Assembly: GCF_017592395.1 (NCBI RefSeq)
Contig: NZ_JAGFOU010000016.1
Coordinates: 19,949 to 83,948, forward strand
Direction: 5' to 3'
From: Actinomyces bowdenii
GTDB taxonomy: Bacteria > Actinomycetota > Actinomycetes > Actinomycetales > Actinomycetaceae
Length of the DNA stretch: 64,000 nt
Shown here: positions 1 through 64,000 of the stretch, one piece after another
Layout: every line of letters begins with the position of its first letter
Position numbering within the stretch: position 1 is the stretch's first letter
The notes under the pieces: model-generated
The model's database searches: none
Told to the model about the DNA's origin: nothing
Seen by the model: the letters and a program-made list of their open reading frames with translations, nothing else
Program-made: the position numbers and the translations under genes

Positions 1-171
1 GACCACGGTGACGGTGGACTGGCCCCCCTTGTTGAGCAGGACGGAGACGTTCTTGACCCCCTCGATGGCCTCCAGCTCCTCGGTGACGTGGGCGACGCAG
101 TGGCCGCAGGTCAGTCCCGAGACCTTCAGGGTGGTGGTGCGGTCAATGCCGTCGTCGGTGAACTCAGCCAT
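1..171 (-). CDS. copZ: Copper chaperone, heavy-metal-associated domain (partial, C-terminus outside window)
   Basis: Small cytosolic copper-binding chaperone of the HMA fold that hands Cu(I) to an exporting P-type ATPase. The visible 57 residues start MAEFTDDGID and contain the metal-binding motif GLTCGHC near residues 19-25. This is followed by an amphipathic helix and the strand NVSVLLNKGGQSTVTVV, as expected for an HMA domain of about 70 residues. The reading frame runs off the left edge of the window, so only the last few residues are missing. It lies 84 bases downstream of csoR on the same strand, so the two are probably one copper-responsive operon. The metal is inferred from the family and the neighbour; other soft metals cannot be excluded. 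Confidence 0.88.
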   Translation of the reverse strand, partial: MAEFTDDGIDRTTTLKVSGLTCGHCVAHVTEELEAIEGVKNVSVLLNKGGQSTVTVV

Positions 172-255
172 GATGCCTCTCCTTGGGAGTGCTGCCAGAT
201 GTGCGGCCGTGCCCGGCGGCGCGGTGGGCGCCCGGGCGCGGGCCGGTGCGGGTGA

Positions 256-537
256 TCAGGATCGTACAAGCCTGGCGATGGCCTCGGAGGCCTCGCGGAT
301 CCTGGCCTCGCCCTCGGCCCCGCCCGCCTGGGCGGCGGACAGCACGCAGTGGCTCATGTGCTCCTCGAGCAGTCCCAGGCCCACTGCCTGGAGGGCCCGG
401 GTGGCCGCGGCGATCTGGGTGAGGACGTCGATGCAGTAGACGTCCTCCTCGACCATGCGGGAGATGCCCCGGACCTGCCCCTCGATGCGGCGCAGCCGCC
501 CCAGGTGGTCCTCCTTGGAGCCGGTGTATCCGGCCAT
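256..537 (-). CDS. csoR: CsoR-family copper-sensing repressor
   Basis: All-helical metal-sensing repressor of 93 residues that leaves its operator when Cu(I) binds. The three family ligands are visible: Cys35 in VYCIDVLTQ, and His60 and Cys64 in EEHMSHC. The Cys-His-Cys set at this spacing marks copper-sensing CsoR rather than nickel (RcnR) or persulfide (CstR) sensors. The N-terminal DNA-contacting stretch LGRLRRIEGQVRGI is intact. The length matches the family. The start at 537 is chosen because it begins with the canonical helix and leaves out an unrelated upstream extension. Two operator-like inverted repeats lie 45-85 bases upstream, which suggests autoregulation, and copZ follows. Confidence 0.92.
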   Translation of the reverse strand: MAGYTGSKEDHLGRLRRIEGQVRGISRMVEEDVYCIDVLTQIAAATRALQAVGLGLLEEHMSHCVLSAAQAGGAEGEARIREASEAIARLVRS

Positions 538-581
538 GACTCCCCTCTCGCTGTGCCGATGGGCCTGATCGCCTCCGAGGA

Positions 582-622
582 TACCCCTCGGGGGTAGTGG
601 GGACAAGTACCCCCGAGGGGTA
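582..622. promoter_or_regulatory. Pair of CsoR-type operators
   Basis: Two 15-base sites, TACCCCTCGGGGGTA at 582-596 and TACCCCCGAGGGGTA at 608-622, are exact reverse complements of one another and 26 bases apart centre to centre. Each is a near-perfect C-run/G-run palindrome bounded by TA, the known form of CsoR boxes. They lie between csoR and the divergent gene starting at 658, so they could control both. Confidence 0.8.
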
Positions 623-657
623 CTCCATTGGCGGGCGCCACGTGGGATGCTCGGTGC

Positions 658-1521
658 ATGGCCACCACTGCTCATCGTCCTGGTGCCCGCGACCGCCTCG
701 ACCTGACCGCCGCCCAGGATCCGCGCGCCTCGGCCGGCAGCCTCATGGTCCTGGCGGGCAACCGCCCCGAGCTGAGGCCGGCCATCCTGGCCAACCCCGC
801 CTGCTCGCCCGAGCTGCGCGAGTGGATCGCCCGCATGCCGGCTCCCGAGGCTCCCGGCGGCGCTCCTGACGGTGCGCGGGCCGAGCCAGGTGAGGCGGAG
901 GACTCCCTGGCCCCCTTCGGCTGGGAGCCCTGCGAGCCGGGGCTCGACGAGGAGCCCTTCGGCTCGGTCCTGGGCGACCCCCTCATGGGCTCGCCCCTGT
1001 TCGAGGTCGTGCCCTCCTGGGAGGAGGATGATGACGCCGTCGCGGCGCGCGGGGGCGAGGGCCGGACCAGGCCCCCCGGCGGCAGCGGCCCTGCGCCCGC
1101 CGCCCAGCCGCCCGCCGGTGGGCCCGGTCGGCCGCCCCGGCCCGCCCCGATGGTCGGCTACGCGGTGCCGGGCCCCGCAGGTCCGCAGACGGCTGCCCGC
1201 CCGGCCCCTGCTCGACCCGCAGCGCCACCGCCGGGGTGGCCGCAGACGGCACCGGGGCCGCAGACGGAGGCGCCTCCTGGCGCGGTGGGGCGGGCCGCCC
1301 AGAGCCTGGGCGCCCTCATGCAGCAGGCGGGCGCTCCCGGAGCCGCAGCACCGCTGCCGCACCCCGCCGATCAGCACCCGGCACCGCCGTGGAGGACGGG
1401 CCAGGGCCCCGCCCGCATGCCCGGGACGGCCCCGACGGCCCAGGGGAGCAGGATCCCGCCAGCGGCACTGGGGATCGCGGCCCTCATCCTGTTCGGCGTC
1501 ATCCGCAGCTGCGCGGGCTGA
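658..1521 (+). CDS. LRV-domain, proline-rich protein with C-terminal membrane anchor
   Basis: Predicted 287-residue protein of unknown function. Residues about 15-65 (RLDLTAAQDPRASAGSLM through LREWIARMP) resemble the actinobacterial variant leucine-rich repeat (LRV) domain. A long Pro/Ala/Gly-rich, low-complexity linker follows. The chain ends with one hydrophobic helix, PPAALGIAALILFGVIRS, just before the stop, so it looks tail-anchored with the LRV part in the cytoplasm. The ATG at 658 is preferred over an in-frame ATG at 628 because 628 lies next to the CsoR operator. It shares its upstream region with csoR, but no metal ligands are seen. The LRV call is moderately sure; no function is assigned. 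Confidence 0.6.
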   Translation: MATTAHRPGARDRLDLTAAQDPRASAGSLMVLAGNRPELRPAILANPACSPELREWIARMPAPEAPGGAPDGARAEPGEAEDSLAPFGWEPCEPGLDEEPFGSVLGDPLMGSPLFEVVPSWEEDDDAVAARGGEGRTRPPGGSGPAPAAQPPAGGPGRPPRPAPMVGYAVPGPAGPQTAARPAPARPAAPPPGWPQTAPGPQTEAPPGAVGRAAQSLGALMQQAGAPGAAAPLPHPADQHPAPPWRTGQGPARMPGTAPTAQGSRIPPAALGIAALILFGVIRSCAG

Positions 1522-1542
1522 GGATCCGCCTCAAGGACCGGC

Positions 1543-2262
1543 TCAGAGACCGGGACTGCGGGGCGGGTGGTGGCCGGTCGCGGGGGACGGGGCCGGGAGA
1601 GCGGGCCTGCCCGAGGCATAGCCGTGCTTGAAGGCCCACACCACGAGCTCCAGGCGCGAGCTCGTGCCGGTCTTGCTCAGCAGCACCGAGACATGCGTCT
1701 TGACCGTGGCCTCGGCGATGGACAGGCATGAGGCGATCCGACGGTTGGAGGCGCCCTCGCACAGCAGCTGCAGGACATCATGCTCCCTGTCGGACAGGGA
1801 CACGCTGCCATCGGCGCTGTGCACCGAGGCCAGCGCGTAGTCGATGAGCCGCGCCGTCGGCGTGGGGGCCACGACCTTGGCCCCCGCGTGGACCGTGCGC
1901 ACCGCCGAGAGGATCTCCTGGGCGGGGGTGCTCTTGAGCAGGAAGCCGCTGGCCCCCGCGCCCAGGCCGTGCAGGAGGCTGTCGTCGGTCTCCACGGTGG
2001 TCAGCAGGATGACGCGCGTGCCCGGGGAGGCCCGCAGCGCCTCCCGGGTGATCTCCACCCCGCCCATGCCCTCCATGTGCACCGCGGCGATGAGCACATC
2101 GACCTGGTGGGACTGGAGGAAGCCGAGCAGCTCGTGCGCCGAGCGCGTGGCGGTCAGGACCCGTATGCCGGAATCCGGGGAGAAGTAGGACTGCAGGCAG
2201 GCCAAGGCCATGGCGTCGTCGTCGATGAGGGCGACCCCGATCGGGGGAGGAAGGGAACCCAT
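1543..2262 (-). CDS. Orphan NarL/LuxR response regulator with a degenerate receiver
   Basis: Transcription regulator of 239 residues with an N-terminal receiver (about 8-125) and a C-terminal LuxR-type helix-turn-helix (about 155-215, LSDREHDVLQLLCEGASNRR and onward). The acidic pocket (LIDDD), the switch Thr (VILLTTVE) and the conserved Lys (GFLLKS) are present. The phosphoacceptor Asp is replaced by Ala: the strand reads DVLIAAVHMEGMGG where an LMDVRMPGMDG-type sequence is expected. The start at 2262 has a strong AAGGAG ribosome-binding site. No histidine kinase is nearby. It is divergent from the RiPP operon and shares an intergenic region holding a 22-base palindrome, so it is probably the pathway regulator, acting independently of phosphorylation. 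Confidence 0.85.
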   Translation of the reverse strand: MGSLPPPIGVALIDDDAMALACLQSYFSPDSGIRVLTATRSAHELLGFLQSHQVDVLIAAVHMEGMGGVEITREALRASPGTRVILLTTVETDDSLLHGLGAGASGFLLKSTPAQEILSAVRTVHAGAKVVAPTPTARLIDYALASVHSADGSVSLSDREHDVLQLLCEGASNRRIASCLSIAEATVKTHVSVLLSKTGTSSRLELVVWAFKHGYASGRPALPAPSPATGHHPPRSPGL

Positions 2263-2295
2263 GAGTCTCCTTAACTTGTCGTCACGGGCCGCGGT

Positions 2296-2317
2296 CGGCC
2301 AGTCGCGCGACTGGCCG
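2296..2317. promoter_or_regulatory. Perfect 22-bp palindrome in the RiPP cluster control region
   Basis: A perfect inverted repeat centred on GTCGCGCGAC lies 34 bases upstream of the response-regulator start and 250 bases upstream of the YcaO gene. The segment from about 2390 to 2560 is AT-richer than the flanking genes, as expected for a promoter. The palindrome is a candidate operator for the divergent LuxR-type regulator. No second copy was noticed elsewhere in the cluster. Confidence 0.5.
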
Positions 2318-2566
2318 GGGAACACCGCCCCGAGCCTCGGCGGGAATGAGCGCCTGCAGGTCCCGCAGATACTGGGGCGGCCGCGGAGCCGTGTTAAAGA
2401 ACGTTACAACAAAAGACTGAGGCGGGTCCCACCAACATTGCATCAGCCATAGACACACGGCCGATGCGGGCGCATGACCAGCCGGGACATGATCTGCCTC
2501 GACGGGGTATCACTGGGTTGGGAACCACATTCTTCCGGGAAAGTTGCGGCTTCAAGAGGAGGGACC

Positions 2567-3919
2567 GTGTACCGATCCGCGCTCACCGAGGACCCGCCCC
2601 CCTCCCTGGCCGGCGCCGACCGCCTGGAGTCCCCCTTCGGCCTGGTCTCGCGCACCGCTGAGCTGCCCCCGGCCGCCGGCGAGCCCGCCTTCTCCATCTG
2701 GACCGGGGCGCTGGGGGACCCCTCCGCGGTCCTGCGCTCCCAGCGCACCTGGGCCCACAGCCCGGAGTCGGGGAACTTCGACGGCGCCGGAGGGGCCATC
2801 GACGCCGAGCGGGCCCGCCGCATCGCCATCGTGGAGTCCCTGGAGCGCTACTCCAGCTGCGCCTGGAGCGAGGAGGAGCTCATCTGGGACACCCCCGCCG
2901 GCCTGGGCCCCGACGCCATCGCCCCCGACCAGTGGCCCGCCTGCTCTCAGGCCGAGTTAGCCGATCCCCACTGCGGGCTCATCGCCCCCGATCCCAGGAT
3001 CCCGCTGCGCTGGGTGCGCGGATGGTCCCTCACCCGCGGCCGGGAGGTCCTCATCCCCGCCATCCTGGTCTACCTCAACTTCCCCGCCCTCAGCCCCTCC
3101 GAGCGCTTCACCAACCCCATCTCCACCGGCACCGCCGCCCACTCCGACCTGCGCGAAGCCGTCCTGGGCGGCCTGCTGGAGGTCATCGAGCGCGACGCCA
3201 TCGCCCTGACCTGGCTCCAGCGCCTGCGGCTGCCCAGCGTCGTGGTCGATCCCGCCCTCCTGGATCCCCTGACCGCCGAGTACCACCGCGTGGGCACCTC
3301 CACCGAGCTCGAGCTCCACCTGCGCGACGCCACCACCGACTACGGCGCGCCCATCCTCTACGCCGTCCAGACCTCCCGCACCGACCCCGAGCTGGCCCAG
3401 GTCGTGGCCGCCACCTGCGACCTGGACCCCCACCGGGCCCTGGCCAAGATCCACCGCGAGCTCGCCTCCCTGCGCATCGCCCTGCGCAGCCACGCCCGCA
3501 GCCCGCGCGCCCAGGACCTCAAGGGCAAGGACCTCACCGTCGTGGGCGGGGCGCTGGCCAGCGCCGACCCCTCCCAGCGCGGGATCTTCGACTTCCTCCT
3601 GGAGGGACCCCGGCCCCTGCGCGCCCTGGGCGAGGTCGGCCGCCTGGAGGGCGGCCCCCGGGCCGACCCGCTCGCGCGGGTGGTGGCCGGCCTGGAGCGC
3701 GCGGGCGCCGAGGCCCTCGTGGTGGACATCACCACCGACGAGGCCCGGCAGGTCGGCATGCACGTCATCAAGGCCCTCATCCCGCAGGCCATGCCGCTGT
3801 CCTTCAGCCACCACGCCAGGTACCTGGCCACGCCTCGCCTCTACCAGGCCCCGCGCGCCATGGGACTGGAGGTCCACGACGAGGCCGATATCAACCCGGT
3901 CCGGCAGCCCTTCGCCTGA
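2567..3919 (+). CDS. YcaO-domain azoline cyclodehydratase of the RiPP cluster
   Basis: ATP-dependent enzyme of 450 residues that phosphorylates the backbone amide and cyclises Cys/Ser/Thr of a precursor peptide to thiazoline/oxazoline. YcaO nucleotide/Mg-binding signatures are visible: ESLERY near residue 90, and REAVLGGLLEVIERDA near 197-210 with the ExxxxxxExxER spacing. The C-terminus ends NPVRQPFA, a degenerate form of the PxPxP tail of azole-forming YcaO proteins. The GTG at 2567 is chosen because AGGAGG precedes it by four bases; an in-frame ATG at 2474 would add 31 residues of AT-richer, non-coding-looking sequence. It is the first gene of a tightly packed operon with its ThiF-like partner 19 bases downstream. 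Confidence 0.93.
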   Translation: MYRSALTEDPPPSLAGADRLESPFGLVSRTAELPPAAGEPAFSIWTGALGDPSAVLRSQRTWAHSPESGNFDGAGGAIDAERARRIAIVESLERYSSCAWSEEELIWDTPAGLGPDAIAPDQWPACSQAELADPHCGLIAPDPRIPLRWVRGWSLTRGREVLIPAILVYLNFPALSPSERFTNPISTGTAAHSDLREAVLGGLLEVIERDAIALTWLQRLRLPSVVVDPALLDPLTAEYHRVGTSTELELHLRDATTDYGAPILYAVQTSRTDPELAQVVAATCDLDPHRALAKIHRELASLRIALRSHARSPRAQDLKGKDLTVVGGALASADPSQRGIFDFLLEGPRPLRALGEVGRLEGGPRADPLARVVAGLERAGAEALVVDITTDEARQVGMHVIKALIPQAMPLSFSHHARYLATPRLYQAPRAMGLEVHDEADINPVRQPFA

Positions 3920-3938
3920 CCACGACCCAGGAGCACCC

Positions 3939-4619
3939 ATGGCACCCACGACCACCGCACCCCCGCCGATCACGGCCTACCTGCCCCAGGGGGGCTTCGG
4001 CCATGCCGTCGTCGGGCGCCTGGCCCGGCCCCAGGACGTGGTCCTGCCCGTCGACAAGGGCCTGGTCAGCGCCGTCGTGCCCTACGCCGACCGCCTGGTC
4101 CTGGTCGCGGACCCCGACCGCACCGGCCTGCGCGAGGACCTCGACGCCCTGTCCTTCACCCGCGGACTGCCCTCCCTGGGGCTGACGCTGCTTCCCACAG
4201 AGCTGCGCTGCGGCCCCCTGGTCATCCCCGGCCGCACCGCCTGCTACGGCTGCTATGAGCGGCGCCGCCGCCAGCACGGCTACCGGCCCCTGCCCGAGGG
4301 ACTGGGCCCCCTGCCGCAGGGATACGCCCACCACCACGTGGTCCTGGGCGCGGGCCTGGTCTCCATGGCCCTGGACCTGCTGGAGCGCCAGGCCCGGCCC
4401 GCCGACGGCGCTCCCCCCGAGCCCGCCGACGACCCCGGCCGGGGGCTCGGCGGGCAGGTGTGGGCACTGGACCTGGTCTCCGGCTCGACCTCCTGCGCCT
4501 CCACGGTCGCCGTGGACCGCTGCCCCACCTGCTCGGCGCGCTACGCCCACCGGCGCGACGGCCTGCCCGCACTCGCGGGCCTGCTGCCCCGACGCCGGTC
4601 CCGGCAGGCGGTGGTCTGA
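3939..4619 (+). CDS. ThiF/E1-like partner protein with zinc tetrathiolate site
   Basis: Protein of 226 residues resembling the ocin-ThiF-like (C-protein) partners of azole-forming YcaO enzymes. Two CxxC pairs, Cys102/Cys105 in CYGCYERRRRQHG and Cys195/Cys198 in VDRCPTCSARYA, form the structural zinc site typical of the family. It lacks an obvious N-terminal winged-helix leader-binding domain (RRE) and the ATP-binding residues of true E1 enzymes. The next gene carries an RRE and a second ThiF-like region, so the partner function appears divided between two proteins that may pair up. The stop codon directly abuts the ATG of the next gene, which implies translational coupling. Confidence 0.78.
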   Translation: MAPTTTAPPPITAYLPQGGFGHAVVGRLARPQDVVLPVDKGLVSAVVPYADRLVLVADPDRTGLREDLDALSFTRGLPSLGLTLLPTELRCGPLVIPGRTACYGCYERRRRQHGYRPLPEGLGPLPQGYAHHHVVLGAGLVSMALDLLERQARPADGAPPEPADDPGRGLGGQVWALDLVSGSTSCASTVAVDRCPTCSARYAHRRDGLPALAGLLPRRRSRQAVV

Positions 4620-6545
4620 ATGGCCGCATCCACGATGAGCGCGGGCGAGGTCGGTCGGGCCGCCCGCCACGACCTGCAGTTCCGCATCCCCCGCAAGCCC
4701 GTGGTGCGCCTCGGGCTGCGCCCCCGCTCCCAGGAGGGGACCTGGGTGATCGACGGCGCCCGCAAGAGCCAGGTCCTGGCAGGCGCCTTCGCCCGCGAGC
4801 ACATGGGGGACCTGCTGCGGGCCTGCGACGGCTCGCGCACCCTGGAGCAGATCGGCCAGGACACCGGGATCGGGGAGCAGGCGGCATTCGAGGCCGTCAG
4901 CCTCCTGTGGACCGGGGGCATCGTCGAGGAGGGCGACACCGAGGCGCTCACCGGCCCGCCCCCGGCGCCCGAGCTGGCCTGCCTGCTCTCGCGCCTGGGC
5001 GACTCCACGGGGGTCAACGACTCCTGGCAGGACGCCGCCCGCCGTCTGGCCGCCGCCCGCGTGGCCATCGTGGGCGATGAGGATCTGGCCGGCCGCCTCG
5101 CCGAGGCCCTGGAGCCCACGCTGCCGGTGCGCACCGGCCGGCCGGGCCCCGGGGACACCCTGGTGGTCCTCGTCGAGACCGCCGGCTGGAGTGCTGAGCA
5201 GCGCGGGGGCCGGGAGGGCGGCGGCGCTGGCGGTGGTGCCGGCGCGCACGGGGCCGGCCGCGCCGCGGGTGAGGACGAGGGCTCGGCCGGCGCGGTGGCC
5301 CGGCACTGCTGGGAGCGGGGCATCCCCCTGCTGCGCGTGCGCGCCGAGCAGGAGGCCGTCACCGTCGGCCCCTACGTGGACCCCGCCTTCTCACCCTGCC
5401 TGGAGTGCGCCACCGCCGCGGAGCCGGGCCCCGGCCCGGAGCCGGGGCCCGCCCGGCAGGACCTGGCCGTGGGCATGGCCGCCCGGGCGGTGGCCGCGCT
5501 GATCGCCCGGGCCACCATCACCCACCTGCCCGGCGATGTGCGCCGCACCGACCTGGAGACCCTGTCCACCACGGAGCGGCCCGTGGTCACCCGCCCGGGC
5601 TGCCCCGTGTGCTCCATCAGCGGCGCGCCTCCCGCGGACCCGCAGGAGGGCCGGCGCCCCGACCCGCCCGATCCGGCGCCCGGCCCCGCCCCCGTGGGCG
5701 CCCGCTACGAGCAGTCCGTGGCCATCCCCCCGGCGGCCTTCGTGGACTCCAAGGGCCACCAGCAGCATTACAAGCCCTCCAACGTCCGCCTCCAGCACGA
5801 GTTCCGCGACTGGCCCACCTGCCCGCGCACGCCGCTGCCCCCCGCCGGCCTCAGTGCCCTGGACCGGCCCTGGCCCCCCGCCGATGATGACGGAGCGCGG
5901 GCCGGGAGCAGCCAGGCCGCCCCGGAGGGCCGGGAGCCTCAGGGCGCCCGGGCCGCCGGGGCGCCGTCGCTGGAGGAGCTGGCCACGATCCTGGCCCTGT
6001 CCGTCGGCGTGCGCGAGCCCCTGGCCCCCGGCGCCCGGCCGTCGGCCCAGGAGGCCAGGGCCAAGCTGCGCCGGTGGACCGCCGCCGGGGGCAACATCGG
6101 CTCAGTCACCGCCTACCTCCTGGTGCCCGGCCGGTCCGGGGCCGAGCCCGCCCTCCGGGGCCCCTCCGGCGCCGTCGCCCCGGCCGCCCCGGCCGCCCCC
6201 GCCGGCCCGCCGGCCCCCGGCACCTACGCCTACGTCGAGCGCGACCACGTCCTGGCCCGGCTGGGGCCGCCGGTGGAGCTGCCCGACGACGTCGGCGTGC
6301 GCCTGGTCCTGACCGGCAACGTGGACAAGGTGGCCAGGAAGTACCTGGCCTTCGCCCTGCGGATCGCCATCCAGGACTGCGGCTGCTCCTTCGAGACGGC
6401 CCGCATCGTGGCCCGCGCCCTGGGCGTGCCCCTGCGCGCTCGGGCCCGCTGGCAGGAGCAGGAGATCGCCGCCGCCCTGGGAGCCGACCCCGCCCGCGAG
6501 CCCATCTGCGCCGTCGTCGACCTGGGAGAAGGCCATGCGCTCTGA
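4620..6545 (+). CDS. RRE/ThiF-like leader-binding protein fused to a SagB-like azoline oxidase domain
   Basis: Multidomain protein of 641 residues. Residues about 20-105 look like a winged-helix precursor-recognition element (LRPRSQEGTWVIDGARKS through WTGGIVEEGD). Residues about 140-335 are ThiF-like, with zinc-type pairs Cys260/Cys263 (CLEC) and Cys328/Cys331 (CPVC). Residues about 365-640 resemble an FMN-dependent SagB-like nitroreductase: LEELATILALSVGVRE, then AGGNIGSVTAYLLVP, then RKYLAFALRIAIQDCGCS. Alanine/proline-rich linkers join the parts. The likely role is to bind the leader, present the core to YcaO, and help oxidise azolines. Its 3' end overlaps the next gene by 11 bases. The fusion is unusual, because leader binder and dehydrogenase are normally separate proteins. 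Confidence 0.75.
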   Translation: MAASTMSAGEVGRAARHDLQFRIPRKPVVRLGLRPRSQEGTWVIDGARKSQVLAGAFAREHMGDLLRACDGSRTLEQIGQDTGIGEQAAFEAVSLLWTGGIVEEGDTEALTGPPPAPELACLLSRLGDSTGVNDSWQDAARRLAAARVAIVGDEDLAGRLAEALEPTLPVRTGRPGPGDTLVVLVETAGWSAEQRGGREGGGAGGGAGAHGAGRAAGEDEGSAGAVARHCWERGIPLLRVRAEQEAVTVGPYVDPAFSPCLECATAAEPGPGPEPGPARQDLAVGMAARAVAALIARATITHLPGDVRRTDLETLSTTERPVVTRPGCPVCSISGAPPADPQEGRRPDPPDPAPGPAPVGARYEQSVAIPPAAFVDSKGHQQHYKPSNVRLQHEFRDWPTCPRTPLPPAGLSALDRPWPPADDDGARAGSSQAAPEGREPQGARAAGAPSLEELATILALSVGVREPLAPGARPSAQEARAKLRRWTAAGGNIGSVTAYLLVPGRSGAEPALRGPSGAVAPAAPAAPAGPPAPGTYAYVERDHVLARLGPPVELPDDVGVRLVLTGNVDKVARKYLAFALRIAIQDCGCSFETARIVARALGVPLRARARWQEQEIAAALGADPAREPICAVVDLGEGHAL

Positions 6546-7260
6546 CTACCAGACCCTGCGCGAGATCATCACCGGCTTCTCCCATCCCCCCGCCCAGGAT
6601 CCCGCCGCCGCGCGCCGGGCCCGGCCGCGCCGCGAGCTGCGCTGCCTGGTCCCAGACGCCCTGGAGGCCCAGGACCTGGACGGGGCGGGGCGGTCCAGCC
6701 CCTACCTCCACACCCTGCGGGGCACCCTCGAGCGCCGCTCCTCCTCCACCGCCTACAGCCCCGAGCCCCTGGAGGCGGGCCTGCTGCTGGCCACCGTGCG
6801 CGAGGCCCTCATGGAGGAGGAGGGCGCCTGGCAGGGGCGGGGCGCGGGCGGCCCGGAGGTCTTCGTCCTGCTCCTGCGGCCCCGAGGTGCGGAGCCGGGC
6901 ATCTACCGGGTGCGGCGCGAGGGGGCAGATCTGGTGGCGGACCTGCCCGCCCCCGAGCAGGTCGAGGGGATGACCGTGCAGAAGGAGTTCGCCCAGGCCG
7001 GGGCGATCGTCTCCGCGGCAGCCGACCTGGAGGCCGCCGAGGCCTGGGGCGGGGCCCACGGCTACCGCCATGCCATGGGGCGCTGCGCCTCCCTCATCTA
7101 CTCGGTGCACCTGCGGGCCGTGGCCCGCGGCCTGGTGGGCACGGTCTTCGCCGGATTCGCCTCCTCCGAGGTGCGCCACCTGCTCGACTCCGACGGCGTG
7201 AGCCGCCACCAGATGTTCGCCGTCACGGTGGCCCACCCCGCCCAGGAGCGGTCCCCGTGA
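6535..7260 (+). CDS. SagB-like FMN-dependent azoline dehydrogenase
   Basis: Nitroreductase-fold protein of 241 residues, predicted to oxidise thiazolines/oxazolines to aromatic azoles using FMN. It has the start-of-domain signature LERRSSSTAYSPEPLE near residue 65. The later core reads HGYRHAMGRCASLIYSVHLR, then ARGLVGTVFAGFASSEVRHL and a hydrophobic final strand (HQMFAVTVAH), which matches the second half of SagB/ThcOx-type enzymes. It overlaps the preceding fusion gene by 11 bases, so the two SagB-like domains are co-translated and may form a heterodimer. One of them may be catalytically inactive. The assignment rests on pattern and context. Confidence 0.75.
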   Translation: MRSDYQTLREIITGFSHPPAQDPAAARRARPRRELRCLVPDALEAQDLDGAGRSSPYLHTLRGTLERRSSSTAYSPEPLEAGLLLATVREALMEEEGAWQGRGAGGPEVFVLLLRPRGAEPGIYRVRREGADLVADLPAPEQVEGMTVQKEFAQAGAIVSAAADLEAAEAWGGAHGYRHAMGRCASLIYSVHLRAVARGLVGTVFAGFASSEVRHLLDSDGVSRHQMFAVTVAHPAQERSP

Positions 7261-7367
7261 GCGCCGCCCCGCCGTCCTCGACGGCGCCCCGGCGCCCGGG
7301 CCGCCCACCCAGGACCGCCCCGCTCCGCGGGGCGAGGGGCCCGGCCCTGCCAGGCCGGACCCCTCCA

Positions 7368-7420
7368 CGGGGCCCGCGGGCCCCGCTCCCAACCAGCGAC
7401 GCATGCCAGGAAAGGAGGTG
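7368..7420 (+). promoter_or_regulatory. Leader region of the precursor gene: palindrome and near-ideal ribosome-binding site
   Basis: A perfect 18-base palindrome (7368-7385, CGGGGCCCG arm) lies 43 bases upstream of the precursor start. The sequence AAAGGAGGTG at 7411-7420 complements almost the whole 16S anti-Shine-Dalgarno region. Several smaller GC hairpins lie between 7263 and 7360. The very strong site suggests the precursor is made in excess over its enzymes. Confidence 0.65.
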
Positions 7421-7428
7421 AACAGCAT

Positions 7429-7629
7429 ATGAGCAAGACGATCGATCTGACACTGGCCGACAGCGACTTCGGTGTCGAGGAGCTGCCCGAGGGCAACTCC
7501 CTGGGCTGCATGTTCTGCGCGGCCTGCGCCTCGTGCCCGTCCTGCGCGGCCTCGGCCTCATGCGAGGCCTGCGCCGCCTCGGCCTCGTGCGAGGCCTGCG
7601 CCGCCTGCGCGTCGACAACCTCCTGTTGA
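7429..7629 (+). CDS. Cys-rich azole/dehydro-peptide RiPP precursor with a strict period-3 core
   Basis: Precursor peptide of 66 residues. The leader (about 1-26) is acidic and ends FGVEELPEGNSLG, like thiopeptide/azole-peptide leaders. From residue 27 every third residue is heterocyclisable: Cys27, 30, 33, 36, 39, Ser42, Cys45, 48, Ser51, Cys54, 57, 60, Thr63, Cys66, giving 11 Cys, 2 Ser and 1 Thr with no exception. Ser35, 38, 44, 53, 62 and 65 each immediately precede such a position and could become dehydroalanine. A nine-residue unit (for example CEACAASAS) repeats three times in 36-62, seen in DNA as a 27-base tandem repeat. Cleavage near Gly26 is inferred. It sits between the azole-forming and the protease/dehydratase genes. 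Confidence 0.92.
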   Translation: MSKTIDLTLADSDFGVEELPEGNSLGCMFCAACASCPSCAASASCEACAASASCEACAACASTTSC

Positions 7630-7655
7630 TCTCGACCCGCTGACGACGCCCCGGT

Positions 7656-7695
7656 GGTGGGCGGGGCCCAGAGCCCATCCGGGCGCCCGCCCACC
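7656..7695 (+). terminator. Hairpin after the precursor gene (partial terminator or mRNA stabiliser)
   Basis: A ten-base perfect stem (GGTGGGCGGG at 7656-7665, CCCGCCCACC at 7686-7695) starts 26 bases after the precursor stop and has no U-run. In RiPP operons such structures often raise precursor mRNA relative to the downstream enzyme genes; that role is inferred here. The rest of 7630-7824 shows no gene. Confidence 0.5.
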
Positions 7696-7824
7696 GCCAC
7701 TCCACTCACCCCAGTCAATCCACCGCCACTCCACCACCGGCCCGCACCGCGCTGGGGCGCCTGCGCCCCGCAGCGGGCCACCGCCCCGACCGCAACCGCC
7801 ATTCCGAGGGAGGCGCAAGCCCGC

Positions 7825-8988
7825 ATGACCGCGACCGGTGAGATCCCGCGCCTGCGCCGGGGAGTGTCCCTGATCGTCGGCATGGACGACCAGCCGATGC
7901 TCTTCGACTCCGACTCGGGCAAGTACCACCGCCTCGGGGCGGCTGCCGCGGTCATCGTCGGCCAGTTCGACGGTCGGCGCTCACTGCCCGCGATCATCGA
8001 CCAGCTGCCCCAGGACATCGACGAGGCCGGCGCCCAGCGCATCACCCGCATGGTCGAGGTCCTGCGCACCAACCGGCTCCTGGAGGGCGCCGGGGCACCC
8101 GGCCGGGACGGGGACTACACCAGGAAGCCGGTCCAGGGGCGCCACGTGGCACCACCGCGCCGCGGCAAGCACGCCCACGCCCAGCCCCCGCGCTGGAACG
8201 GCGGCTGGCTGCTGCCCCGGTTCATCATCATGCGCTCCTACCGCCGCGTGGTGGCGCCCGTGGTCAGGCTGCTGCACCACCTGCCGGTGCGGGCGTTGAG
8301 CATCCTGTTCCTGCTGGCCTCCGCCACCGGCTTCGCCGCCGGGGCGATGAGCCTGTGGCTGCTGTCCGGCGGGCCGCGCCCCGGCATGGGGGTCGTCCTG
8401 GCCGCCGTGCTCATCCAGCTGGTGAGCATCCTGGGCCACGAGTCCTGGCACGCCATCGTCGCCGGCTACCTGGGCACTCCCGTGCGCGGCCTGGGGGTGG
8501 CCATCATGTTCTGGGTCGTGCCCATCGCCTTCGTGGACCGCACCGATTCCTACCAGGTGCGCTCCCGCTGGGGCCGGGCGATGCTCGCGCTGGCCGGCAT
8601 CTGCTCCGACGGCGTCGTGTGCGGCCTGGAGGCGGCGGTCGCCGCGGCCTCCACGGGCACGGTCAGGCAGGTGGCCCTGACCCTGTGCGCCTTCCAGCTG
8701 ACCATGCTCCTCACCAACCTCCACCCCCTGACCCAGTCCGACGGCGTGGCGGCGGTGGAGGCGCTGACCGGCTCGGTCAACCTGCGGGGCCGGTCCATGC
8801 TCGTCCTCCGCAGCACCCTGCGGCGCGAGCCCCTGCCCCCCGCCCTGGCCGTCAGGGGCCCGGCGGTGCGCTGGGGGTACTTCACCTACGGCCTGCTGTG
8901 CGTGATGCTGGGGATCGCCTTCACCTGCCTGAGCGTCCTGTGGCTGCTGCTCATCCTGTTCAATGCCACGAAAGGCCTGCTCTCATGA
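7825..8988 (+). CDS. Membrane M50-type metalloprotease with N-terminal PqqD-like domain, probable leader peptidase
   Basis: Protein of 387 residues. Residues about 15-80 (MLFDSDSGKYHRLGAAAAVIV and after) look like a PqqD/RRE-type peptide-binding domain. A membrane domain with several hydrophobic helices follows. It carries the zinc motif HESWH in LGHESWHAIVAGYLG and a later HPLTQSDG segment resembling the distal DG motif of site-2-type proteases. An intramembrane zinc protease with its own leader-recognition domain next to a precursor gene suggests cleavage of the modified leader, perhaps coupled to export, since no dedicated ABC transporter is in the cluster. Its stop overlaps the ATG of the next gene by four bases. 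The protease family is clear; the substrate is inferred. Confidence 0.78.
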   Translation: MTATGEIPRLRRGVSLIVGMDDQPMLFDSDSGKYHRLGAAAAVIVGQFDGRRSLPAIIDQLPQDIDEAGAQRITRMVEVLRTNRLLEGAGAPGRDGDYTRKPVQGRHVAPPRRGKHAHAQPPRWNGGWLLPRFIIMRSYRRVVAPVVRLLHHLPVRALSILFLLASATGFAAGAMSLWLLSGGPRPGMGVVLAAVLIQLVSILGHESWHAIVAGYLGTPVRGLGVAIMFWVVPIAFVDRTDSYQVRSRWGRAMLALAGICSDGVVCGLEAAVAAASTGTVRQVALTLCAFQLTMLLTNLHPLTQSDGVAAVEALTGSVNLRGRSMLVLRSTLRREPLPPALAVRGPAVRWGYFTYGLLCVMLGIAFTCLSVLWLLLILFNATKGLLS

Positions 8989-11645
8989 CCCTCCCCGCAC
9001 CCCCTGATCCCGGCCACCGCACCGCGCCGCCGTCGCGGGGCGAGGACGGGCCGGGCCGCGAGCCCCCGGCGCGCCCTCGCATCCCAGCCGGTCCCGCAGC
9101 CCCGGAGGCGCCCGCGCACCCGGAGGCGGCGGCGCACAGCGGGCCGGTCATCGCCTACCCCACCCTCGTGCGCCTGGGAGGCCTGCCCGTGCGCGCAGTG
9201 CCCGAGCCCCAGCCGGGCCTCATCGCGGCCCTGGACCACCTGCGCCGCCTCGAGGAGGACCTGGAGCGCACCGGCCAGCAGATGCTCGACCCCCTCTACG
9301 AGGCCATCCCCACCCTGGCCACATCCCAGCGCCGGGCCGTCCTGCGCGCCAAGAGGAGGGTCTACCAGGGCCGGCGGACCGCCGTGAGCGCCCAGGTGCG
9401 GGCGGAGCTGCCCCCGGGCATCGCCGCCCTGCTGCGCGGGTGGGACGACCTGGTCCACGAGCGGCAGGAGGCCCGCGCCCTGCTGGAGGCGCAGGTGGAG
9501 GCCGACCTCGCCCACGCCCGCGCCCTGCTGGCCCGCGGCCTGGAGGAGCCCGGCTACCTCAGCTCCCTGGCGGTGGCCGCCCCGGCACTGGTGGCGGTGC
9601 TGAGCGCGCGCGGCCCCCGGCTCAACGACCCGCGCATGCTGCGCAGCCTCTACACCCTGGCCACGCGCACGGCCCTGAAGACCAGTCCCTTCTCCGGCCT
9701 GACCACGGTGGCCGAGGCCGGCCGTCCCGCCCGTGGCCGCAGCCTGTGCACGACGGCGGTCCACCTGGCCCATGGCATCCTGGCCGCCACCGCGCGCCAG
9801 GTCGACCCGGCCGGGCTCCTGCGCCTGGAGAGCGTCCCGGTGACGCGGGCCCCCCTCCCCCGGGGCTCGGAGGGGCCGGAGGGCCCCGGCGCGCAAGGCC
9901 GCCGGGGCCGGCGGGAGGCGCCGCCGGGAGCGGGTCGGGCCCAGGACCTGCCGCTGGCGGCCGTCGCCGAGTACGACTACGCCGATGGGATGCACTTCCG
10001 CCGGGAGGAGATCCAGCCCGCCCGGTGGCTCCTGGCCTGCCATGCGGCCCTGACGGCCGGGCGGCCCGACCCCGCCCCGGTGGGCGTGGCCGAGGCCATG
10101 CGGCTCCTGGGGGGCCGGGACCCCGGGCTGCGGCTGAGCCGGCTGCTCGCCTCGGGCGCCGTGCGGCCCCGGATCCCCTGGCAGCGCGGCCAGGAGCCCT
10201 TCACCGCCCTGGCGGGCACCCTCTCCCAGGCCCAGCGCCGCGCCTGGGGCCAGGACCTGGAATGGCTCGCAGGGCTGGGGCGCGCCGTGCAGGACGCCCC
10301 CGGCCCCCGGCGCGCCGAGCTGCTCACCAGGGCAGGGCGCCTGGCCCAGCGCATCTTCCCCGACGGCGAGCTGGGCACCAGGCCCTCGGGCCTGCTCTAC
10401 GAGGACCGCGAGTCCGAGGTGGCCTGGGATGAGCCCGCCGACGACGAGCGCTTCGCCCAGGACGCGCAGACCCTGGCCGGGCTGGCCGACCCCTGGGTGA
10501 CCCGCTCGCACATCTACGACCTCATGGTGGAGCGCTTCACCGCCCGCTACGGCAGCGGGGGAGTGTGCCGGGACCCCCTGGCCTTCCTCATGGCCCTGGC
10601 CCACGCCCCCGACGGGGATGCCGGGATGCTGCGCGCCTCCACCTGGGACTACACCGCTGGGCCCGATCCCGAGCGCGCCGCCATGCCCGGGGGCCTGAGC
10701 GCCTGCCCCCGCCACCTGGGCGCCTACCTCCAGCCCGTGACCACCGCATCGGCCCCGCCCACCCGCGAGTTGACCGTGGTCAACGCCTTGACCAGCGGAA
10801 ACGGCGCCCTCCAGGCCCGCTTCCACCGCCTGCTGGGCCAGGACTACCGCCAGCGCCTGGCCCAGCGCATCCGCGAGCACTGGGGGCTGGAGCGCGTCCT
10901 GGAGCTGCAGGCCGCCACCGAGTGCCACACCGGCCAGGCCGTCTCCTGCGGAGTGCTGCCCCCGGTGGGCCTGCCCGGCGAGCCTCCCAGCCCGCAGGCC
11001 GTGGACCTGGCCCGCCTGCGCCTGGTCCACGACCCGGGCACGAGCACCCTGTTCCTGGCCGACGGGCAGGGGCCGGTGGGCCTGGCCTACCTGGGGCTCA
11101 TCCCCCAGCACCGCCTGGGCGGCTACCTGGCCTGGCTGGCCCTGCTGGGGGACCCGTGGGCCCGCCTGGCCCCCTTCTCCGACCACTGGCTCAGCCGCAG
11201 CCGTGAGCGCACCGGGCCGCTGCCCGATGCCGTCCTGCACGAGCCGCGCGCCGTCCACGGGCGCCTGGTCACCCGCCGCGAGTCCTGGACCCTGCCCGCG
11301 GCCATGGTCACCTCCCTGCTGGAGCGCGACCCGGCCGCCGGCCTGGTGCGGGTCGGGGGACTGCGCGAGCAGTGGGGGCTGCCCCGGGAGGTCTACGTCC
11401 ACCAGCACCTGCCCTCCCGGGGGGCGACCTTCGATGAGCACAAGCCCCGCTACGTGGACCTGTGCTCACCGGTGTCCCTGCTGGCGCTGCGCGGGTGGAT
11501 CGACCCGCGGGCCGAGCACCTGAGCCTGGTGGAGGCGCTGCCCGCCAGGGCCGAGCACCGGGGGCGCACGCCGGGCGGGGAGGCCACCGTGGTGGAGTAC
11601 CTCATCGGTATCCAGTGGCCCAAGGCCCCGGGAGGCGGCGCATGA
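8985..11645 (+). CDS. LanB-type dehydratase, glutamylation subunit (split)
   Basis: Protein of 886 residues resembling the N-terminal part of class I lantibiotic dehydratases, which use glutamyl-tRNA to glutamylate Ser/Thr before elimination. The family block MLRSLYTLATRTALKTSPFSGLTTV, with the conserved KTSPF, is near residue 220. Later LanB-like segments include EDRESEVAWDEP and an ASPVSLLAL-type C-terminus (VDLCSPVSLLALRG). The first 55 residues are a Pro/Ala-rich extension. The length suits the TbtB/GodF class of split enzymes. It overlaps the M50 gene upstream and the elimination-domain gene downstream by four bases each, so all three are translationally coupled. Confidence 0.88.
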   Translation: MTLPAPPDPGHRTAPPSRGEDGPGREPPARPRIPAGPAAPEAPAHPEAAAHSGPVIAYPTLVRLGGLPVRAVPEPQPGLIAALDHLRRLEEDLERTGQQMLDPLYEAIPTLATSQRRAVLRAKRRVYQGRRTAVSAQVRAELPPGIAALLRGWDDLVHERQEARALLEAQVEADLAHARALLARGLEEPGYLSSLAVAAPALVAVLSARGPRLNDPRMLRSLYTLATRTALKTSPFSGLTTVAEAGRPARGRSLCTTAVHLAHGILAATARQVDPAGLLRLESVPVTRAPLPRGSEGPEGPGAQGRRGRREAPPGAGRAQDLPLAAVAEYDYADGMHFRREEIQPARWLLACHAALTAGRPDPAPVGVAEAMRLLGGRDPGLRLSRLLASGAVRPRIPWQRGQEPFTALAGTLSQAQRRAWGQDLEWLAGLGRAVQDAPGPRRAELLTRAGRLAQRIFPDGELGTRPSGLLYEDRESEVAWDEPADDERFAQDAQTLAGLADPWVTRSHIYDLMVERFTARYGSGGVCRDPLAFLMALAHAPDGDAGMLRASTWDYTAGPDPERAAMPGGLSACPRHLGAYLQPVTTASAPPTRELTVVNALTSGNGALQARFHRLLGQDYRQRLAQRIREHWGLERVLELQAATECHTGQAVSCGVLPPVGLPGEPPSPQAVDLARLRLVHDPGTSTLFLADGQGPVGLAYLGLIPQHRLGGYLAWLALLGDPWARLAPFSDHWLSRSRERTGPLPDAVLHEPRAVHGRLVTRRESWTLPAAMVTSLLERDPAAGLVRVGGLREQWGLPREVYVHQHLPSRGATFDEHKPRYVDLCSPVSLLALRGWIDPRAEHLSLVEALPARAEHRGRTPGGEATVVEYLIGIQWPKAPGGGA

Positions 11646-12559
11646 GCGCCGGCGGGGCGCCCGGCGCCGTCCCGGGGCGGGGCGGCACGGGTGCGGGCAC
11701 GGGTGGGCAGGCGCCGCCGCAGGAGCGGCAGGGCGCCGGGGCCGACTGGCTGTTCGTGCGCCTGTACTGCGGCGGGGGCGATGACACCGATGCCCTGCTT
11801 CCCCGGGTCGCCCAATGGCTGGAGGAGGTCCGCGCCCACTGGCCGATCCTCTCGGCGCACTTCCTGCGCTTCATCGATCTGCGCGGGCACCACGTGCGGC
11901 TGCGGGTCAAGGCCGGGCCGGATGACCTCGATGAGATCGCCGCCCGCCTCGGGGCCCTGGAGGACGCCTCACGGGCCGCACCGGTGCGCACGGTCGAGCG
12001 CCTGGTGCCCGATCCGCTCACCCGCGCCGTCGATGGCCGGGCGGGGGCGAGCCTGGCGGTCTACGGCCCGGAGTACGGCAAGTACGGGCCCGGGGCGGGG
12101 GTGGAGGCGGCCGAGCGGCACTTCGAGGCCTCCTCCCGGTGGTGCCTGACCCACCGGGTCTGGCAGGTCCCGCGCCCGGTGCCCCGGGTGGCACTGGCGG
12201 CCCGCCTCCTGGCCCGGGCGGCCGGCCAGCTCCCGCTGGACCCGGCTGATCTCCTGGCCCTCCACCTGCGCACCTGGGGCCGGCGCCTGCCCGAGGAGCT
12301 GCGCGATGGGACCGCGCTGGACCCCCTGGTCCGCCAGGTCCTGGGCTATGACGGCCGGGACCTGGCGGCGTGGAGCACCTGGGCGGGCTCGGTGGACGAG
12401 CCCGCCCAGGACGCCGCGATCGCGATCAGCCGGATCGGGGCGGGGCCGCAGGGGCGCCGGGCCATCGACCTGCTGCACATGGACATCAACCGCCTGGGCC
12501 TCAACGCCGCCGAGGAGTGCGTGGCCGGGGTGTGCGCCCGCTACCTGCTCCAGGGCTAG
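11642..12559 (+). CDS. LanB C-terminal-type (SpaB_C / thiopeptide-type) elimination protein
   Basis: Protein of 305 residues matching the stand-alone SpaB_C-like domain found in thiopeptide and goadsporin pathways. Visible blocks are WLFVRLYCGGGDDTDALLP, FLRFIDLRGHHVRLRVKA, the YGPEYGKYGPG segment and the terminal HMDINRLGLNAAEE block. With the preceding glutamylation subunit it should eliminate glutamate to leave dehydroalanine or dehydrobutyrine. Related proteins instead catalyse the [4+2] cycloaddition that forms the thiopeptide pyridine. Only one copy is present, and dehydration needs one, so a linear product is the simpler reading. The first 35 residues are a Gly-rich extension. It is the last gene of the operon. 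Confidence 0.83.
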   Translation: MSAGGAPGAVPGRGGTGAGTGGQAPPQERQGAGADWLFVRLYCGGGDDTDALLPRVAQWLEEVRAHWPILSAHFLRFIDLRGHHVRLRVKAGPDDLDEIAARLGALEDASRAAPVRTVERLVPDPLTRAVDGRAGASLAVYGPEYGKYGPGAGVEAAERHFEASSRWCLTHRVWQVPRPVPRVALAARLLARAAGQLPLDPADLLALHLRTWGRRLPEELRDGTALDPLVRQVLGYDGRDLAAWSTWAGSVDEPAQDAAIAISRIGAGPQGRRAIDLLHMDINRLGLNAAEECVAGVCARYLLQG

Positions 12560-12590
12560 GGCTGCCGGGCCCCGGCTGCGGGATGCAGGG

Positions 12591-12640
12591 GTGCGGGGCC
12601 CGGATGGCGGTGATCCCCTGCCGCCGTCCGGGCCCCGCAC
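12591..12640. terminator. Bidirectional terminator after the RiPP operon
   Basis: A 14-base perfect stem (12591-12604 with 12627-12640) encloses a second smaller stem (GGCGG/CCGCC). It lies between the convergent end of the dehydratase operon and the sugar ABC permease gene. Confidence 0.75.
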
Positions 12641-12676
12641 TGCCCGCATCCGCCTCTCGGCGGGCCGCCGCCCCGG

Positions 12677-13549
12677 CTACTTCACCGCCCCGGAGGTGAT
12701 GCCCGAGATGATGCTGCGCTGGAAGATCGCGAACAGCACGATCAGCGGCAGGCTCATGAGCAGCACATAGCTGAAGATGAGGTGCCAGTTGTTCAGGTGC
12801 ACTCCCGCGCTGGCCACGGCGAACAGGTTGAGGGGGAGGGTGTCCAGGCGCCCGCCCACGATGAACAGGGCGTAGAAGACGTCGTTCCACACGTACAGGC
12901 TGATGAGGATCGTGGCGGTGGCCAGCACCGGCCGCAGCAGCGGCAGGATGATCATGAGGAAGACCCGCACCGGGCCCGCCCCGTCGATCCGGGCCGCCTC
13001 CTCCAGGGACTCCGGGACGGTGCGCACGAAGCCGGTGACGAAGAAGATCACCGTGGACAGGTACATGCCGGTGTAGGTGCACACCATGCCCACCGCGCTT
13101 CCCGCCAGGCCCAGCTGGCGCAGCAGCAGCACCAGGGTCACCACCGCGGGCGGCAGGATGATCCCCGAGATGCCGATGGCGTAGACCACGGCGGCAGCCC
13201 TGCTGGAGCGCCGGGCCAGGATCCAGGCGGCCATCGACCCCAGGACCAGGACGGCCAGCACCGAGGGGATCAGCAGCAGCAGGCTCCCCAGGAAGGCCGG
13301 GCCGATCTCGCTGCGCACGGCGACCTCGGAGAGGTTGTCCCACAGCTGCCAGCGCGAGGGCAGGGACAGGTCCGGGGACAGCGCCTCGGCCTGGGACTTG
13401 CCGGCGGTGACCAGGACGGTCCACAGGGGCACTCCCACCAGGGAGGCGGCCAGCAGCACGACCACCACCGGCTGGACCACCGTGGGCAGGAGGCGGCGCG
13501 CCGTCGCCGGGCGGGAGGACTGCTGGGCGGGTGAGTGGGGGCGGGTCAT
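12677..13549 (-). CDS. Carbohydrate ABC transporter permease, MalG-type
   Basis: Inner-membrane permease of 290 residues with about six helices, one half of the translocation pore of a CUT1-type sugar importer. The ATPase-contact EAA loop is visible as EEAARIDGAGPVRVFLMIILP near residue 195. The start at 13549 lies a few bases inside the end of the upstream permease gene, giving a four-base overlap. The order of binding protein, MalF-like and MalG-like permease on one strand is standard. No ATPase gene is present, so the importer probably shares a general MsiK-like ATPase, as is common in actinobacteria. The sugar is unknown; the nearby GH16 gene suggests beta-glucan or galactan oligosaccharides. 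Confidence 0.9.
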   Translation of the reverse strand: MTRPHSPAQQSSRPATARRLLPTVVQPVVVVLLAASLVGVPLWTVLVTAGKSQAEALSPDLSLPSRWQLWDNLSEVAVRSEIGPAFLGSLLLLIPSVLAVLVLGSMAAWILARRSSRAAAVVYAIGISGIILPPAVVTLVLLLRQLGLAGSAVGMVCTYTGMYLSTVIFFVTGFVRTVPESLEEAARIDGAGPVRVFLMIILPLLRPVLATATILISLYVWNDVFYALFIVGGRLDTLPLNLFAVASAGVHLNNWHLIFSYVLLMSLPLIVLFAIFQRSIISGITSGAVK

Positions 13550-14445
13550 GCGACGCTCCTTTCTCGACGGCGCAGCATCCCGATGACGGGGAAGGCCAGG
13601 ACGACCACGGCCGCGAAGAGCACCAGGCTCATCGTGGTGGCCTGGGCGTACAGGCCCTGCCCGAAGGTGCGGAAGATGAAGAGGTTGAGCAGCTCGGTGG
13701 AGCCGCCGGGGCCGCCCCCGGTGGTGGCCTGGACGATGTCGAAGGAGTTCATCGAGCCCAGTAGGGCGGTGGCCACGTTGAAGGTGACCGCGGGGGCGAT
13801 GAGGGGGACCCGGATGTGCCGCAGGGTCTGCCACGGGCTGGCGCCGTCGAGCCGGGCCGCCTCCAGCACCTGGGCGTCGATGGTCTTCAGGCCCGCCAGG
13901 TAGACCAGCATCGACATGCCCATCCACTTCCAGGAGTGGATGAGGATGCACACCAGGAGCGTCCACGTCGTCGAGCCCAGCCAGGCGATGCGCACCGGGG
14001 AGCCGATGAGCAGGCCCAGGGCCTGGTTGAGCCCGCCCTCGGGCCTGAGCAGGGCCTGGAAGATGTAGCCCACGGCCAGGGCGGACATGATGACGGGGAT
14101 GAAGAACACGACCCGGGCGATCTTGTTCACGCGAGTGTCGCGCTCCAGCAGCAGGGCCAGCCCCAGGCCGAAGAGGTTCTGGAAGACGGCCACGCCCGCC
14201 GCGTAGAGGAGGGTGATGACCAGGGCCCGGCGCAGGGAGCCGGAGGCCGACAGCTCGGAGAAGTTCTCCAGGCCCACCGGGTTGATCGCGGTCTTGAAGC
14301 TCGACCAGTCCGTGAAGGCGTAGACGAAGTTGTAGACCGTGGGGGTCAGGAAGAACACCGCGAGCACGGCGAAGGCCGGTACCACGAATCCCCACGGGTG
14401 CGCAGAGCCCGCGCGGTGCCGCGGTGCTCGTCCTGAGATGGCCAT
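13546..14445 (-). CDS. Carbohydrate ABC transporter permease, MalF-type
   Basis: Inner-membrane permease of 299 residues with six predicted helices and the EAA loop LEAARLDGASPWQTLRHIRVPL near residue 200. It starts with a short basic cytoplasmic tail (MAISGRAPRHRAG) and then the first helix, typical of short MalF-like permeases of CUT1 systems. It follows the solute-binding protein gene by five bases and overlaps the second permease by four, so the three form one operon transcribed leftward from near 16040. It is the obligate partner of the MalG-type permease. Confidence 0.9.
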   Translation of the reverse strand: MAISGRAPRHRAGSAHPWGFVVPAFAVLAVFFLTPTVYNFVYAFTDWSSFKTAINPVGLENFSELSASGSLRRALVITLLYAAGVAVFQNLFGLGLALLLERDTRVNKIARVVFFIPVIMSALAVGYIFQALLRPEGGLNQALGLLIGSPVRIAWLGSTTWTLLVCILIHSWKWMGMSMLVYLAGLKTIDAQVLEAARLDGASPWQTLRHIRVPLIAPAVTFNVATALLGSMNSFDIVQATTGGGPGGSTELLNLFIFRTFGQGLYAQATTMSLVLFAAVVVLAFPVIGMLRRRERSVA

Positions 14446-14450
14446 CGGGA

Positions 14451-15809
14451 TCAGAACCCCTTCGCGCCCATGGCCTTGGCGAGCTGGGCGAACTGGGCCT
14501 GGGTCTCCTGGCCCACCTGGGCGGCGGTCTTGGTGCCGGCGATCATGTCGCCCAGGTTCTTGGCCAGGTCGGGGTTGGCGATCGCCAGGGACTGCATGGA
14601 GCCCACCGAGGAGTCCAGGGCCTTGTTGGACTCCACCAGCGCTGCGGGCACCGTGTCAGGGGTCTGGACGTCCTTGATGATCGAGACGGTGTTCTGGTCC
14701 TTGATGAAGTCGGCGTAGCCCTCGGAGAGCCAGTAGGTGAGGAACTGGCGGGCGGCCTCCTCGCGCTTGGCATCCCCGCTCTTGAAGGCCACGACGGCGT
14801 TGGTCTGGTCGGGGATGGAGGTGGCCAGGGTGCCTGATGCGGAGATCGGGAAGAAGCCGATGGTCGAGTCCAGGGTGGCGGTGTCGGCCTGGGCCGCCAT
14901 GTTGCCCAGGAGGCTGGTGACCTGGATGGCCATGGCGGCCTCCCCCGACAGGACGGCCTTGGCCTGCTGGTCGAAGGTCCCGGTCTTGATGTCGGAGTTG
15001 AACAGGCCCTCCTCGATCATGGAGTTGTAGGTGTCGATGGCGCCCTGGATGTCCTTGCCCGTGAACTGGTCCTCATTGGCGTTGACCCGATCCCACAGGC
15101 CGTCCTTGGCGGCCTCGGCCAGCTGGACCTGGACGGCCCACTGCGAGGCCCACCACTCCCCGCCCATCTCGTAGAAGGGGGTCACGCCCTTGGACTTCAG
15201 GTCCCGGGCCAGGGTCAGCAGCTGCTCGAAGCTCGTGGGCACCGAGGCGCCGTGGGTGGCGAAGACCTGCTTGTTGTACCACACGCCCATGATGGAGGGC
15301 GCGGAGATGAAGGCGGCGTACCGGGTGCCGTCGAGCGTTCCGCCGGCCGCCAGGACGCTGTCCTGGGTGGCCTTCTCCCAGGGGGCGCCGTCGAGGGGCT
15401 GGAGCCGCTCCTTGGCGCCCAGGGCCAGCAGCTGGGAGGCGGTGGGCTGCCACATGGCCAGGTCGGGGACGTCCCCGGTGGCGACCTTGGTCTGCACGCC
15501 CTGCTCGTAGGGGTCGGGAATGGTCACGATGCTGACCGTGGCCCCGGTGGCCTCCTCGAAGGCGGCGGCGACCTTCTCCGGGATGGCGGCCGAGGACTGC
15601 GCCGCCCACAGGGTCAGCTCGACGCCGTCGAGCTTGTCGGTGGCGGCCGGCCAGGAGGCGGGCGCGTCCTGGCCGGCCCCGGAGCCCTCGCCGGGGTCGG
15701 AGCATGCGGCCAGGGACAGTGCGGCGATCCCGCCGATGGCCAGGGATAGGGAGGTGCGCCTGCTGATAGGCCTGCTCATCAGGGGGGTCAGGGTGCCCAT
15801 GGGCCTCAT
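14451..15809 (-). CDS. Extracellular sugar-binding lipoprotein of a CUT1 ABC importer
   Basis: Family 1 solute-binding protein of 452 residues. The N-terminus has an SRRTSLSLAIGG stretch followed by the lipobox LAAC, so it is a lipoprotein, possibly Tat-exported. The mature part has the expected signatures VELTLWAAQSS near the start, AAFEEATGATVSIVTIPDPYEQGVQTKVATGDVPDL as the first lobe (given here only as a landmark at about residues 85-120), and a GEAAMAIQ segment near residue 280. The start at 15809 is preferred because GGAG precedes it by five bases; a longer frame reaches 16073 but lacks a signal-like N-terminus. It should capture an oligosaccharide and deliver it to the two permeases downstream. 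Confidence 0.9.
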   Translation of the reverse strand: MRPMGTLTPLMSRPISRRTSLSLAIGGIAALSLAACSDPGEGSGAGQDAPASWPAATDKLDGVELTLWAAQSSAAIPEKVAAAFEEATGATVSIVTIPDPYEQGVQTKVATGDVPDLAMWQPTASQLLALGAKERLQPLDGAPWEKATQDSVLAAGGTLDGTRYAAFISAPSIMGVWYNKQVFATHGASVPTSFEQLLTLARDLKSKGVTPFYEMGGEWWASQWAVQVQLAEAAKDGLWDRVNANEDQFTGKDIQGAIDTYNSMIEEGLFNSDIKTGTFDQQAKAVLSGEAAMAIQVTSLLGNMAAQADTATLDSTIGFFPISASGTLATSIPDQTNAVVAFKSGDAKREEAARQFLTYWLSEGYADFIKDQNTVSIIKDVQTPDTVPAALVESNKALDSSVGSMQSLAIANPDLAKNLGDMIAGTKTAAQVGQETQAQFAQLAKAMGAKGF

Positions 15810-16047
15810 TTCTTCTCCAATCATGCGGCGTCGTTGACGCAGGTGGCGCTCGGGCCGGAAGGGCACGAGGCCAGGGGTGTGCAGGTGCGGGCACGGGCCC
15901 TCCGGCATGGCGGGCTCCCGGCGGGGGCGCCGGGGCGGGCTGGCGGAGTCCGTGACGACCTCCACGGCGAGGACGCGCCTGCTCGGCGGTCTCGGTGAAT
16001 GACGAGGGACACGGTAGGGAGCGGGGGAGGGGGGAGTCCACATGACA

Positions 16048-16063
16048 TGAAACACCTGTTTCA
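16048..16063. promoter_or_regulatory. LacI-type operator candidate
   Basis: Inverted repeat TGAAAC-N4-GTTTCA in the region between the divergent sugar-importer operon and the GH16 gene. Its form suits a LacI-family repressor, and such a gene lies at 17498. It could switch both transcription units. The remaining part of 15810-16145 shows no gene. Confidence 0.6.
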
Positions 16064-16145
16064 GTTTGGCCAAGCCTCCCCGTATTTATTGGTCGACAGC
16101 GGTCTACGATCGGCTCACCCGCTGATACGCGAAGGAGCGTGAACG

Positions 16146-17378
16146 ATGACTGTTGCCAGGAGGAGCATCCTCATCACTGCCGCGGCCATGGCCGGTGCCC
16201 CCGTGCTGGGGGGAGTGGTCCAGGCCCCGGTGCTGTCCTCCCCCGCCCATGCCGACGGGACGGATATCGACCTGGGGGAGTGGCTTCGCATCCCCTCCCT
16301 CAGTGATGACTTCACCGCCCCCATCGACCCCTCCCGATGGCGCAGGGGCCTGTGGTACCCCACCTCGGGGGTGGGCGCCTTCCGCGACGAGAACGCCGAT
16401 GTCTCCAGGGACAACCTCCGCCTCCACGCGCGCCGCGAGCCCTACGGGGGCAAGGACTACACCTTCGGGGCGGTGGAGTCGGTCTTCGACACCCCCGGGG
16501 TGCGCAGCTACGTGGAGGTGCGGGCCAAGGCGCTGACCACCGCCGCCAATGTGCTGTCCGCGATCTGGCTGCAATCCTCCACCCTGGAGGGGACCGACAC
16601 CCTCATGACCCACCCCAATCCTGAGATCGATGTTCAGGAGACCTTCAAGGACCACGCCATGTCGATGGCCACCCACCTGTGGCCCGCGGGCGGGGGCCAC
16701 ATCGCCCATGGGGGGCGCGAGTACGCCTCCCGGCTCGACGTGTCGCAGGACTACCACATGTACGGAGTCGAGCGCCGCGACGGCAGGATCCGCTTCTACT
16801 GGGATCGCCACCTGGCCTGGGACCTGCCCGCACCGGACCCCTCCCTGTGGCGCATGTCCCGCCACGTGGTGCTGAGCCTGGAGGGCCATCGGGGCCGGCC
16901 GGTCGACTCCCGCCTCCCGGCCACCTTCGACATCGACTACGTCCACACCTACTGCCTGGACACCAGGACCCCCTCGCCCGAGCGGTGGATCCGCATCATC
17001 GACCCCGCGACCGGCCTGTGCCTGACCCGCACCGGCGAGGGGGTCGTGCTCGCCGAGGATCGCGACGACGACTCCGCGATCTGGATCCTGGACCGCCAGG
17101 ATGACCTCACCTGCGTCCTGACCGGCCCGGAGGGCGGCGTCCTGGGCCTGGAGCACAAGGACGGCGGCAGCGGCACCTCGGTGCGGGCGGTCGCCGGGGC
17201 GCCCACGGGCCCGGACTCCCAGGGCAGTCGGCAGCGCTGGCACTGCTTGGAGGCGGGCGGGGGCTTCCAGCTGCTGTCCAAGCTCAGCGGCCTGCCACTG
17301 GTGGTCAGCCAGGGGCGGCCCGTGCTGGGGTGGGACTCCTCGGGCGATCCGCACCCCTGGCGCCTGGAGGCCGCGTAG
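16146..17378 (+). CDS. Secreted glycoside hydrolase family 16 enzyme with C-terminal lectin-like domain
   Basis: Protein of 410 residues. A twin-arginine-like signal (ARRSILITAAAMAG) ends at an AHA-DG cleavage site near residue 36. The catalytic domain (about 45-275) begins PSLSDDFTAPIDPSRWR and has the GH16 active-site motif ExDxxE as EIDVQE, in which the two Glu are nucleophile and acid/base. Residues about 280-410 (WIRIIDPATGLCLTRTGEG onward, ending QRWHCLEAGGG and PWRLEAA) resemble a ricin-type beta-trefoil carbohydrate-binding domain. It should hydrolyse beta-1,3/1,4-glucans or galactans outside the cell and feed the divergent ABC importer. The exact polysaccharide cannot be read from the sequence. 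Confidence 0.85.
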   Translation: MTVARRSILITAAAMAGAPVLGGVVQAPVLSSPAHADGTDIDLGEWLRIPSLSDDFTAPIDPSRWRRGLWYPTSGVGAFRDENADVSRDNLRLHARREPYGGKDYTFGAVESVFDTPGVRSYVEVRAKALTTAANVLSAIWLQSSTLEGTDTLMTHPNPEIDVQETFKDHAMSMATHLWPAGGGHIAHGGREYASRLDVSQDYHMYGVERRDGRIRFYWDRHLAWDLPAPDPSLWRMSRHVVLSLEGHRGRPVDSRLPATFDIDYVHTYCLDTRTPSPERWIRIIDPATGLCLTRTGEGVVLAEDRDDDSAIWILDRQDDLTCVLTGPEGGVLGLEHKDGGSGTSVRAVAGAPTGPDSQGSRQRWHCLEAGGGFQLLSKLSGLPLVVSQGRPVLGWDSSGDPHPWRLEAA

Positions 17379-17497
17379 GCCCGCGGGTCGGCTAGAGTGC
17401 CGCGCATGATGGCAGTGGGGACTTCGGTGGGGCGATCCGGCAGGATGGGCATAGAGGCCCTGGGCGCCCCGGCAGCATCCCGCCGGGGAGGCCGCCG

Positions 17498-18490
17498 ATG
17501 AGCGGGGTGCGCAGGCCCTGGCGGCCCCCGACCCTGGCCGACGTCGCGGCCCGGGCCGGAGTCTCCAAGGCCACCGCCTCGCGGGCGCTGACGCGCGGGG
17601 ACGGCAGCGGGGCGGCCCGGCCCTCCTCGACCGACCAGGTCCTGGAGGCCGCCATGGCCCTGGGCTACAGCCGCTCCCGGGGCACCCAGCCGCGCCTGCT
17701 GGCCCTGGCCACCGACCTGAGCCGCACCGGGTACTGGGCCACCCTGTCCGGGGTCCTGGCCGCCGGCCAGGACCTGGGGGCGGAGATGTCGGTCCATGTG
17801 ATGACCGGCGCCGCGGACAGCTGGCTGGACGATCTCCTGGGGGAGCGGGACCTTCGGGCCGACGGCGTCGTGGTCCTGGAGTTCGACTCGCCCAGCGCCG
17901 CCCTGCTCTCCCACCTGCCGATCGACCTGCCCGTCGCGGTCGCGGGCGGCTACCCCCAGCAGGGGGCCGGCGGCCTGCCGCGGGCGTGGACCGATGACCG
18001 CACCGGGGCGATGGAGGCCACCAGGCACCTCATCGGCCTGGGGCACCGGCGCATCGCCTACGTGGGGGTGCCCGCGGCGGGGCACCCGGACCCGCGGCTG
18101 CTGGGGTGGCAGCAGGTGATGCGGGAGGAGGGCCTGACGCCCCTGGAGCCCGTGGCCATCGGCTGGTCGGTGGCCACGGGCATGCGGGCCGCTGCGGCCC
18201 TGCGCTCCTGGAGCGCCACGGCGGTGCTGTGCGGCAATGACGACCTGGCCCTGGGGCTTATGGCGGGCCTGGAGCACCAGGGGCTGCGCGTGCCCGAGGA
18301 CGTCTCCGTGGTGGGCATGGACGACCACCCGCATGCCGCGGCCGCCCAGCCGGCACTGACCACGGTGCGCCTCGACTTCGCCGAGGTGGGGAGGATGGCC
18401 GCGCGCCTGGCGCTCGGCGTCGAGGAGGGACCGGACATCGAGGTCCCCACCGCCCTGGTGGAGAGGGGCTCGACGGCGCCCGCGCCCTGA
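17498..18490 (+). CDS. LacI-family transcriptional regulator
   Basis: Regulator of 330 residues. The N-terminal helix-turn-helix reads TLADVAARAGVSKATASRALT at about residues 12-32, as in LacI/PurR proteins, followed by a hinge-like ALGYSRSRGT. The rest is a periplasmic-binding-like effector domain ending with the family block DVSVVGMDDHPHAAAAQPALTTVRLDFAEVG (about residues 268-298). It lies 119 bases downstream of the GH16 gene on the same strand. It probably controls the GH16 gene and the importer through the operator at 16048 in response to an imported sugar. The start is taken at the ATG that leaves 11 residues before the helix-turn-helix. Confidence 0.9.
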   Translation: MSGVRRPWRPPTLADVAARAGVSKATASRALTRGDGSGAARPSSTDQVLEAAMALGYSRSRGTQPRLLALATDLSRTGYWATLSGVLAAGQDLGAEMSVHVMTGAADSWLDDLLGERDLRADGVVVLEFDSPSAALLSHLPIDLPVAVAGGYPQQGAGGLPRAWTDDRTGAMEATRHLIGLGHRRIAYVGVPAAGHPDPRLLGWQQVMREEGLTPLEPVAIGWSVATGMRAAAALRSWSATAVLCGNDDLALGLMAGLEHQGLRVPEDVSVVGMDDHPHAAAAQPALTTVRLDFAEVGRMAARLALGVEEGPDIEVPTALVERGSTAPAP

Positions 18491-18502
18491 GGCCGGGGCC
18501 GC

Positions 18503-19957
18503 TCAGCCCTCCAGGTGCTCGACCAGGTGGGCGGCCAGGCCCGTGTAGGCGGCCGGCGTCAGGGCGGCCAGGCGCGCCTCGACGTCGTCGGGCAGGCCCA
18601 GGCCCGCGATGAACTCGCGCATCCCCTCGGCGGTCACCCGCTTGCCCCGGGTGAGCTCCTTGAGCCGCTCGTAGGGGTCGGCCATGCCCCTGGCCCCGGC
18701 CACGGCCGCCGCCCGCATGGCCTGCTGCACCGCCTCGCCCAACACCTCCCAGGAGGCCTCCAGGTCCTCATCCAGGCGGGCCCGGTCCACATCCAGCCCG
18801 GCCAGGCCCCGGCGGATGTTGTCGATGGCCAGCACGGAGTGGCCCACGGCCACGCCGATGTTGCGCTGGGTGGTGGAGTCGGTCAGGTCGCGCTGGAGGC
18901 GGGAGGTCACCAGGGTGGCGGCCAGGGTCTCCAGCAGGGCGCAGGAGACCTCCAGGTTGGCCTCCCCGTTCTCGAAGCGGATCGGGTTGACCTTGTGGGG
19001 CATCGTCGAGGAGCCGGTCGAGCCCTGGGCGCTCAGGCGCTGGCGGAAGTAGCCCAGGGAGATGTAGGTCCAGGCGTCGGTGGCCAGGTTGTGGGCGATG
19101 CGGTTGAAGCGGGCGATATCGGAGTAGAGCTCGGCCTGCCAGTCGTGGGACTCGATCTGGGTGGTCAGGGGGTTCCAGGTCAGGCCCAGGGACTCCACGA
19201 AGGAGCGGGCCACGGCCTGCCAGTCCGTCCCGGGAACCGCCACGACGTGCGCGCCGTAGGTGCCGGTGGCCCCGTTGATCTTGCCCAGGTACTCGGCGGC
19301 CTCCACACGGCGCAGCTGGCGGCCCAGGCGGTGGGCCAGCACCGCCATCTCCTTGCCCAGGGTGGTGGGGGTGGCCGCCTGCCCATGGGTGCGCGAGAGC
19401 ATGGCGGCCCCGGCGTGCTCGCGGGCCATCGCGGCCAGATCCTCCACCAGGCCCCGGGCGGCGGGCAGCCACACCTGGGTGATGGCCGCGCGGATGGTCA
19501 GGGCATAGGACAGGTTGTTGATGTCCTCGCTGGTGCAGAAGATGTGGACGATCTCGCCCACGCCGGGCAGCACCGTGGGCCCGCCCTCGGCCCCCACCAC
19601 GCCGGGGGCGGTGGCCGCGGCGGCCAGGCGGCGCTTGAGCAGGTACTCCACGGCCTTGACGTCATGGCGGGTCTCGGCCTCGATCTCGGCCAGCTCGGCG
19701 ATGTCCTGGGCCCCGAAGCCCTCGACGACTCCGCGCAGATAGGACTTCTCGGCCTCGGAGAGCGCCGGCGCGCCGGGCAGGGCGCCGCCGTCGGTCAGGT
19801 GGATGAGCCACTCGACCTCCACCTGCAGGCGCGCCCGGTTGAGGGCGGCCTCGGACAAGTGGTTGACCAGGGGAGCGGTGGCGGCGCGGTAGCGGCCGTC
19901 AAGGGGGCCCAGGGCGATGGGCGGGGACACGGTGGACAGATCGACCATGCGGCTCAT
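18503..19957 (-). CDS. purB: Adenylosuccinate lyase
   Basis: Cytosolic enzyme of 484 residues catalysing two purine steps: SAICAR to AICAR plus fumarate, and adenylosuccinate to AMP plus fumarate. The superfamily signature is visible as GSSTMPHKVNPIRFENGEAN near residue 305, and the catalytic His region as SRTHGQAATPTTLGK near residue 185. EDINNLSYAL and the DLTDSTTQRNIGVAVGHS stretch place it in the Escherichia coli-like subgroup rather than the shorter Bacillus type. An insertion (KRRLAAAATAPGVVGAEGG) enlarges an N-terminal loop. An ATG at 19948 is an alternative start. Its stop is 13 bases from the end of the convergent LacI gene. Confidence 0.96.
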   Translation of the reverse strand: MSRMVDLSTVSPPIALGPLDGRYRAATAPLVNHLSEAALNRARLQVEVEWLIHLTDGGALPGAPALSEAEKSYLRGVVEGFGAQDIAELAEIEAETRHDVKAVEYLLKRRLAAAATAPGVVGAEGGPTVLPGVGEIVHIFCTSEDINNLSYALTIRAAITQVWLPAARGLVEDLAAMAREHAGAAMLSRTHGQAATPTTLGKEMAVLAHRLGRQLRRVEAAEYLGKINGATGTYGAHVVAVPGTDWQAVARSFVESLGLTWNPLTTQIESHDWQAELYSDIARFNRIAHNLATDAWTYISLGYFRQRLSAQGSTGSSTMPHKVNPIRFENGEANLEVSCALLETLAATLVTSRLQRDLTDSTTQRNIGVAVGHSVLAIDNIRRGLAGLDVDRARLDEDLEASWEVLGEAVQQAMRAAAVAGARGMADPYERLKELTRGKRVTAEGMREFIAGLGLPDDVEARLAALTPAAYTGLAAHLVEHLEG

Positions 19958-20097
19958 TGTGGCAGCATCGCCGCATCATCCCCACCGCACGGGGCGCGGC
20001 CGTGTTGCGGGCACTGGCCGCGGCCCCATCGGTGCGGGCCCCGGACGATGGCGAACGGGCCGGCGCTGGCCCGGGAGGGCTGCGGGGCTCACGTGAG

Positions 20098-20193
20098 GCG
20101 TCACTTCGCGGAAAGAGCGACATTTCGCGACGTGGACGACACCTACAAGGTACGTCCATTCCGCGAAGTGACGCCCTTGTCGCGAAGTGATGC
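20098..20193. repeat. Dispersed intergenic hairpin repeat, copy A
   Basis: GCGTCACTTCGCG (20098-20110) faces CGCGAAGTGACGC (20162-20174), with a further CGCGAAGTGATGC at 20181-20193. The core contains AAAGAGCGACA and ACACCTACAAGGTACGTCC. The same arms and core recur at 61451-61527. It fills most of the gap between purB and the next gene; the rest of 19958-20208 shows nothing. Confidence 0.75.
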
Positions 20194-20208
20194 CCAATCG
20201 CGCCCCTC

Positions 20209-20958
20209 TCACCGCCGGCCGGTCTCCGCGGCCACGCCCATGGCCCGGCCGCGGATCCAGTAGGCCTGGCACTGGATGGCGCGGCGTGCCAGTCCCGCAT
20301 CCAGCAGATGGCGCCGGACCAGGCGCGTCAGGCTGCTCTCCAGGGCCACCCAGGCCCAGGTCGCCGAGCCCAGCGCCCCAAGAGCCTCATCCACAGCGGC
20401 CAGCTGCCCGGCCTGCGGCCACTGCGGATCCACCATCCGCCACCCGTGCTCCCGCCCGGCCCGGGGCAGGTAGCCCCCCGCGCCCGCCAGCATGACCGCC
20501 TCCACGCGGCATGAGGGCGGGGCCGCCTCCACGGCGTCGGCCAGTGCGGGGGCGGAGGCCGGGTCGCCCACCAGCAGCATCCGCTCGTCCTGGGCCGGGG
20601 GCCGGTAGCGGGTGCCGCCCATGACCTGGATGCCCACCGTCTGACCCGGCTGGACGGAGCGCGCCCACCGGGAGGCCGGGCCCGCGGGGCTGTGATGCAG
20701 GACCAGGATCCGCGCGCTGGCCTCCTGGCGGTTCATGCGAATCAGGGTGTAGGCCCGCTGGTACTCCCGCCCGCCCTCCGGGATCCACATGCGCACCCAG
20801 GTGGTGGGCGGCAGGGCCTGGGCCTGAGCGCCCAGCAGGCCGGGGCAGCGCACGCTCAGCTCGGTGTAGGGCTCGCGCTCGCGGACCCCGGTGACCTCCA
20901 GTGCGTGCTCGGGGGCGCGCAGCATCTTGAGCACCGCCCCCTGGATCCCCCGTCCCAT
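20209..20958 (-). CDS. Siderophore-interacting protein (FAD-dependent ferric reductase, ViuB/SIP family)
   Basis: Cytosolic flavoprotein of 249 residues that reduces ferric siderophores to release iron. The flavin domain (about 10-120) contains EYQRAYTLIRMN, the family's FAD-binding RxYTxR-like motif, and ILVLHHSPAGPASRWA. The NAD(P)H domain follows, with ERMLLVGDPASAPALADAVEA and the C-terminal AYWIRGRAMG, which corresponds to the YWRxG ending of the family. The start at 20958 is chosen because AGGAGGAGCGCC precedes it. A near-perfect iron box lies 39 bases upstream, so it should be derepressed in low iron. No siderophore transporter lies next to it. Confidence 0.88.
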   Translation of the reverse strand: MGRGIQGAVLKMLRAPEHALEVTGVREREPYTELSVRCPGLLGAQAQALPPTTWVRMWIPEGGREYQRAYTLIRMNRQEASARILVLHHSPAGPASRWARSVQPGQTVGIQVMGGTRYRPPAQDERMLLVGDPASAPALADAVEAAPPSCRVEAVMLAGAGGYLPRAGREHGWRMVDPQWPQAGQLAAVDEALGALGSATWAWVALESSLTRLVRRHLLDAGLARRAIQCQAYWIRGRAMGVAAETGRR

Positions 20959-20996
20959 GGCGCTCCTCCTCTCCGGGGCCCGGCGCCCCACGCTAG

Positions 20997-21010
20997 TAAG
21001 GTGAACCTTA
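20997..21010. promoter_or_regulatory. DtxR/IdeR-type iron box
   Basis: The sequence TAAGGTGAACCTTA is a near-perfect inverted repeat matching the core of the actinobacterial iron box consensus (TAGGTTAG-type half-sites). It lies upstream of the siderophore-interacting protein gene on the minus strand and 44 bases upstream of the divergent GNAT-methyltransferase gene, which might therefore also be iron-controlled. Confidence 0.75.
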
Positions 21011-21053
21011 TCTGCGTGCGGGTCCGGGGGGAATCGCCGTCTCGGCACTTAGC

Positions 21054-22298
21054 ATGGATGGGGTGGAGGCTTCAGTGCGCGAGTTGACCGATATCGATCT
21101 TGCCGGCCGCGAGGCGCTGGCCCTCATGGGCCTGGCGGCGGGGCAGCCGCAGGCCGAGCTGCGCCGCCTCCTGGCCGAGGACCTGCCCGCGATGACCGTG
21201 CTCGGCACCGGACCGCGGGGGCGCCCCACCTCCCTCGCCGCTGCTGCCATCGAGGGGGAGAGGGTCGTCCTGGAGTACATCGCCGTCGATGAGGCGCAGC
21301 GCGGTCGGGGAAGGGGCCGCGAGCTGGTGGACCGCCTGGCCCTGCTGGGCTCCAGCATTGTGGCCGAGACGGACGGCGACGCCCTCGGCTTCTACCGCGC
21401 CCTCGGGTTCCAGGCGGCGCCGGCGCCCCCGGATCCGCGCTGGCCCGGCGTCCCCCGCTTCCGCTGCGAGCGCGCCGAGCCCGGGCCCGCGCTCATCGAG
21501 CGCTGGGAGCGCGCGCACCGGGCGGCGCGCATGGTCGGCTGGGACTTCTCCTCCCTGTCCGGGCGGATGACCATGGGCAGCGCGCCCTGGGACTTCGAGG
21601 CCGAGTGCCTGGAGGCCCTGCGCACCCTGGCCGCCCGGGCCCTGGAGGGCCGGGAGGCCCGCCGGCCACGAGTCCTGGACATGGGCACCGGTGGCGGCGA
21701 GCGCCTGGCCGGGCTCCTCGCGCAGCTCGGCGATGACCAGCGCCGGGCCCTGGAGGTCCTGGCCACCGAGGGCTGGCAGGACAACCTTCCGGTGGCCCGC
21801 GATCGCCTGGGCGGACTGGAGCCCGCGGTCGAGGTCCTCGCCCATGATGCCGATGGTCCCGACCCCCTGCCGGTGCCCGAGGCCACCATCGACCTGGTGA
21901 TGAACCGCCACGAGGCCCTCGTCCCCGCCGATGCGGCCAGGGTGCTGCGGCCAGGCGGCCTGCTCCTGACCCAGCAGGTCGACGGCACCGAGGTCCCCGA
22001 GGCCCACCGGTGGTTCGCCACTGAGCCGCTGTTCCCCGAGGTGCGCCCTGGCATCGTCGCCGAGCGCTGCCGGCAGGCGGGTCTGGTGGTTGAGGACTGC
22101 GAGGCCTGGGAGGGCCCTCTGGAGCTGGCCGATGTTGAGGCCCTCGTGGAGTACTGGGGCTACGTGCCCTGGGACGTCCCCGAGGACTTCAGCGTGTGCG
22201 GCTATGCCACCACCCTGGCCCGGATTCACCGCGAGAGCGGGGGCGGGCCGGTGCGCCTGACCGCCCGGCGCTTCCGGCTGCGGGCGCGACGTCCCTGA
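21054..22298 (+). CDS. GNAT acetyltransferase fused to SAM-dependent methyltransferase
   Basis: Two-domain protein of 414 residues. Residues about 5-140 form a GNAT-like domain: VLEYIAVDEAQRGRGRGREL is the acetyl-CoA-binding motif and FYRALGFQ the final strand. Residues about 155-400 are a class I methyltransferase with motif I RVLDMGTGGGERLAGLLA, acidic loop VEVLAHDADG, and ARVLRPGGLLLTQQVDG, the post-motif-III strand. Both domains look intact. The substrate is unknown. Such fusions may act on small molecules or antibiotics, but nothing here decides. It is divergent from the siderophore-interacting protein gene and shares its iron-boxed upstream region. Confidence 0.72.
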   Translation: MDGVEASVRELTDIDLAGREALALMGLAAGQPQAELRRLLAEDLPAMTVLGTGPRGRPTSLAAAAIEGERVVLEYIAVDEAQRGRGRGRELVDRLALLGSSIVAETDGDALGFYRALGFQAAPAPPDPRWPGVPRFRCERAEPGPALIERWERAHRAARMVGWDFSSLSGRMTMGSAPWDFEAECLEALRTLAARALEGREARRPRVLDMGTGGGERLAGLLAQLGDDQRRALEVLATEGWQDNLPVARDRLGGLEPAVEVLAHDADGPDPLPVPEATIDLVMNRHEALVPADAARVLRPGGLLLTQQVDGTEVPEAHRWFATEPLFPEVRPGIVAERCRQAGLVVEDCEAWEGPLELADVEALVEYWGYVPWDVPEDFSVCGYATTLARIHRESGGGPVRLTARRFRLRARRP

Positions 22299-22353
22299 GG
22301 GGCGCGGGGCCCGCCCGCGCAGGGCGCTCCCGACAGCGGCTCCCGACAGCGGC

Positions 22354-22483
22354 CCGGAGTGTCCAGATCCCTGACAAAGGTGAGCGCGCGCGATCTGCGC
22401 GGTCATAGCACCCTTGGGATTCCGCGGTTCCTCATCGGCAGGTGCTCCCGGTCAGGGCCCTTTGTCAGGGATTCGGACACCGG
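22354..22483. repeat. Long imperfect inverted repeat
   Basis: Arm 22354-22380 (CCGGAGTGTCCAGATCCCTG followed by ACAAAGG) and arm 22459-22483 (CCTTTGTCAGGGATTCGGAC followed by ACCGG) pair over about 22 of 25 bases around a 78-base spacer. It lies between two genes on the same strand and could be a terminator-like structure or a short mobile-element remnant. No gene is seen in 22299-22543. Confidence 0.6.
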
Positions 22484-22543
22484 CCGCCCTGTCAGGCCGC
22501 TTCCCGCCGTGGTGCCGGGCAGGTGACCCGTTAGGCTCCCCCC

Positions 22544-23293
22544 ATGACGACCTCACGCGCCGCGCACTGGGAGGCGCGCTACGCCTCCGTGGATCGCCTG
22601 TGGTCCGGCCATCCCAACGATTGGCTGCCGGAGCTCGCCGGGGCCTGGGAGCCGGGGGCCGGCCTCGACATCGGCTGCGGGGAGGGCGCCGACGCCCTGT
22701 GGCTGGCCGAGCGCGGATGGCGGGTCACCGCGGTGGACCTGTCGGCCACCGCCATCGCCCGCCTGCGCCAGGAGGCTGCCCGCCGGGGCCTGGACCAGAG
22801 GATCAGCGCCCTGGCCCAGGACGGGGGCCAGGGCCTGCCCGAGGGCCCCTTCGACCTGGTCACCTGCTTCTACGTCCACGGCGGGCCCGAGGAGGGCGGC
22901 CTGCGCCTGGGCGACCTGCTGGCCGACGCCGCCGGGCGTGTGGCCCCCGGCGGTCATCTCCTGGTGGCGGTGCACGCCATCAACCCGCCCTGGCACACCC
23001 ACCATGCCCGCACCTACACCGCCGCTGAGCTCCTGGAGGAGATCGGCGAGGCCACCGCGGGCTGGCAGGCGGTGGTGGCTGAGGAGCGCTGGCGCGAGGC
23101 CGCCGGACCGCAGGGCCAGACCGGCCGCCGCGCCGATGCCGTGCTCTGCCTGCGCCGGCCGGGGGCCCAGCCTGCGGGGGAGAGGGGATCGGCGCCGCGG
23201 GCAGCGAGTGTCGAGCCGGCGGCCTCAGCGGAGCCGGCGGTTGTGGACCACCCGAGGGAGTCAGCGGAAGTGGCCGCGTCGGGGCCGGCATGA
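22544..23293 (+). CDS. Class I SAM-dependent methyltransferase
   Basis: Protein of 249 residues with a class I methyltransferase fold at residues about 1-205. HWEARYASVDRLWSGHPNDWL at the N-terminus and GAGLDIGCGEGADALWLAERG (motif I, near residue 40) resemble the tellurite-resistance/thiopurine-like methyltransferase group, which often begins WxxRY...WS..PN. Motif II-like VTAVDLSATAIARLR and FDLVTCFYVHG follow. The last 45 residues are Ala/Glu-rich and unstructured. The substrate is unknown. The stop overlaps the next gene's ATG by four bases. Confidence 0.82.
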   Translation: MTTSRAAHWEARYASVDRLWSGHPNDWLPELAGAWEPGAGLDIGCGEGADALWLAERGWRVTAVDLSATAIARLRQEAARRGLDQRISALAQDGGQGLPEGPFDLVTCFYVHGGPEEGGLRLGDLLADAAGRVAPGGHLLVAVHAINPPWHTHHARTYTAAELLEEIGEATAGWQAVVAEERWREAAGPQGQTGRRADAVLCLRRPGAQPAGERGSAPRAASVEPAASAEPAVVDHPRESAEVAASGPA

Positions 23294-24159
23294 GCAACGG
23301 GCAAGCCGGTGGCCCGCCCGGCGATGAGCTCTCCTCGGAGCGCGCAGGTCGCGGGCGCGCCGAGCCGCCGGAGGCGCGGACCCACCCCTCGGCGGGGTCT
23401 GAGCCCGCTGGGACCGCTCAGCCCGCTGGTGGGCGGCCGCGCACGGGTGCCAGCGGCGCCGGGGACCCGGCGGGCATGGGCGGCGGTGGCATCGCGACCA
23501 GCATCGACGACGAGGACGTCCCCGCCTGGCTCGCCGAGATTGTCGTCATGGCCGAGCATGTGCGGGCCATGCTGCGTCTTGAGGGCCCCCTCATCGTGGG
23601 CGGACTCCTGGCGCTCCTGGCTGCCGGCTGGGCGGGCGTTCCCGCCCTTCCGTGGCTTGCTGCTGTCTGCTCGCTGGGCGCCGGGCACATCGCGCTGCGC
23701 CACGCCCACGGCCCGCGGGGCGCCCGCCTGCGCCCCGGCGCCTGGGCGGGCCTGGTGCTCCTGGTCCTGGACCTGGCCCTCACGCCCTGGGCCCTGGCCC
23801 TGGCCCTGGGCCTGCGCCTGGGCGGGGCACCCCAGCCTCTGCTGCACGCCGCCGCCTGTGCCGCTGCCGGTGCCCTCGTGGGGGCGGGGGCGCTGGCAGC
23901 CGGGCTCCTCGTCCCGGCCCGCCGCCCCACCGGTGCCGGGGCGGCCGGCTGTGAGGCGGCGCCCGCCGGGACCAGTGCCCTGGGGCCGGTGACGGCGGCG
24001 GTCGTGATCATGCTGATGGCGGTCCTGCTCTGGTCCCTCGCGGTGAACCTGAGCTGGTGGTGGGCAGGGGCGGTGGCCGTGGCCGCGGAGGCCGGCAGCC
24101 TGATCGTCCTGCGCCTGGGCGCCTGGGCCGAGGCCCGCAGGCGGCGCCCAGGCGGCTGA
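23290..24159 (+). CDS. Uncharacterised multi-pass membrane protein
   Basis: Hypothetical protein of 289 residues. The first 90 residues are hydrophilic and Gly/Ala/Pro-rich. Five or six hydrophobic segments follow between about 95 and 280, for example LIVGGLLALLAAGWAG, AWAGLVLLVLDLALTPWALA and AVVIMLMAVLLWSLAVNL. The chain ends in a basic tail (EARRRRPGG), consistent with a cytoplasmic C-terminus. No family was recognised. The four-base overlap with the methyltransferase gene suggests co-translation, so the two may act in one process, which remains unknown. Confidence 0.6.
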   Translation: MSNGQAGGPPGDELSSERAGRGRAEPPEARTHPSAGSEPAGTAQPAGGRPRTGASGAGDPAGMGGGGIATSIDDEDVPAWLAEIVVMAEHVRAMLRLEGPLIVGGLLALLAAGWAGVPALPWLAAVCSLGAGHIALRHAHGPRGARLRPGAWAGLVLLVLDLALTPWALALALGLRLGGAPQPLLHAAACAAAGALVGAGALAAGLLVPARRPTGAGAAGCEAAPAGTSALGPVTAAVVIMLMAVLLWSLAVNLSWWWAGAVAVAAEAGSLIVLRLGAWAEARRRRPGG

Positions 24160-24178
24160 GGGCGGTGCCGGGGCCGCC

Positions 24179-24823
24179 TCAGCCGGCAGTGATCCCCTCG
24201 GAGGCCACGGTCCAGCGGATGCCGCGGTGGGCGTCGGTCTCGGCCTCGTCGACCAGTGCCACAGCCATGTCCTCTGCTGAGACCCGCTGGCCGGCGGGGG
24301 AGTCCGTGGCCTGGGCGTACTCCCCGGTGCGCTGGCCGGGTGCGATGAGGGGCGAGGGGGCCACCATGGACCAGGCGAGGGCGGGGCCGGCGGCCCGGTA
24401 GAGCTCGAGGATCTGGGCGTAGGCGTTGGCCTCGGGGTAGAACTTCTGGGGGAAGCCGGGAGCGTCCTTGATGAGCAGGCCCGAGCCCGGCTCGGTCTCC
24501 AGCGCCCCGGCGCCGCCGACCACGACCAGGCGGCCCACGGGGTCGGCGCTCAGGGAGTCCACCAGGGCCCGGTGCTCCTCGATGGTGGGCTCCACGGGGC
24601 CCCCGCTGCGGTCCGGGGAGGTGGTGATGATGACGACGTCGTGGTCGGCCAGCAGCTGGCGCACCCCCTCGGTGTCGGACAGCGGCACGACGGCATTCGT
24701 GGTGGCGGCCTCAACCGGCCGGCCCGAGCGGGTGGCGCTGGTGACCTCGTGCCCGCGGGCGGCCGCCTCGGCCACGACGCGCGATCCGATCATCCCGGTC
24801 CCACCGATGACTGCGATCCTCAT
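24179..24823 (-). CDS. NAD(P)-binding Rossmann-fold protein (atypical SDR)
   Basis: Protein of 214 residues with the dinucleotide-binding motif GGTGMIGSRV at residues 7-16 right after the start, and ATRSGRP, which suggests NADP preference. It resembles NAD(P)H-binding reductases of the YwnB/SDR_a5 type, often involved in redox stress. The start at 24823 is supported by the upstream AGGAGG; a longer frame to 24868 runs into the hairpin at 24842. It is divergent from an HxlR-family regulator, a common arrangement in which the regulator senses an electrophile or oxidant and controls the reductase. Confidence 0.85.
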   Translation of the reverse strand: MRIAVIGGTGMIGSRVVAEAAARGHEVTSATRSGRPVEAATTNAVVPLSDTEGVRQLLADHDVVIITTSPDRSGGPVEPTIEEHRALVDSLSADPVGRLVVVGGAGALETEPGSGLLIKDAPGFPQKFYPEANAYAQILELYRAAGPALAWSMVAPSPLIAPGQRTGEYAQATDSPAGQRVSAEDMAVALVDEAETDAHRGIRWTVASEGITAG

Positions 24824-24841
24824 GATTCCTCCTGTGCGGTT

Positions 24842-24871
24842 GGATTGCGGCCCGGGAGTGGGCCGCAATCC
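24842..24871. promoter_or_regulatory. Perfect 12-bp hairpin upstream of the SDR gene
   Basis: Arms GGATTGCGGCCC and GGGCCGCAATCC flank a six-base loop. It lies 19 bases upstream of the reductase start, so it would be in the mRNA leader of that gene or be a second operator. No known riboswitch pattern is recognised. Confidence 0.5.
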
Positions 24872-24885
24872 GTACGGTATGCTTT

Positions 24886-24900
24886 AGGTATCGAGTACCT
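24886..24900. promoter_or_regulatory. Probable HxlR operator
   Basis: The inverted repeat AGGTA-TCGAG-TACCT sits between the divergent reductase and HxlR genes, 21 bases before the HxlR start. Its position in an AT-richer promoter stretch fits the sites bound by MarR/HxlR winged-helix dimers. Confidence 0.6.
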
Positions 24901-24921
24901 CAAGGATACTAAGGAGTGATT

Positions 24922-25452
24922 GTGACCGACCTCCACCATCCCACGCCCGCCTCGGCGCCCGAGCCGCCTGCACGGAGGCCGGCTGCGGAGATCACCGCGC
25001 CCTCCTCCGGTGCGGAGCGCCCGGAGGGCTCGCTCATCGATTTCGATGTCATGTCCCCGCGGTGCCCCTCGCGCACGGTGCTGCGCCACGTCGTGGATCG
25101 ATGGACGCCCCTGGTCGTCACCGCCCTGGAGGAGGGGCCGCTGCGCTTCACCGAGATCCGGCGCCGGGTTGGCGGGGTGACTCCCAAGGTCCTCACCCAG
25201 ACCCTGCGGTCCATGGAGCGCGACGGCCTGGTCACGCGCTCGCAGGCCGGGGGCGTGCCGCCGCGCGTCGACTACGACCTGACACCGCTGGGCCTGAGCC
25301 TCAGGGCGCCGGTGGCCGCTCTGCGCCAGTGGGCGCAGCAGCATGCCGAGCAGGTCCTGGGGGCCCGCGAGGCCTACGACACCGCACGGCCTGCGGTGGG
25401 TCAGGCCGCGGAGCCGCACCTGCAGCTCCCCGTGGGGGCACCTGCCGATTGA
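24922..25452 (+). CDS. HxlR-family winged-helix transcriptional regulator
   Basis: Regulator of 176 residues. The HxlR domain spans about 45-145: SPRCPSRTVLRHVVDRWTPL contains the conserved N-terminal Cys used for thiol sensing in some members, RFTEIRRRVGGVTPKVLTQT is the recognition helix region, and DYDLTPLGLSL is the wing end. The N-terminal 45 residues form an unusual Pro/Ala-rich extension. The GTG at 24922 is chosen because AAGGAG lies five bases upstream; the GTG at 24916 would overlap that site. It very probably controls the divergent reductase and itself through the operator at 24886. Confidence 0.88.
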   Translation: MTDLHHPTPASAPEPPARRPAAEITAPSSGAERPEGSLIDFDVMSPRCPSRTVLRHVVDRWTPLVVTALEEGPLRFTEIRRRVGGVTPKVLTQTLRSMERDGLVTRSQAGGVPPRVDYDLTPLGLSLRAPVAALRQWAQQHAEQVLGAREAYDTARPAVGQAAEPHLQLPVGAPAD

Positions 25453-25543
25453 GACGCGGGGCCCGGGCGGAGGGCCGTCACCGACCGCGCCCGGGCTCTC
25501 AAGCAGATCGTCGCGCCGACATGGCCTGGACGCCAGCCGTCGC

Positions 25544-25577
25544 CGGGTGGGCGGGCCCGCACGGGCACGCCCACCCG
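25544..25577. terminator. Bidirectional terminator hairpin
   Basis: A ten-base perfect GC stem (CGGGTGGGCG with CGCCCACCCG) lies nine bases from the P-type ATPase stop, between it and the convergent HxlR gene. A second weaker GC hairpin (GCCCGGGCG arms) lies about 80 bases nearer HxlR. Confidence 0.7.
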
Positions 25578-25585
25578 CGGGGAGC

Positions 25586-28444
<2,859 letters not shown>

Positions 28445-28523
28445 GGCCCCATCACATCAGAGGCGGGCGGGCTCGTGCGAGGGCTTTCTCCCCTGGCGTC
28501 TGTGGGATCGGCCGCATCCGCCT

Positions 28524-28702
28524 GTTGCACATCTTCGGCGGCGGGCTGGACGGGATCATGCGGGAAGGTCGGGATCGGAGGCCTGTGGGGGCGGTGAAGA
28601 TGTGCAACGCGAGGGCCGCTGCACATCTTCGGCGGCGGGCTGGACGGGATCATGCGGGAAGGTGGGGATCGGAGGCCGGTCGGGGTGGTGAAGATGTGCA
28701 AC
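28524..28702. repeat. Tandem pair of 85-bp elements with GTTGCACATCTTC inverted ends
   Basis: Two nearly identical elements, 28524-28608 and 28618-28702, start with GTTGCACATCTTC (GCTGCACATCTTC in the second) and end with GAAGATGTGCAAC. Their interiors differ at only a few bases, and their period is 94. Related pairs lie at 51939-52139. The elements lie upstream of the ATPase start at 28444. Confidence 0.8.
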
Positions 28703-28745
28703 GGGGCCGGGGTGGGGCGCTCCTGGCCGGTGATGAACGGCGGTG

Positions 28746-29945
28746 AGGGCACCACGCCGGAGGGAAGATGGTTGCGTGGTCCTGCTCGACAGCGTGTATC
28801 CCCGGTTATACGCACTCCTTCGAGAACCTTCATGGAGGTCCTTCCGTGTCCTTGCGAACCCGCCCGCGGATCAGCAGGTAGGCCCATCCGTTTCACCTGC
28901 GGGCACGTCTGCGCAGCCTGAAGTCCTCGTGGGCGCCGATACCGCGCAGGCGCTCACGAGCATGGGTCGCACCGCGGAGCTGGTGACACCCGCCTGGGTG
29001 GAGGGCCCGAGCGCTGCGAACAGTCAGCACGGTCCCTTCGAGTCCGCGATGGTATCGCTGCCGTCCAGCTGCCGGGACGGTGCCGTGGATAGCTGGGAGC
29101 GCCGCATCCTCCTTCCCGAGATCAGCCTTGATGAGGCGAAGGCGGCAGATATGCAGCAGAGGTCAGGCACGGCTCCGTCAGACGACGTCGACTTCGAGAT
29201 CGCTGCGATCGGTCGACAATCCAGACCACCAGGATCCGGCTCGCAGACAGCGCCAATGCCTGATGCGAGCAGCCCTGGCGGGGGGCGGCGTGACCACCAG
29301 GACCCTGACCACCTGGGCGCGTGATCGCGCCCCCGATGCCAGGAGCGCCGATCTGTCGGTTGCCGCCGGTCAACCGGCGTCCTTCTTCGCACGCCCTGCT
29401 TCGACGACGATGAGCCGGGCAGCGCCTTGCGCTACGAGCGGTCCCGACTACCCAGGCGCTCGTCGCCCACCTGCGCACTTGCGCCTGGTTCCCTGATACC
29501 TACTTGCTTGCCTCCCGCATGGAGCGCACAGTGCGGTTTCTCATGGGGGACCGATTCACTGCAGAATCACCTTCTGCGGCGGACCGGCTACCGTTGAGTC
29601 CGACAGGAGCATTGGATCAGCCCCAAGGCGGTTCCAGGTCGGGGCGCCCTTCAGGTGGATGTGGCAGGCCGACGAAGTTGCCCTGTCTCGCGAAGGCGCT
29701 GGCTTCCGTGGGCGGTCGAAATAGTAGCAGAACATCCCGGCTCGAAGAATGCCCAGCCAGAAGGCTATGAATCTCCTCGAGACGAACTAGGATGAGGGTG
29801 GTTCTGGCTGCTGAGTGGATGGAGTGTGCTGATGGTGCGGTGGGGTTCTCATGGTCATGGTGATGGGGCTGGCGGGGCGACCGCGGCGGATGAGGGATTC
29901 GGTGGTTCGGGTCGTCGGTGGGGTCGTCGTGTGCTGAGGTTGATG
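28746..29945. other. 1.2-kb segment with no recognisable gene, bounded by direct repeats
   Basis: The GC content is lower and the codon pattern irregular compared with the surroundings. Open frames exist (for example 28743-29324) but their translations show no family, no consistent codon bias and no clear ribosome-binding site. Short coding-like fragments appear in different frames, such as FDDDEPGSALRYERS followed in another frame by HLRTCAWFPDTYLLASRMER, as in a decayed gene. The segment is flanked by about 65-bp similar direct repeats at 28682 and 29946. Confidence 0.45.
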
Positions 29946-30010
29946 GGGGCGGTGAAGATGTGCAACGGGGCCGGGGTGGGGTGCTCTTGGGCGGCATTCA
30001 ACGGTGGTGG
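29946..30010. repeat. Third copy of the GAAGATGTGCAAC repeat end with its flank
   Basis: GGTGAAGATGTGCAAC and about 45 bases downstream (GGGGCCGGGGTGGGGTGCTC and beyond) match 28682-28746 at roughly four of five positions. Only the right end of the element is present here. Confidence 0.65.
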
Positions 30011-30175
30011 GGGGGGGGGGGGCCGGGCCCCCCCCCCCCCCCCAGGCTAAACGCGTCGGCCGCGGGTGGGGCCAGGCCCGGCGGGGCCCCGGGGGCCGGG
30101 GGGCGGGGGGGGGGGGGGGGGGCGGGGGGGGGGGGCGGGCGGGGGGGGGGGGCGGGGGCGGGCCGGGCCCCACCA
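30008..30175. other. Poly-G/poly-C tract, probable assembly artefact
   Basis: Long homopolymer runs of G and one of C, broken by occasional C or A, fill most of this stretch. Nothing biological was recognised. A similar tract lies at 38340-38405, also just beyond the 3' end of a gene. Miscalled bases at a strong GC hairpin are the likeliest explanation, so a terminator for the following minus-strand gene may be hidden here. Confidence 0.7.
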
Positions 30176-30195
30176 CCGTCTCGATCGATCCTGGC

Positions 30196-33100
30196 TCAGC
30201 CCAGGGAGGGCTCCAGGCCGAGGGTGCCCACCAGGTGCTCGCGGTAGGCCGGGGAGGTCACCTCGTCCAGCCAGGCGCGGGCCTCGGCCAGGCGCCCCTC
30301 GGTGTCCAGGCGGGCGGCGACCTCCTCGTTGTTCTCCGCGGTGGAGAAGCGGGTGAGGTCCTCGATGGCCTGGCGGGCCTGGCGGGTGTCGCGGGCCACC
30401 TTGGCATCCAGGCGGTCGGCGTACCAGTCCGAGGCGAGGATGGCGTCGCGCTCGAACAGGGCCCGGAACTCGGGGCTGGCCAGCGTCCAGCCCTCGCGGC
30501 TGGTGCCGTCGATCATGATCTCCAGCAGGGCGCGCAGCGGCGGCACCGCCCACTCGATGGATCCGTCGGCCCGGTAGTGCTCGGCCACCACCTTGTGGGT
30601 GGTGACGATGACCTCCACCGAGTCGGCGAAGACGGCCGGGTCCTGCAGCTCGGGGCACAGCATCTCCTCGGTGAAGACCACGTCGGGGTGCAGGAAGATG
30701 CGCCCGAAGAAGGTCGAGGCGAAGGCCTGGTTCATGCGGTAGCCCAGGCGCGAGGCCTCAATCGTGCGGCCCTCGTGGGTGAAGTCCTCCATCCGCTCCA
30801 GGAACCCGTGCTCGATGAGGGCCCCGGCGTCGCGCTCCTCGGCGCTCATGCGCGAGAAGATCTCGGGGATGAGCAGCGAGATGTCGTGGGCGACCTTCAC
30901 CTTGGGGCCGATGTATCCCGCGGAGGACAGCCAGCCGTCGTAGCCGCCCAGGGCGTAGGACAGCAGGGCCGCGTTGAGGTCGTAGATGGCGGGCAGGGCG
31001 TTGAAGGGCGCCTTGGTCAGGGCCCCCTCGCTGCCCGCGCCCGTGGTCGAGGGCGACTTGCCGGTCATGGAGGAGATGAACTCCATGAACAGCTCGGGCA
31101 GCTCCATGTAGTGCAGGGGGTTGTAGGCGCACAGGGCCGGCACACCCTCCTCCGGCGGGTTGTTGCGGCGCCCGGCGGCGACGACGTCGACGTAGTGGCG
31201 CAGCGGCTCGGCCAGGGGCAGCCCGTGGTACAGGTGCGTGGACAGCTCGGCCAGGGCCGCCTCCTGGGGGCGGGCCAGGTCGGGGCGCACCTGGAGGTAG
31301 CGGGGGTTCTTCGAGCGCTTGCCGTCCACCAGGCGCGGGTCGGCCGAGGAGACCCAGTAGACCTCCTCGTCGTCCTGCTGGGCCGCGCGGCGCACCAGGT
31401 CCTGCATGGGGGCCGTGAACTGCGACAGGCCGGGGGCGTCGTCGAGCATGCGGCGGGCATCGGCGGGGGTCAGGGGCTCGAAGTTGGACACGAAGATGCC
31501 CTCGGGCCCCGGGGCGGCCATATCCGCCTCGGTCTGCTTGTCGTAGCCGCGCACGATGGCGTCGTCGGGCCGCTGGAAGAGCAGGCGCTCGCAGTTGGCG
31601 ACGAACTTGCGCGAGGCGCTGGCGCCGGCGGTGGAGCGCAGGCCGCCGGGAACGGTGATGGAGGCGGTGATGTCGTCCTCGGTCTGGACCTTGGCGGCGG
31701 GGGAGAAGTCGGGGCGCAGGGACAGCAGGCGCCAGGAGCCGTCGGCCTCGAAGCCCACGCGCAGCATGTTGACCTTGACGACCTCCCCATCCAGGCGCAG
31801 GGAGTTGCCCTGGCGCCCGTTGATGAGCCCCACCGAGAAGTGGTGGCGCCACTGCTGCCCCCAGTCGGGCTGGTAGTAGCGCTTGACGGTGAAGACGAGC
31901 TCCTTGATGTGGGCGGGGATCCGGCCCAGGAAGGCGTTGTGGTCCTCGCTGAAGGCCGAGGAGGGGGTGAACAGCTTGATGACGCTGCCCAGGGAGCGCT
32001 CGGCGGACAGGATGGGCCGGTGGTCCTTGCCGTTGGCCTGCGGATCGGCGAAGCGCTGGGAGTAGTCGCGGTCCAGGAGTGCCTGGACGGCGTCGAGATC
32101 GGCCTCCACGTCTCCGATGTAGGCCTCGCCGAAGACGAAGGCGTCCAGCAGCGACTTGGAGATCTCCGACTTGCCCCCGCCCGATACGGTGGCCGGCTTG
32201 TGGGCGTGGGTGGCCCAGGGGGCGGTGCCCACCAGGTGCCACTGCTTGGGGTCGCCCTCGCGGTGCTTGGCGTGGACGCGGTAGCCCGAGGGGGTGATGT
32301 AGGTGGTGCCCACCAGCAGGGGGATGGAAGCGGTGGCGCCGTCGGGCCGGGGCCAGGTGACGGTCTGGGTGCGCATGGAGTAGTGGGCGCCGCCGGGGAC
32401 GATGATGATGCTCCCATCGGAGGGGTCCACGGCGTGCCCCTCGGGCCGGGCCTGGAAGCGGCCGCCGCTGAGCTCGATGACCCCGGCCACGGTGGCCTCG
32501 GCGGGGGTGTGCTTCTCGGTGTACTCCTGGCCCAGGTTGTAGCGGGGGAAGGCGATGGCGCCGCCGGCGTGCTCCTCCTCCACGCAGCCGAAGAGGTTGG
32601 CCGAGTACCCGATCTGGGTCTTGACCTCCTTCTTGCAGTAGCCGAAGTAGTTGTCCGCGATGATGGTGACGATGACGCCGCGCTCGTCGCGGGCGCAGCA
32701 CTTGAAGGCCTGGCCGCCGTTGTACAGCTCGCCCTCGTCCCGGTAGCACATGCCGTCGCGGCGCTGGCGCTCGGTGGCCTCCTCCCAGCGGGGCAGGCCC
32801 AGCTCCTTCTTGGTGACCCGGGTCAGGTGCGGGGCCAGGATGACGCAGCCGGTGTGCCCGGTCCAGGACTCGGGGGCCAGGGAGGAGTCGTTCTCCGGCA
32901 GGTAGGGGTCGCCGGCATTGCCGAAGATGCCCTCGACGAAGTCGAGGTTGGAGACCAGGCCGCCGGGGGCGATGAAGCGGGTCTCCATCGTGCGCTGGGC
33001 GGAGAATCCGGGCACCTCGGGGACGACGACGGGGCGCAGCAGCAGGGAGACCCAGGCGCGGGCGGGGTTGTCCTGGTGGGCGCTCCAGGGCAGGGTCAGG

Positions 33101-33597
33101 AGGCTGTCGGGGGCCTCGACGGCGCGGGCCAGCAGCTGGGCGAAGGCGTCGCGGGGCACGGCGATCTTGTCGTCGGGGATGGGCAGGCCGCCCTCGGCGA
33201 TGTGGAAGACGCCGGCCGTGGTGCGCCGGTCGTTGCGGGGGTTGTGCAGGACCCCGCCCAGGATGCGGTAGCTGGAGACGTAGTCGGACTCGAAGCTGGT
33301 GGCGCCCACGGGGAGGGACAGCTCGCGGGCCAGGCCGGGCTGGTCCAGGACGAAGGTGGATCGCGGCAGTCGGGGGGCGGCCGGGGCGCCGTCGAGGTAG
33401 GAGTCGAGGAAGGACTGGATGCGCTTGTCCGCGGCGCAGGGGCGGTGGGCCAGACGGCGGGAGAGCTCACGCTGGCGCGCCAGGATCGGGGACATGAGGC
33501 GGTCGGTCTCGGCATGGACGGCATCGGCGGGGACGGGGAGGCCCAGCAGCTCCAGGCGCAGGGCGATGGCTGATGTTGTTGCCGCAACGGTGTTCAT
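30196..33597 (-). CDS. Phosphoenolpyruvate carboxykinase, diphosphate-dependent (PPi-PEPCK)
   Basis: Large cytosolic protein of 1133 residues, the length typical of PPi-type PEPCK (EC 4.1.1.38), about twice that of ATP or GTP enzymes. It interconverts oxaloacetate plus PPi with PEP, CO2 and Pi. The segment TVSGGGKSEISKSLLDAF near residue 490 is a variant P-loop corresponding to the PEPCK kinase loop. Other landmarks are IIIVPGGAHYSMRTQTVTWP and ANLFGCVEEEHAGGAIAFPR. Family members are known from Propionibacterium, Actinomyces and Entamoeba. The dicarboxylate carrier upstream on the same strand supports CO2 fixation to oxaloacetate and then succinate. The family was recognised from length, motifs and context, without a search. 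Confidence 0.8.
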   Translation of the reverse strand: MNTVAATTSAIALRLELLGLPVPADAVHAETDRLMSPILARQRELSRRLAHRPCAADKRIQSFLDSYLDGAPAAPRLPRSTFVLDQPGLARELSLPVGATSFESDYVSSYRILGGVLHNPRNDRRTTAGVFHIAEGGLPIPDDKIAVPRDAFAQLLARAVEAPDSLLTLPWSAHQDNPARAWVSLLLRPVVVPEVPGFSAQRTMETRFIAPGGLVSNLDFVEGIFGNAGDPYLPENDSSLAPESWTGHTGCVILAPHLTRVTKKELGLPRWEEATERQRRDGMCYRDEGELYNGGQAFKCCARDERGVIVTIIADNYFGYCKKEVKTQIGYSANLFGCVEEEHAGGAIAFPRYNLGQEYTEKHTPAEATVAGVIELSGGRFQARPEGHAVDPSDGSIIIVPGGAHYSMRTQTVTWPRPDGATASIPLLVGTTYITPSGYRVHAKHREGDPKQWHLVGTAPWATHAHKPATVSGGGKSEISKSLLDAFVFGEAYIGDVEADLDAVQALLDRDYSQRFADPQANGKDHRPILSAERSLGSVIKLFTPSSAFSEDHNAFLGRIPAHIKELVFTVKRYYQPDWGQQWRHHFSVGLINGRQGNSLRLDGEVVKVNMLRVGFEADGSWRLLSLRPDFSPAAKVQTEDDITASITVPGGLRSTAGASASRKFVANCERLLFQRPDDAIVRGYDKQTEADMAAPGPEGIFVSNFEPLTPADARRMLDDAPGLSQFTAPMQDLVRRAAQQDDEEVYWVSSADPRLVDGKRSKNPRYLQVRPDLARPQEAALAELSTHLYHGLPLAEPLRHYVDVVAAGRRNNPPEEGVPALCAYNPLHYMELPELFMEFISSMTGKSPSTTGAGSEGALTKAPFNALPAIYDLNAALLSYALGGYDGWLSSAGYIGPKVKVAHDISLLIPEIFSRMSAEERDAGALIEHGFLERMEDFTHEGRTIEASRLGYRMNQAFASTFFGRIFLHPDVVFTEEMLCPELQDPAVFADSVEVIVTTHKVVAEHYRADGSIEWAVPPLRALLEIMIDGTSREGWTLASPEFRALFERDAILASDWYADRLDAKVARDTRQARQAIEDLTRFSTAENNEEVAARLDTEGRLAEARAWLDEVTSPAYREHLVGTLGLEPSLG

Positions 33598-33700
33598 GGT
33601 CTCAGGGTAGCGACGCCGTGCCGCCGGTGCGCCACTGGGGCCGGAGCCGTCCGAGTACTGGGAGGCGGGGGCCGGCGCGCGCTCCTGCGGTCGTGCGCTG

Positions 33701-33725
33701 CCCCGGCCGGGTGGGCCGGCCGGGG
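33701..33725 (-). terminator. Terminator hairpin after the dicarboxylate carrier
   Basis: A perfect ten-base stem (CCCCGGCCGG with CCGGCCGGGG, five-base loop) begins one base beyond the carrier's stop on the minus strand. It separates the carrier from the PEPCK gene downstream, which therefore may have its own promoter. Confidence 0.7.
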
Positions 33726-33726
33726 A

Positions 33727-35085
33727 TCAGCGCAGGAGCAGTTGGGCCAGGGCGGATCCGACCAGGCAGGAGGTGGCCACACCGATGAGGCCGGGCACCA
33801 GGAAGGAGTGGTTGACGACATACTTGCCGATCCGGGTGGTGCCCGTGGGGTCGAAGCCGATCGCGGCCAGGTCCGAGGGGTAGGTGGGCAGGATGAAGTA
33901 GCCGTAGGAGGCGCCGATGAAGCCCACGACGACGACCGGGTCGACCCCCAGGGACAGCGCCATGGGAGCCACGATGAGCAGCCCGGCGGCCTGGGAGTTG
34001 ACCAGCTTGCCGATGATGAACAGCACAATGGCGTACATCCACACGTGATCGGCCAGGATGCCGGTGAGCCCTGACTCCAGCGCCTCCAGGTGGGCTCCCA
34101 CCACGGTCTCGGTCATCCAGGCGACCCCGAAGATCGAGAACATGGCGGTGGCCCCGGACTTGAACACGGTGGTGGAGGCGATCTTGCCCGCCTTGACATT
34201 GCAGGTCAGCAGGATGAGTGCTCCGGCGGAGAGCATGACCATCTGGATGACGAGGTTCATGCTCAGCGGCTCGAACGCCCTGTCCTCCTCGTTCCAGAAG
34301 GAGGGGCGCAGGGCGTCGAAGGCGCCCAGCACCACGACCAGGGCGATCGCCCCCAGGAAGATCCAGGTGGCCCGTCTGGCCTCGACGGGGAAGGTCTTTC
34401 CGATGAGGGTCTCGGACCCCGAGGAGAGGGATGCCCGGAACTCGGGGTTCTCCAGGCGGCGCTGGAACTCCTCGTCCTCGTCCAGGTCCTTGCCGCGGTG
34501 CATGGACCACAGGGCGGCCAGCACCACGCCCGCGAGGGAGGCGGGCATGGAGATCATGAGGATCTGGAGGACCGACCAGTGCTTGTCGGTGTGGTCGGCG
34601 ATGATCGACACGATCGAGACGGTGGCCACGGAGACCGGTGAGGCGGTGATCCCCATCTGGGCTGCCACTGATGAGGCCGCCATGGGGCGCTCGGGGCGGA
34701 TGCTCTTCTTGATGGCGATATCGGCGATGATGGGCAGCATCGTGTAGACGACGTGCCCGGTGCCGCACAGGACGGTGAGCGTCCAGGTCACCAGTGGCCC
34801 CAGGATGGTCACATGCTCGGGGTGCCTGCGCAGGAGGCGCTCGGCGGCCTGCATCATGACGTCCAGCCCGCCGGACTGCTGGAGGGTGGCGGCGCAGCCG
34901 ATGACGGCGAGGATGGTCAGGATGACGGAGACCGGCGGCTCCCCGGGCTCAAGGCGGAAGCCGAAGACGAGGATGACCAATCCGATCCCGGCGATGAGGC
35001 CCAGGGCCATCCCGCCCTTCTTGGCCCCGAGGACCAGGCAGGCCAGGATGATGGTGACTTGGAGGAGGATGACGACTGTGTCCAT
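33727..35085 (-). CDS. Anaerobic C4-dicarboxylate transporter, DcuA/DcuB family
   Basis: Integral membrane carrier of 452 residues with 10 or more hydrophobic segments. It exchanges or takes up fumarate, malate and aspartate against succinate under anaerobic conditions. The family block is very clear near residues 95-150: CGTGHVVYTMLPIIADIAIK, then RPERPMAASSVAAQMGITAS, then PVSVATVSIVSI. The C-terminal ILPTYPSDLAAIGFDPTGTT is also typical. The start at 35085 is chosen because GGAGG lies nine bases upstream and the N-terminus MDTVVILLQVTIILACL matches Dcu proteins. Co-location with PPi-PEPCK suggests a succinate-forming fermentation branch. Confidence 0.92.
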   Translation of the reverse strand: MDTVVILLQVTIILACLVLGAKKGGMALGLIAGIGLVILVFGFRLEPGEPPVSVILTILAVIGCAATLQQSGGLDVMMQAAERLLRRHPEHVTILGPLVTWTLTVLCGTGHVVYTMLPIIADIAIKKSIRPERPMAASSVAAQMGITASPVSVATVSIVSIIADHTDKHWSVLQILMISMPASLAGVVLAALWSMHRGKDLDEDEEFQRRLENPEFRASLSSGSETLIGKTFPVEARRATWIFLGAIALVVVLGAFDALRPSFWNEEDRAFEPLSMNLVIQMVMLSAGALILLTCNVKAGKIASTTVFKSGATAMFSIFGVAWMTETVVGAHLEALESGLTGILADHVWMYAIVLFIIGKLVNSQAAGLLIVAPMALSLGVDPVVVVGFIGASYGYFILPTYPSDLAAIGFDPTGTTRIGKYVVNHSFLVPGLIGVATSCLVGSALAQLLLR

Positions 35086-35782
35086 TGCGGTGCCTCCAGG
35101 TGGGGCGGGTCGATGCCGTTGAGGCCCCGCTCGAGGGGCTCCTCCCATGGCGGTCCCGGGTCGGGGCGCGCATAGCCCGGCTCCATCCACCGTAGGACGG
35201 CGGGGCGGACGGCACGCCGATCCTCTGGTTTCTTCTCCGTGAGAAGACCGGGGGAGTGGCCGGCGGGGCCTTCATTCATCTGATCTCTAGGACCTTCGGG
35301 TGGCGCCGGAGGGCCGGGCCATGGGCTGGAGAGGTCCTCGCCCCGGCGTCGTCGGGGGCGTCGGCTCTTCGGCGCTCCGGTCGTGGATCGGGGCGGGCCG
35401 CGTGCGGATCCGTGGAGGTCCACCGGGGGCGATTGAGGTCCACGGGGGCTCGTGGAGGTCTTGGTCATAGCGGTGGCGCCTGGCTCACTGCGGGGCGGGC
35501 CCCGTGGCGCGCCCCGCAGGCGGTGGCCGGCGCGGGTCTTGGCTTGCGCTCATGCCCATCCGGCGCCCCGACGACGGCGCTCGCCCCGTCGTCGAGGAGC
35601 GGCGGCCTGAGACGATCTCGGGAGATCCTGAAGGTTTCCTGGGTTTCTTCCGCTATCCATGGAGGCCCTGGGAGCGCCATACTTGACAACAGTTCGGCAA
35701 CCATCATGGTCGCCGTGGTCGGCGCACGCCCGCCCGCGGCCTCCGGTGCCGGTCCGTGTCGGTCAATGGAAACGAGGAACGC
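35086..35782. other. Intergenic region without a recognised gene
   Basis: About 700 bases between divergent genes. A small perfect hairpin (TCTTCTC-CGT-GAGAAGA, 35231-35247) and a few short GGAGGTCCAC-like direct repeats near 35410-35460 are visible. No ORF with convincing codon use or homology was found. Confidence 0.6.
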
Positions 35783-38317
35783 GTGGCAGACAGCAGGAAC
35801 GGGGCGGGTCCGCGTCCTGGCGGCGGCAAGCTCGCCCGGGCGGCGAATGCGGACCGGCAGGGTCCCGCCAGGCCGGCCCGCACATCCATCAAGGGCTCAG
35901 CGGGCGGTCAGGCGACTCAAACGATGGCCGCCTCCCCGGTGGCCGGCGGCACGATGGCCCAGGCCGCGGCGTCCGGCGGTGCGGGCAAGGCGGCCCGAGC
36001 GGGGAAGGCGCGCAAGCCGGCGCGCACCGGCGCCCGTCGGTTCTTCAACTACCCGCGTGCGGGCAAGGGCCCCATCCACCGGTGGATCCCCAGCTGGCGC
36101 TTCGTCCTGGGGTGCTTCCTCCTGGCGGTCCTGGCCGTCTTCGGCCTGTTCGCCTATGCCTACTCCACCATCAAGGTCCCCGACCCCAGCGAGTTCGCCC
36201 AGGCGCAGACCAGCACGGTGTACTACGCCGACGGCACCACCGTCATGGGCGAGTTCGCCGAGGTCGACCGCACCATTGTGGACGGCTCGACCATTCCCGA
36301 CTACGTGGGCCAGGCGGTGGTGGCCTCGGAGGACCGCAGCTTCTACACCAACAAGGGCGTGGATCCCAAGGGAATCGCCCGAGCCCTGTGGAACAACCTG
36401 CGCGGCGGGGACACCCAGGGCGCCTCGACCCTGACCCAGCAGTACGTCAAGAACTACTACGTGGACACCACGGACTCCTACTTCGGCAAGTTCCAGCAGG
36501 CGATCATGGCGGTCAAGATCGACCGGGAGCAGTCCAAGCAGGAGATCCTGGACGCCTACCTCAACACCGTCTACTACGGGCGCGGCGCCTACGGGATCGA
36601 GGCGGCCTCACAGGCCTTCTTCGACAAGCCCGCCAGTGAGATGACGGTCTCGGAGGCCGCCCTGCTGGCGGGGATCCTGCCCGCGCCCAGCGGCTGGGAT
36701 CCGGAGGAGAACCCGGAGAAGGCCCAGGAGCGCTGGCAGCGCGTCCTGGAGTTCATGCTCGCCGATGGCTACATCTCCCAGGCCGACTACGACTCCGCCC
36801 AGTTCCCCGCCACCATCACCCCGAAGAATGAGCAGGTCTATGAGGGCCCCAATGGCCACCTGCTGCAGATGGTGCGCGCCGAGCTGACGGCGGATGCGGG
36901 CCTGAGCGACCAGCAGATCGACACCGGCGGCCTGAAGATCACCACGACCATCGACAAGGCGGATCAGGACGCCATCGTCTCCACCGCCCAGTCCCTGCCC
37001 GAGGGGTACTCGGAGAACCTGCGGGTGGGGATGGTCTCCATCGACGCCAAGACCGGGGGCATCCTCGCCCTCTACGGCGGGCCCGACTACCTGACCAACC
37101 AGGTCAACACCTCCACGGATGCGGTGGCCCAGGCGGGGTCCACCTACAAGCCCTTCGCCCTGGTGGCCGGGCTGGAGAACGGGCTGACCCTGTCCAACGG
37201 CTACCGCGGCGACTCGCCCATGACGATCGACGGGCACTCCTTCCAGAACTTCCAGGGCGCCTCCTACGGCTGGCGGGACCTCATCGACTCCACGGCCTAC
37301 TCGATCAACACCCCCTACCTCCAGCTCAATGCCGACCTGGGGCCGGAGGAGACGAACAAGGTGGCGATCCGGGCCGGCTACCCCGAGGACACCCAGGGCA
37401 TGGACGCCTTCGTGCAGAACGTCCTGGGCTCGGCCTCGCCGCACACCATCGACATCGCGAGCTCCTTCGCCACCTTCGCCTCGCAGGGGATGCGCCACGA
37501 CACCCACATCGTCGCCTCGGCCACCAAGCCCGATGGCTCGGCGGCCTACACCGGGCCCACGGAGGGCGAGCGGGCCTTCGATGAGGGCGTCATGGCCGAC
37601 ACGACCTACGCCCTCCAGCAGGTGGTCCGCTACGGCAGTGCGGAGAAGGTCCAGGTCCTGGGCCGGCCGATCGCCGCCAAGACCGGCTCGTCCTCGGACA
37701 ACAAGTCCGCCCAGTTCGTGGGCTTCACCCCCCAGGTGGTCACGGCCGTGACGCTCTACCAGTCGGGGCCCAACGGGGAGGAGGAGTCCATCACCCCCTG
37801 GGGCGAGTACCCGGAGATCACCGGATCGACCTACCCCGCCGACCTGTTCATCGGCTACATGGACCAGGCGCTTCAGGACGTGCCCGTCGAGGAATTCCCG
37901 CCGCGCACCGACGCCTCGTACTCGCGGGGCTCCCTGTACGGCGAGCCCGGGGAGGTGGCTGAGGACTACCAGACCCAGGTGCCCACGGCGGCGCCCACCG
38001 CCGAGCAGCCGCAGGAGCAGCCCACGGCCGAGCCCACGGTCGAGGAGCAGCAGCCCACGGCCGAGGCCACGCCCGAGGAGCAGCAGCCCACGGCCGAGGC
38101 CCCGCCCGAGCCGACGGGCAATGCCGAGCCCACCGGCGGCAACGGCGGGGGCCTGGGCACGCCGGGCTGGGAGGAGCTGCCCGAGCCCCCGGGCGGCCCG
38201 AACCCGAATCCGAACCCGGAGGGCAACAACAATGGCCAGAACGGTGGGGGCCAGGGCGCCGGCCCGAACAACCGGGGGAACCAGAACCGGGGCAATCAGA
38301 ACGAGCGCGACGGCTGA
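35783..38317 (+). CDS. Class A penicillin-binding protein (bifunctional transglycosylase/transpeptidase)
   Basis: Cell-wall synthase of 844 residues. An N-terminal basic cytoplasmic tail (about 1-95) precedes one transmembrane helix (FVLGCFLLAVLAVFGLFAYAY). The GT51 domain has the catalytic Glu in VASEDRSFYTNKGVD and the STLTQQYVKNYY motif. The transpeptidase domain has the nucleophile motif STYK in AGSTYKPFAL, SIN in AYSINTPY and KTG in AAKTGSS. The C-terminus is a Pro/Glu/Gln-rich then Gly/Asn-rich tail with repeats of PTAE-type units, expected outside the membrane. GTG 35783 follows GAGGAAC; GTG 35756 is an alternative adding nine residues. It is monocistronic with a terminator after it. 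Confidence 0.93.
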   Translation: MADSRNGAGPRPGGGKLARAANADRQGPARPARTSIKGSAGGQATQTMAASPVAGGTMAQAAASGGAGKAARAGKARKPARTGARRFFNYPRAGKGPIHRWIPSWRFVLGCFLLAVLAVFGLFAYAYSTIKVPDPSEFAQAQTSTVYYADGTTVMGEFAEVDRTIVDGSTIPDYVGQAVVASEDRSFYTNKGVDPKGIARALWNNLRGGDTQGASTLTQQYVKNYYVDTTDSYFGKFQQAIMAVKIDREQSKQEILDAYLNTVYYGRGAYGIEAASQAFFDKPASEMTVSEAALLAGILPAPSGWDPEENPEKAQERWQRVLEFMLADGYISQADYDSAQFPATITPKNEQVYEGPNGHLLQMVRAELTADAGLSDQQIDTGGLKITTTIDKADQDAIVSTAQSLPEGYSENLRVGMVSIDAKTGGILALYGGPDYLTNQVNTSTDAVAQAGSTYKPFALVAGLENGLTLSNGYRGDSPMTIDGHSFQNFQGASYGWRDLIDSTAYSINTPYLQLNADLGPEETNKVAIRAGYPEDTQGMDAFVQNVLGSASPHTIDIASSFATFASQGMRHDTHIVASATKPDGSAAYTGPTEGERAFDEGVMADTTYALQQVVRYGSAEKVQVLGRPIAAKTGSSSDNKSAQFVGFTPQVVTAVTLYQSGPNGEEESITPWGEYPEITGSTYPADLFIGYMDQALQDVPVEEFPPRTDASYSRGSLYGEPGEVAEDYQTQVPTAAPTAEQPQEQPTAEPTVEEQQPTAEATPEEQQPTAEAPPEPTGNAEPTGGNGGGLGTPGWEELPEPPGGPNPNPNPEGNNNGQNGGGQGAGPNNRGNQNRGNQNERDG

Positions 38318-38339
38318 GTCCGGCGCCGGCGCCTGAGGA

Positions 38340-38405
38340 GGGGGCGGGGGGGGGGGGGGGGGCCGGGGGGGGGGGGGGGGGGGGCCCGGGGGGGGGCGGC
38401 CCGGG
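38340..38405. other. Poly-G tract next to a terminator, probable sequencing artefact
   Basis: Long runs of G interrupted only by C pairs directly precede a strong hairpin at 38406-38441. No coding or regulatory meaning is seen; its position matches the tract at 30008. Confidence 0.65.
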
Positions 38406-38441
38406 GGGCCGACGACGTGTTGCATGGCACGTCGTCGGCCC
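38406..38441 (+). terminator. Terminator hairpin after the PBP gene
   Basis: A perfect 14-base stem, GGGCCGACGACGTG with CACGTCGTCGGCCC, and an eight-base loop, about 90 bases after the stop. No U-run follows. Confidence 0.7.
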
Positions 38442-38539
38442 GCCCCCTCGGGTTCCGGCCGGTGGGGCTCTCCGGTAGTGTGGCCGACTGGTCGCACTGT
38501 CGGGTCGCCCCGACAGCGCGCCGCACGCATCACCCTCCT

Positions 38540-38558
38540 GTCACGGAAGGACCGTGAC
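38540..38558 (+). promoter_or_regulatory. Hairpin in the rpsF leader, possible S6:S18 autoregulatory element
   Basis: GTCACGG-AAGGA-CCGTGAC forms a seven-base stem 31 bases before the rpsF start, with a further CCG just after it. In many bacteria the S6:S18 complex binds an rpsF leader hairpin presenting CCG. The match here is only suggestive. Confidence 0.35.
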
Positions 38559-38589
38559 CGCTTGAGACCAGAGGAGGTGGGTACCAAGC

Positions 38590-38877
38590 ATGCGTCACTA
38601 CGAGATCATGATCATCCTCGACCCCGAGACGGACGAGCGCACAGTCTCCCAGCTGCTGGAGAAGCTGCTGCAGGTCGTCCCCAGCAGCGGGGGCTCGGTG
38701 GACAAGGTCGATGTCTGGGGCAAGCGCCGCCTGGCCTACGACATCAAGAAGAAGTCCGAGGGCTTCTACGTCGTCGCCGACCTGACCGCCACTCCTGAGA
38801 CCGCTCAGGAGCTGGACCGGCAGCTCGGCCTCAACGAGACCGTCCTGCGCACCAAGCTGCTGCGTCCCGAGGCCTGA
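38590..38877 (+). CDS. rpsF: 30S ribosomal protein S6
   Basis: Small-subunit protein of 95 residues that binds 16S rRNA together with S18 in the platform. The sequence [17 protein letters not shown] at the start and [19 protein letters not shown] near the middle are characteristic, and the length is normal for actinobacteria. A strong ribosome-binding site (GAGGAGG) precedes the ATG. It is the first gene of the rpsF-ssb-rpsR-rplI block, with ssb 26 bases downstream. Confidence 0.98.
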
Positions 38878-38903
38878 GCCTCAACCGGGAACGGAGAACA
38901 CCC

Positions 38904-39497
38904 ATGGCCGGAGACACTGTCATCACCATTATCGGGAACCTCACCGCGGATCCTGAGATGCGCTTCACCCCCTCGGGGGCTGCGGTGGCCTCCTTCACCA
39001 TCGCCTCGACCCCGCGCACCTTCGACCGCCAGGCCCAGGAGTGGAAGGACGGCGAGACGCTGTTCATGCGCTGCTCCATCTGGCGTGATGCCGCTGAGAA
39101 CGTGGCCGAGTCCCTGACCAAGGGCACCCGGGTCATCGCCCAGGGCCGCTTGGTCCAGCGCTCCTTCACCACCCGCGAGGGCGAGAACCGCACGGTGGTG
39201 GAGATGCAGGTCGATGAGATCGGCCCCTCCCTGCGCTACGCCAAGGCCCAGGTCGCCCGCCAGCCCCGCGGCGGGCAGGGCGGCTTCGGAGGCCAGCAGG
39301 GCGGCCAGGGCGGAGGCTTCGGCGGCCAGCCCCAGGGCGGTTTCGGAGGCCAGCAGGGCCAGGGCGGCTACAACCAGGGCGGTCAGGGCGGCGGCTTCGG
39401 CGGCCAGAGCGGCTACAACGCCCCCGCCGGCGGCGCCCCGGACGATCCGTGGGCCACGGGAGGCTCGACCTCCTTCGGGGACGAGCCCCCCTTCTGA
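38904..39497 (+). CDS. ssb: Single-stranded DNA-binding protein
   Basis: Replication and repair protein of 197 residues that coats single-stranded DNA as a tetramer. The OB fold spans about 1-115 ([20 protein letters not shown] at the start, [20 protein letters not shown] in the middle). A long Gly/Gln-rich linker with repeated GGFGGQ units covers about 118-178. The acidic-hydrophobic tip DEPPF, which recruits partner proteins, closes the chain. Its position between rpsF and rpsR is conserved in bacteria and links its expression to ribosome synthesis. The linker is encoded by short GC-rich repeats. Confidence 0.98.
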
Positions 39498-39581
39498 TCC
39501 TGCCGGGCAGGGCCGACTCTCCCGTTCCCCCCACTATTCATCTCGTGGAGCGCCTGAGCGCTCAGACCAAGGAGTACCACC

Positions 39582-39818
39582 ATGGCGAAGCCCCAACTTC
39601 GCAAGCCCAAGAAGAAGGTCGGTCCGGTCAAGGCCATCAAGGTCGGCAAGATCGACTACAAGGACACCGCCACCCTGCGCAAGTTCATCTCCGACCGCGG
39701 CAAGATCCGCGCCCGTCGCGTCACCGGCGTCTCCGTCCAGGAGCAGCGCAAGATCGCCAAGGCCGTGAAGAACGCGCGTGAGATGGCCCTGCTTCCCTAC
39801 TCGAGCTCTGCTCGCTGA
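39582..39818 (+). CDS. rpsR: 30S ribosomal protein S18
   Basis: Small-subunit protein of 78 residues, partner of S6. The block [20 protein letters not shown] followed by [22 protein letters not shown] is the S18 signature. It lacks the Cys ligands of zinc-type S18 paralogues, so it is the zinc-free form. It lies 84 bases after ssb, and rplI follows after 14 bases. Confidence 0.98.
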
Positions 39819-39832
39819 ACGGAGGGGACCTC

Positions 39833-40288
39833 ATGACCACCAAGCTCATCCTCACCCACGACGTGTCCCACCTGGGCAGCGCCGGTGACGTCGTGGACGT
39901 CAAGGACGGCTACGCCCGCAACTACCTGCTGCCGCGCAAGCTGGCCACCCCGTGGTCCAAGGGTGCGCAGCGCCAGATCGACCAGATGGCTGAGGCTCGC
40001 CGCCGCCGCTCCATCGAGTCCCTGGAGCAGGCCCAGAGCGCCCGCGTGTGGCTGACCGAGAACGTCGTGACCATCAGCGCCTCGGCAGGCGCCAACGGCC
40101 GCCTCTTCGGCGCGGTGACCACGGCCGCCCTGGCGCAGGCCGTCAAGGCCGCCGGCGGCCCGACCATCGACCGGCGCAAGATCGAGGCCGTCCCGCCGAT
40201 CAAGTCCACCGGCCGCCACAGCGCCTCCGTGCGCCTGCACTCCGACGTCGTGGCCCCCATCGAGGTCAACGTCGTCGCTGCTCGCTGA
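39833..40288 (+). CDS. rplI: 50S ribosomal protein L9
   Basis: Large-subunit protein of 151 residues with the conserved N-terminal domain (KLILTHDVSHLGSAGDVVDV, then DGYARNYLLPRKLA), a connecting helix and a C-terminal domain. An extra N-terminal MTT before the usual start is typical of actinobacterial annotation. It is the last gene of its block. In many actinobacteria dnaB follows directly, but here about 6.8 kb of other genes intervene. Confidence 0.98.
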   Translation: MTTKLILTHDVSHLGSAGDVVDVKDGYARNYLLPRKLATPWSKGAQRQIDQMAEARRRRSIESLEQAQSARVWLTENVVTISASAGANGRLFGAVTTAALAQAVKAAGGPTIDRRKIEAVPPIKSTGRHSASVRLHSDVVAPIEVNVVAAR

Positions 40289-40295
40289 GGCCCCC

Positions 40296-40317
40296 GGGGC
40301 AGGCCGCGGCCTGCCCC
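40296..40317 (+). terminator. Terminator of the rpsF-rplI operon
   Basis: A perfect 22-base palindrome (GGGGCAGGCCG arm) lies seven bases after the rplI stop, with no U-run. Confidence 0.75.
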
Positions 40318-40387
40318 TGCTCCGGCTCGCATAACGCCGGCCCCATGGGGAGCCAGCAGGTCGTCGTTGGCCCCGCACTACACCGAG

Positions 40388-40438
40388 CTCGATGCTTGGT
40401 GGTGAGTTCTGTCTACGAGCTCGCCGCCAAGCATCGAG
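40388..40438. terminator. Second strong hairpin downstream of rplI
   Basis: Arms CTCGATGCTTGGTGG (40388-40402) and CCGCCAAGCATCGAG (40424-40438) pair with one G-T mismatch around a 21-base loop and are followed by TTTTG. It may be a backup terminator, or the end of an inserted segment, as it marks where the conserved operon ends and accessory genes begin. Confidence 0.55.
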
Positions 40439-40523
40439 TTTTGAGTATCTGGGGTAAGGCATGGCGTCCCCGGCAGACGAGCCGGCAGGTCGCGGTTCGG
40501 GCTGGGCCGTCGAGCTACCCATG

Positions 40524-40595
40524 ATGTACGTGACCAAGCACGTAGAAATGTACGTGGAGGCTGACGTACACTCGTACGTGATGGGTCACGTACGA
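40524..40595. promoter_or_regulatory. Array of three 24-bp palindromic operators (TACGTG boxes)
   Basis: Three consecutive units of exactly 24 bases each hold an inverted repeat: TACGTG-N6-CACGTA in 40524-40547, TGTACGT-N8-ACGTACA in 40548-40571, and CGTACGTGA-N4-TCACGTACG in 40572-40595. The array ends ten bases before the ATG of the first ATPase gene and covers its expected promoter. Such phased sites suggest cooperative binding of a dimeric regulator on alternate faces (about 2.3 turns apart). No known family's site was matched. Confidence 0.7.
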
Positions 40596-40605
40596 AAGGA
40601 CGATC

Positions 40606-41802
40606 ATGAACCAGGCACGCCTGAGTCCCATCCGCCCCCAGCCCGGGAATCTCCTGGACCCACAGTTCTTCGTCGGGCGCCGGCAGACCACGGACCATGC
40701 GCTCCGGTCGCTGCACGGCGGGAAGAACCTGCTGCTGTGTGACCCGCGCCGCATGGGTAAGACCTTCTGGTTGCACTACTTCGCCGAGTCTCAGGACGGG
40801 TTCGAGTCCTACCTCATTGACTACGAGGGGGTGGATACGGCCAGAGGGTTCATCGAGCGGACGATCGAGGGACTCGGAAAACGAGCAGATCTGCCAGAGC
40901 GGGTGCGCAAGATGATCGCGACCCTCGTTGGGAACATCGACAGCATCAACCTCGGGTGGGTGACCATCAAGCCCTCGATGAGGGAGATGCCGCCGCAGGA
41001 TCTCCTGAGGATGATCCTCGGGTCCCTGGAGGGCACTGGCAGCGGGAAGACCCCGATCATCCTCATGGATGAGGTGCCGCTGGCCATCAAGAACATCGCC
41101 TCCAAGGAGGATGGAGACAGTGCGCGGGCGCTGCTCCAGACCATGCGGTACCTGCGCCAGAACCTCAGAGGGGTCCGGTGGATCGTCACCGGTTCCATCG
41201 GCTTCCATCACGTGCTGCGCACTGTGGGGGCGACCTCAGGGGACGTTAATGACCTGCATCCCCTGACCCTGGGGCCCCTGGAGTGGCAGGAGGCCGAAGA
41301 GCTGGCCCAGCGCCTCCTGCTTGGGGTCAGGATCGGTGGGACCGCCCAGGCGAGGCTTGATCCGGCCCCGGAGGTTGCCGCTGAGCTGGTGCGTCTCACC
41401 GACGGCATCCCCTTCCTCATGCACCAGGTCATGAGCCTGGTGGATCAGGCTCATGTGGCGCGCCTGGACGCTGCTGGGATGCGGGCCTGCTGGGAGCGGA
41501 GCATTGATGACCCGGACCAGCACCAGGTCTTCGCGCACTTTCTGGAGCGCCTCGACGTGTATTACGACCCTTCTTCCCTGAAACTGGCTCGGCGCCTGCT
41601 CAACGATTGCCTGTCCCCTGACCGTGAGCCCAAACCCGTTAAGGACCTGTGTCCGGATAAGGCGTCACAGGACGTCCTGGATGCACTCATCAATGACCAC
41701 TACCTGGAGTACGTGCAGCAGGGCATGGCCTGCCGGTGGCGCTACCCGGCGCTGCAGTACATCTGGGCGCGGCGTTATCGGATCTGGGCGGCGGCCTCAT
41801 GA
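40606..41802 (+). CDS. STAND/AAA-type ATPase
   Basis: Cytosolic ATPase of 398 residues. NLLDPQFFVGRRQTTDHALRS near residue 20 resembles the entry of archaeal-type/STAND ATPase domains. Walker A is DPRRMGKT (residues about 47-54), and Walker B is IILMDE near residue 152. A sensor-like VRWIVTGSIGFHHV follows near 195. The C-terminal third (about 270-398) is helical, probably a winged-helix or lid region, and ends LEYVQQGMACRWRYPALQYI. It overlaps the next ATPase gene by four bases. No nuclease or other effector domain is seen. Such coupled NTPases occur in conflict and defence systems, but the function here is unknown. Confidence 0.75.
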   Translation: MNQARLSPIRPQPGNLLDPQFFVGRRQTTDHALRSLHGGKNLLLCDPRRMGKTFWLHYFAESQDGFESYLIDYEGVDTARGFIERTIEGLGKRADLPERVRKMIATLVGNIDSINLGWVTIKPSMREMPPQDLLRMILGSLEGTGSGKTPIILMDEVPLAIKNIASKEDGDSARALLQTMRYLRQNLRGVRWIVTGSIGFHHVLRTVGATSGDVNDLHPLTLGPLEWQEAEELAQRLLLGVRIGGTAQARLDPAPEVAAELVRLTDGIPFLMHQVMSLVDQAHVARLDAAGMRACWERSIDDPDQHQVFAHFLERLDVYYDPSSLKLARRLLNDCLSPDREPKPVKDLCPDKASQDVLDALINDHYLEYVQQGMACRWRYPALQYIWARRYRIWAAAS

Positions 41803-44246
41803 GGACCTCGCGATTCACGCCCTCCACCATGCCGGCGGAGCACCTTGAGAGGCTCTTCGTGGTCCGCGAGCCTCTTCTGGACCGGCTCATGGACCGCGTC
41901 CAGGAACTTGGGAGCACGCGGAGCCCCCACCACACGCTCCTCGTGGGGCCCCGGGGCGCGGGAAAGACCCACCTCATCTCCCTGGTCTACCATCGCACCC
42001 GCGCCTTGGGGGCCGGGATACGCATTGCCTGGCTGCCCGAGGACCCCTGGACGATCGTCTCCTACCGTCATCTGGTGCTGGCCATGCTCCGGGAGTTGGT
42101 CGAGCACGAGGACCTGGGGGCGTTGAGCGAGGAGGAGGCGGTGGCCCGCCTGCGTGGCCTCATGGCGGAGGGGCCGGTGCTGGTGCTCATGGAGAACGTG
42201 GACCAGGTTCTGGAGTCCATCGGGGAGTTGGGGCAGCAGCGCTTCCGCCACTTCCTGCAGACCCAGTCCGCCCTCCTGGTCATTGGCTCAACCACGCGGC
42301 TGGACCACAACCTGGTCTCCCAGGACCTGCCGCTGTTCGGCTACTTCGACACCATGAGGCTCGATCCCTTCACGCCCGAGCAGGCGATCGCCATGCTGAC
42401 GGCCCTGGCCGGCGCTCAGGACAATGAGAGCCTGCTCAAGGAGCTGAAGACGCCCGCCGCCCTGGCCAAGATCAGGACCATTGCCCATCTTGCCGGAGGC
42501 CAGCCGCGCCTGTGGGCACTCCTGGGCGATGCACTGACGGTGGAGCAGTTGAACCACCTGGTCGATCTGCTCCTGGGCCGGTTCGATGACCTGACCCCCT
42601 ACTACCAGGAGCGCCTCGCCCGCCTGTCGCCCCAGCACCGGCTCATTGTCTCCGAGCTGGCCAGTGCGGACCGGCCCCTACCGGTCAAGGAGATCGCCCG
42701 GCGCACGCAGATCGACCAGCGGACCGTCGCCAGGGCGGTGATCGACCTCGGTGACCGCGGGTGGTTGCGGCCCGCGGACACGATCTTCGCGGATCTCCTG
42801 GATGGGCGCCGCACCTACTACGAGCTGGCTGAGCCCCTGGCCCGGCTGGCTTTCCAGATCAAGGAGTCCCGCGGGGAGCCGCTGCGGCTGGTCGTGGACT
42901 TCCTCACCGGGTGGTACGACCTGTCCGAGCTTGGTGCCGCAGGGCAGGAGGGGAGCGCCGCGCCCTACTGCGAGATGGCCATGAGCATCCTCTCTGGGGA
43001 CGAGACGATCGGCTTGACCAAGCACCTGACGAGCCTCCCGGTGACGCGCAAGCCCTCACTGGCCTTCCTAGGGCAGGTGGAGGATGCGCTGGCGGCGGCT
43101 CAGCAGGGGGACGCGGGGCCCGTCATGGATCTGTCGAGCACAGTGCGCCAGGCCTTGGAGCACCGGGCCGGTCCTCAGCGCCGGCTCGCGCCCATCCGCC
43201 TGGACCTCCTTGAACTCGCATATCGGGAGATGGGCGAGGTGCCCCACGAGCCGGAGTCAGGCCAGTGGGTGGAACGGGCTGAGCGGCTCGATGCCGAGGA
43301 GGCGGTCCTGGAGAGCCGGCTCATGCTCGTGCGCTGGCTGGCGAGCGCCTGGCGGCTGGAGGAGGCGGAGGCCGTGCTCGCGACGGTGGGGGTCACCGTG
43401 CCCGGAGAGATGGATGATCCCGCTGTGCTGGATGCCCGCATGGACCTGGCTTATGCCTATCTGGCGGTGGGGCGCCTGGGTGAGGCCGTCACTCTCTTCG
43501 AGCAGGTGCTGGCTGACCGGGTGCGGGTTCTGGGTCCTGATCATTCCAGCACGCTGGTCTCGCGCAACAACCTCGCCTATGCCTATGAGTCGGTTGGGGA
43601 TCTGGGGCGTGCGGTTCCCTTGTATGAGCAGACCCTGGCTGATCGCGAGCGGGTGTTGGGTGCGGACCACCCCGACACTCTGGTCTCGCGCAACAACCTG
43701 GCGGGCGCCTATGGGGCGGTTGGGGATCTGGGGCGTGCGGTTCCCTTGTATGAGCAGACCCTGGCTGATCATGAGCGGGTGTTGGGTGCGGACCACCCCA
43801 GCACGCTGGTCTCGCGCAACAACCTCGCCTATGCCTATGGGGCGGTTGGGGATCTGGGGCGTGCGGTTCCCTTGTATGAGCAGACCCTGGCAGACTGTGA
43901 GCGGGTGCTGGGCGCGGATCACCCTGATATTCTGGTCTCGCGCAACAACCTCGCCTATGCCTATGGGGCGGTTGGGGATCTGAAGCGTGCGGTTCCCTTG
44001 TATGAGCAGACCCTGGCTGATCATGAGCGGGTGCTGGGTGTGGACCACCCCAGCACTCTGGTCTCGCGCAACAACCTGGCGGGCGCCTATGAGTCGGTTG
44101 GGGATCTGAAGCGTGCGGTTCCCTTGTATGAGCGGACCCTGGCAGACTGTGAGCGGGTGCTGGGCTCCGATCATCCGACGACTGTCGCTGTTCGGGAGAA
44201 CCTCGAAAGGGCCCGGCATGTTAACGGAGACGAGGCTCCAGCCTGA
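41799..44246 (+). CDS. STAND-type ATPase with winged helix and kinesin-light-chain-like TPR repeats
   Basis: Protein of 815 residues. The ATPase domain (about 20-270) has Walker A GPRGAGKTH near residue 50 and Walker B VLVLMENVD near residue 130. A winged helix follows at about 285-330 (ELASADRPLPVKEIARRTQI). The C-terminal half is superhelical. Residues about 557-808 are six 42-residue TPR units of the VGDLGRAVPLYEQTLADRER type, each continuing VLGADHP and LVSRNNLA. This is the classic sensor-switch-NTPase layout of STAND proteins, in which repeats sense a ligand and the NTPase oligomerises. No effector domain was recognised. It overlaps the upstream ATPase gene by four bases. Start ATG 41799 is chosen for that coupling. 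Confidence 0.78.
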   Translation: MRTSRFTPSTMPAEHLERLFVVREPLLDRLMDRVQELGSTRSPHHTLLVGPRGAGKTHLISLVYHRTRALGAGIRIAWLPEDPWTIVSYRHLVLAMLRELVEHEDLGALSEEEAVARLRGLMAEGPVLVLMENVDQVLESIGELGQQRFRHFLQTQSALLVIGSTTRLDHNLVSQDLPLFGYFDTMRLDPFTPEQAIAMLTALAGAQDNESLLKELKTPAALAKIRTIAHLAGGQPRLWALLGDALTVEQLNHLVDLLLGRFDDLTPYYQERLARLSPQHRLIVSELASADRPLPVKEIARRTQIDQRTVARAVIDLGDRGWLRPADTIFADLLDGRRTYYELAEPLARLAFQIKESRGEPLRLVVDFLTGWYDLSELGAAGQEGSAAPYCEMAMSILSGDETIGLTKHLTSLPVTRKPSLAFLGQVEDALAAAQQGDAGPVMDLSSTVRQALEHRAGPQRRLAPIRLDLLELAYREMGEVPHEPESGQWVERAERLDAEEAVLESRLMLVRWLASAWRLEEAEAVLATVGVTVPGEMDDPAVLDARMDLAYAYLAVGRLGEAVTLFEQVLADRVRVLGPDHSSTLVSRNNLAYAYESVGDLGRAVPLYEQTLADRERVLGADHPDTLVSRNNLAGAYGAVGDLGRAVPLYEQTLADHERVLGADHPSTLVSRNNLAYAYGAVGDLGRAVPLYEQTLADCERVLGADHPDILVSRNNLAYAYGAVGDLKRAVPLYEQTLADHERVLGVDHPSTLVSRNNLAGAYESVGDLKRAVPLYERTLADCERVLGSDHPTTVAVRENLERARHVNGDEAPA
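43467..44222 (+). repeat. Six 126-bp tandem repeats encoding TPR units
   Basis: Units start at 43467, 43593, 43719, 43845, 43971 and 44097. Units two to five are almost identical in DNA, including synonymous positions; the first and last are more diverged. The pattern indicates recent expansion or gene conversion of an internal unit. Confidence 0.88.
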
Positions 44247-44374
44247 CGGCGATGAGGTATCGCTCCGCCGCAGTGGCCCCAGTAGGCTCGCGCGCATGCC
44301 GTCACTGCCGTCCACCCCCGGCCTCGCTGACCGCCCGCGGGGAGTGGATCCTGGGGCGCCGAGGCGCGGCGCTC

Positions 44375-44850
44375 ATGGGGGATATCGACCCGGCGCATCT
44401 TGAGGCACTCAATGCCGGGACGGCGCCTGCGCGCACGCTCACCGAGGCACTGACCAGAGGCCAGTCCCTGCTGCTGCGCGCCGTTGTGTCCGAGGCTGAC
44501 GATGACCTTCTCGCCGAGGCCGACCGCGCCCAGACCCTGGGCATCCTCAAGCGTATGGCGCACCTCGGAGCAGCCTTGGCTGATCGCCCCGAGGCCGTCG
44601 AGGTGGAGCGGCTGGCCTCCCACCCCAGTGACACCGTGCGGGGGTGGGCCTGCTTCCTCATCGCCGTGCGCCGACCCCTCTCGCTACGTGCAGGACTCAG
44701 TGGCCAACTGGATCAACGACGCCGCCAGGACCCGCCTCGATTGGGCCCTCGACCTGTGCCGCCGATGGACGGCCGCCCGTGAGAGCCCGGCCACCGAGCG
44801 CATGGTGAAACGAGCACTGCGATCCGGAGACCTGGCGGCCCAGCGGGAGC
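44375..44850 (+). pseudogene. Frameshifted AlkC-like DNA alkylation-repair (HEAT-repeat) gene
   Basis: The frame from ATG 44375 reads MGDIDPAHLEALNAGTAPAR, then TLTEALTRGQSLLLRAV and later HPSDTVRGWACFLIA, resembling the N-terminal parts of AlkC/AlkD-type DNA glycosylase relatives. Near 44665-44680 the homology moves to the +1 frame, which continues DPSRYVQDSVANWINDAART, then LDWALDLCRRW and MVKRALRSGD, the typical C-terminal repeat of this family. The product is therefore split. The 3' end abuts the convergent MATE gene. The intact family has about 230-370 residues, so internal sequence has also been lost. A sequencing error could explain the shift but not the short length. Confidence 0.65.
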
Positions 44851-46368
44851 TCAGGCCCGCCAGCCGCCGCCCCGGGCGCGCAGGCCCGTGGTCACGGCCC
44901 TGGCCCCCATGAACACCCAGGCGAAGGCCAGCCACAGCGCGGCCAGGCCCCCACCGACCCACCCCTGCCCCACGGCCACCGCCAGGGGCAGGTACACCAC
45001 CAGGGTGAGCAGCCCCGCCCGGGCCAGGTACCGCCCGTCCCCCGCCCCCATGAGCACGCCGTCGAAGAGGTAGACCGCACCGGCAAGCGGCATGGCCGAG
45101 GCCATGATGACCAGCACCGGCGCCGCCAGGGCCCTCACGGACGCATCGGAGGTGAAGACCCATGGCAGCCAAGGGCTCGCCGCCGCCAGGACCAGGCCGA
45201 TGACAGCGCCCGTCCCCACGCCCCAGGCCAGGCTCCGGCGCAGCACCGCATCGATCGGCGCCGCCCCCAGGCCCCCGGGGACGTCGGCCCCAGGACTGGC
45301 GGCCGGATGATCCGGGGCGGCCCGACCGTCCGGCTCGCTCTGCTGCGCCTGCTCAGCGCCCATCCGCCCAGCCTCCCCGGACTCAGCATCCGTCCACCCA
45401 GTGCCGGTCATGCCAGCGTCCCCTGGCCCGGTGCTCGTCTGCTCGGCGTCCGCCTGGCCCAGGGCGGTGCCGATGAGTGCCTGGGCAGCCACCGCCAGGG
45501 CATCGAGGGCGAAGGCGGCGAAGCTCCACAGGGTGAAGGCCACCTGGTGGGCCGCCAGCGGCACCGGCCCCAGCGCGGTGGCGGCCCACACCGTCGCCAC
45601 AATGGCCGCCCGAAGGCTCAACGTGCGCACCAGCAGCGGCAGCCCCTCCACCAGTGAGCCGCTCACCCCGGCCCGGCCCGGCCGCAGGCCCAGGCCCTCG
45701 GCGCGAGCCGCGCGCATCACCGGCGCCACCAGGGCCACCGCCATGAGAGTCTGGGAGATGGCCGTGCCCGCGCCGGAGCCCGCGATCCCCAAGCCGAGCC
45801 CGTAGAGCAGGAAGGCGTTGAGGATCGTGTTGAGCACAGCCCCCGCGCAGGCCACGATGAAGGGCGTGCGCGTATCGAGCAGGCCCCGCAGCACCCCCGT
45901 GGCGGCGAAGACCACGAGCATGCCCGGCAGGCCCGGGGCCGAGGCCCACAGGTAGGCCCTCGCCGCACTGGCCACCTCGCCCTCGGCCCCCATCACTGCC
46001 ACGATCCCCGAGGCGCCCGCGCCCAGGACCACGGCGGCCCCCAGACCCAGGAGCAGGGCCAGCCACACCCCGTCCACGCCGGCGCGCAGCCCCTGACGGC
46101 GGCGCCCCGCCCCGAAGAGCCGCGCCGTCGTCGCCGTCGTGGAGTAGGCCAGGAAGACGAAGAGCCCCACGGCCGTGGTCAGGATCGTCGAGGCCAGGGA
46201 CAGGCCCGCCAGGCTCGTGGCCCCCAGGTGCCCGACCATCGCCGAGTCGATGAGGACGAAGAGCGGCTCAGCCACCAGGGCGCCCAGGGCGGGCAGTGCC
46301 AGGGACAGGATGCGGCGGTTGAGGCCGGGGGCTGAGTCGGGGCCGGTGCGGCGAGCGGTGAGGGGCAC
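44851..46368 (-). CDS. MATE-family multidrug exporter
   Basis: Membrane antiporter of about 505 residues with 12 predicted helices in two MatE domains (about 15-230 and 270-480). Landmarks are LSLALPALGALVAEPLFVLIDSAMVGHLG at the start (about residues 13-41), LLDTRTPFIVACAGAVLNTILNAFLLYG near 150, and the later AAHQVAFTLWSF. A hydrophilic 70-residue insertion rich in Gly, Asp and Glu lies between the halves and is longer than usual. The GTG at 46368 is chosen because the frame further upstream (to 46725) has no membrane character; its ribosome-binding site is weak. The family exports cationic drugs or metabolites with Na+ or H+ coupling; the substrate here is unknown. Confidence 0.85.
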   Translation of the reverse strand: MPLTARRTGPDSAPGLNRRILSLALPALGALVAEPLFVLIDSAMVGHLGATSLAGLSLASTILTTAVGLFVFLAYSTTATTARLFGAGRRRQGLRAGVDGVWLALLLGLGAAVVLGAGASGIVAVMGAEGEVASAARAYLWASAPGLPGMLVVFAATGVLRGLLDTRTPFIVACAGAVLNTILNAFLLYGLGLGIAGSGAGTAISQTLMAVALVAPVMRAARAEGLGLRPGRAGVSGSLVEGLPLLVRTLSLRAAIVATVWAATALGPVPLAAHQVAFTLWSFAAFALDALAVAAQALIGTALGQADAEQTSTGPGDAGMTGTGWTDAESGEAGRMGAEQAQQSEPDGRAAPDHPAASPGADVPGGLGAAPIDAVLRRSLAWGVGTGAVIGLVLAAASPWLPWVFTSDASVRALAAPVLVIMASAMPLAGAVYLFDGVLMGAGDGRYLARAGLLTLVVYLPLAVAVGQGWVGGGLAALWLAFAWVFMGARAVTTGLRARGGGWRA

Positions 46369-46697
46369 GCCCCTATTGTCGGGCCCCGGGCGGTCGCAGC
46401 CGCCCCGGTGCGGCCACGGCGGGGCGACGGCGATGCGCACGCCGGGGATGCAGCCGGGGCCGGCGCCGTGGAGGCGGAGGGCGAGGGCCGGGGCGCTGAG
46501 GCACCGCGCGGGCGGGTGCCGCCTGTGGATCCCCTCAAGTGAGCCGGCGGGGCCGCACCAGTTGAACCTGGGAGCATGCTGCAAGCATGCGGCAAAGCGG
46601 CTGACGCCAATAAGAGAGTACGAGCCTGGGGAAAACCTCTGCCAATGAGGCTGTGGGACTCCCACAAACATCGCGGACCTCAAGTCCAGAATCACCT

Positions 46698-46726
46698 TTG
46701 TCCACAGAGATACACACTTATCCACA
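46698..46726. promoter_or_regulatory. Two DnaA boxes upstream of dnaB
   Basis: TTGTCCACA (46698-46706) and TTATCCACA (46718-46726) are exact DnaA-box sequences in the same orientation 20 bases apart, in an AT-richer stretch. Weaker TCCACA-containing copies occur near 46523 (reverse), 46856 and 46888. The gap 46369-47094 otherwise contains no gene. Confidence 0.7.
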
Positions 46727-47094
46727 GATCCAAGTTGTGATCCGGTGGGAACTTCCTATGGATTGCCTGACGGCACTTTTCCTTGGGATGTCAACGTTCT
46801 TCTGTCTGTTCAGGCGCTGTTCAGGAGGGTCGTGCACACCTGCGCCCACAGGTCACCGCCCATCCTCCACAGGGCCGGGGGCGGAGTCCACAGGCGCTCC
46901 TGAGATATCCCCAGCCCTCATCGGCGGAGCGTTTGCGAGGCGCTGCTGCAGCCGCTATGGTCACGCGCGCGCAACGCCCGCCAGCTGCTCATCGGCTGCC
47001 CGCCGGCTGCCCGTCAGCGGCGCCCCAGCGGCCTGCCGCCGGGACGGCGCGGGCAGCGCGGCGGCTGCGCACGGGACGTGAGGAGGGCTCCGGG

Positions 47095-48519
47095 ATGGAC
47101 GACAGGGACGGCAGGGACCAGGGAGAGGGTGGAGCCCCGGTTGCCCGCTACGAGGCCTACGACGGGGCCTTCGACCGCCTGCCGCCCCAGGACCTCGACG
47201 CCGAGATGGCCACCCTGGGGGGCATGCTGCTGAGCAAGGAGGCCATCACCGACGTCATCGACGTCCTGCGCGGCCCCGAGTTCTACCGCTCCGCCCACGA
47301 GTCGATCTTCAACGCCGTCGTCGACATCTACAACCGCTCCGAGCCCGCCGACCCGCTCATCGTCGCCGACGAGCTCGCCCGGCGCGGGGAGCTCGAGCGC
47401 ATCGGGGGAGCCCCCTACCTGGCCTCCCTCATGGCCACCGTCCCCACCGCCGCCAACGCCGGCTACTACGCGCGCATCGTCAAGGACAAGGCCCTCATGC
47501 GCGGACTGGTCCAGGCCGGCACCCGCATCACCCAGTTGGGCTACTCCACCGACGCCGGGGACATCGCCAACCTCGTGACCCTGGCCGAGGCCGAGGTCTA
47601 CGCCGTGGCCCACCACGAGGGGGAGAAGGAGGACTACATCCCGGTCGCCGAGCTCCTCAACGAGGCCAACCTGGAGATCGAGGCCGCCCAGAACCGGGAC
47701 AACGGCGCCATGACCGGCGTGCCCACCGACTTCCTGGAGCTCGACGAGCTCACCGGCGGCCTGCACGCGGGCCAGATGATCATCGTGGCCGCCCGCCCCG
47801 CCATGGGCAAGTCCACCCTGGCCGTCGACTTCTGCCGCGCCGCCTCCATCCACCACGGCATCGCCAGCTGCTACTTCTCCCTGGAGATGGGCCGCATGGA
47901 GCTGATGATGCGCATCCTGGCCGCCGAGTCCGGGGTGGACATGAACAAGCTGCGCGGCTCGCGCCAGATGGAGGACCGGGACTGGACCGATGTGGCCCTG
48001 GCCTACAACCCGGTGTCCAACGCCCCCCTGTTCATCGACGACTCCCCCAACCTCACCATGCCCGAGATCCGCTCCAAGGCCCTGCGCATGAAGCAGCAGC
48101 ACCACCTGGGCCTCATGGTCATCGACTACCTCCAGCTGATGAGCTCGGGCAAGCGGGTGGAGTCGCGCCAGCAGGAGGTCTCGGAGTTCTCCCGCTCCCT
48201 CAAGCTGCTGGCCAAGGAGCTGGAGATCCCGGTCATCGCCGTCGCCCAGCTCAACCGCGGGCCCGAGCAGCGCACCGGCAACAAGCCCCAGATGAGCGAC
48301 CTGCGCGAGTCCGGCTCCCTGGAGCAGGACGCCGACATCATCATGCTGCTGCACCGCCCCGAGTACTACAGCCCCGAGGAGCGCCCCGGGGAGGCCGACA
48401 TCATCGTGGCCAAGCACCGCAACGGCCAGACCCGCACCATTCCCGTGGCCTTCCAGGGGCACCTGTCGCGCTTCGCCAACATGGCGCGCGACATCACCCC
48501 CGAGCCCGCCTACGAGTAG
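47095..48519 (+). CDS. dnaB: Replicative DNA helicase
   Basis: Hexameric 5'-3' helicase of the replication fork, 474 residues. The N-terminal primase-binding helical domain spans about 25-130 (PPQDLDAEMATLGGMLLS at its start). The RecA-like motor has Walker A ARPAMGKST near 240 and Walker B LMVIDYLQLM near 343. Further DnaB motifs are QLNRGPEQRTGNKPQMSDLRESG (about 385-407) and HRNGQTRTIPVAF. No intein interrupts it. ATG 47095 is preceded by AGGAGG at eight bases; upstream in-frame sequence is not conserved-looking. It is normally the neighbour of rplI, so the genes between are an insertion or rearrangement. Confidence 0.97.
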   Translation: MDDRDGRDQGEGGAPVARYEAYDGAFDRLPPQDLDAEMATLGGMLLSKEAITDVIDVLRGPEFYRSAHESIFNAVVDIYNRSEPADPLIVADELARRGELERIGGAPYLASLMATVPTAANAGYYARIVKDKALMRGLVQAGTRITQLGYSTDAGDIANLVTLAEAEVYAVAHHEGEKEDYIPVAELLNEANLEIEAAQNRDNGAMTGVPTDFLELDELTGGLHAGQMIIVAARPAMGKSTLAVDFCRAASIHHGIASCYFSLEMGRMELMMRILAAESGVDMNKLRGSRQMEDRDWTDVALAYNPVSNAPLFIDDSPNLTMPEIRSKALRMKQQHHLGLMVIDYLQLMSSGKRVESRQQEVSEFSRSLKLLAKELEIPVIAVAQLNRGPEQRTGNKPQMSDLRESGSLEQDADIIMLLHRPEYYSPEERPGEADIIVAKHRNGQTRTIPVAFQGHLSRFANMARDITPEPAYE

Positions 48520-48523
48520 AGCG

Positions 48524-48553
48524 GCGGAGCGAGGGGCCGGCCCCTCGCTCCGC
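48524..48553. terminator. Bidirectional terminator between dnaB and the permease
   Basis: A perfect 30-base palindrome (GCGGAGCGAGGGGCC arm) lies four bases after the dnaB stop and five bases from the convergent permease stop. Confidence 0.78.
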
Positions 48554-48558
48554 GAGGC

Positions 48559-50070
48559 CTACTCCTGGACGTCGGAGGCCGACAGGTCGATGCGCTGGAG
48601 CGGGATGACCCGCGAGCCGCGAGCCAGGCGGTACCCCAGCCACAGGACCAGGGTGATGGGCAGGCCCACATAGGCCACCAGCAGCCCGTACCAGGTGAAG
48701 CCGGCCAGCATCAGGGCGGCCCCCTGGCCCAGGATGACGGCGATGAACACGATGAGCGCGAACCAGGTGCCCGCCGGGAAGAGCCAGGCCCTGTAGGGCA
48801 GCTCGGCCGCTGCGTGGCCCTGGACCCGCCAGGCGGCGCGGAAGCGCAGGTGCGCCAGGCACACCCCCACCCACACGATGAAGCCCGTCAGGCCCGTGGC
48901 GTTGTAGAACCAGGTGTAGGCCACCGAGTCCCCCACCAGGGAGGACAGGAAGCCCAGCATCGAGACCGCCACCGTGGCCAGGACCGCCCACACCGGCACC
49001 CCGTGGGCCGAGACCCGGCTGCACACGCGCGGCGCCCGGCCTGCGCAGGCCATGGAGTACAGCAGGCGCGAGGCCACGTAGAGGGCGGAGTTGCCCGCCG
49101 AGAGCACCGAGGTCAGCACGACGGTGTTCATGAGGGCCGCCGCCAGGGCCAGCCCGGCCCGCTCGAAGACGATGGTGAAGGGGCTGGCGGCGATGTTGTC
49201 CTCCGAGGCGCTCAGGAGGTTGGGGTCGGTGTAGGCCACCAGGGTGGAGACCACGGCGATGGCGCCGATGTAGAACAGCATGATGCGCACGAACACCGAG
49301 TTGATCGCCCGGGGCATCGTCCTGCGCGGGTCCTCCGCCTCCCCGGCGGCCACCGCGGCGGACTCCACGCCGATGAAGGAGAAGCCCGCTGCCATGAGCA
49401 CCGAGAAGGTGCCGGCCGCGCCGCCCACGAAGGGCGCCTCCCCCCGCGTCCAGTTGGAGTAGCCGGTCTCGTGGCCGCCGATGATGCCCACGATCATCGC
49501 CACGCCCACGATGAGGAAGACGATGATGGTGATGACCTTGATCCCGGCGAACCAGAACTCCGACTCCCCGAAGATGCGTGCCGAGAAGAGGTTGAGGACC
49601 AGGATGATGGTCAGGAACAGCGTGCTCCACAGCCAGGAGGGCGAGTCGGGGAACCAGTACTTCATGATGATGGCGCTGGCCACGAGCTCGACGGCGATCG
49701 TCATGGCGCAGGAGTACCAGTACATCCAGCCCACGGTGAAGCCCAGGGCCGGCTCCACGTAGGAGCCCGCATAGGTCTCGAAGGCCCCCGCCACGGGCCG
49801 GTGGGTGACCATCTCGCCCAGGGCGCCCATCATGAAGAAGATGGCCAGGCCGATGATCCCGTAGGACAGGACCGCCCCTCCGGGGCCCGCCGCGGAGATG
49901 GACTGGCCCGTGCCCACGAACAGGCCCGTGCCGATCGCACCGCCGATGGCGATGAGGTTGACGTGGCGGATCTTGAGGTTGCGGTGCAGGCAGCCCGACT
50001 CCTCGGAGGCACTGGTGGGGCCCGAGCCCGCGGCGCCGTGCTCAGAGGCGGTGGGGGTCGGCGTATTCAT
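48559..50070 (-). CDS. Amino-acid permease of the APC superfamily
   Basis: Membrane transporter of 503 residues with 12 helices. The N-terminal block LKIRHVNLIAIGGAIGTGLF near residue 32 and GPGGAVLSYGIIGLAIFFMMGALGEM (about 62-87) are the consensus of the bacterial amino-acid transporter family (LysP, AroP, GabP). EDPRRTMPRAINSVFVRI near residue 245 is also typical. It is divergent from a dimethylarginine hydrolase gene, so arginine, citrulline or methylarginine uptake is a reasonable guess, though close relatives carry several amino acids. A terminator separates it from dnaB. Confidence 0.9.
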   Translation of the reverse strand: MNTPTPTASEHGAAGSGPTSASEESGCLHRNLKIRHVNLIAIGGAIGTGLFVGTGQSISAAGPGGAVLSYGIIGLAIFFMMGALGEMVTHRPVAGAFETYAGSYVEPALGFTVGWMYWYSCAMTIAVELVASAIIMKYWFPDSPSWLWSTLFLTIILVLNLFSARIFGESEFWFAGIKVITIIVFLIVGVAMIVGIIGGHETGYSNWTRGEAPFVGGAAGTFSVLMAAGFSFIGVESAAVAAGEAEDPRRTMPRAINSVFVRIMLFYIGAIAVVSTLVAYTDPNLLSASEDNIAASPFTIVFERAGLALAAALMNTVVLTSVLSAGNSALYVASRLLYSMACAGRAPRVCSRVSAHGVPVWAVLATVAVSMLGFLSSLVGDSVAYTWFYNATGLTGFIVWVGVCLAHLRFRAAWRVQGHAAAELPYRAWLFPAGTWFALIVFIAVILGQGAALMLAGFTWYGLLVAYVGLPITLVLWLGYRLARGSRVIPLQRIDLSASDVQE

Positions 50071-50079
50071 AGAGCCTCC

Positions 50080-50150
50080 TCATCGAGTACATCAGGTATC
50101 CTCCAAGGATGCAGTGGCCTGCATGAGGATTCATACCAGGTGAGTTTTCT
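50080..50150. promoter_or_regulatory. Possible ArgR-like operator region
   Basis: The divergent intergenic region contains ATGCA-N6-TGCAT and nearby GATTCATACC/GGTATCC sequences that form a loose inverted repeat and resemble ARG-box elements. The link rests on the neighbouring arginine-related enzyme; the match is weak. Confidence 0.3.
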
Positions 50151-50211
50151 ACCACACCCGGCCTGGTACCGCGAAGGCCACGAGGAGCCCAACGGAAAGG
50201 AAGAGGTCTCG

Positions 50212-50988
50212 ATGGAGAGCGTGGAGAGGAAGAAGGCGCTGGTGCGCAGGCCCGGCCCGCGGCTGGCGGAGGGCCTGGTCACCCATATCGAGCGCACGGA
50301 GGTGGACCTGGAGCTGGCCCAGCGCCAGTGGCGGGACTACGTCGCGGCGCTGGGCGAGGCGGGGTGGGAGACCATCGAGGTCGACCCGGCCCCCGACTGC
50401 CCCGACGCCGTCTTCGTCGAGGACGCCGTCGTCGTCTACGGCAGCACCGCCGTCATCACCCGGCCGGGGGCCGACGAGCGCAAGCCCGAGGTGGAGGCGG
50501 CCGAGGAGGCCGTGCGCGCTCAGGGCTACACGATCAGGCGCATCGAGGCGCCCGGGACGCTCGACGGCGGGGATGTGCTGAAGTTCGGCGGCACCGTGTG
50601 GGTGGGCCAGGGCGGGCGCACCAATGCCGAGGGGGTGCGCCAGCTCGCCGAGCACCTGGCCGCCGAGGGGGCCACCACCATCGCGGTGCCCCTGACCAAG
50701 GTGCTCCACCTGAAGTCGGCGGTCACCGCCCTGCCCGACGGCACGGTCATCGGCTATGAGCCCCTCGTGGACGACCCGGGCGTGTGGGAGCGCTTCCTGG
50801 CCGTTCCCGAGGAGTCGGGGGCGCATGTGGTGCTGCTGGGCGGCAACCGGATCCTCATGGCCGCCGACGCGCCGCGCTCGGCCCAGCTCTTCCGGGACCG
50901 CGGCTACGAGGTCACCGAGGTCGACATCTCCGAGTTCGAGAAGCTCGAGGGCTGCGTGACCTGCCTGTCGGTGCGCCTGCGCGGCTGA
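50212..50988 (+). CDS. Dimethylarginine dimethylaminohydrolase (DDAH)
   Basis: Cytosolic hydrolase of 258 residues in the amidinotransferase (pentein) fold, converting N-omega-methylated arginines to citrulline and an amine. The acidic active-site region PDAVFVEDAVVV near residue 65, the catalytic His in LHLKSAVT near 165, and the catalytic Cys251 in GCVTCLS at the C-terminus form the family set. APGTLDGGDVL is also conserved. The family cannot always be separated from small arginine deiminase-like enzymes, but the length and CVTCLS favour DDAH. Start ATG 50212 follows GGAAGAGG. It is divergent from the amino-acid permease. Confidence 0.87.
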   Translation: MESVERKKALVRRPGPRLAEGLVTHIERTEVDLELAQRQWRDYVAALGEAGWETIEVDPAPDCPDAVFVEDAVVVYGSTAVITRPGADERKPEVEAAEEAVRAQGYTIRRIEAPGTLDGGDVLKFGGTVWVGQGGRTNAEGVRQLAEHLAAEGATTIAVPLTKVLHLKSAVTALPDGTVIGYEPLVDDPGVWERFLAVPEESGAHVVLLGGNRILMAADAPRSAQLFRDRGYEVTEVDISEFEKLEGCVTCLSVRLRG

Positions 50989-50998
50989 GCGGGGCTCG

Positions 50999-51028
50999 GG
51001 CAGGGGCGGTCCCGGGACCGCCCCTGCC
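50999..51028. terminator. Bidirectional terminator
   Basis: A perfect 30-base palindrome (GGCAGGGGCGGTCCC arm) lies 10 bases after the DDAH stop and 44 bases from the convergent kinase stop. Confidence 0.78.
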
Positions 51029-51072
51029 GGGGCCGGTGGGGGCGGCGAGTCAGGTCGTCGGCCAGCGGGGCC

Positions 51073-51879
51073 TCAGGACTGCTGGTAGCCGCCCTGGTAG
51101 ACGTAGGGGAAGGGGATGTTGCCGCGCAGGCCGTGCTCGATGGAGGAGGCGACGACCTCCTTGGCCCTCACGGCGGCCTCCAGGGGCGTGGCGCCCTTGG
51201 CGAGCTCGGCGGTCACGGCGGCGGCCAGGGTGCAGCCCGCGCCGTGGACGCGCTCGTCCCCCACGGCCGGCACCTCCAGGACCTCCAAGGTGGCGCCGTC
51301 GTAGAAGACATCGAGGGCGGTGCCCGTGCCCAGGCTCGGGCCGGCCTTGGCCAGGACATTGGGCACGCCCTGGTCGTGGATGCGCCTGGCGGCGTCCTTG
51401 AGCTGGTCCACCGTGGTGATCTCCTCCATGCCCGCCAGCGTGGCCGCCTCGAAGAGGTTGGGGGTGGTCATGGTGGCGCGGGGCAGGATCCGGGAGCGCA
51501 GGGCGTTGTCCACCTCCAGGGCGCCGGCGAACTCCTGGCCCTTGCAGATGAGCACCGGGTCGAGGACCACGATGGGGAAGTCGTGCTCCTTCAGGGCCGC
51601 CTCCACCACCTCGATCGTGGCGGCGGTGCCGAGCATGCCGATCTTGACGGCGTCGATCCGCGAGTGGACGGTGGCGCAGGTCTCGATCTGGTCGGCGATG
51701 ACGTCGGGGTCCACCGGGACGAAGCGGTGATTCCAGGCGTCCTTGGGGTCCATGGACACGATGCAGGTCAGGGCCGTGCAGCCGAAGACACCGAGTTGGT
51801 GGAAGGTCTTGAGGTCGGTCTGGGCCCCGGCGCCGCCGGAGGCCTCGGAGCCCGCGATGGCCAGTGCGATACGAGTCAT
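51073..51879 (-). CDS. Pyridoxine / hydroxymethylpyrimidine kinase (ThiD-PdxK family)
   Basis: Ribokinase-fold enzyme of 268 residues that phosphorylates pyridoxine-type vitamers or HMP. The N-terminal IALAIAGSEASGGAGAQTDLKTF (about 4-26) is the substrate-binding signature. DPVLICKGQEF and TPNLFEAATLAG are conserved, and the anion-hole motif reads GDERVHGAGCTLAAAV, with the HGxGC form of the Bacillus-type PdxK/ThiD group. It stands alone, without thiamin genes, which favours a pyridoxal-salvage role as pdxK. The start at 51879 is chosen because it begins exactly at the conserved first strand; a longer frame is Gly/Arg-rich and unlike the family. Confidence 0.85.
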   Translation of the reverse strand: MTRIALAIAGSEASGGAGAQTDLKTFHQLGVFGCTALTCIVSMDPKDAWNHRFVPVDPDVIADQIETCATVHSRIDAVKIGMLGTAATIEVVEAALKEHDFPIVVLDPVLICKGQEFAGALEVDNALRSRILPRATMTTPNLFEAATLAGMEEITTVDQLKDAARRIHDQGVPNVLAKAGPSLGTGTALDVFYDGATLEVLEVPAVGDERVHGAGCTLAAAVTAELAKGATPLEAAVRAKEVVASSIEHGLRGNIPFPYVYQGGYQQS

Positions 51880-51938
51880 GCCCCTAGCGTGCACCCGCCC
51901 GGCCCCTGCGGCCAACTCCTGCCTGCCGCTCTGCCGGC

Positions 51939-52139
51939 CCTGCACATCTTCGGGTGCCCTATCGGTGGAGGAACCGCGGAATCACGCCATCGTGCCGTGC
52001 TGATCCAGGCATTCCAGGGCCCAAGATGTGCAACGGCAGTCGCGTTGCACATCTTCAGGCGCTCGTGGTGCGGTGGCGGATTCCAGATCCGCGGGATCCT
52101 GCGGGTGCGCGGCGGGGCGGGCCGGTGAAGATGTGCAGC
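51939..52139. repeat. Second tandem pair of elements with GTTGCACATCTTC-type inverted ends
   Basis: Element 51939-52034 has ends CCTGCACATCTTC and AAGATGTGCAAC; element 52044-52139 has ends GTTGCACATCTTC and GAAGATGTGCAGC. The ends match those at 28524-28702, but the interiors are unrelated to them and to each other. The pair fills the gap between the kinase start and the Fic gene's stop. Confidence 0.78.
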
Positions 52140-52142
52140 CGG

Positions 52143-53495
52143 TCAGGCGCCGATGCGATCGGGAAGGTCGGCGACTGGGTACCAGACGACGCGACGGCCC
52201 TGCTTGGCGGAGGTGAGCAGCCCGCGCGCCTCAAGGTCCTGGAGGTCGGTGCGGGCGGTCTGGGTGGACACGCCGTGGGTGCGCTGATGCCCGGCCACCG
52301 TCGCCGAGGCCCCGGGATCGCGCAGGAAGGACTCGATGAGGCTGACCTGACGGTGGTTGAGCTCCAGGTCCCGCAGTCGGCGACTCGCCTGCGAGACCTG
52401 CCCAGACTTGCGTGTGAGGTAGGCGCTGAGCTCATCGATGGACCGGGAGATGATCTCCGCCTGGTAGAGGAAGAAATGGGTGAGGTCTCCTTCGTCGTAC
52501 TCGGTGTGGAGGAAGGATCGTGCGTATTCCGCTGGTGCTCGCCGCAGCAATCTGGAGATGGAGAGGTACTCGGTGAGGAAGAACCCCTGGCGCAGCATCG
52601 ACCAGTAGAAGACCGCCCGGGAGGTGCGCCCGTTGCCGTCGGCGAAGTAGTGGTCGTGGCCCATCATGAAGTGGAGTGTGATGGCGCGCAGCAGCGGGGG
52701 CATGTACGGCTGCCCACTGCCTGGGGAGTCCGATGAGTTGGCGAATGCGCACAGGATCCTCATGCGCTCGGGCAGCTCCTCGGCGGGTGGCGGCACATGG
52801 AGCACCTGCTCACCACGGGAGGTGATCCGGCCCCCGTAGATACGCACGCGGTCCTCTCCGGGGCGCTGGATGCGCCCGGCGTCGTCGGGGTCATCGAGGG
52901 TGCCCTGGGTGACCTGGCGATGGATCTGGCAGATGAGCTCCGGCGTCAGGGGGGCGTCGCGCAAGGCGGGAATATTCTGCATCGCCTCGTAGTTGTTGAG
53001 GATCATCTGCTCGCTGCGATCGCGGGGGCGGCGGTTCTCGCGCAGCATTCGCTTGGCCTCCACGCGGGAGGTCGAGGCCCCCTCCAGCTGGGAGGAGGTG
53101 ATGGCCTCCTCGATGAGTGAGGAGATGAGGTAACGGTCGCGACTGGCGGGATTGGCGATGGGCTCAGGCATCTGGATCTGGCCGCTGGCACGTGAGGAGG
53201 CGTCATCGATGAGCCTGAGAAGGGGGTCGGGGAGGTTGTAGGTCAATGGGGTCCCGTCGCTCAGGGTGAAGGGGGTGGTGCGGGCGGCCTGCATGCGGCG
53301 GCCGCGCACGGCCAGCCACCACTCCTGGCGGGTGAAGCCCGCGGGCGGCTCATGGCGGAGGAACCACTCCCAAGGGTGGTAGTCGGGGTCCAAGGAGAGG
53401 CGCGGGTCGCTCAGGATCGCCAGGAGGTGGGAGTCCTGGGTCGTGGTGGTGAGGAGCTCGGCGTACGGCTTGGGTGGCGGGACCGGTGTCTTCAT
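52143..53495 (-). CDS. Fic-domain AMPylase with built-in inhibitory helix and C-terminal winged helix
   Basis: Protein of 450 residues. The Fic motif reads HYFADGNGRTSR at about 282-293; Tyr replaces the usual Pro, but His and the GNGR loop are kept, so AMP transfer should be possible. An N-terminal inhibitory motif SxxxEG is present as SSQLEG at about 134-139, making it a class II, self-inhibited Fic protein without a separate antitoxin. The C-terminal 60 residues (SLIESFLRDPGASATVAGHQ and after) look like a winged helix that could bind DNA. ATG 53495 is preferred to an upstream TTG because GAGGG precedes it. Striking palindromes at 53497-53563 cover its promoter. The target protein is unknown. 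Confidence 0.88.
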   Translation of the reverse strand: MKTPVPPPKPYAELLTTTTQDSHLLAILSDPRLSLDPDYHPWEWFLRHEPPAGFTRQEWWLAVRGRRMQAARTTPFTLSDGTPLTYNLPDPLLRLIDDASSRASGQIQMPEPIANPASRDRYLISSLIEEAITSSQLEGASTSRVEAKRMLRENRRPRDRSEQMILNNYEAMQNIPALRDAPLTPELICQIHRQVTQGTLDDPDDAGRIQRPGEDRVRIYGGRITSRGEQVLHVPPPAEELPERMRILCAFANSSDSPGSGQPYMPPLLRAITLHFMMGHDHYFADGNGRTSRAVFYWSMLRQGFFLTEYLSISRLLRRAPAEYARSFLHTEYDEGDLTHFFLYQAEIISRSIDELSAYLTRKSGQVSQASRRLRDLELNHRQVSLIESFLRDPGASATVAGHQRTHGVSTQTARTDLQDLEARGLLTSAKQGRRVVWYPVADLPDRIGA

Positions 53496-53496
53496 C

Positions 53497-53563
53497 TCAG
53501 CCCTCAACTGCTAGTTGCTGCTAATCCAGTCAAGATTAGCAGCAACTAGCAGTTGAGGGCTGA
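53497..53563. promoter_or_regulatory. 30-bp perfect inverted repeat at the fic promoter
   Basis: Arms of 30 bases (53497-53526 and 53534-53563) pair perfectly around CAGTCAA. Each arm holds two boxes of the CTGCTA type (AACTGCTAGTT and GCTGCTAATC). It begins one base upstream of the Fic start codon and would cover the ribosome-binding site and promoter. An autoregulatory operator bound by the Fic protein's own winged helix is a natural reading. Confidence 0.75.
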
Positions 53564-53614
53564 TGCGGGCAGCCTCAGGGGCTCGGGCGGGGGTGTGGGG
53601 CGGCTGGCACTCCG

Positions 53615-53651
53615 AACTGCTAGTTCTGGCAAGATTAGCAGTTATTAGCAG
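53615..53651. promoter_or_regulatory. Second, partial copy of the fic operator boxes
   Basis: AACTGCTAGTT, then GATTAGCAG and a further TTATTAGCAG repeat the half-sites of the 53497-53563 palindrome. The rest of 53652-53812 shows no gene. Confidence 0.6.
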
Positions 53652-53812
53652 TCGGGGGTCGGGGGCGGTGCGGCCGCCCCGCCGCGGGGTGTGCCGTCGT
53701 CGACCCCGGCGCGCGGGCCCGCGTGGCGCCCCGGCAGCCCGGGATACGGCGCCATCGCGTGGCCTTCCCGGGACTGCTTCCGTCAGGGCCCCGGACAGGG
53801 GAGGATAGAGGT

Positions 53813-55816
53813 ATGAGCGCCGCCACTCCCGTCCCCGAAGCCCTGTACGACCTCGTCTTCCACGCCCTGGACCCGCTGGAGGCCGCCGAGCGCGATGTCT
53901 TCCTCACCCGGGTCGAGCGCTGGTACCCCGACCTGCTCGACGGCCTGACCGTCCTGTACGGGGAGGCCGCCGCGGAGACCGCCATGACCCTGGTGGAGCG
54001 CGCCGCCCACGCCTACGCCGAGAGGGATCCCGAGCTGCGGCGCCTCGACCTGGCCCGCACCCTGGACCCCGCCTGGGCCCAGGACCCCGGCCGCATCGGG
54101 TACGCGGCCTACACCGAGCGCTTCGCCGGCACCCTGCGCGGCGTGGAGGAGCGCATCGACTACCTGCGCGAACTGGGCGTCACCTACCTCCACCTCATGC
54201 CCCTGCTCACCCCCCGCCCCGGGGACTCCGACGGCGGCTACGCCGTGGCCGACTACCGCACCGTCCGCGAGGACCTGGGGACCATGGCGGACCTGGAGGC
54301 CCTGACCGCCGAGCTGCGGCAGGCCGGCATCTCCCTGGTGGTGGACCTGGTCCTCAACCATGTGGCCGCCGAGCACGAGTGGGCCAGGCGCGCCCGCGCC
54401 GGGGAGCAGCGCTACCGCGACTACTTCCTCATCTTCCCCGACCGCACCGAGCCCGACGCCTACGAGCAGACCCTCCCCGAGGTCTTCCCTGACTTCGCCC
54501 CGGGCAACTTCACCTGGGACGAGGAGCTGGGCGGCTGGGTGTGGACCACCTTCAACTCCTTCCAGTGGGACATCAACTGGCGCAACCCCCGCGTCATGGA
54601 GGAGTACGCCCAGATCGTGCTCGACCTGGCCAACCGCGGGGTGGAGGTGCTGCGCCTGGACGCCATCGCCTTCACCATCAAGCGCAAGGGCACCGACTGC
54701 CAGGGCCAGCCCGAGGTCCACGCGATCACTGAGGTGCTGCGCGCCCTGACCCGCATCGCCTGCCCGGCGGTGGACCTCAAGGCCGAGGCGATCGTCGCCC
54801 CCACCGAGCTCCTCCAGTACCTGGGGCAGGGCAAGTACACCGGCAAGGTCTCCGACCTGGCCTACCACAACTCCCTCATGGTCCAGATCTGGTCGATGCT
54901 GGCCGCCCGGGACACCACCCTGGCGGTTGAGGCCCTCCAGAGCCTGCCGGTGGAGCCGTCGTCGGCCACCTGGATCACCTACCTGCGCTGCCACGACGAC
55001 ATCGGCTGGGCGATCGACGACGGCGACGCCGCCGCCGTCGGCCTCAACGGCTACGACCACCGCGCCTTCCTGGCCGACTGGTACCGGGGCCAGTGGCCCT
55101 GGAGTGACGCGCGCGGACTGGTCTTCCAGCACAACCCGGCCACCGGGGACCGCCGCATCGCCGGCACCGCGGCCTCCCTCATCGGCATCGAGGCCGCCGA
55201 CGAGGCCTGGCAGGGCGTGTCCGACGACGCCCCGGGCTTCAAGGCCGAGGAGCTGTGGACCTGGCGCGAGGAGCGCCTCAACGCCATGCGCATGGCCTAT
55301 GCCATCATCTACGGCTGGGGCGGCATCCCGGTGCTGTGGAGTGGGGATGAGCTCGCCCAGCCCAACGACCCCAACTGGGACACCGAGCCGGGCCATGAGG
55401 CCGACACCCGGTGGGCGGGGCGCCCGCGGCTCGATACGGCCCGCGCTGCCAACCGCCACGACCGCTCCACCGCCGAGGGCAGGGTCTTCACCGACCTGGC
55501 CCGCATGGCGCGCGTGCGTGCGGGCCTGCCCCAGCTGGAGGCCAGCACCCGCACCCGGGTGATGGATGTGGACGACCCCGGGGTGCTGGTCACCCACCGC
55601 GATCACCCGCGGGGCAGCTTCGTGGGCGTCTACAACGTCACCCCCGAGTGGCGCTCGGTCTCGGCGGCCCGGCTGGCCGAGCTGGGCGTCATGGGGGCCA
55701 GTGATGTCCTGACCGACACGGTGCCCTTCGGCTCGGCCTCCCTGGAGGGCGCCGGCGACGGCCGTGTGCCGGTGCCGCCCTACGCCGCCTGGTGGCTGGT
55801 GCGCTCCACCGACTGA
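53813..55816 (+). CDS. Amylosucrase (GH13 subfamily 4)
   Basis: Enzyme of 667 residues that moves glucose from sucrose onto an alpha-1,4-glucan, releasing fructose. The all-helical N-domain covers about 1-90. Barrel motifs are SDGGYAVADYRTVREDLGTM near 140, DLVLNHVAAEHEWARRA near 178, the nucleophile Asp in VEVLRLDAIAF near 285, the acid/base Glu in DLKAEAIV near 325, and HDDIGWAIDD near 390. These are hallmarks of amylosucrase rather than alpha-amylase. The lysine-alanine DLKAEAIV differs slightly from the common FFKSEAIV. Start ATG 53813 follows GGGGAGGATAGAGG. The product glucan could be turned over through phosphoglucomutase encoded 4 kb away. Confidence 0.92.
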   Translation: MSAATPVPEALYDLVFHALDPLEAAERDVFLTRVERWYPDLLDGLTVLYGEAAAETAMTLVERAAHAYAERDPELRRLDLARTLDPAWAQDPGRIGYAAYTERFAGTLRGVEERIDYLRELGVTYLHLMPLLTPRPGDSDGGYAVADYRTVREDLGTMADLEALTAELRQAGISLVVDLVLNHVAAEHEWARRARAGEQRYRDYFLIFPDRTEPDAYEQTLPEVFPDFAPGNFTWDEELGGWVWTTFNSFQWDINWRNPRVMEEYAQIVLDLANRGVEVLRLDAIAFTIKRKGTDCQGQPEVHAITEVLRALTRIACPAVDLKAEAIVAPTELLQYLGQGKYTGKVSDLAYHNSLMVQIWSMLAARDTTLAVEALQSLPVEPSSATWITYLRCHDDIGWAIDDGDAAAVGLNGYDHRAFLADWYRGQWPWSDARGLVFQHNPATGDRRIAGTAASLIGIEAADEAWQGVSDDAPGFKAEELWTWREERLNAMRMAYAIIYGWGGIPVLWSGDELAQPNDPNWDTEPGHEADTRWAGRPRLDTARAANRHDRSTAEGRVFTDLARMARVRAGLPQLEASTRTRVMDVDDPGVLVTHRDHPRGSFVGVYNVTPEWRSVSAARLAELGVMGASDVLTDTVPFGSASLEGAGDGRVPVPPYAAWWLVRSTD

Positions 55817-55834
55817 GGGTCAGTGGGCTGGTCG

Positions 55835-56035
55835 GGGGTGACTGGGATCCTGTGAGGATGCTGGATGCTGGGGAGATCCCTTGTGAGAGGGTCCGTCAGC
55901 ATCGCCGCCTGTATCTCGCGGATGTGCTGGAGTACCAGAGGCGCCAGCGCCGTGACGCCCGGGAGGCCCTGTCGGACATGGTGTCAGACGCGCAGGCCAT
56001 ACGACCTGGATCCCGATGAGGTGCGCCGAGAACGG
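55835..56035 (+). pseudogene. Remnant of an excisionase/antitoxin-type helix-turn-helix gene
   Basis: Translation gives VRMLDAGEIPCERVRQHRRL, then YLADVLEYQRRQRRDAREAL and SDMVSDAQA, the second half of the small HTH (MerR/Xis-like) proteins that act as antitoxins beside PIN-type toxins. The first helices are missing at the 5' end. After DAQA the reading frame shifts, and YDLDPDEVRRER, the usual C-terminal tail of these proteins, continues in another frame. No toxin gene remains. The rest of 55817-56193 holds nothing else recognisable. A small functional protein is unlikely given both defects. Confidence 0.6.
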
Positions 56036-56193
56036 TAGAAGAGGTGCTCGATCGTCTTGAGCATGAGGGTCTCAAGGGCTTGGCTGCCGCCTGCCGCCCC
56101 GACGTCGTGGGGTGAGCGGGTGCGGGAACGAGCTGGTGGCCCGCGGCTGCGACGCGGCGTCACGGCGTGGTGCCCGTGGTGCATCATGGTGGG

Positions 56194-57756
56194 ATGACGA
56201 TTCGCGACATCGCCGTCGAGCCTGACGAGGCCCTGGTCTCCACGGCCCTGGAGGAGACCACCCCCGCCGCCCTCATGGCCGGGGCGCTGCCCGCCGAGCG
56301 GGCCCCCCGCCCCCTGAGCGTCTTCGACCTCATGCGCATCGGCATCGGCCCCTCCTCCTCCCACACCGTGGGCCCCATGCGGGCCGGCCGCGCCTACGCC
56401 ACCGCGCTGGCGCAGGCCCTGAGCGCCGTCGGCCCCGGGCAGGGGCCGGCCCCCGCCGTCAGCCGCCTGACCATCGAGCTCTACGGCTCCCTGGGCGCCA
56501 CCGGCCGCGGGCACGCCACTGATCGGGCCGTCCTCATGGGGCTGGCGGGCCACGAGCCCGAGACCGTGCCCACCGACGTCTGCGCCTCCCACATGGAGCA
56601 GGTCGAGGCGGCCGAGGAGCTGGTCATCCACGGCGTCGGGCCGGTGCCCCTCGCCCCCGCCGCCGACATCCAGTTCCTGCCCGGCCGGGTCCTGCCCTAC
56701 CACGTCAACGGCATGACCCTGACCGCCTACCGGCCCGACGGAAGCGAGATCCTGCGCCGCACCTACTACTCGGTGGGCGGGGGCTTCGTCATGGAGGACG
56801 TGGGCGCCCCCGGTGCCCCCTCGATCCAGGCCCTGTCGACCGCCTCGGCCACCCAGGTGCACGCCACGCCCGCCCCCTACCCCTTCACCACCTCGGCCGC
56901 GCTGCTGGATATCTGCCGGCGCGAGGAGCTGGGGGTGGCCGACGTCGTGCTGGCCAATGAGATCTCCGCGCGGCCCCGCCATGAGGTCATCGCCTACCTG
57001 GACCGGCTGCGCTCCACCATGCGCGCCTGCATCGAGGCCGGTATCCGCGCCGAGGGCACCCTGCCCGGGGGGCTGGGGGTGCGGCGCCGCGCCAAGGCCC
57101 TCCATGAGCGCCTCCAGGCCCAGGCCCTCGGCCCCGGCAAGGCCTTCGCCATGGCCGACCCGCTGCGCGGCATGGACTGGGTGGACCTGTTCGCCCTGGC
57201 CGTCAACGAGGAGAACGCGGCGGGGCGCCGCGTGGTCACCGCCCCCACCAACGGCGCCGCCGGGATCGTGCCGGCCGTCCTGGCCTACTACGAGCGCTTC
57301 ATCCCCGGGGCCGACGACGACGGCGCCCGCCGCTTCCTGCTGGCCGCCACCGCCGTGGGGGGCCTGATCAAGACCAATGCCTCCATCGCCGGGGCCGAGG
57401 TGGGCTGCCAGGGGGAAGTGGGGTCGGCCTCCTCCATGGCGGCCGCCGGCCTGGCCGAGGCGCTGGGCGGCAGCCCGGCCCAGGTGGAGAACGCCGCCGA
57501 GATCGCCATGGAGCACAACCTGGGCCTGACCTGCGACCCCGTGGGCGGGCTGGTGCAGATCCCCTGCATCGAGCGCAATGCGGTGGCCGCGGTCAAGGCC
57601 ATCAACGCGGCGCGCATGGCCCTGTGGGGGGAGGGGCGCCACGCCGTCAGCCTCGACACGGTCATCGAGACGATGCGCCAGACCGGGGAGGACATGCTCG
57701 CCAAGTACAAGGAGACCTCCCGCGGCGGCCTGGCCGTCAACGTCATCGAGTGCTAA
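56194..57756 (+). CDS. sdaA: L-serine ammonia-lyase (iron-sulfur serine dehydratase)
   Basis: Single-chain [4Fe-4S] L-serine dehydratase of 520 residues converting L-serine to pyruvate and ammonia. The beta domain starts [24 protein letters not shown] near residue 41. The alpha domain has [24 protein letters not shown] near 340. Cluster-binding Cys are seen in [29 protein letters not shown] and the C-terminal IEC tail that occupies the active site in this family. ATG 56194 is chosen as the start of the conserved region; the frame reaches GTG 56167. It is followed by a perfect 70-bp palindrome. Confidence 0.95.
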
Positions 57757-57764
57757 CCCCTTCT

Positions 57765-57834
57765 TTTCGACAATTTGCATGAGATCGTACTTCTCCAGGC
57801 CTGGAGAAGTACGATCTCATGCAAATTGTCGAAA
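57765..57834. terminator. Perfect 70-bp palindrome between convergent genes
   Basis: Arms of 35 bases meet with no spacer at AGGCCT and match at every position. The outer 25 bases of each arm are AT-rich compared with the flanking genes, and the ends read TTTCGACAATTTGCATGAGA and its complement. It fills the gap between the sdaA stop (57756) and the YwiC-like stop (57836), so it would act as a two-way terminator. Its length and perfection are unusual. Confidence 0.85.
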
Positions 57835-57835
57835 G

Positions 57836-58909
57836 TCAGGGGGTGGACAGGGTCAGCAGGAAGGCCACGCACATGACGACCTCGACGATCCCCAGCACCC
57901 CGGGCCGCAGGGGGCGGTGGCGGGTGCGCACCAGGCGCCACTGCCACAGGGGCATCACCAGGGATCGCAGCGCCAGCACCACCCACAGCGCCGCATGCGC
58001 CACCGGCAGGTAGCCGCCCGAGGCCAGCCAGATCGTAACCCCGGCCATTGCCGCATGGGCCGCCACCTCACCGGCCAGCAGCGGGTAGTTGAAGCGCTCG
58101 CGGATCATCGACTTGATGTAGGGCACCGTCCCGCAGAAGTAGGCCGCCGTCAGGCCCGTGACCAGCCACATCCAGGGCCAGCCCGTCAGCGCGCCGTTGG
58201 GGGAGCCCCCCGGCAGCTCGGAGGCCCCCGCCCCCAGGCCCAGGAAGCCGCCCGCGCCGCGCACCGCCAGGCTGTAGGTGACCGCGGCCATGAGGGATGC
58301 GGCCGCCGTTGTGACCAGCCCCGAGATGAGGGAGCGCTCATGGCCCCGCCACACCTGGTGGACGGCGATGGCGAACAGGGGCGCCAGCGGCACCGCCCAC
58401 TGCACCAGGTAGGGCGCGGCGATGAGGGTGATGAGCGCCAGCAGGGCGGTCCACCCCGTGTAGACCAGCAGCGGCAGAAGGATGAGGGCGCGGCGGCGCG
58501 GCGAGCGCGTGCGCAGCCACTGCGACCACGCCCAGTAAGTGAGGTAGGCCCCCCACCAGGCGGGCAGGAGCAGCAGGTTCACCCAGGACCAGCCCCCCAC
58601 CACCCAGCCGACGATCGGTGGGAGCACCAGCATCGACCAGGCGCCGTGCTGGTTGGGCACCCATGCCTTGCGGCCGGGCTGGCGCCGGATCTGCTCCTGG
58701 GTGGGCGGCGGGGCCGGCCGGGGCCGGCCTGTTGAGAGCATGACGTCGTCAGAGGGGCCGGGCCGTGATTGGTGGGAGGGGGCGGAGCGCGGCCCGGCCG
58801 GCTCCGACGGCGCACTGGCGCTGACGGCGGCCTGCTCGGGGACGCCGTGCTGGTCTGAGAGGCGCTCCACCCTGCGCTGGGAGGGCCCGGAGGGGCGGGA
58901 CTGACTCAC
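57836..58909 (-). CDS. YwiC-like integral membrane protein
   Basis: Membrane protein of 357 residues belonging to the YwiC-like family, whose function is unknown. The family's opening block [19 protein letters not shown] lies near residue 83. About ten hydrophobic helices follow, for example [31 protein letters not shown] near 275 sits in the usual position for the family's basic loop. The first 75 residues are a hydrophilic Ser/Pro-rich extension. It is convergent with sdaA and shares the 70-bp palindrome as terminator. Members in Bacillus lie in a nitrate/anaerobic region, but nothing in this window ties it to that. Confidence 0.85.
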
Positions 58910-58989
58910 ATGGAGCAGCCTATCGTCCCGCCTCTTGTGCTCCCCTCACCGGGCGTGGCCAGTAGCGCCCGCGCGGCCACGGGGCCCGG

Positions 58990-59520
58990 TCATCTCAGCG
59001 TCGCCCGCCCCGGGTCGATGGCGATCTTGACGCTGGTGTGGTCGCGGGCCGCCTCCATGGCCTCGCGCCACTGGTCCAGGCCGAAGGTGTGGGTGACGAT
59101 CGGCGCCTCGTCGAGGATCCCGCCCGCCAGCAGGGCGACGGCGTCATGCACATCGGCCCGCATGGCATTGGAGCCCCCGGAGACCGTCAGCTCCTCGTAG
59201 TGCACGGTGTTGGGCTGGATCGAGGCGCGCGAGCCCCGGGGGAATCCCGCGAACCAGCTGCCCCGCCCCCGGGCGCCGCCAGCTCCAGGGAGGCGTCTTC
59301 CAGCTCTTCGGCCCCGATGGCCCCGATGACGACGTCGGCGCCCCATCCGCCGCTCGCCTCAGCCACCGCCGACGCGGCATCCTCGGGCGCCACCGCCACG
59401 GCGCCCAGGTCCTCGGCGACCCGCCGGCGCAGCGGGTTGCGCCCCGAGACGATGACCCTGCCCGCACCTGCGCCGAGCCCCCGGCACCCCTCAGCGAACC
59501 GGGCGGGAGCGCCGTCGGTA
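58990..59520 (-). pseudogene. Truncated, frameshifted zinc-type alcohol/polyol dehydrogenase
   Basis: Only the C-terminal half of a medium-chain dehydrogenase is left. GRVIVSGRNPLRRRVAEDLGAVAVAPED and EASGGWGADVVIGAIGAEELE (about 59300-59460) are the NAD-binding part. Near 59265, in a C-rich run, the frame changes and the match continues SWFAGFPRGSRASIQPNTVH, then YEELTVSGGSNAMRADVHDA and DEAPIVTHTFGLDQWREAME to the stop at 58990. The catalytic zinc domain is absent. It lies directly downstream of pgm on the same strand. The frameshift could be a sequencing error, but the missing N-terminal half means it is broken in any case. Confidence 0.75.
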
Positions 59521-59562
59521 TCGGTGAGGAAAGCGGGGGGGCTCGGCGGGACGGGGAGGGGA

Positions 59563-61245
<1,683 letters not shown>

Positions 61246-61450
61246 GGGGGCAGTGTGTCACGGGCCACTGGAGCCGTCAGCCCGTTTCGCTGCCCGGGCA
61301 TCACGGCGTCTCGTAGCGCGGACATGCGGGGTGCTCGCGGCGGGGCAATGGTCCTAGGTGCGCCCTCTGGGGGTTGTGGGCGGGGAGGGTGGGGGCTTGA
61401 GGCGGTGTGGGGCTGGTAGCGGGCCAGGGCTGGTGGTGGGGTGCGGTTGG

Positions 61451-61527
61451 GCGTCACTTCGCGACAGAGGCGTCACTTCGCGCAAAGAGCGACACCTACA
61501 AGTACCGTCCAAGTCGCGAAGTGACGC
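61451..61527. repeat. Dispersed intergenic hairpin repeat, copy B
   Basis: GCGTCACTTCGCG occurs at 61451-61463 and 61470-61482, and the facing arm CGCGAAGTGACGC at 61515-61527. The core AAAGAGCGAC/ACCTACAAG matches copy A at 20098-20193. It lies in the 535-base gap 61246-61780, which otherwise shows no gene. Confidence 0.75.
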
Positions 61528-61780
61528 CCCGGCCGCCACGTGAGGTCCAGCCCGCTCCTCGCCGGGCTCCCCGGTGCCGCGGCGCCCAGGTGCCGGCACC
61601 GCGGGCCGTGCGCCACCGAGCTCCGCCGGCCGCCGTTGGCCATCTCCCGGGGAAGTGCACCTAGAGTGGGAGCGGGCCGGGCGCGGGCGCCCCCCTGCCC
61701 GGGTCGCCCGCCGTGCCTGCGTCGACTGCGCCTCGTCTGCGCGCGCTCCCAGGACTGTTCCGAGAACCAATGGAGGAATG

Positions 61781-62179
61781 ATGACCGTCACCCGTATCGC
61801 CACCGACCGCGCCCCCGCCGCTGTGGGCTCCTACGCCCAGGGCGTCTCCACGGGGGACGGCGCCGGCTCACTGGTCTTCGTCTCCGGTCAGGTGCCGCTC
61901 GACCCCGCCACCGGCACGCTGGTCGAGGGCGACGTGCAGGCCCAGGCCGAGCAGGTGCTCAAGAATGTGGGCGCCATCCTCGCCCAGGCGGGCCTGGGGT
62001 ACGACGACGTCGTCAAGACCACCGTCCTGCTGGCCGACATCGCCGATTTCGCCGCCGTCAACGAGGTCTACGCCCGCTACTTCACCGGTGAGGCCCTGCC
62101 CGCCCGCGCCGCCTTCGCCGTCGCCGGGCTCCCCCTGGGGGCGCGGGTGGAGATCGAGGCCGTCGCCGCCCGGTCCTGA
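61781..62179 (+). CDS. ridA: RidA-family reactive imine deaminase
   Basis: Cytosolic trimeric protein of 132 residues that hydrolyses enamine/imine intermediates such as 2-aminoacrylate made by serine/threonine dehydratases. Typical segments are APAAVGSYAQGV near residue 11, LVFVSGQVPLDPATG near 30, VVKTTVLLADIADFAAVNEVYARYF near 75-99, and PLGARVEIEAVA at the end, which carries the catalytic Arg. ATG 61781 has GGAGG four bases before it; the ATG at 61778 directly ahead is too close to the site. A serine dehydratase gene lies about 4 kb away, a functional match for this enzyme. Confidence 0.94.
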   Translation: MTVTRIATDRAPAAVGSYAQGVSTGDGAGSLVFVSGQVPLDPATGTLVEGDVQAQAEQVLKNVGAILAQAGLGYDDVVKTTVLLADIADFAAVNEVYARYFTGEALPARAAFAVAGLPLGARVEIEAVAARS

Positions 62180-62245
62180 GCGCGGGGGCGCTGCCGGCGA
62201 CTAGCCTGGTGGCGCTTCCCATCCCCACTCTCATCGGAGGGCGAC

Positions 62246-63835
62246 ATGTCCGATCTGATCATCCGCTGGGGCGGGCTGCGAGCTCTCGCCTCCCTGAGCC
62301 TCAGGCTCATCCTGGCCCTGGTGCTGCTGGTGGGGCTGCCCCTGTGGGCCCTGTGGCCCTTCGGCCGCAGCCACGTCCCCCAGGTGGAGGTGCACGATGA
62401 GGCGCAGGTGCTTCAAGCTGATGCGGTGCGCCAGGACCTGGAGGAGGTCCGCTTCCGCCAGGATGTGCGCCTGGCGGTGGTGACCCTCGATGTGGGGTAC
62501 GACGAGAATCTCAACGCCGCCGTCCTGGAGTACGCCCGCGCCAATGAGCCCGGTTGGATCGATGACAACCCCAACTACTGGGCCGATGGCCTGGTGATCC
62601 TGGCGGTCTCGCCCTCGGGGCGCTGGGTGGGGTGCTACTTCGGTGAGGACGTCAAGGTAGACCTGGGCATCCAGTCCCAGATCCAGGAGTCGGCCAAGAG
62701 CCGCTTCCGGGCCGCCGACTGGGCCGGGGGCATCGAGGCGATGGCGCGCACCAGCGCGGAGGTGATCGGCAGGCCGGTTCCCTCCGACACCGCAGTCGTC
62801 CTGCTGTGCATCCTGGGGGTCGGCGGCGGGGTGATCATCCTGGGGTGGATGCTGTGGGCGCGGGGCGAGGCCCGCAGCCGCTTCAAGCGCGCCTCGCGGC
62901 ACTACACGCAGGTGACCACGGACTATGACGTCACCCGGATCCGGGCCGAGCTCATCCCCGCCGACGACGCCCATGGGGCGCAGGTGCTGGCGCGCTTCGG
63001 CTGGTTCGAGGACCGCTACGCCAGCCTGACCCGCGCCTTCAACGGGTTCGGGGAGCGGCGGGGCGCCCAGTGGTTCGAGATGGGGCTGCGGGTCAAGGCC
63101 CGGGCGATGGAGGAGCAGGCCCGTGAGCTGGACTCCCTCGACGACGCGATCGCCAACGCAGCGGCGCTGCTCACCCTGTCCGAGGGGTGGCAGAAGGCCT
63201 GGCACAACGAGCTGGGGCCGGTCCAGGAGGACCTGGCCTCCCTGAAATCGCTGTGCGCCTCGGTGGCCTCGAAGAACAGCGGTGTTGACGTCGAGCCGGA
63301 CCGGGCCTGGGTGCGCCAGCGCAGCGACCGGTTGGCTCAGATGGCGGGTGCGCTCGCGCACGGCAGCCTGACCCCGTCGGCCGCTCTCGATGAGTTGGAC
63401 GCGACCTCCCAGGAGGTCGGCGTGCGCGCCGACTCCCTGGCGCGCAGGGCGCTGGAGGCCGATACCTCCTCACTGGGGCGCACGCGGCTGCAGCGCTACG
63501 AGAGCGACTACTCCCGCAGGGCCCGCTTCGGCTCCGCGCACTACGCGGGCTGGTGGGTGCTCGATGGGCACCGCTCCTCCTACAGCCCGGCCGCGACGAT
63601 CCGGATCAACCCCGACTCCCCCGGTGCGAGCGCCTCGGGAGTGCGGTGGACGGGGGCGGGTTCGTCCTCCCAGTTCTCCTCGCCGATCTCGGGGCTGGTG
63701 ACGGGCTACAGCTCGGCGGTGAGCTATACGCCCGCCAGCAGCGGCTCCTCAGGCGGCTTCTCCGGGTCCTCCTTCTCCGGCGGGGGCTACTCCGGGGGCG
63801 GCTTCTCGGGGGCGGGCTCCAGCTCGCACTTCTGA
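62246..63835 (+). CDS. TPM-domain membrane protein (actinobacterial DUF5129-like)
   Basis: Protein of 529 residues. A hydrophobic segment near residues 15-36 (LRLILALVLLVGLPLWAL) acts as signal anchor. A TPM-like extracytoplasmic domain follows (about 45-170: DLEEVRFRQDVRLAVVTLDV, then ADGLVILAVSPSGRWVGCYF). A second helix (VVLLCILGVGGGVIILGWML) precedes a helical region rich in Arg, Glu and Ala (about 210-440). The C-terminal 100 residues are Ser/Gly-rich and end SSSHF, like the GGGxSGGGGS tails of TPM proteins. The family's role is unknown, perhaps in membrane-protein or envelope quality control. GTG or other starts are unlikely, since ATG 62246 follows GGAGG. Confidence 0.75.
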   Translation: MSDLIIRWGGLRALASLSLRLILALVLLVGLPLWALWPFGRSHVPQVEVHDEAQVLQADAVRQDLEEVRFRQDVRLAVVTLDVGYDENLNAAVLEYARANEPGWIDDNPNYWADGLVILAVSPSGRWVGCYFGEDVKVDLGIQSQIQESAKSRFRAADWAGGIEAMARTSAEVIGRPVPSDTAVVLLCILGVGGGVIILGWMLWARGEARSRFKRASRHYTQVTTDYDVTRIRAELIPADDAHGAQVLARFGWFEDRYASLTRAFNGFGERRGAQWFEMGLRVKARAMEEQARELDSLDDAIANAAALLTLSEGWQKAWHNELGPVQEDLASLKSLCASVASKNSGVDVEPDRAWVRQRSDRLAQMAGALAHGSLTPSAALDELDATSQEVGVRADSLARRALEADTSSLGRTRLQRYESDYSRRARFGSAHYAGWWVLDGHRSSYSPAATIRINPDSPGASASGVRWTGAGSSSQFSSPISGLVTGYSSAVSYTPASSGSSGGFSGSSFSGGGYSGGGFSGAGSSSHF

Positions 63836-63868
63836 GCGCCGCCGACGGGCGCGCCAGCACCGCCTGCC

Positions 63869-64000
63869 CTAGCTGTTCTTCCTCGTGAGGTTGTGAACGC
63901 GTTGTGAGGGGGTTTGGCCTGCGATGCCTGTGTGGGGTCGGTGGTGATTGTAGTGGTGGAGCCACTGGTCGTAGGCCTGTTCGCGTTCGGTCTCGCTGGT
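63869..64000 (-). mobile_element. 3' end of an IS481/IS3-type transposase gene (partial, runs off the window)
   Basis: The minus strand encodes 43 residues ending in TAG at 63869: TSETEREQAYDQWLHHYNHH, then RPHTGIAGQTPSQRVHNLTR and KNS. This is the typical last part of a DDE (rve) integrase-core transposase, in which YN.HRPH follows the catalytic Glu. The inverted repeat cannot be placed with confidence. The rest of the element lies beyond 64000. Confidence 0.85.

What the first reader, a model, noticed from the sequence alone, without database searches (positions are those of the whole stretch)
7429..7629. RiPP precursor with a heterocyclisable residue at every third position for 40 residues
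From Cys27 to Cys66 all 14 positions at spacing three are Cys, Ser or Thr (11 C, 2 S, 1 T), with no break. Six Ser (35, 38, 44, 53, 62, 65) sit immediately before such a position, and the others are mostly Ala. If fully processed this gives a rod-like polythiazole in which azole, Xaa and Ala/dehydroalanine alternate. Cys-Xaa-Xaa repeats are known in heterocycloanthracin-type Bacillus precursors. Here the same idea is paired with a goadsporin/thiopeptide-like LanB dehydratase, which would be an unusual combination.
Basis: partly seen in the sequence, partly recalled or inferred. Interest (0 to 1): 0.93.

Follow-up and report, generated by a model that had tools for sequence, protein, structure and literature searches.

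The report
Extended goadsporin-like polyazole peptide of Actinomyces
Many Actinomyces species carry a conserved gene cluster whose small peptide has Cys, Ser or Thr at every third place for up to 43 residues; it is predicted to be turned into an unusually long linear azole peptide, likely an extended relative of the antibiotic goadsporin.

Summary
In detail: ORF 7429-7629 has Cys/Ser/Thr at 14 of 14 every-third positions from Cys27 to Cys66. It is not chance: 266 of 266 such positions in 20 different orthologous cores are C, S or T, and all 329 pairwise differences there stay within C/S/T. The pairing with a goadsporin-type LanB is no surprise, however. Published work shows that goadsporin itself is built of X1-(S/T/C)-X2 triplets, with dehydroalanine at a Ser just before an azole; spongiicolazolicins, phazolicin, nostatin A and carnazolamide share much of this tripeptide plan. 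The window's cluster (YcaO, E1-like partner, fused partner/oxidase, second oxidase, precursor, PqqD-M50 protease, split LanB) has a sister type in Actinomyces, Streptomyces and Nesterenkonia. The sister type has 4-5 tandem precursors of 5+4 triplets with a four-residue step between blocks, as in goadsporin, plus an ABC exporter. The window's type has one precursor with one unbroken ladder (22-43 residues, varying mostly by 9 or 3), an invariant terminal Cys (predicted unmodified) and no such exporter beside it. So: a new variant of a known kind. Product, activity and target are untested.

The parts
7429..7506 (+). precursor leader peptide, residues 1-26 (MSKTIDLTLADSDFGVEELPEGNSLG); cleavage site unknown
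   Evidence: NCBIfam NF033482 'thiocillin family RiPP' over residues 6-52, 40.4 bits against cut-off 25
7507..7626 (+). core peptide, Cys27-Cys66: 14 register positions all C/S/T, last one C-terminal
2474..3919 (+). YcaO cyclodehydratase (SagD family); C-terminus NPVRQPFA
   Evidence: TIGR03604 385 bits, PF02624 211 bits; 74-90% identical in 20 type-A orthologues; C-termini
3939..4619 (+). small E1/ThiF-like leader-binding partner
   Evidence: TIGR03882 36.5 bits, just under cut-off 36.9; conserved in synteny
4620..6545 (+). fusion of an E1-like partner domain with a SagB-type FMN oxidase domain; invariant K574-Y575
   Evidence: TIGR03882 41.8 bits (over cut-off) and SagB TIGR03605 39.6 bits (under cut-off 78.4); invariant columns; profile matches SagB-type CyaGox/ThcOx chains E 2e-5; predicted fold matches TruD, other heterocyclases, MccB and ThcOx (model mean pLDDT 66)
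6535..7260 (+). second nitroreductase/SagB-like protein, RRSS motif
   Evidence: PF00881 17.5 bits, under cut-off 23.5; profile matches nitroreductase 3eo7 E 9e-5
7825..8988 (+). PqqD-like domain plus M50-type metalloprotease (HESWH, NLHPLTQSDG), predicted leader protease
   Evidence: daptide_HExxH NF041824 86 bits (cut-off 300), PqqD and M50 under cut-off; motifs
8985..11645 (+). LanB N-part, GodF-like Glu-tRNA-dependent glutamylation protein (predicted)
   Evidence: phmmer to 9jhq E 8.6e-32; profile 4.1e-76
11642..12559 (+). LanB C-part, predicted glutamate-elimination protein
   Evidence: PF14028 99 bits, TIGR03891 72.9 bits; no match to pyridine-synthase model NF045556; profile matches MadB, MibB and NisB
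1543..2325 (-). LuxR-type response regulator, divergent, conserved beside the cluster
   Evidence: PF00072, PF00196; next to YcaO in 20 of the 21 type-A loci besides the window; the other, L056, begins inside the cluster

Best explanation
The cluster at 2474-12559 likely makes a long, linear azole peptide of the goadsporin plan: the YcaO complex is predicted to turn the Cys, Ser or Thr in the middle of each X1-(C/S/T)-X2 triplet into an azoline, the SagB-like oxidases would oxidise it to an azole, and the split GodF-like LanB would then dehydrate the Ser that directly precede an azole. Steps: (1) the E1-like proteins would bind the leader (inferred from families). (2) Up to 13 triplets, registers 27 to 63, would become 10 thiazoles, 2 oxazoles and 1 methyloxazole (predicted). 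The last register, Cys66, has no following residue and is predicted to stay a free Cys, as goadsporin and carnazolamide enzymes leave C-terminal C/S/T alone; all 22 type-A cores end in Cys. (3) Ser35, 38, 44, 53 and 62 would become dehydroalanine; 35, 44, 53 and 62 are invariant in 12 of 12 unique 40-residue cores, giving one Dha per nine residues. (4) The PqqD-M50 protease would cut the leader and perhaps release the peptide, since the ABC exporter pair found in all ten sister clusters examined is absent from the 22 type-A stretches. The likely role is an antibacterial or signalling peptide in plaque communities (inference, weakest step).
For: Register 266 of 266 C/S/T in 20 unique cores; X1 only S/A/F/G plus one C, X2 twelve residue types. 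This matches the GodD/E rule of a strict X1 and a tolerant X2 (PMC5303826). Register differences among equal-length cores: 329 of 329 within C/S/T, where 26% of single-base non-synonymous changes would stay there. Terminal Cys in 22 of 22. Gene order YcaO, partner, fusion, oxidase, precursor(s), M50, LanB-N, LanB-C is shared by the window, 21 type-A and 10 type-B loci, save that L056 starts inside the cluster. LanB-N is closest to the goadsporin enzyme. Type-B cores: 309 of 315 positions C/S/T in a 5+4 triplet scheme with a four-residue step. GodD/E and partners make 12 triplet azoles and 4 Dha from a designed tandem in vivo. Dha only before azoles and no C-terminal heterocycle in carnazolamide.
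Confidence: 0.73

Rival explanations
1. Only register Cys become thiazoles; register Ser/Thr (42, 51, 63) are dehydrated or left alone, so the ladder has gaps wherever Ser replaces Cys.
For: Register Ser share is high in some orthologues (CSSCSSCSSCCSTC), and Ser is a LanB substrate elsewhere.
Against: Ser, Thr and Cys were all heterocyclised in the goadsporin triplet motif and in carnazolamide; Cys/Ser exchange at register (280 of 329 pairwise differences) suggests equivalence.
Confidence: 0.17
2. It is a thiopeptide: two dehydroalanines are joined into a pyridine by a [4+2] enzyme, giving a macrocycle.
For: The leader matches the thiocillin family model NF033482; LanB-C belongs to TIGR03891, and its predicted fold also fits TbtD, PbtD and other [4+2] enzymes.
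Against: There is one LanB-C gene in the cluster, with no match to the pyridine-synthase model NF045556; in this genome that model rings only on another contig, far under its cut-off. Sequence profiles of LanB-C match elimination-domain proteins and no pyridine synthase. The core is about three times a usual thiopeptide core (recalled).
Confidence: 0.05
3. The Cys stay free and bind metal or form disulfides.
For: Eleven Cys, and CxxC spacing is common in metal sites (recalled).
Against: Register positions exchange Cys with Ser and Thr in orthologues, and the 22 type-A cores hold from 5 to 13 Cys; the YcaO and oxidase genes are syntenic with the precursor.
Confidence: 0.03
4. The period is a by-product of DNA repeat slippage in 27-base and 9-base units, without chemical meaning.
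For: The core DNA is repetitive and lengths vary mostly by 9 or 3 residues.
Against: Register codons vary among TGC, TGT, AGC, AGT, TCG, TCC, ACG, ACC and ACA yet never leave C/S/T, while X2 drifts through 12 residues; distant type-B cores keep the register with different sequence.
Confidence: 0.02

Closest known systems
Goadsporin (Streptomyces sp. TP-A0584)
   Same: Triplet X1-(S/T/C)-X2 azole layout, Dha at Ser just before an azole, split LanB with GodF-like glutamylation protein, linear.
   Different: 19-residue core with two blocks of three triplets; fused cyclodehydratase, acetyltransferase GodH, putative peptidase-exporter GodB. Here: 14 unbroken triplet registers, discrete YcaO and partners, M50 protease, no such exporter beside it.
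Spongiicolazolicins A and B (Streptomyces sp. CWH03)
   Same: Linear azole peptides with a very similar tripeptide pattern; 29 and 28 residues, close to the type-B cores found here (26-31, mostly 28).
   Different: Their cluster was not seen by me (original paper not in the library), so identity with type B is inference; type A is mostly longer and unbroken.
Phazolicin, nostatin A, carnazolamide (dehydrazoles)
   Same: Phazolicin: every third residue an azole; Dha/Dhb-azole-Xaa blocks in nostatin A; Dha only before azoles in carnazolamide.
   Different: Phazolicin has no dehydrated residues; carnazolamide uses a LanM-like dehydratase and a nitrile-hydratase-type leader; nostatin A has such a leader too (abstract).
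Heterocycloanthracins
   Same: Repeated Cys-Xaa-Xaa, strain-variable length by tripeptide indels.
   Different: Gly-rich, no LanB in the passages read, TIGR03601 model not matched, precursor mostly unlinked to the enzymes.
Coryneazolisins
   Same: YcaO cluster with LanB-like dehydratase and no [4+2] enzyme, actinobacterial.
   Different: Core is a run of 10 C/S/T, an Ile, then 5-7 more, not triplets.

Membership tests
Linear azol(in)e peptides with split LanB (goadsporin plan) | TOMM-type YcaO cyclodehydratase in the cluster | tested here: met
   TIGR03604 385 bits against cut-off 219
Linear azol(in)e peptides with split LanB (goadsporin plan) | separate GodF-like glutamylation protein | tested here: met
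   9jhq best and, by profile, far above 6ec7
Linear azol(in)e peptides with split LanB (goadsporin plan) | separate glutamate-elimination protein | tested here: inconclusive
   sequence profile favours elimination-domain proteins; fold also fits [4+2] enzymes
Linear azol(in)e peptides with split LanB (goadsporin plan) | core made of X1-(S/T/C)-X2 triplets | tested here: met
   266 of 266 register positions
Linear azol(in)e peptides with split LanB (goadsporin plan) | azoles and Dha present in the mature peptide | not testable with these tools
   needs mass spectrometry
Goadsporin in the strict sense | fused cyclodehydratase and acetyltransferase in the cluster | tested here: not met
   YcaO is a discrete protein and no acetyltransferase family matches any of the nine proteins scanned
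Thiopeptide | [4+2] pyridine synthase in the cluster | tested here: not met
   NF045556 absent up to E 10 for 11645-12559 and, in this genome, matched only on contig C7; the fold alone would not exclude it
Thiopeptide | thiocillin-family precursor model NF033482 | tested here: met
   40.4 bits, cut-off 25; match over residues 6-52
Heterocycloanthracin | TIGR03601 precursor model | tested here: not met
   no match up to E 10 in NCBIfam nor in the whole genome at E 0.001, though the model rang in none of the control genomes either
Dehydrazole | DUF4135 LanM-like dehydratase next to the YcaO | tested here: not met
   no such Pfam match up to E 0.1 in the nine proteins scanned

The most novel reading that the evidence does not exclude
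Actinomyces make an uninterrupted azole ladder longer than any characterised natural product in the papers I read: up to 13 azoles in the window's peptide at strict three-residue spacing, with a dehydroalanine every ninth residue and a free terminal Cys. Its length is tuned by gain and loss of whole nine-residue units, and a PqqD-M50 membrane protease releases it in place of the exporter that the sister clusters carry.
Probability: 0.36. Interest if true: 0.72.

Novelty: new variant of a known kind. Interest (0 to 1): 0.56.

Why it matters
It gives a natural series of precursors (cores of 31 to 43 residues with 5 to 13 Cys in the 22 genomes, and of 22 to 25 among database proteins) that differ mostly by whole triplets or nine-residue units. 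That makes it directly testable how a motif-reading azole machine counts, how long a polyazole can grow and what sets dehydroalanine placement. It also points to a widespread, apparently unassigned peptide of Actinomyces species, several of them known from the human mouth (habitat recalled, apart from record titles such as 'oral taxon').

Tried and rejected
Plasmid collection (tblastn of LanB-N): no match. Weak precursor hits in G031, G036 and G023:C13 (E about 0.003-0.007) were dropped as unrelated: L057-L059 carry none of the genes searched for. Thiopeptide, metal-binding, repeat-slippage and heterocycloanthracin membership were considered and set aside for the reasons given above. The LanB-C fold searches could not separate elimination from cycloaddition. 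The fusion protein's model is only moderate (mean pLDDT 66), so its fold hits are supporting only. The type-B 5+4 scheme was fitted after looking at the cores, and the script that collected them required a CP pair, at least 12 C/S/T in the last 28 residues and no Arg, which favours the result. One precursor-like ORF of L053 (9961-10116) without a CP pair was thereby dropped from the 45. Searches also show other LanB-C and YcaO genes in this genome; they belong to another cluster.

Literature searches for an existing description of this Actinomyces peptide: (Actinomyces with thiopeptide/oral, linear azol/RiPP, YcaO/precursor, goadsporin). Nothing describing it appeared in the titles and abstract starts listed; supplements and subscription papers were not searched, so absence from print is not shown. 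PMC8549736 (gene clusters of mouth and airway bacteria, Actinomyces among them) was seen as passages only.

Full report
What was checked. The ORF at 7429-7629 encodes MSKTIDLTLADSDFGVEELPEGNSLG followed by a 40-residue core beginning at Cys27. Taking every third core residue gives CCCCCSCCSCCCTC: 14 of 14 are heterocyclisable, 11 of them Cys. Shuffling the core reached a run of 14 in 2 of 200000 trials and 11 Cys in one phase in none. In the window's six frames the next longest stride-3 run among 962 stretches is 9. The coordinates, residue numbers and counts in the finding are right.

Conservation. The precursor was sought in 199 genomes (the own genome among them); 27 matched at E 0.01 or better. 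After setting aside two weak genomes (G031, G036) without the enzymes, two with only the sister type (G005, G015) and the outside genome G141, 22 hold the window's type (type A): the window plus 21 loci, all of the same genus. The 22 precursors give 20 unique cores. Every register position is C, S or T: 266 of 266 (164 C, 79 S, 23 T). The residue before it (X1) is S 117, A 104, F 20, G 5, C 1. The residue after it (X2) takes 12 kinds. Core lengths are 31, 37, 39, 40 and 43, and 19 of 20 are one more than a multiple of three. All 22 end in Cys and hold 5 to 13 Cys. Among 28 database proteins the register runs to the end in 22, two of them very short pieces; in 6 it breaks in a C-terminal tail unlike the family. 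Core lengths of 22 and 25 appear there.

Selection on chemistry, not on identity. In pairwise comparison of equal-length cores, register positions differ more often (329 of 1353) than X1 (129 of 1255) or X2 (239 of 1255). Yet all 329 differences are C/S, C/T or S/T, whereas 26% of single-base non-synonymous changes from the register codons would stay in that set. The pairs share ancestry, so 329 is not a number of events. Ser at X1 is invariant at 35, 44, 53, 62 and 65 in 12 of 12 unique 40-residue cores, and X1 is Ala at 32, 41, 50 and 59. The core is thus a nine-residue repeat made of three triplets. Register residues swap within C/S/T, and a Ser stands before an azole site once per repeat.

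The sister type. LanB-N relatives in named genomes include five Streptomyces and one Nesterenkonia. With three Actinomyces clusters and G141 they make ten type-B loci with the same gene order and 4 or 5 tandem precursors each, 45 in all. Their 35 unique cores fit five triplets, a step of four, then four triplets: 33, 34, 35, 35, 35 and 35, 35, 34, 33 of 35 are C/S/T (309 of 315). The scheme was fitted afterwards, the collection rule favours C/S/T-rich ends, and one ORF of L053 without the CP pair was not counted. All ten carry an ABC ATPase and an ABC-2 permease right after LanB-C. Of the 22 type-A stretches (64 kb for the window, 15-20 kb for the others) none has the permease, and two (L039, L051) have a distant ATPase elsewhere. 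In 7 of the 17 type-A loci with purB in reach, purB follows within 652 bases. A YcaO tree puts all 21 type-A rows on one side of a branch (98/96), next to the Actinomyces type B. Since all outside rows are type B, type A most simply arose from type B; long branches and the arbitrary root limit this.

Link to known chemistry. In goadsporin (PMC5303826; passages and sections 8, 12 and 13 read) GodD/E heterocyclise the middle of X1-(S/T/C)-X2. They do not modify a C-terminal S/T/C, did not accept Glu, Arg, Tyr or Trp at X1, and tolerated Arg, Tyr and Trp but not Glu at X2. Dha at S4 and S14 requires azoles at 5 and 15, and a designed tandem gave 12 azoles and 4 Dha in vivo. Azoles at 2, 5, 8 and 15 are in that text; 12 and 18 follow by elimination. 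Nostatin A's paper (passages) describes tripeptide blocks of Dha/Dhb, azole and plain residue, and names phazolicin, spongiicolazolicins and goadsporin as similar with fewer dehydrated residues. A review (passages and section 8, part 1) says every third residue of phazolicin is an azole. In carnazolamide (outline, first three of seven parts and discussion read) Dha forms only before azoles and C-terminal C/S/T are left. Heterocycloanthracins (whole text of PMC2674419 read) repeat Cys-Xaa-Xaa with tripeptide indels. The TOMM survey PMC4603692 was read as passages, outline and sections 12, 15, 19 and 26. What I did not find in these papers is its extension to one unbroken ladder of up to 14-15 registers, the nine-residue length steps in such a LanB cluster, the conserved terminal Cys and the missing exporter.

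Mechanism and its weak points. The proposed order (leader binding, azoline, azole, Dha, leader removal) is inferred from these relatives. Two register Cys are followed by Glu, against the goadsporin X2 rule, and register 30 follows Phe in all 20 cores, an X1 larger than goadsporin's. The YcaO C-terminal proline motif is altered in Actinomyces (PVRQP in the window against PxPQP outside), and a review says the PxP motif is involved in catalysis. An M50 protease, EpeP, is thought both to cut and to export an epipeptide (PMC10885120 passages), which is the precedent for release without an exporter. Activity is unknown; spongiicolazolicins were reported without antibacterial activity (PMC8838263 passages).

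Verdict. Real, conserved and very likely functional; a new variant of a known kind. I lower the interest from 0.93 because the combination claimed as unusual is established, and keep it above the middle for the exact, genus-wide triplet rule and the natural length series.

Noticed in passing
L086 (contig C7 of the window's own genome, 62000-81900): A second azole/LanB cluster: two YcaO, two SagB-type oxidases, LanB-C and a large protein beside it; the pyridine-synthase model rings weakly at C7:82852-83517 (43 bits, cut-off 325). Possibly a thiopeptide cluster; no precursor found by a crude scan.
   Followed up: partly
   Followed up: partly
   Followed up: no
window 3890-3919 and homologues: The YcaO C-terminal proline motif has lost its middle Pro in the window and all 23 Actinomyces homologues of both types that were read, but not in Streptomyces, Nesterenkonia and G141.
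   Followed up: partly
window 12677-16073 (-): A sugar-type ABC transporter operon (named from the ORF translations) sits downstream of this cluster, before purB, in the window and its closest relative L032, while purB follows LanB-C within 652 bases in seven other loci.
   Followed up: no
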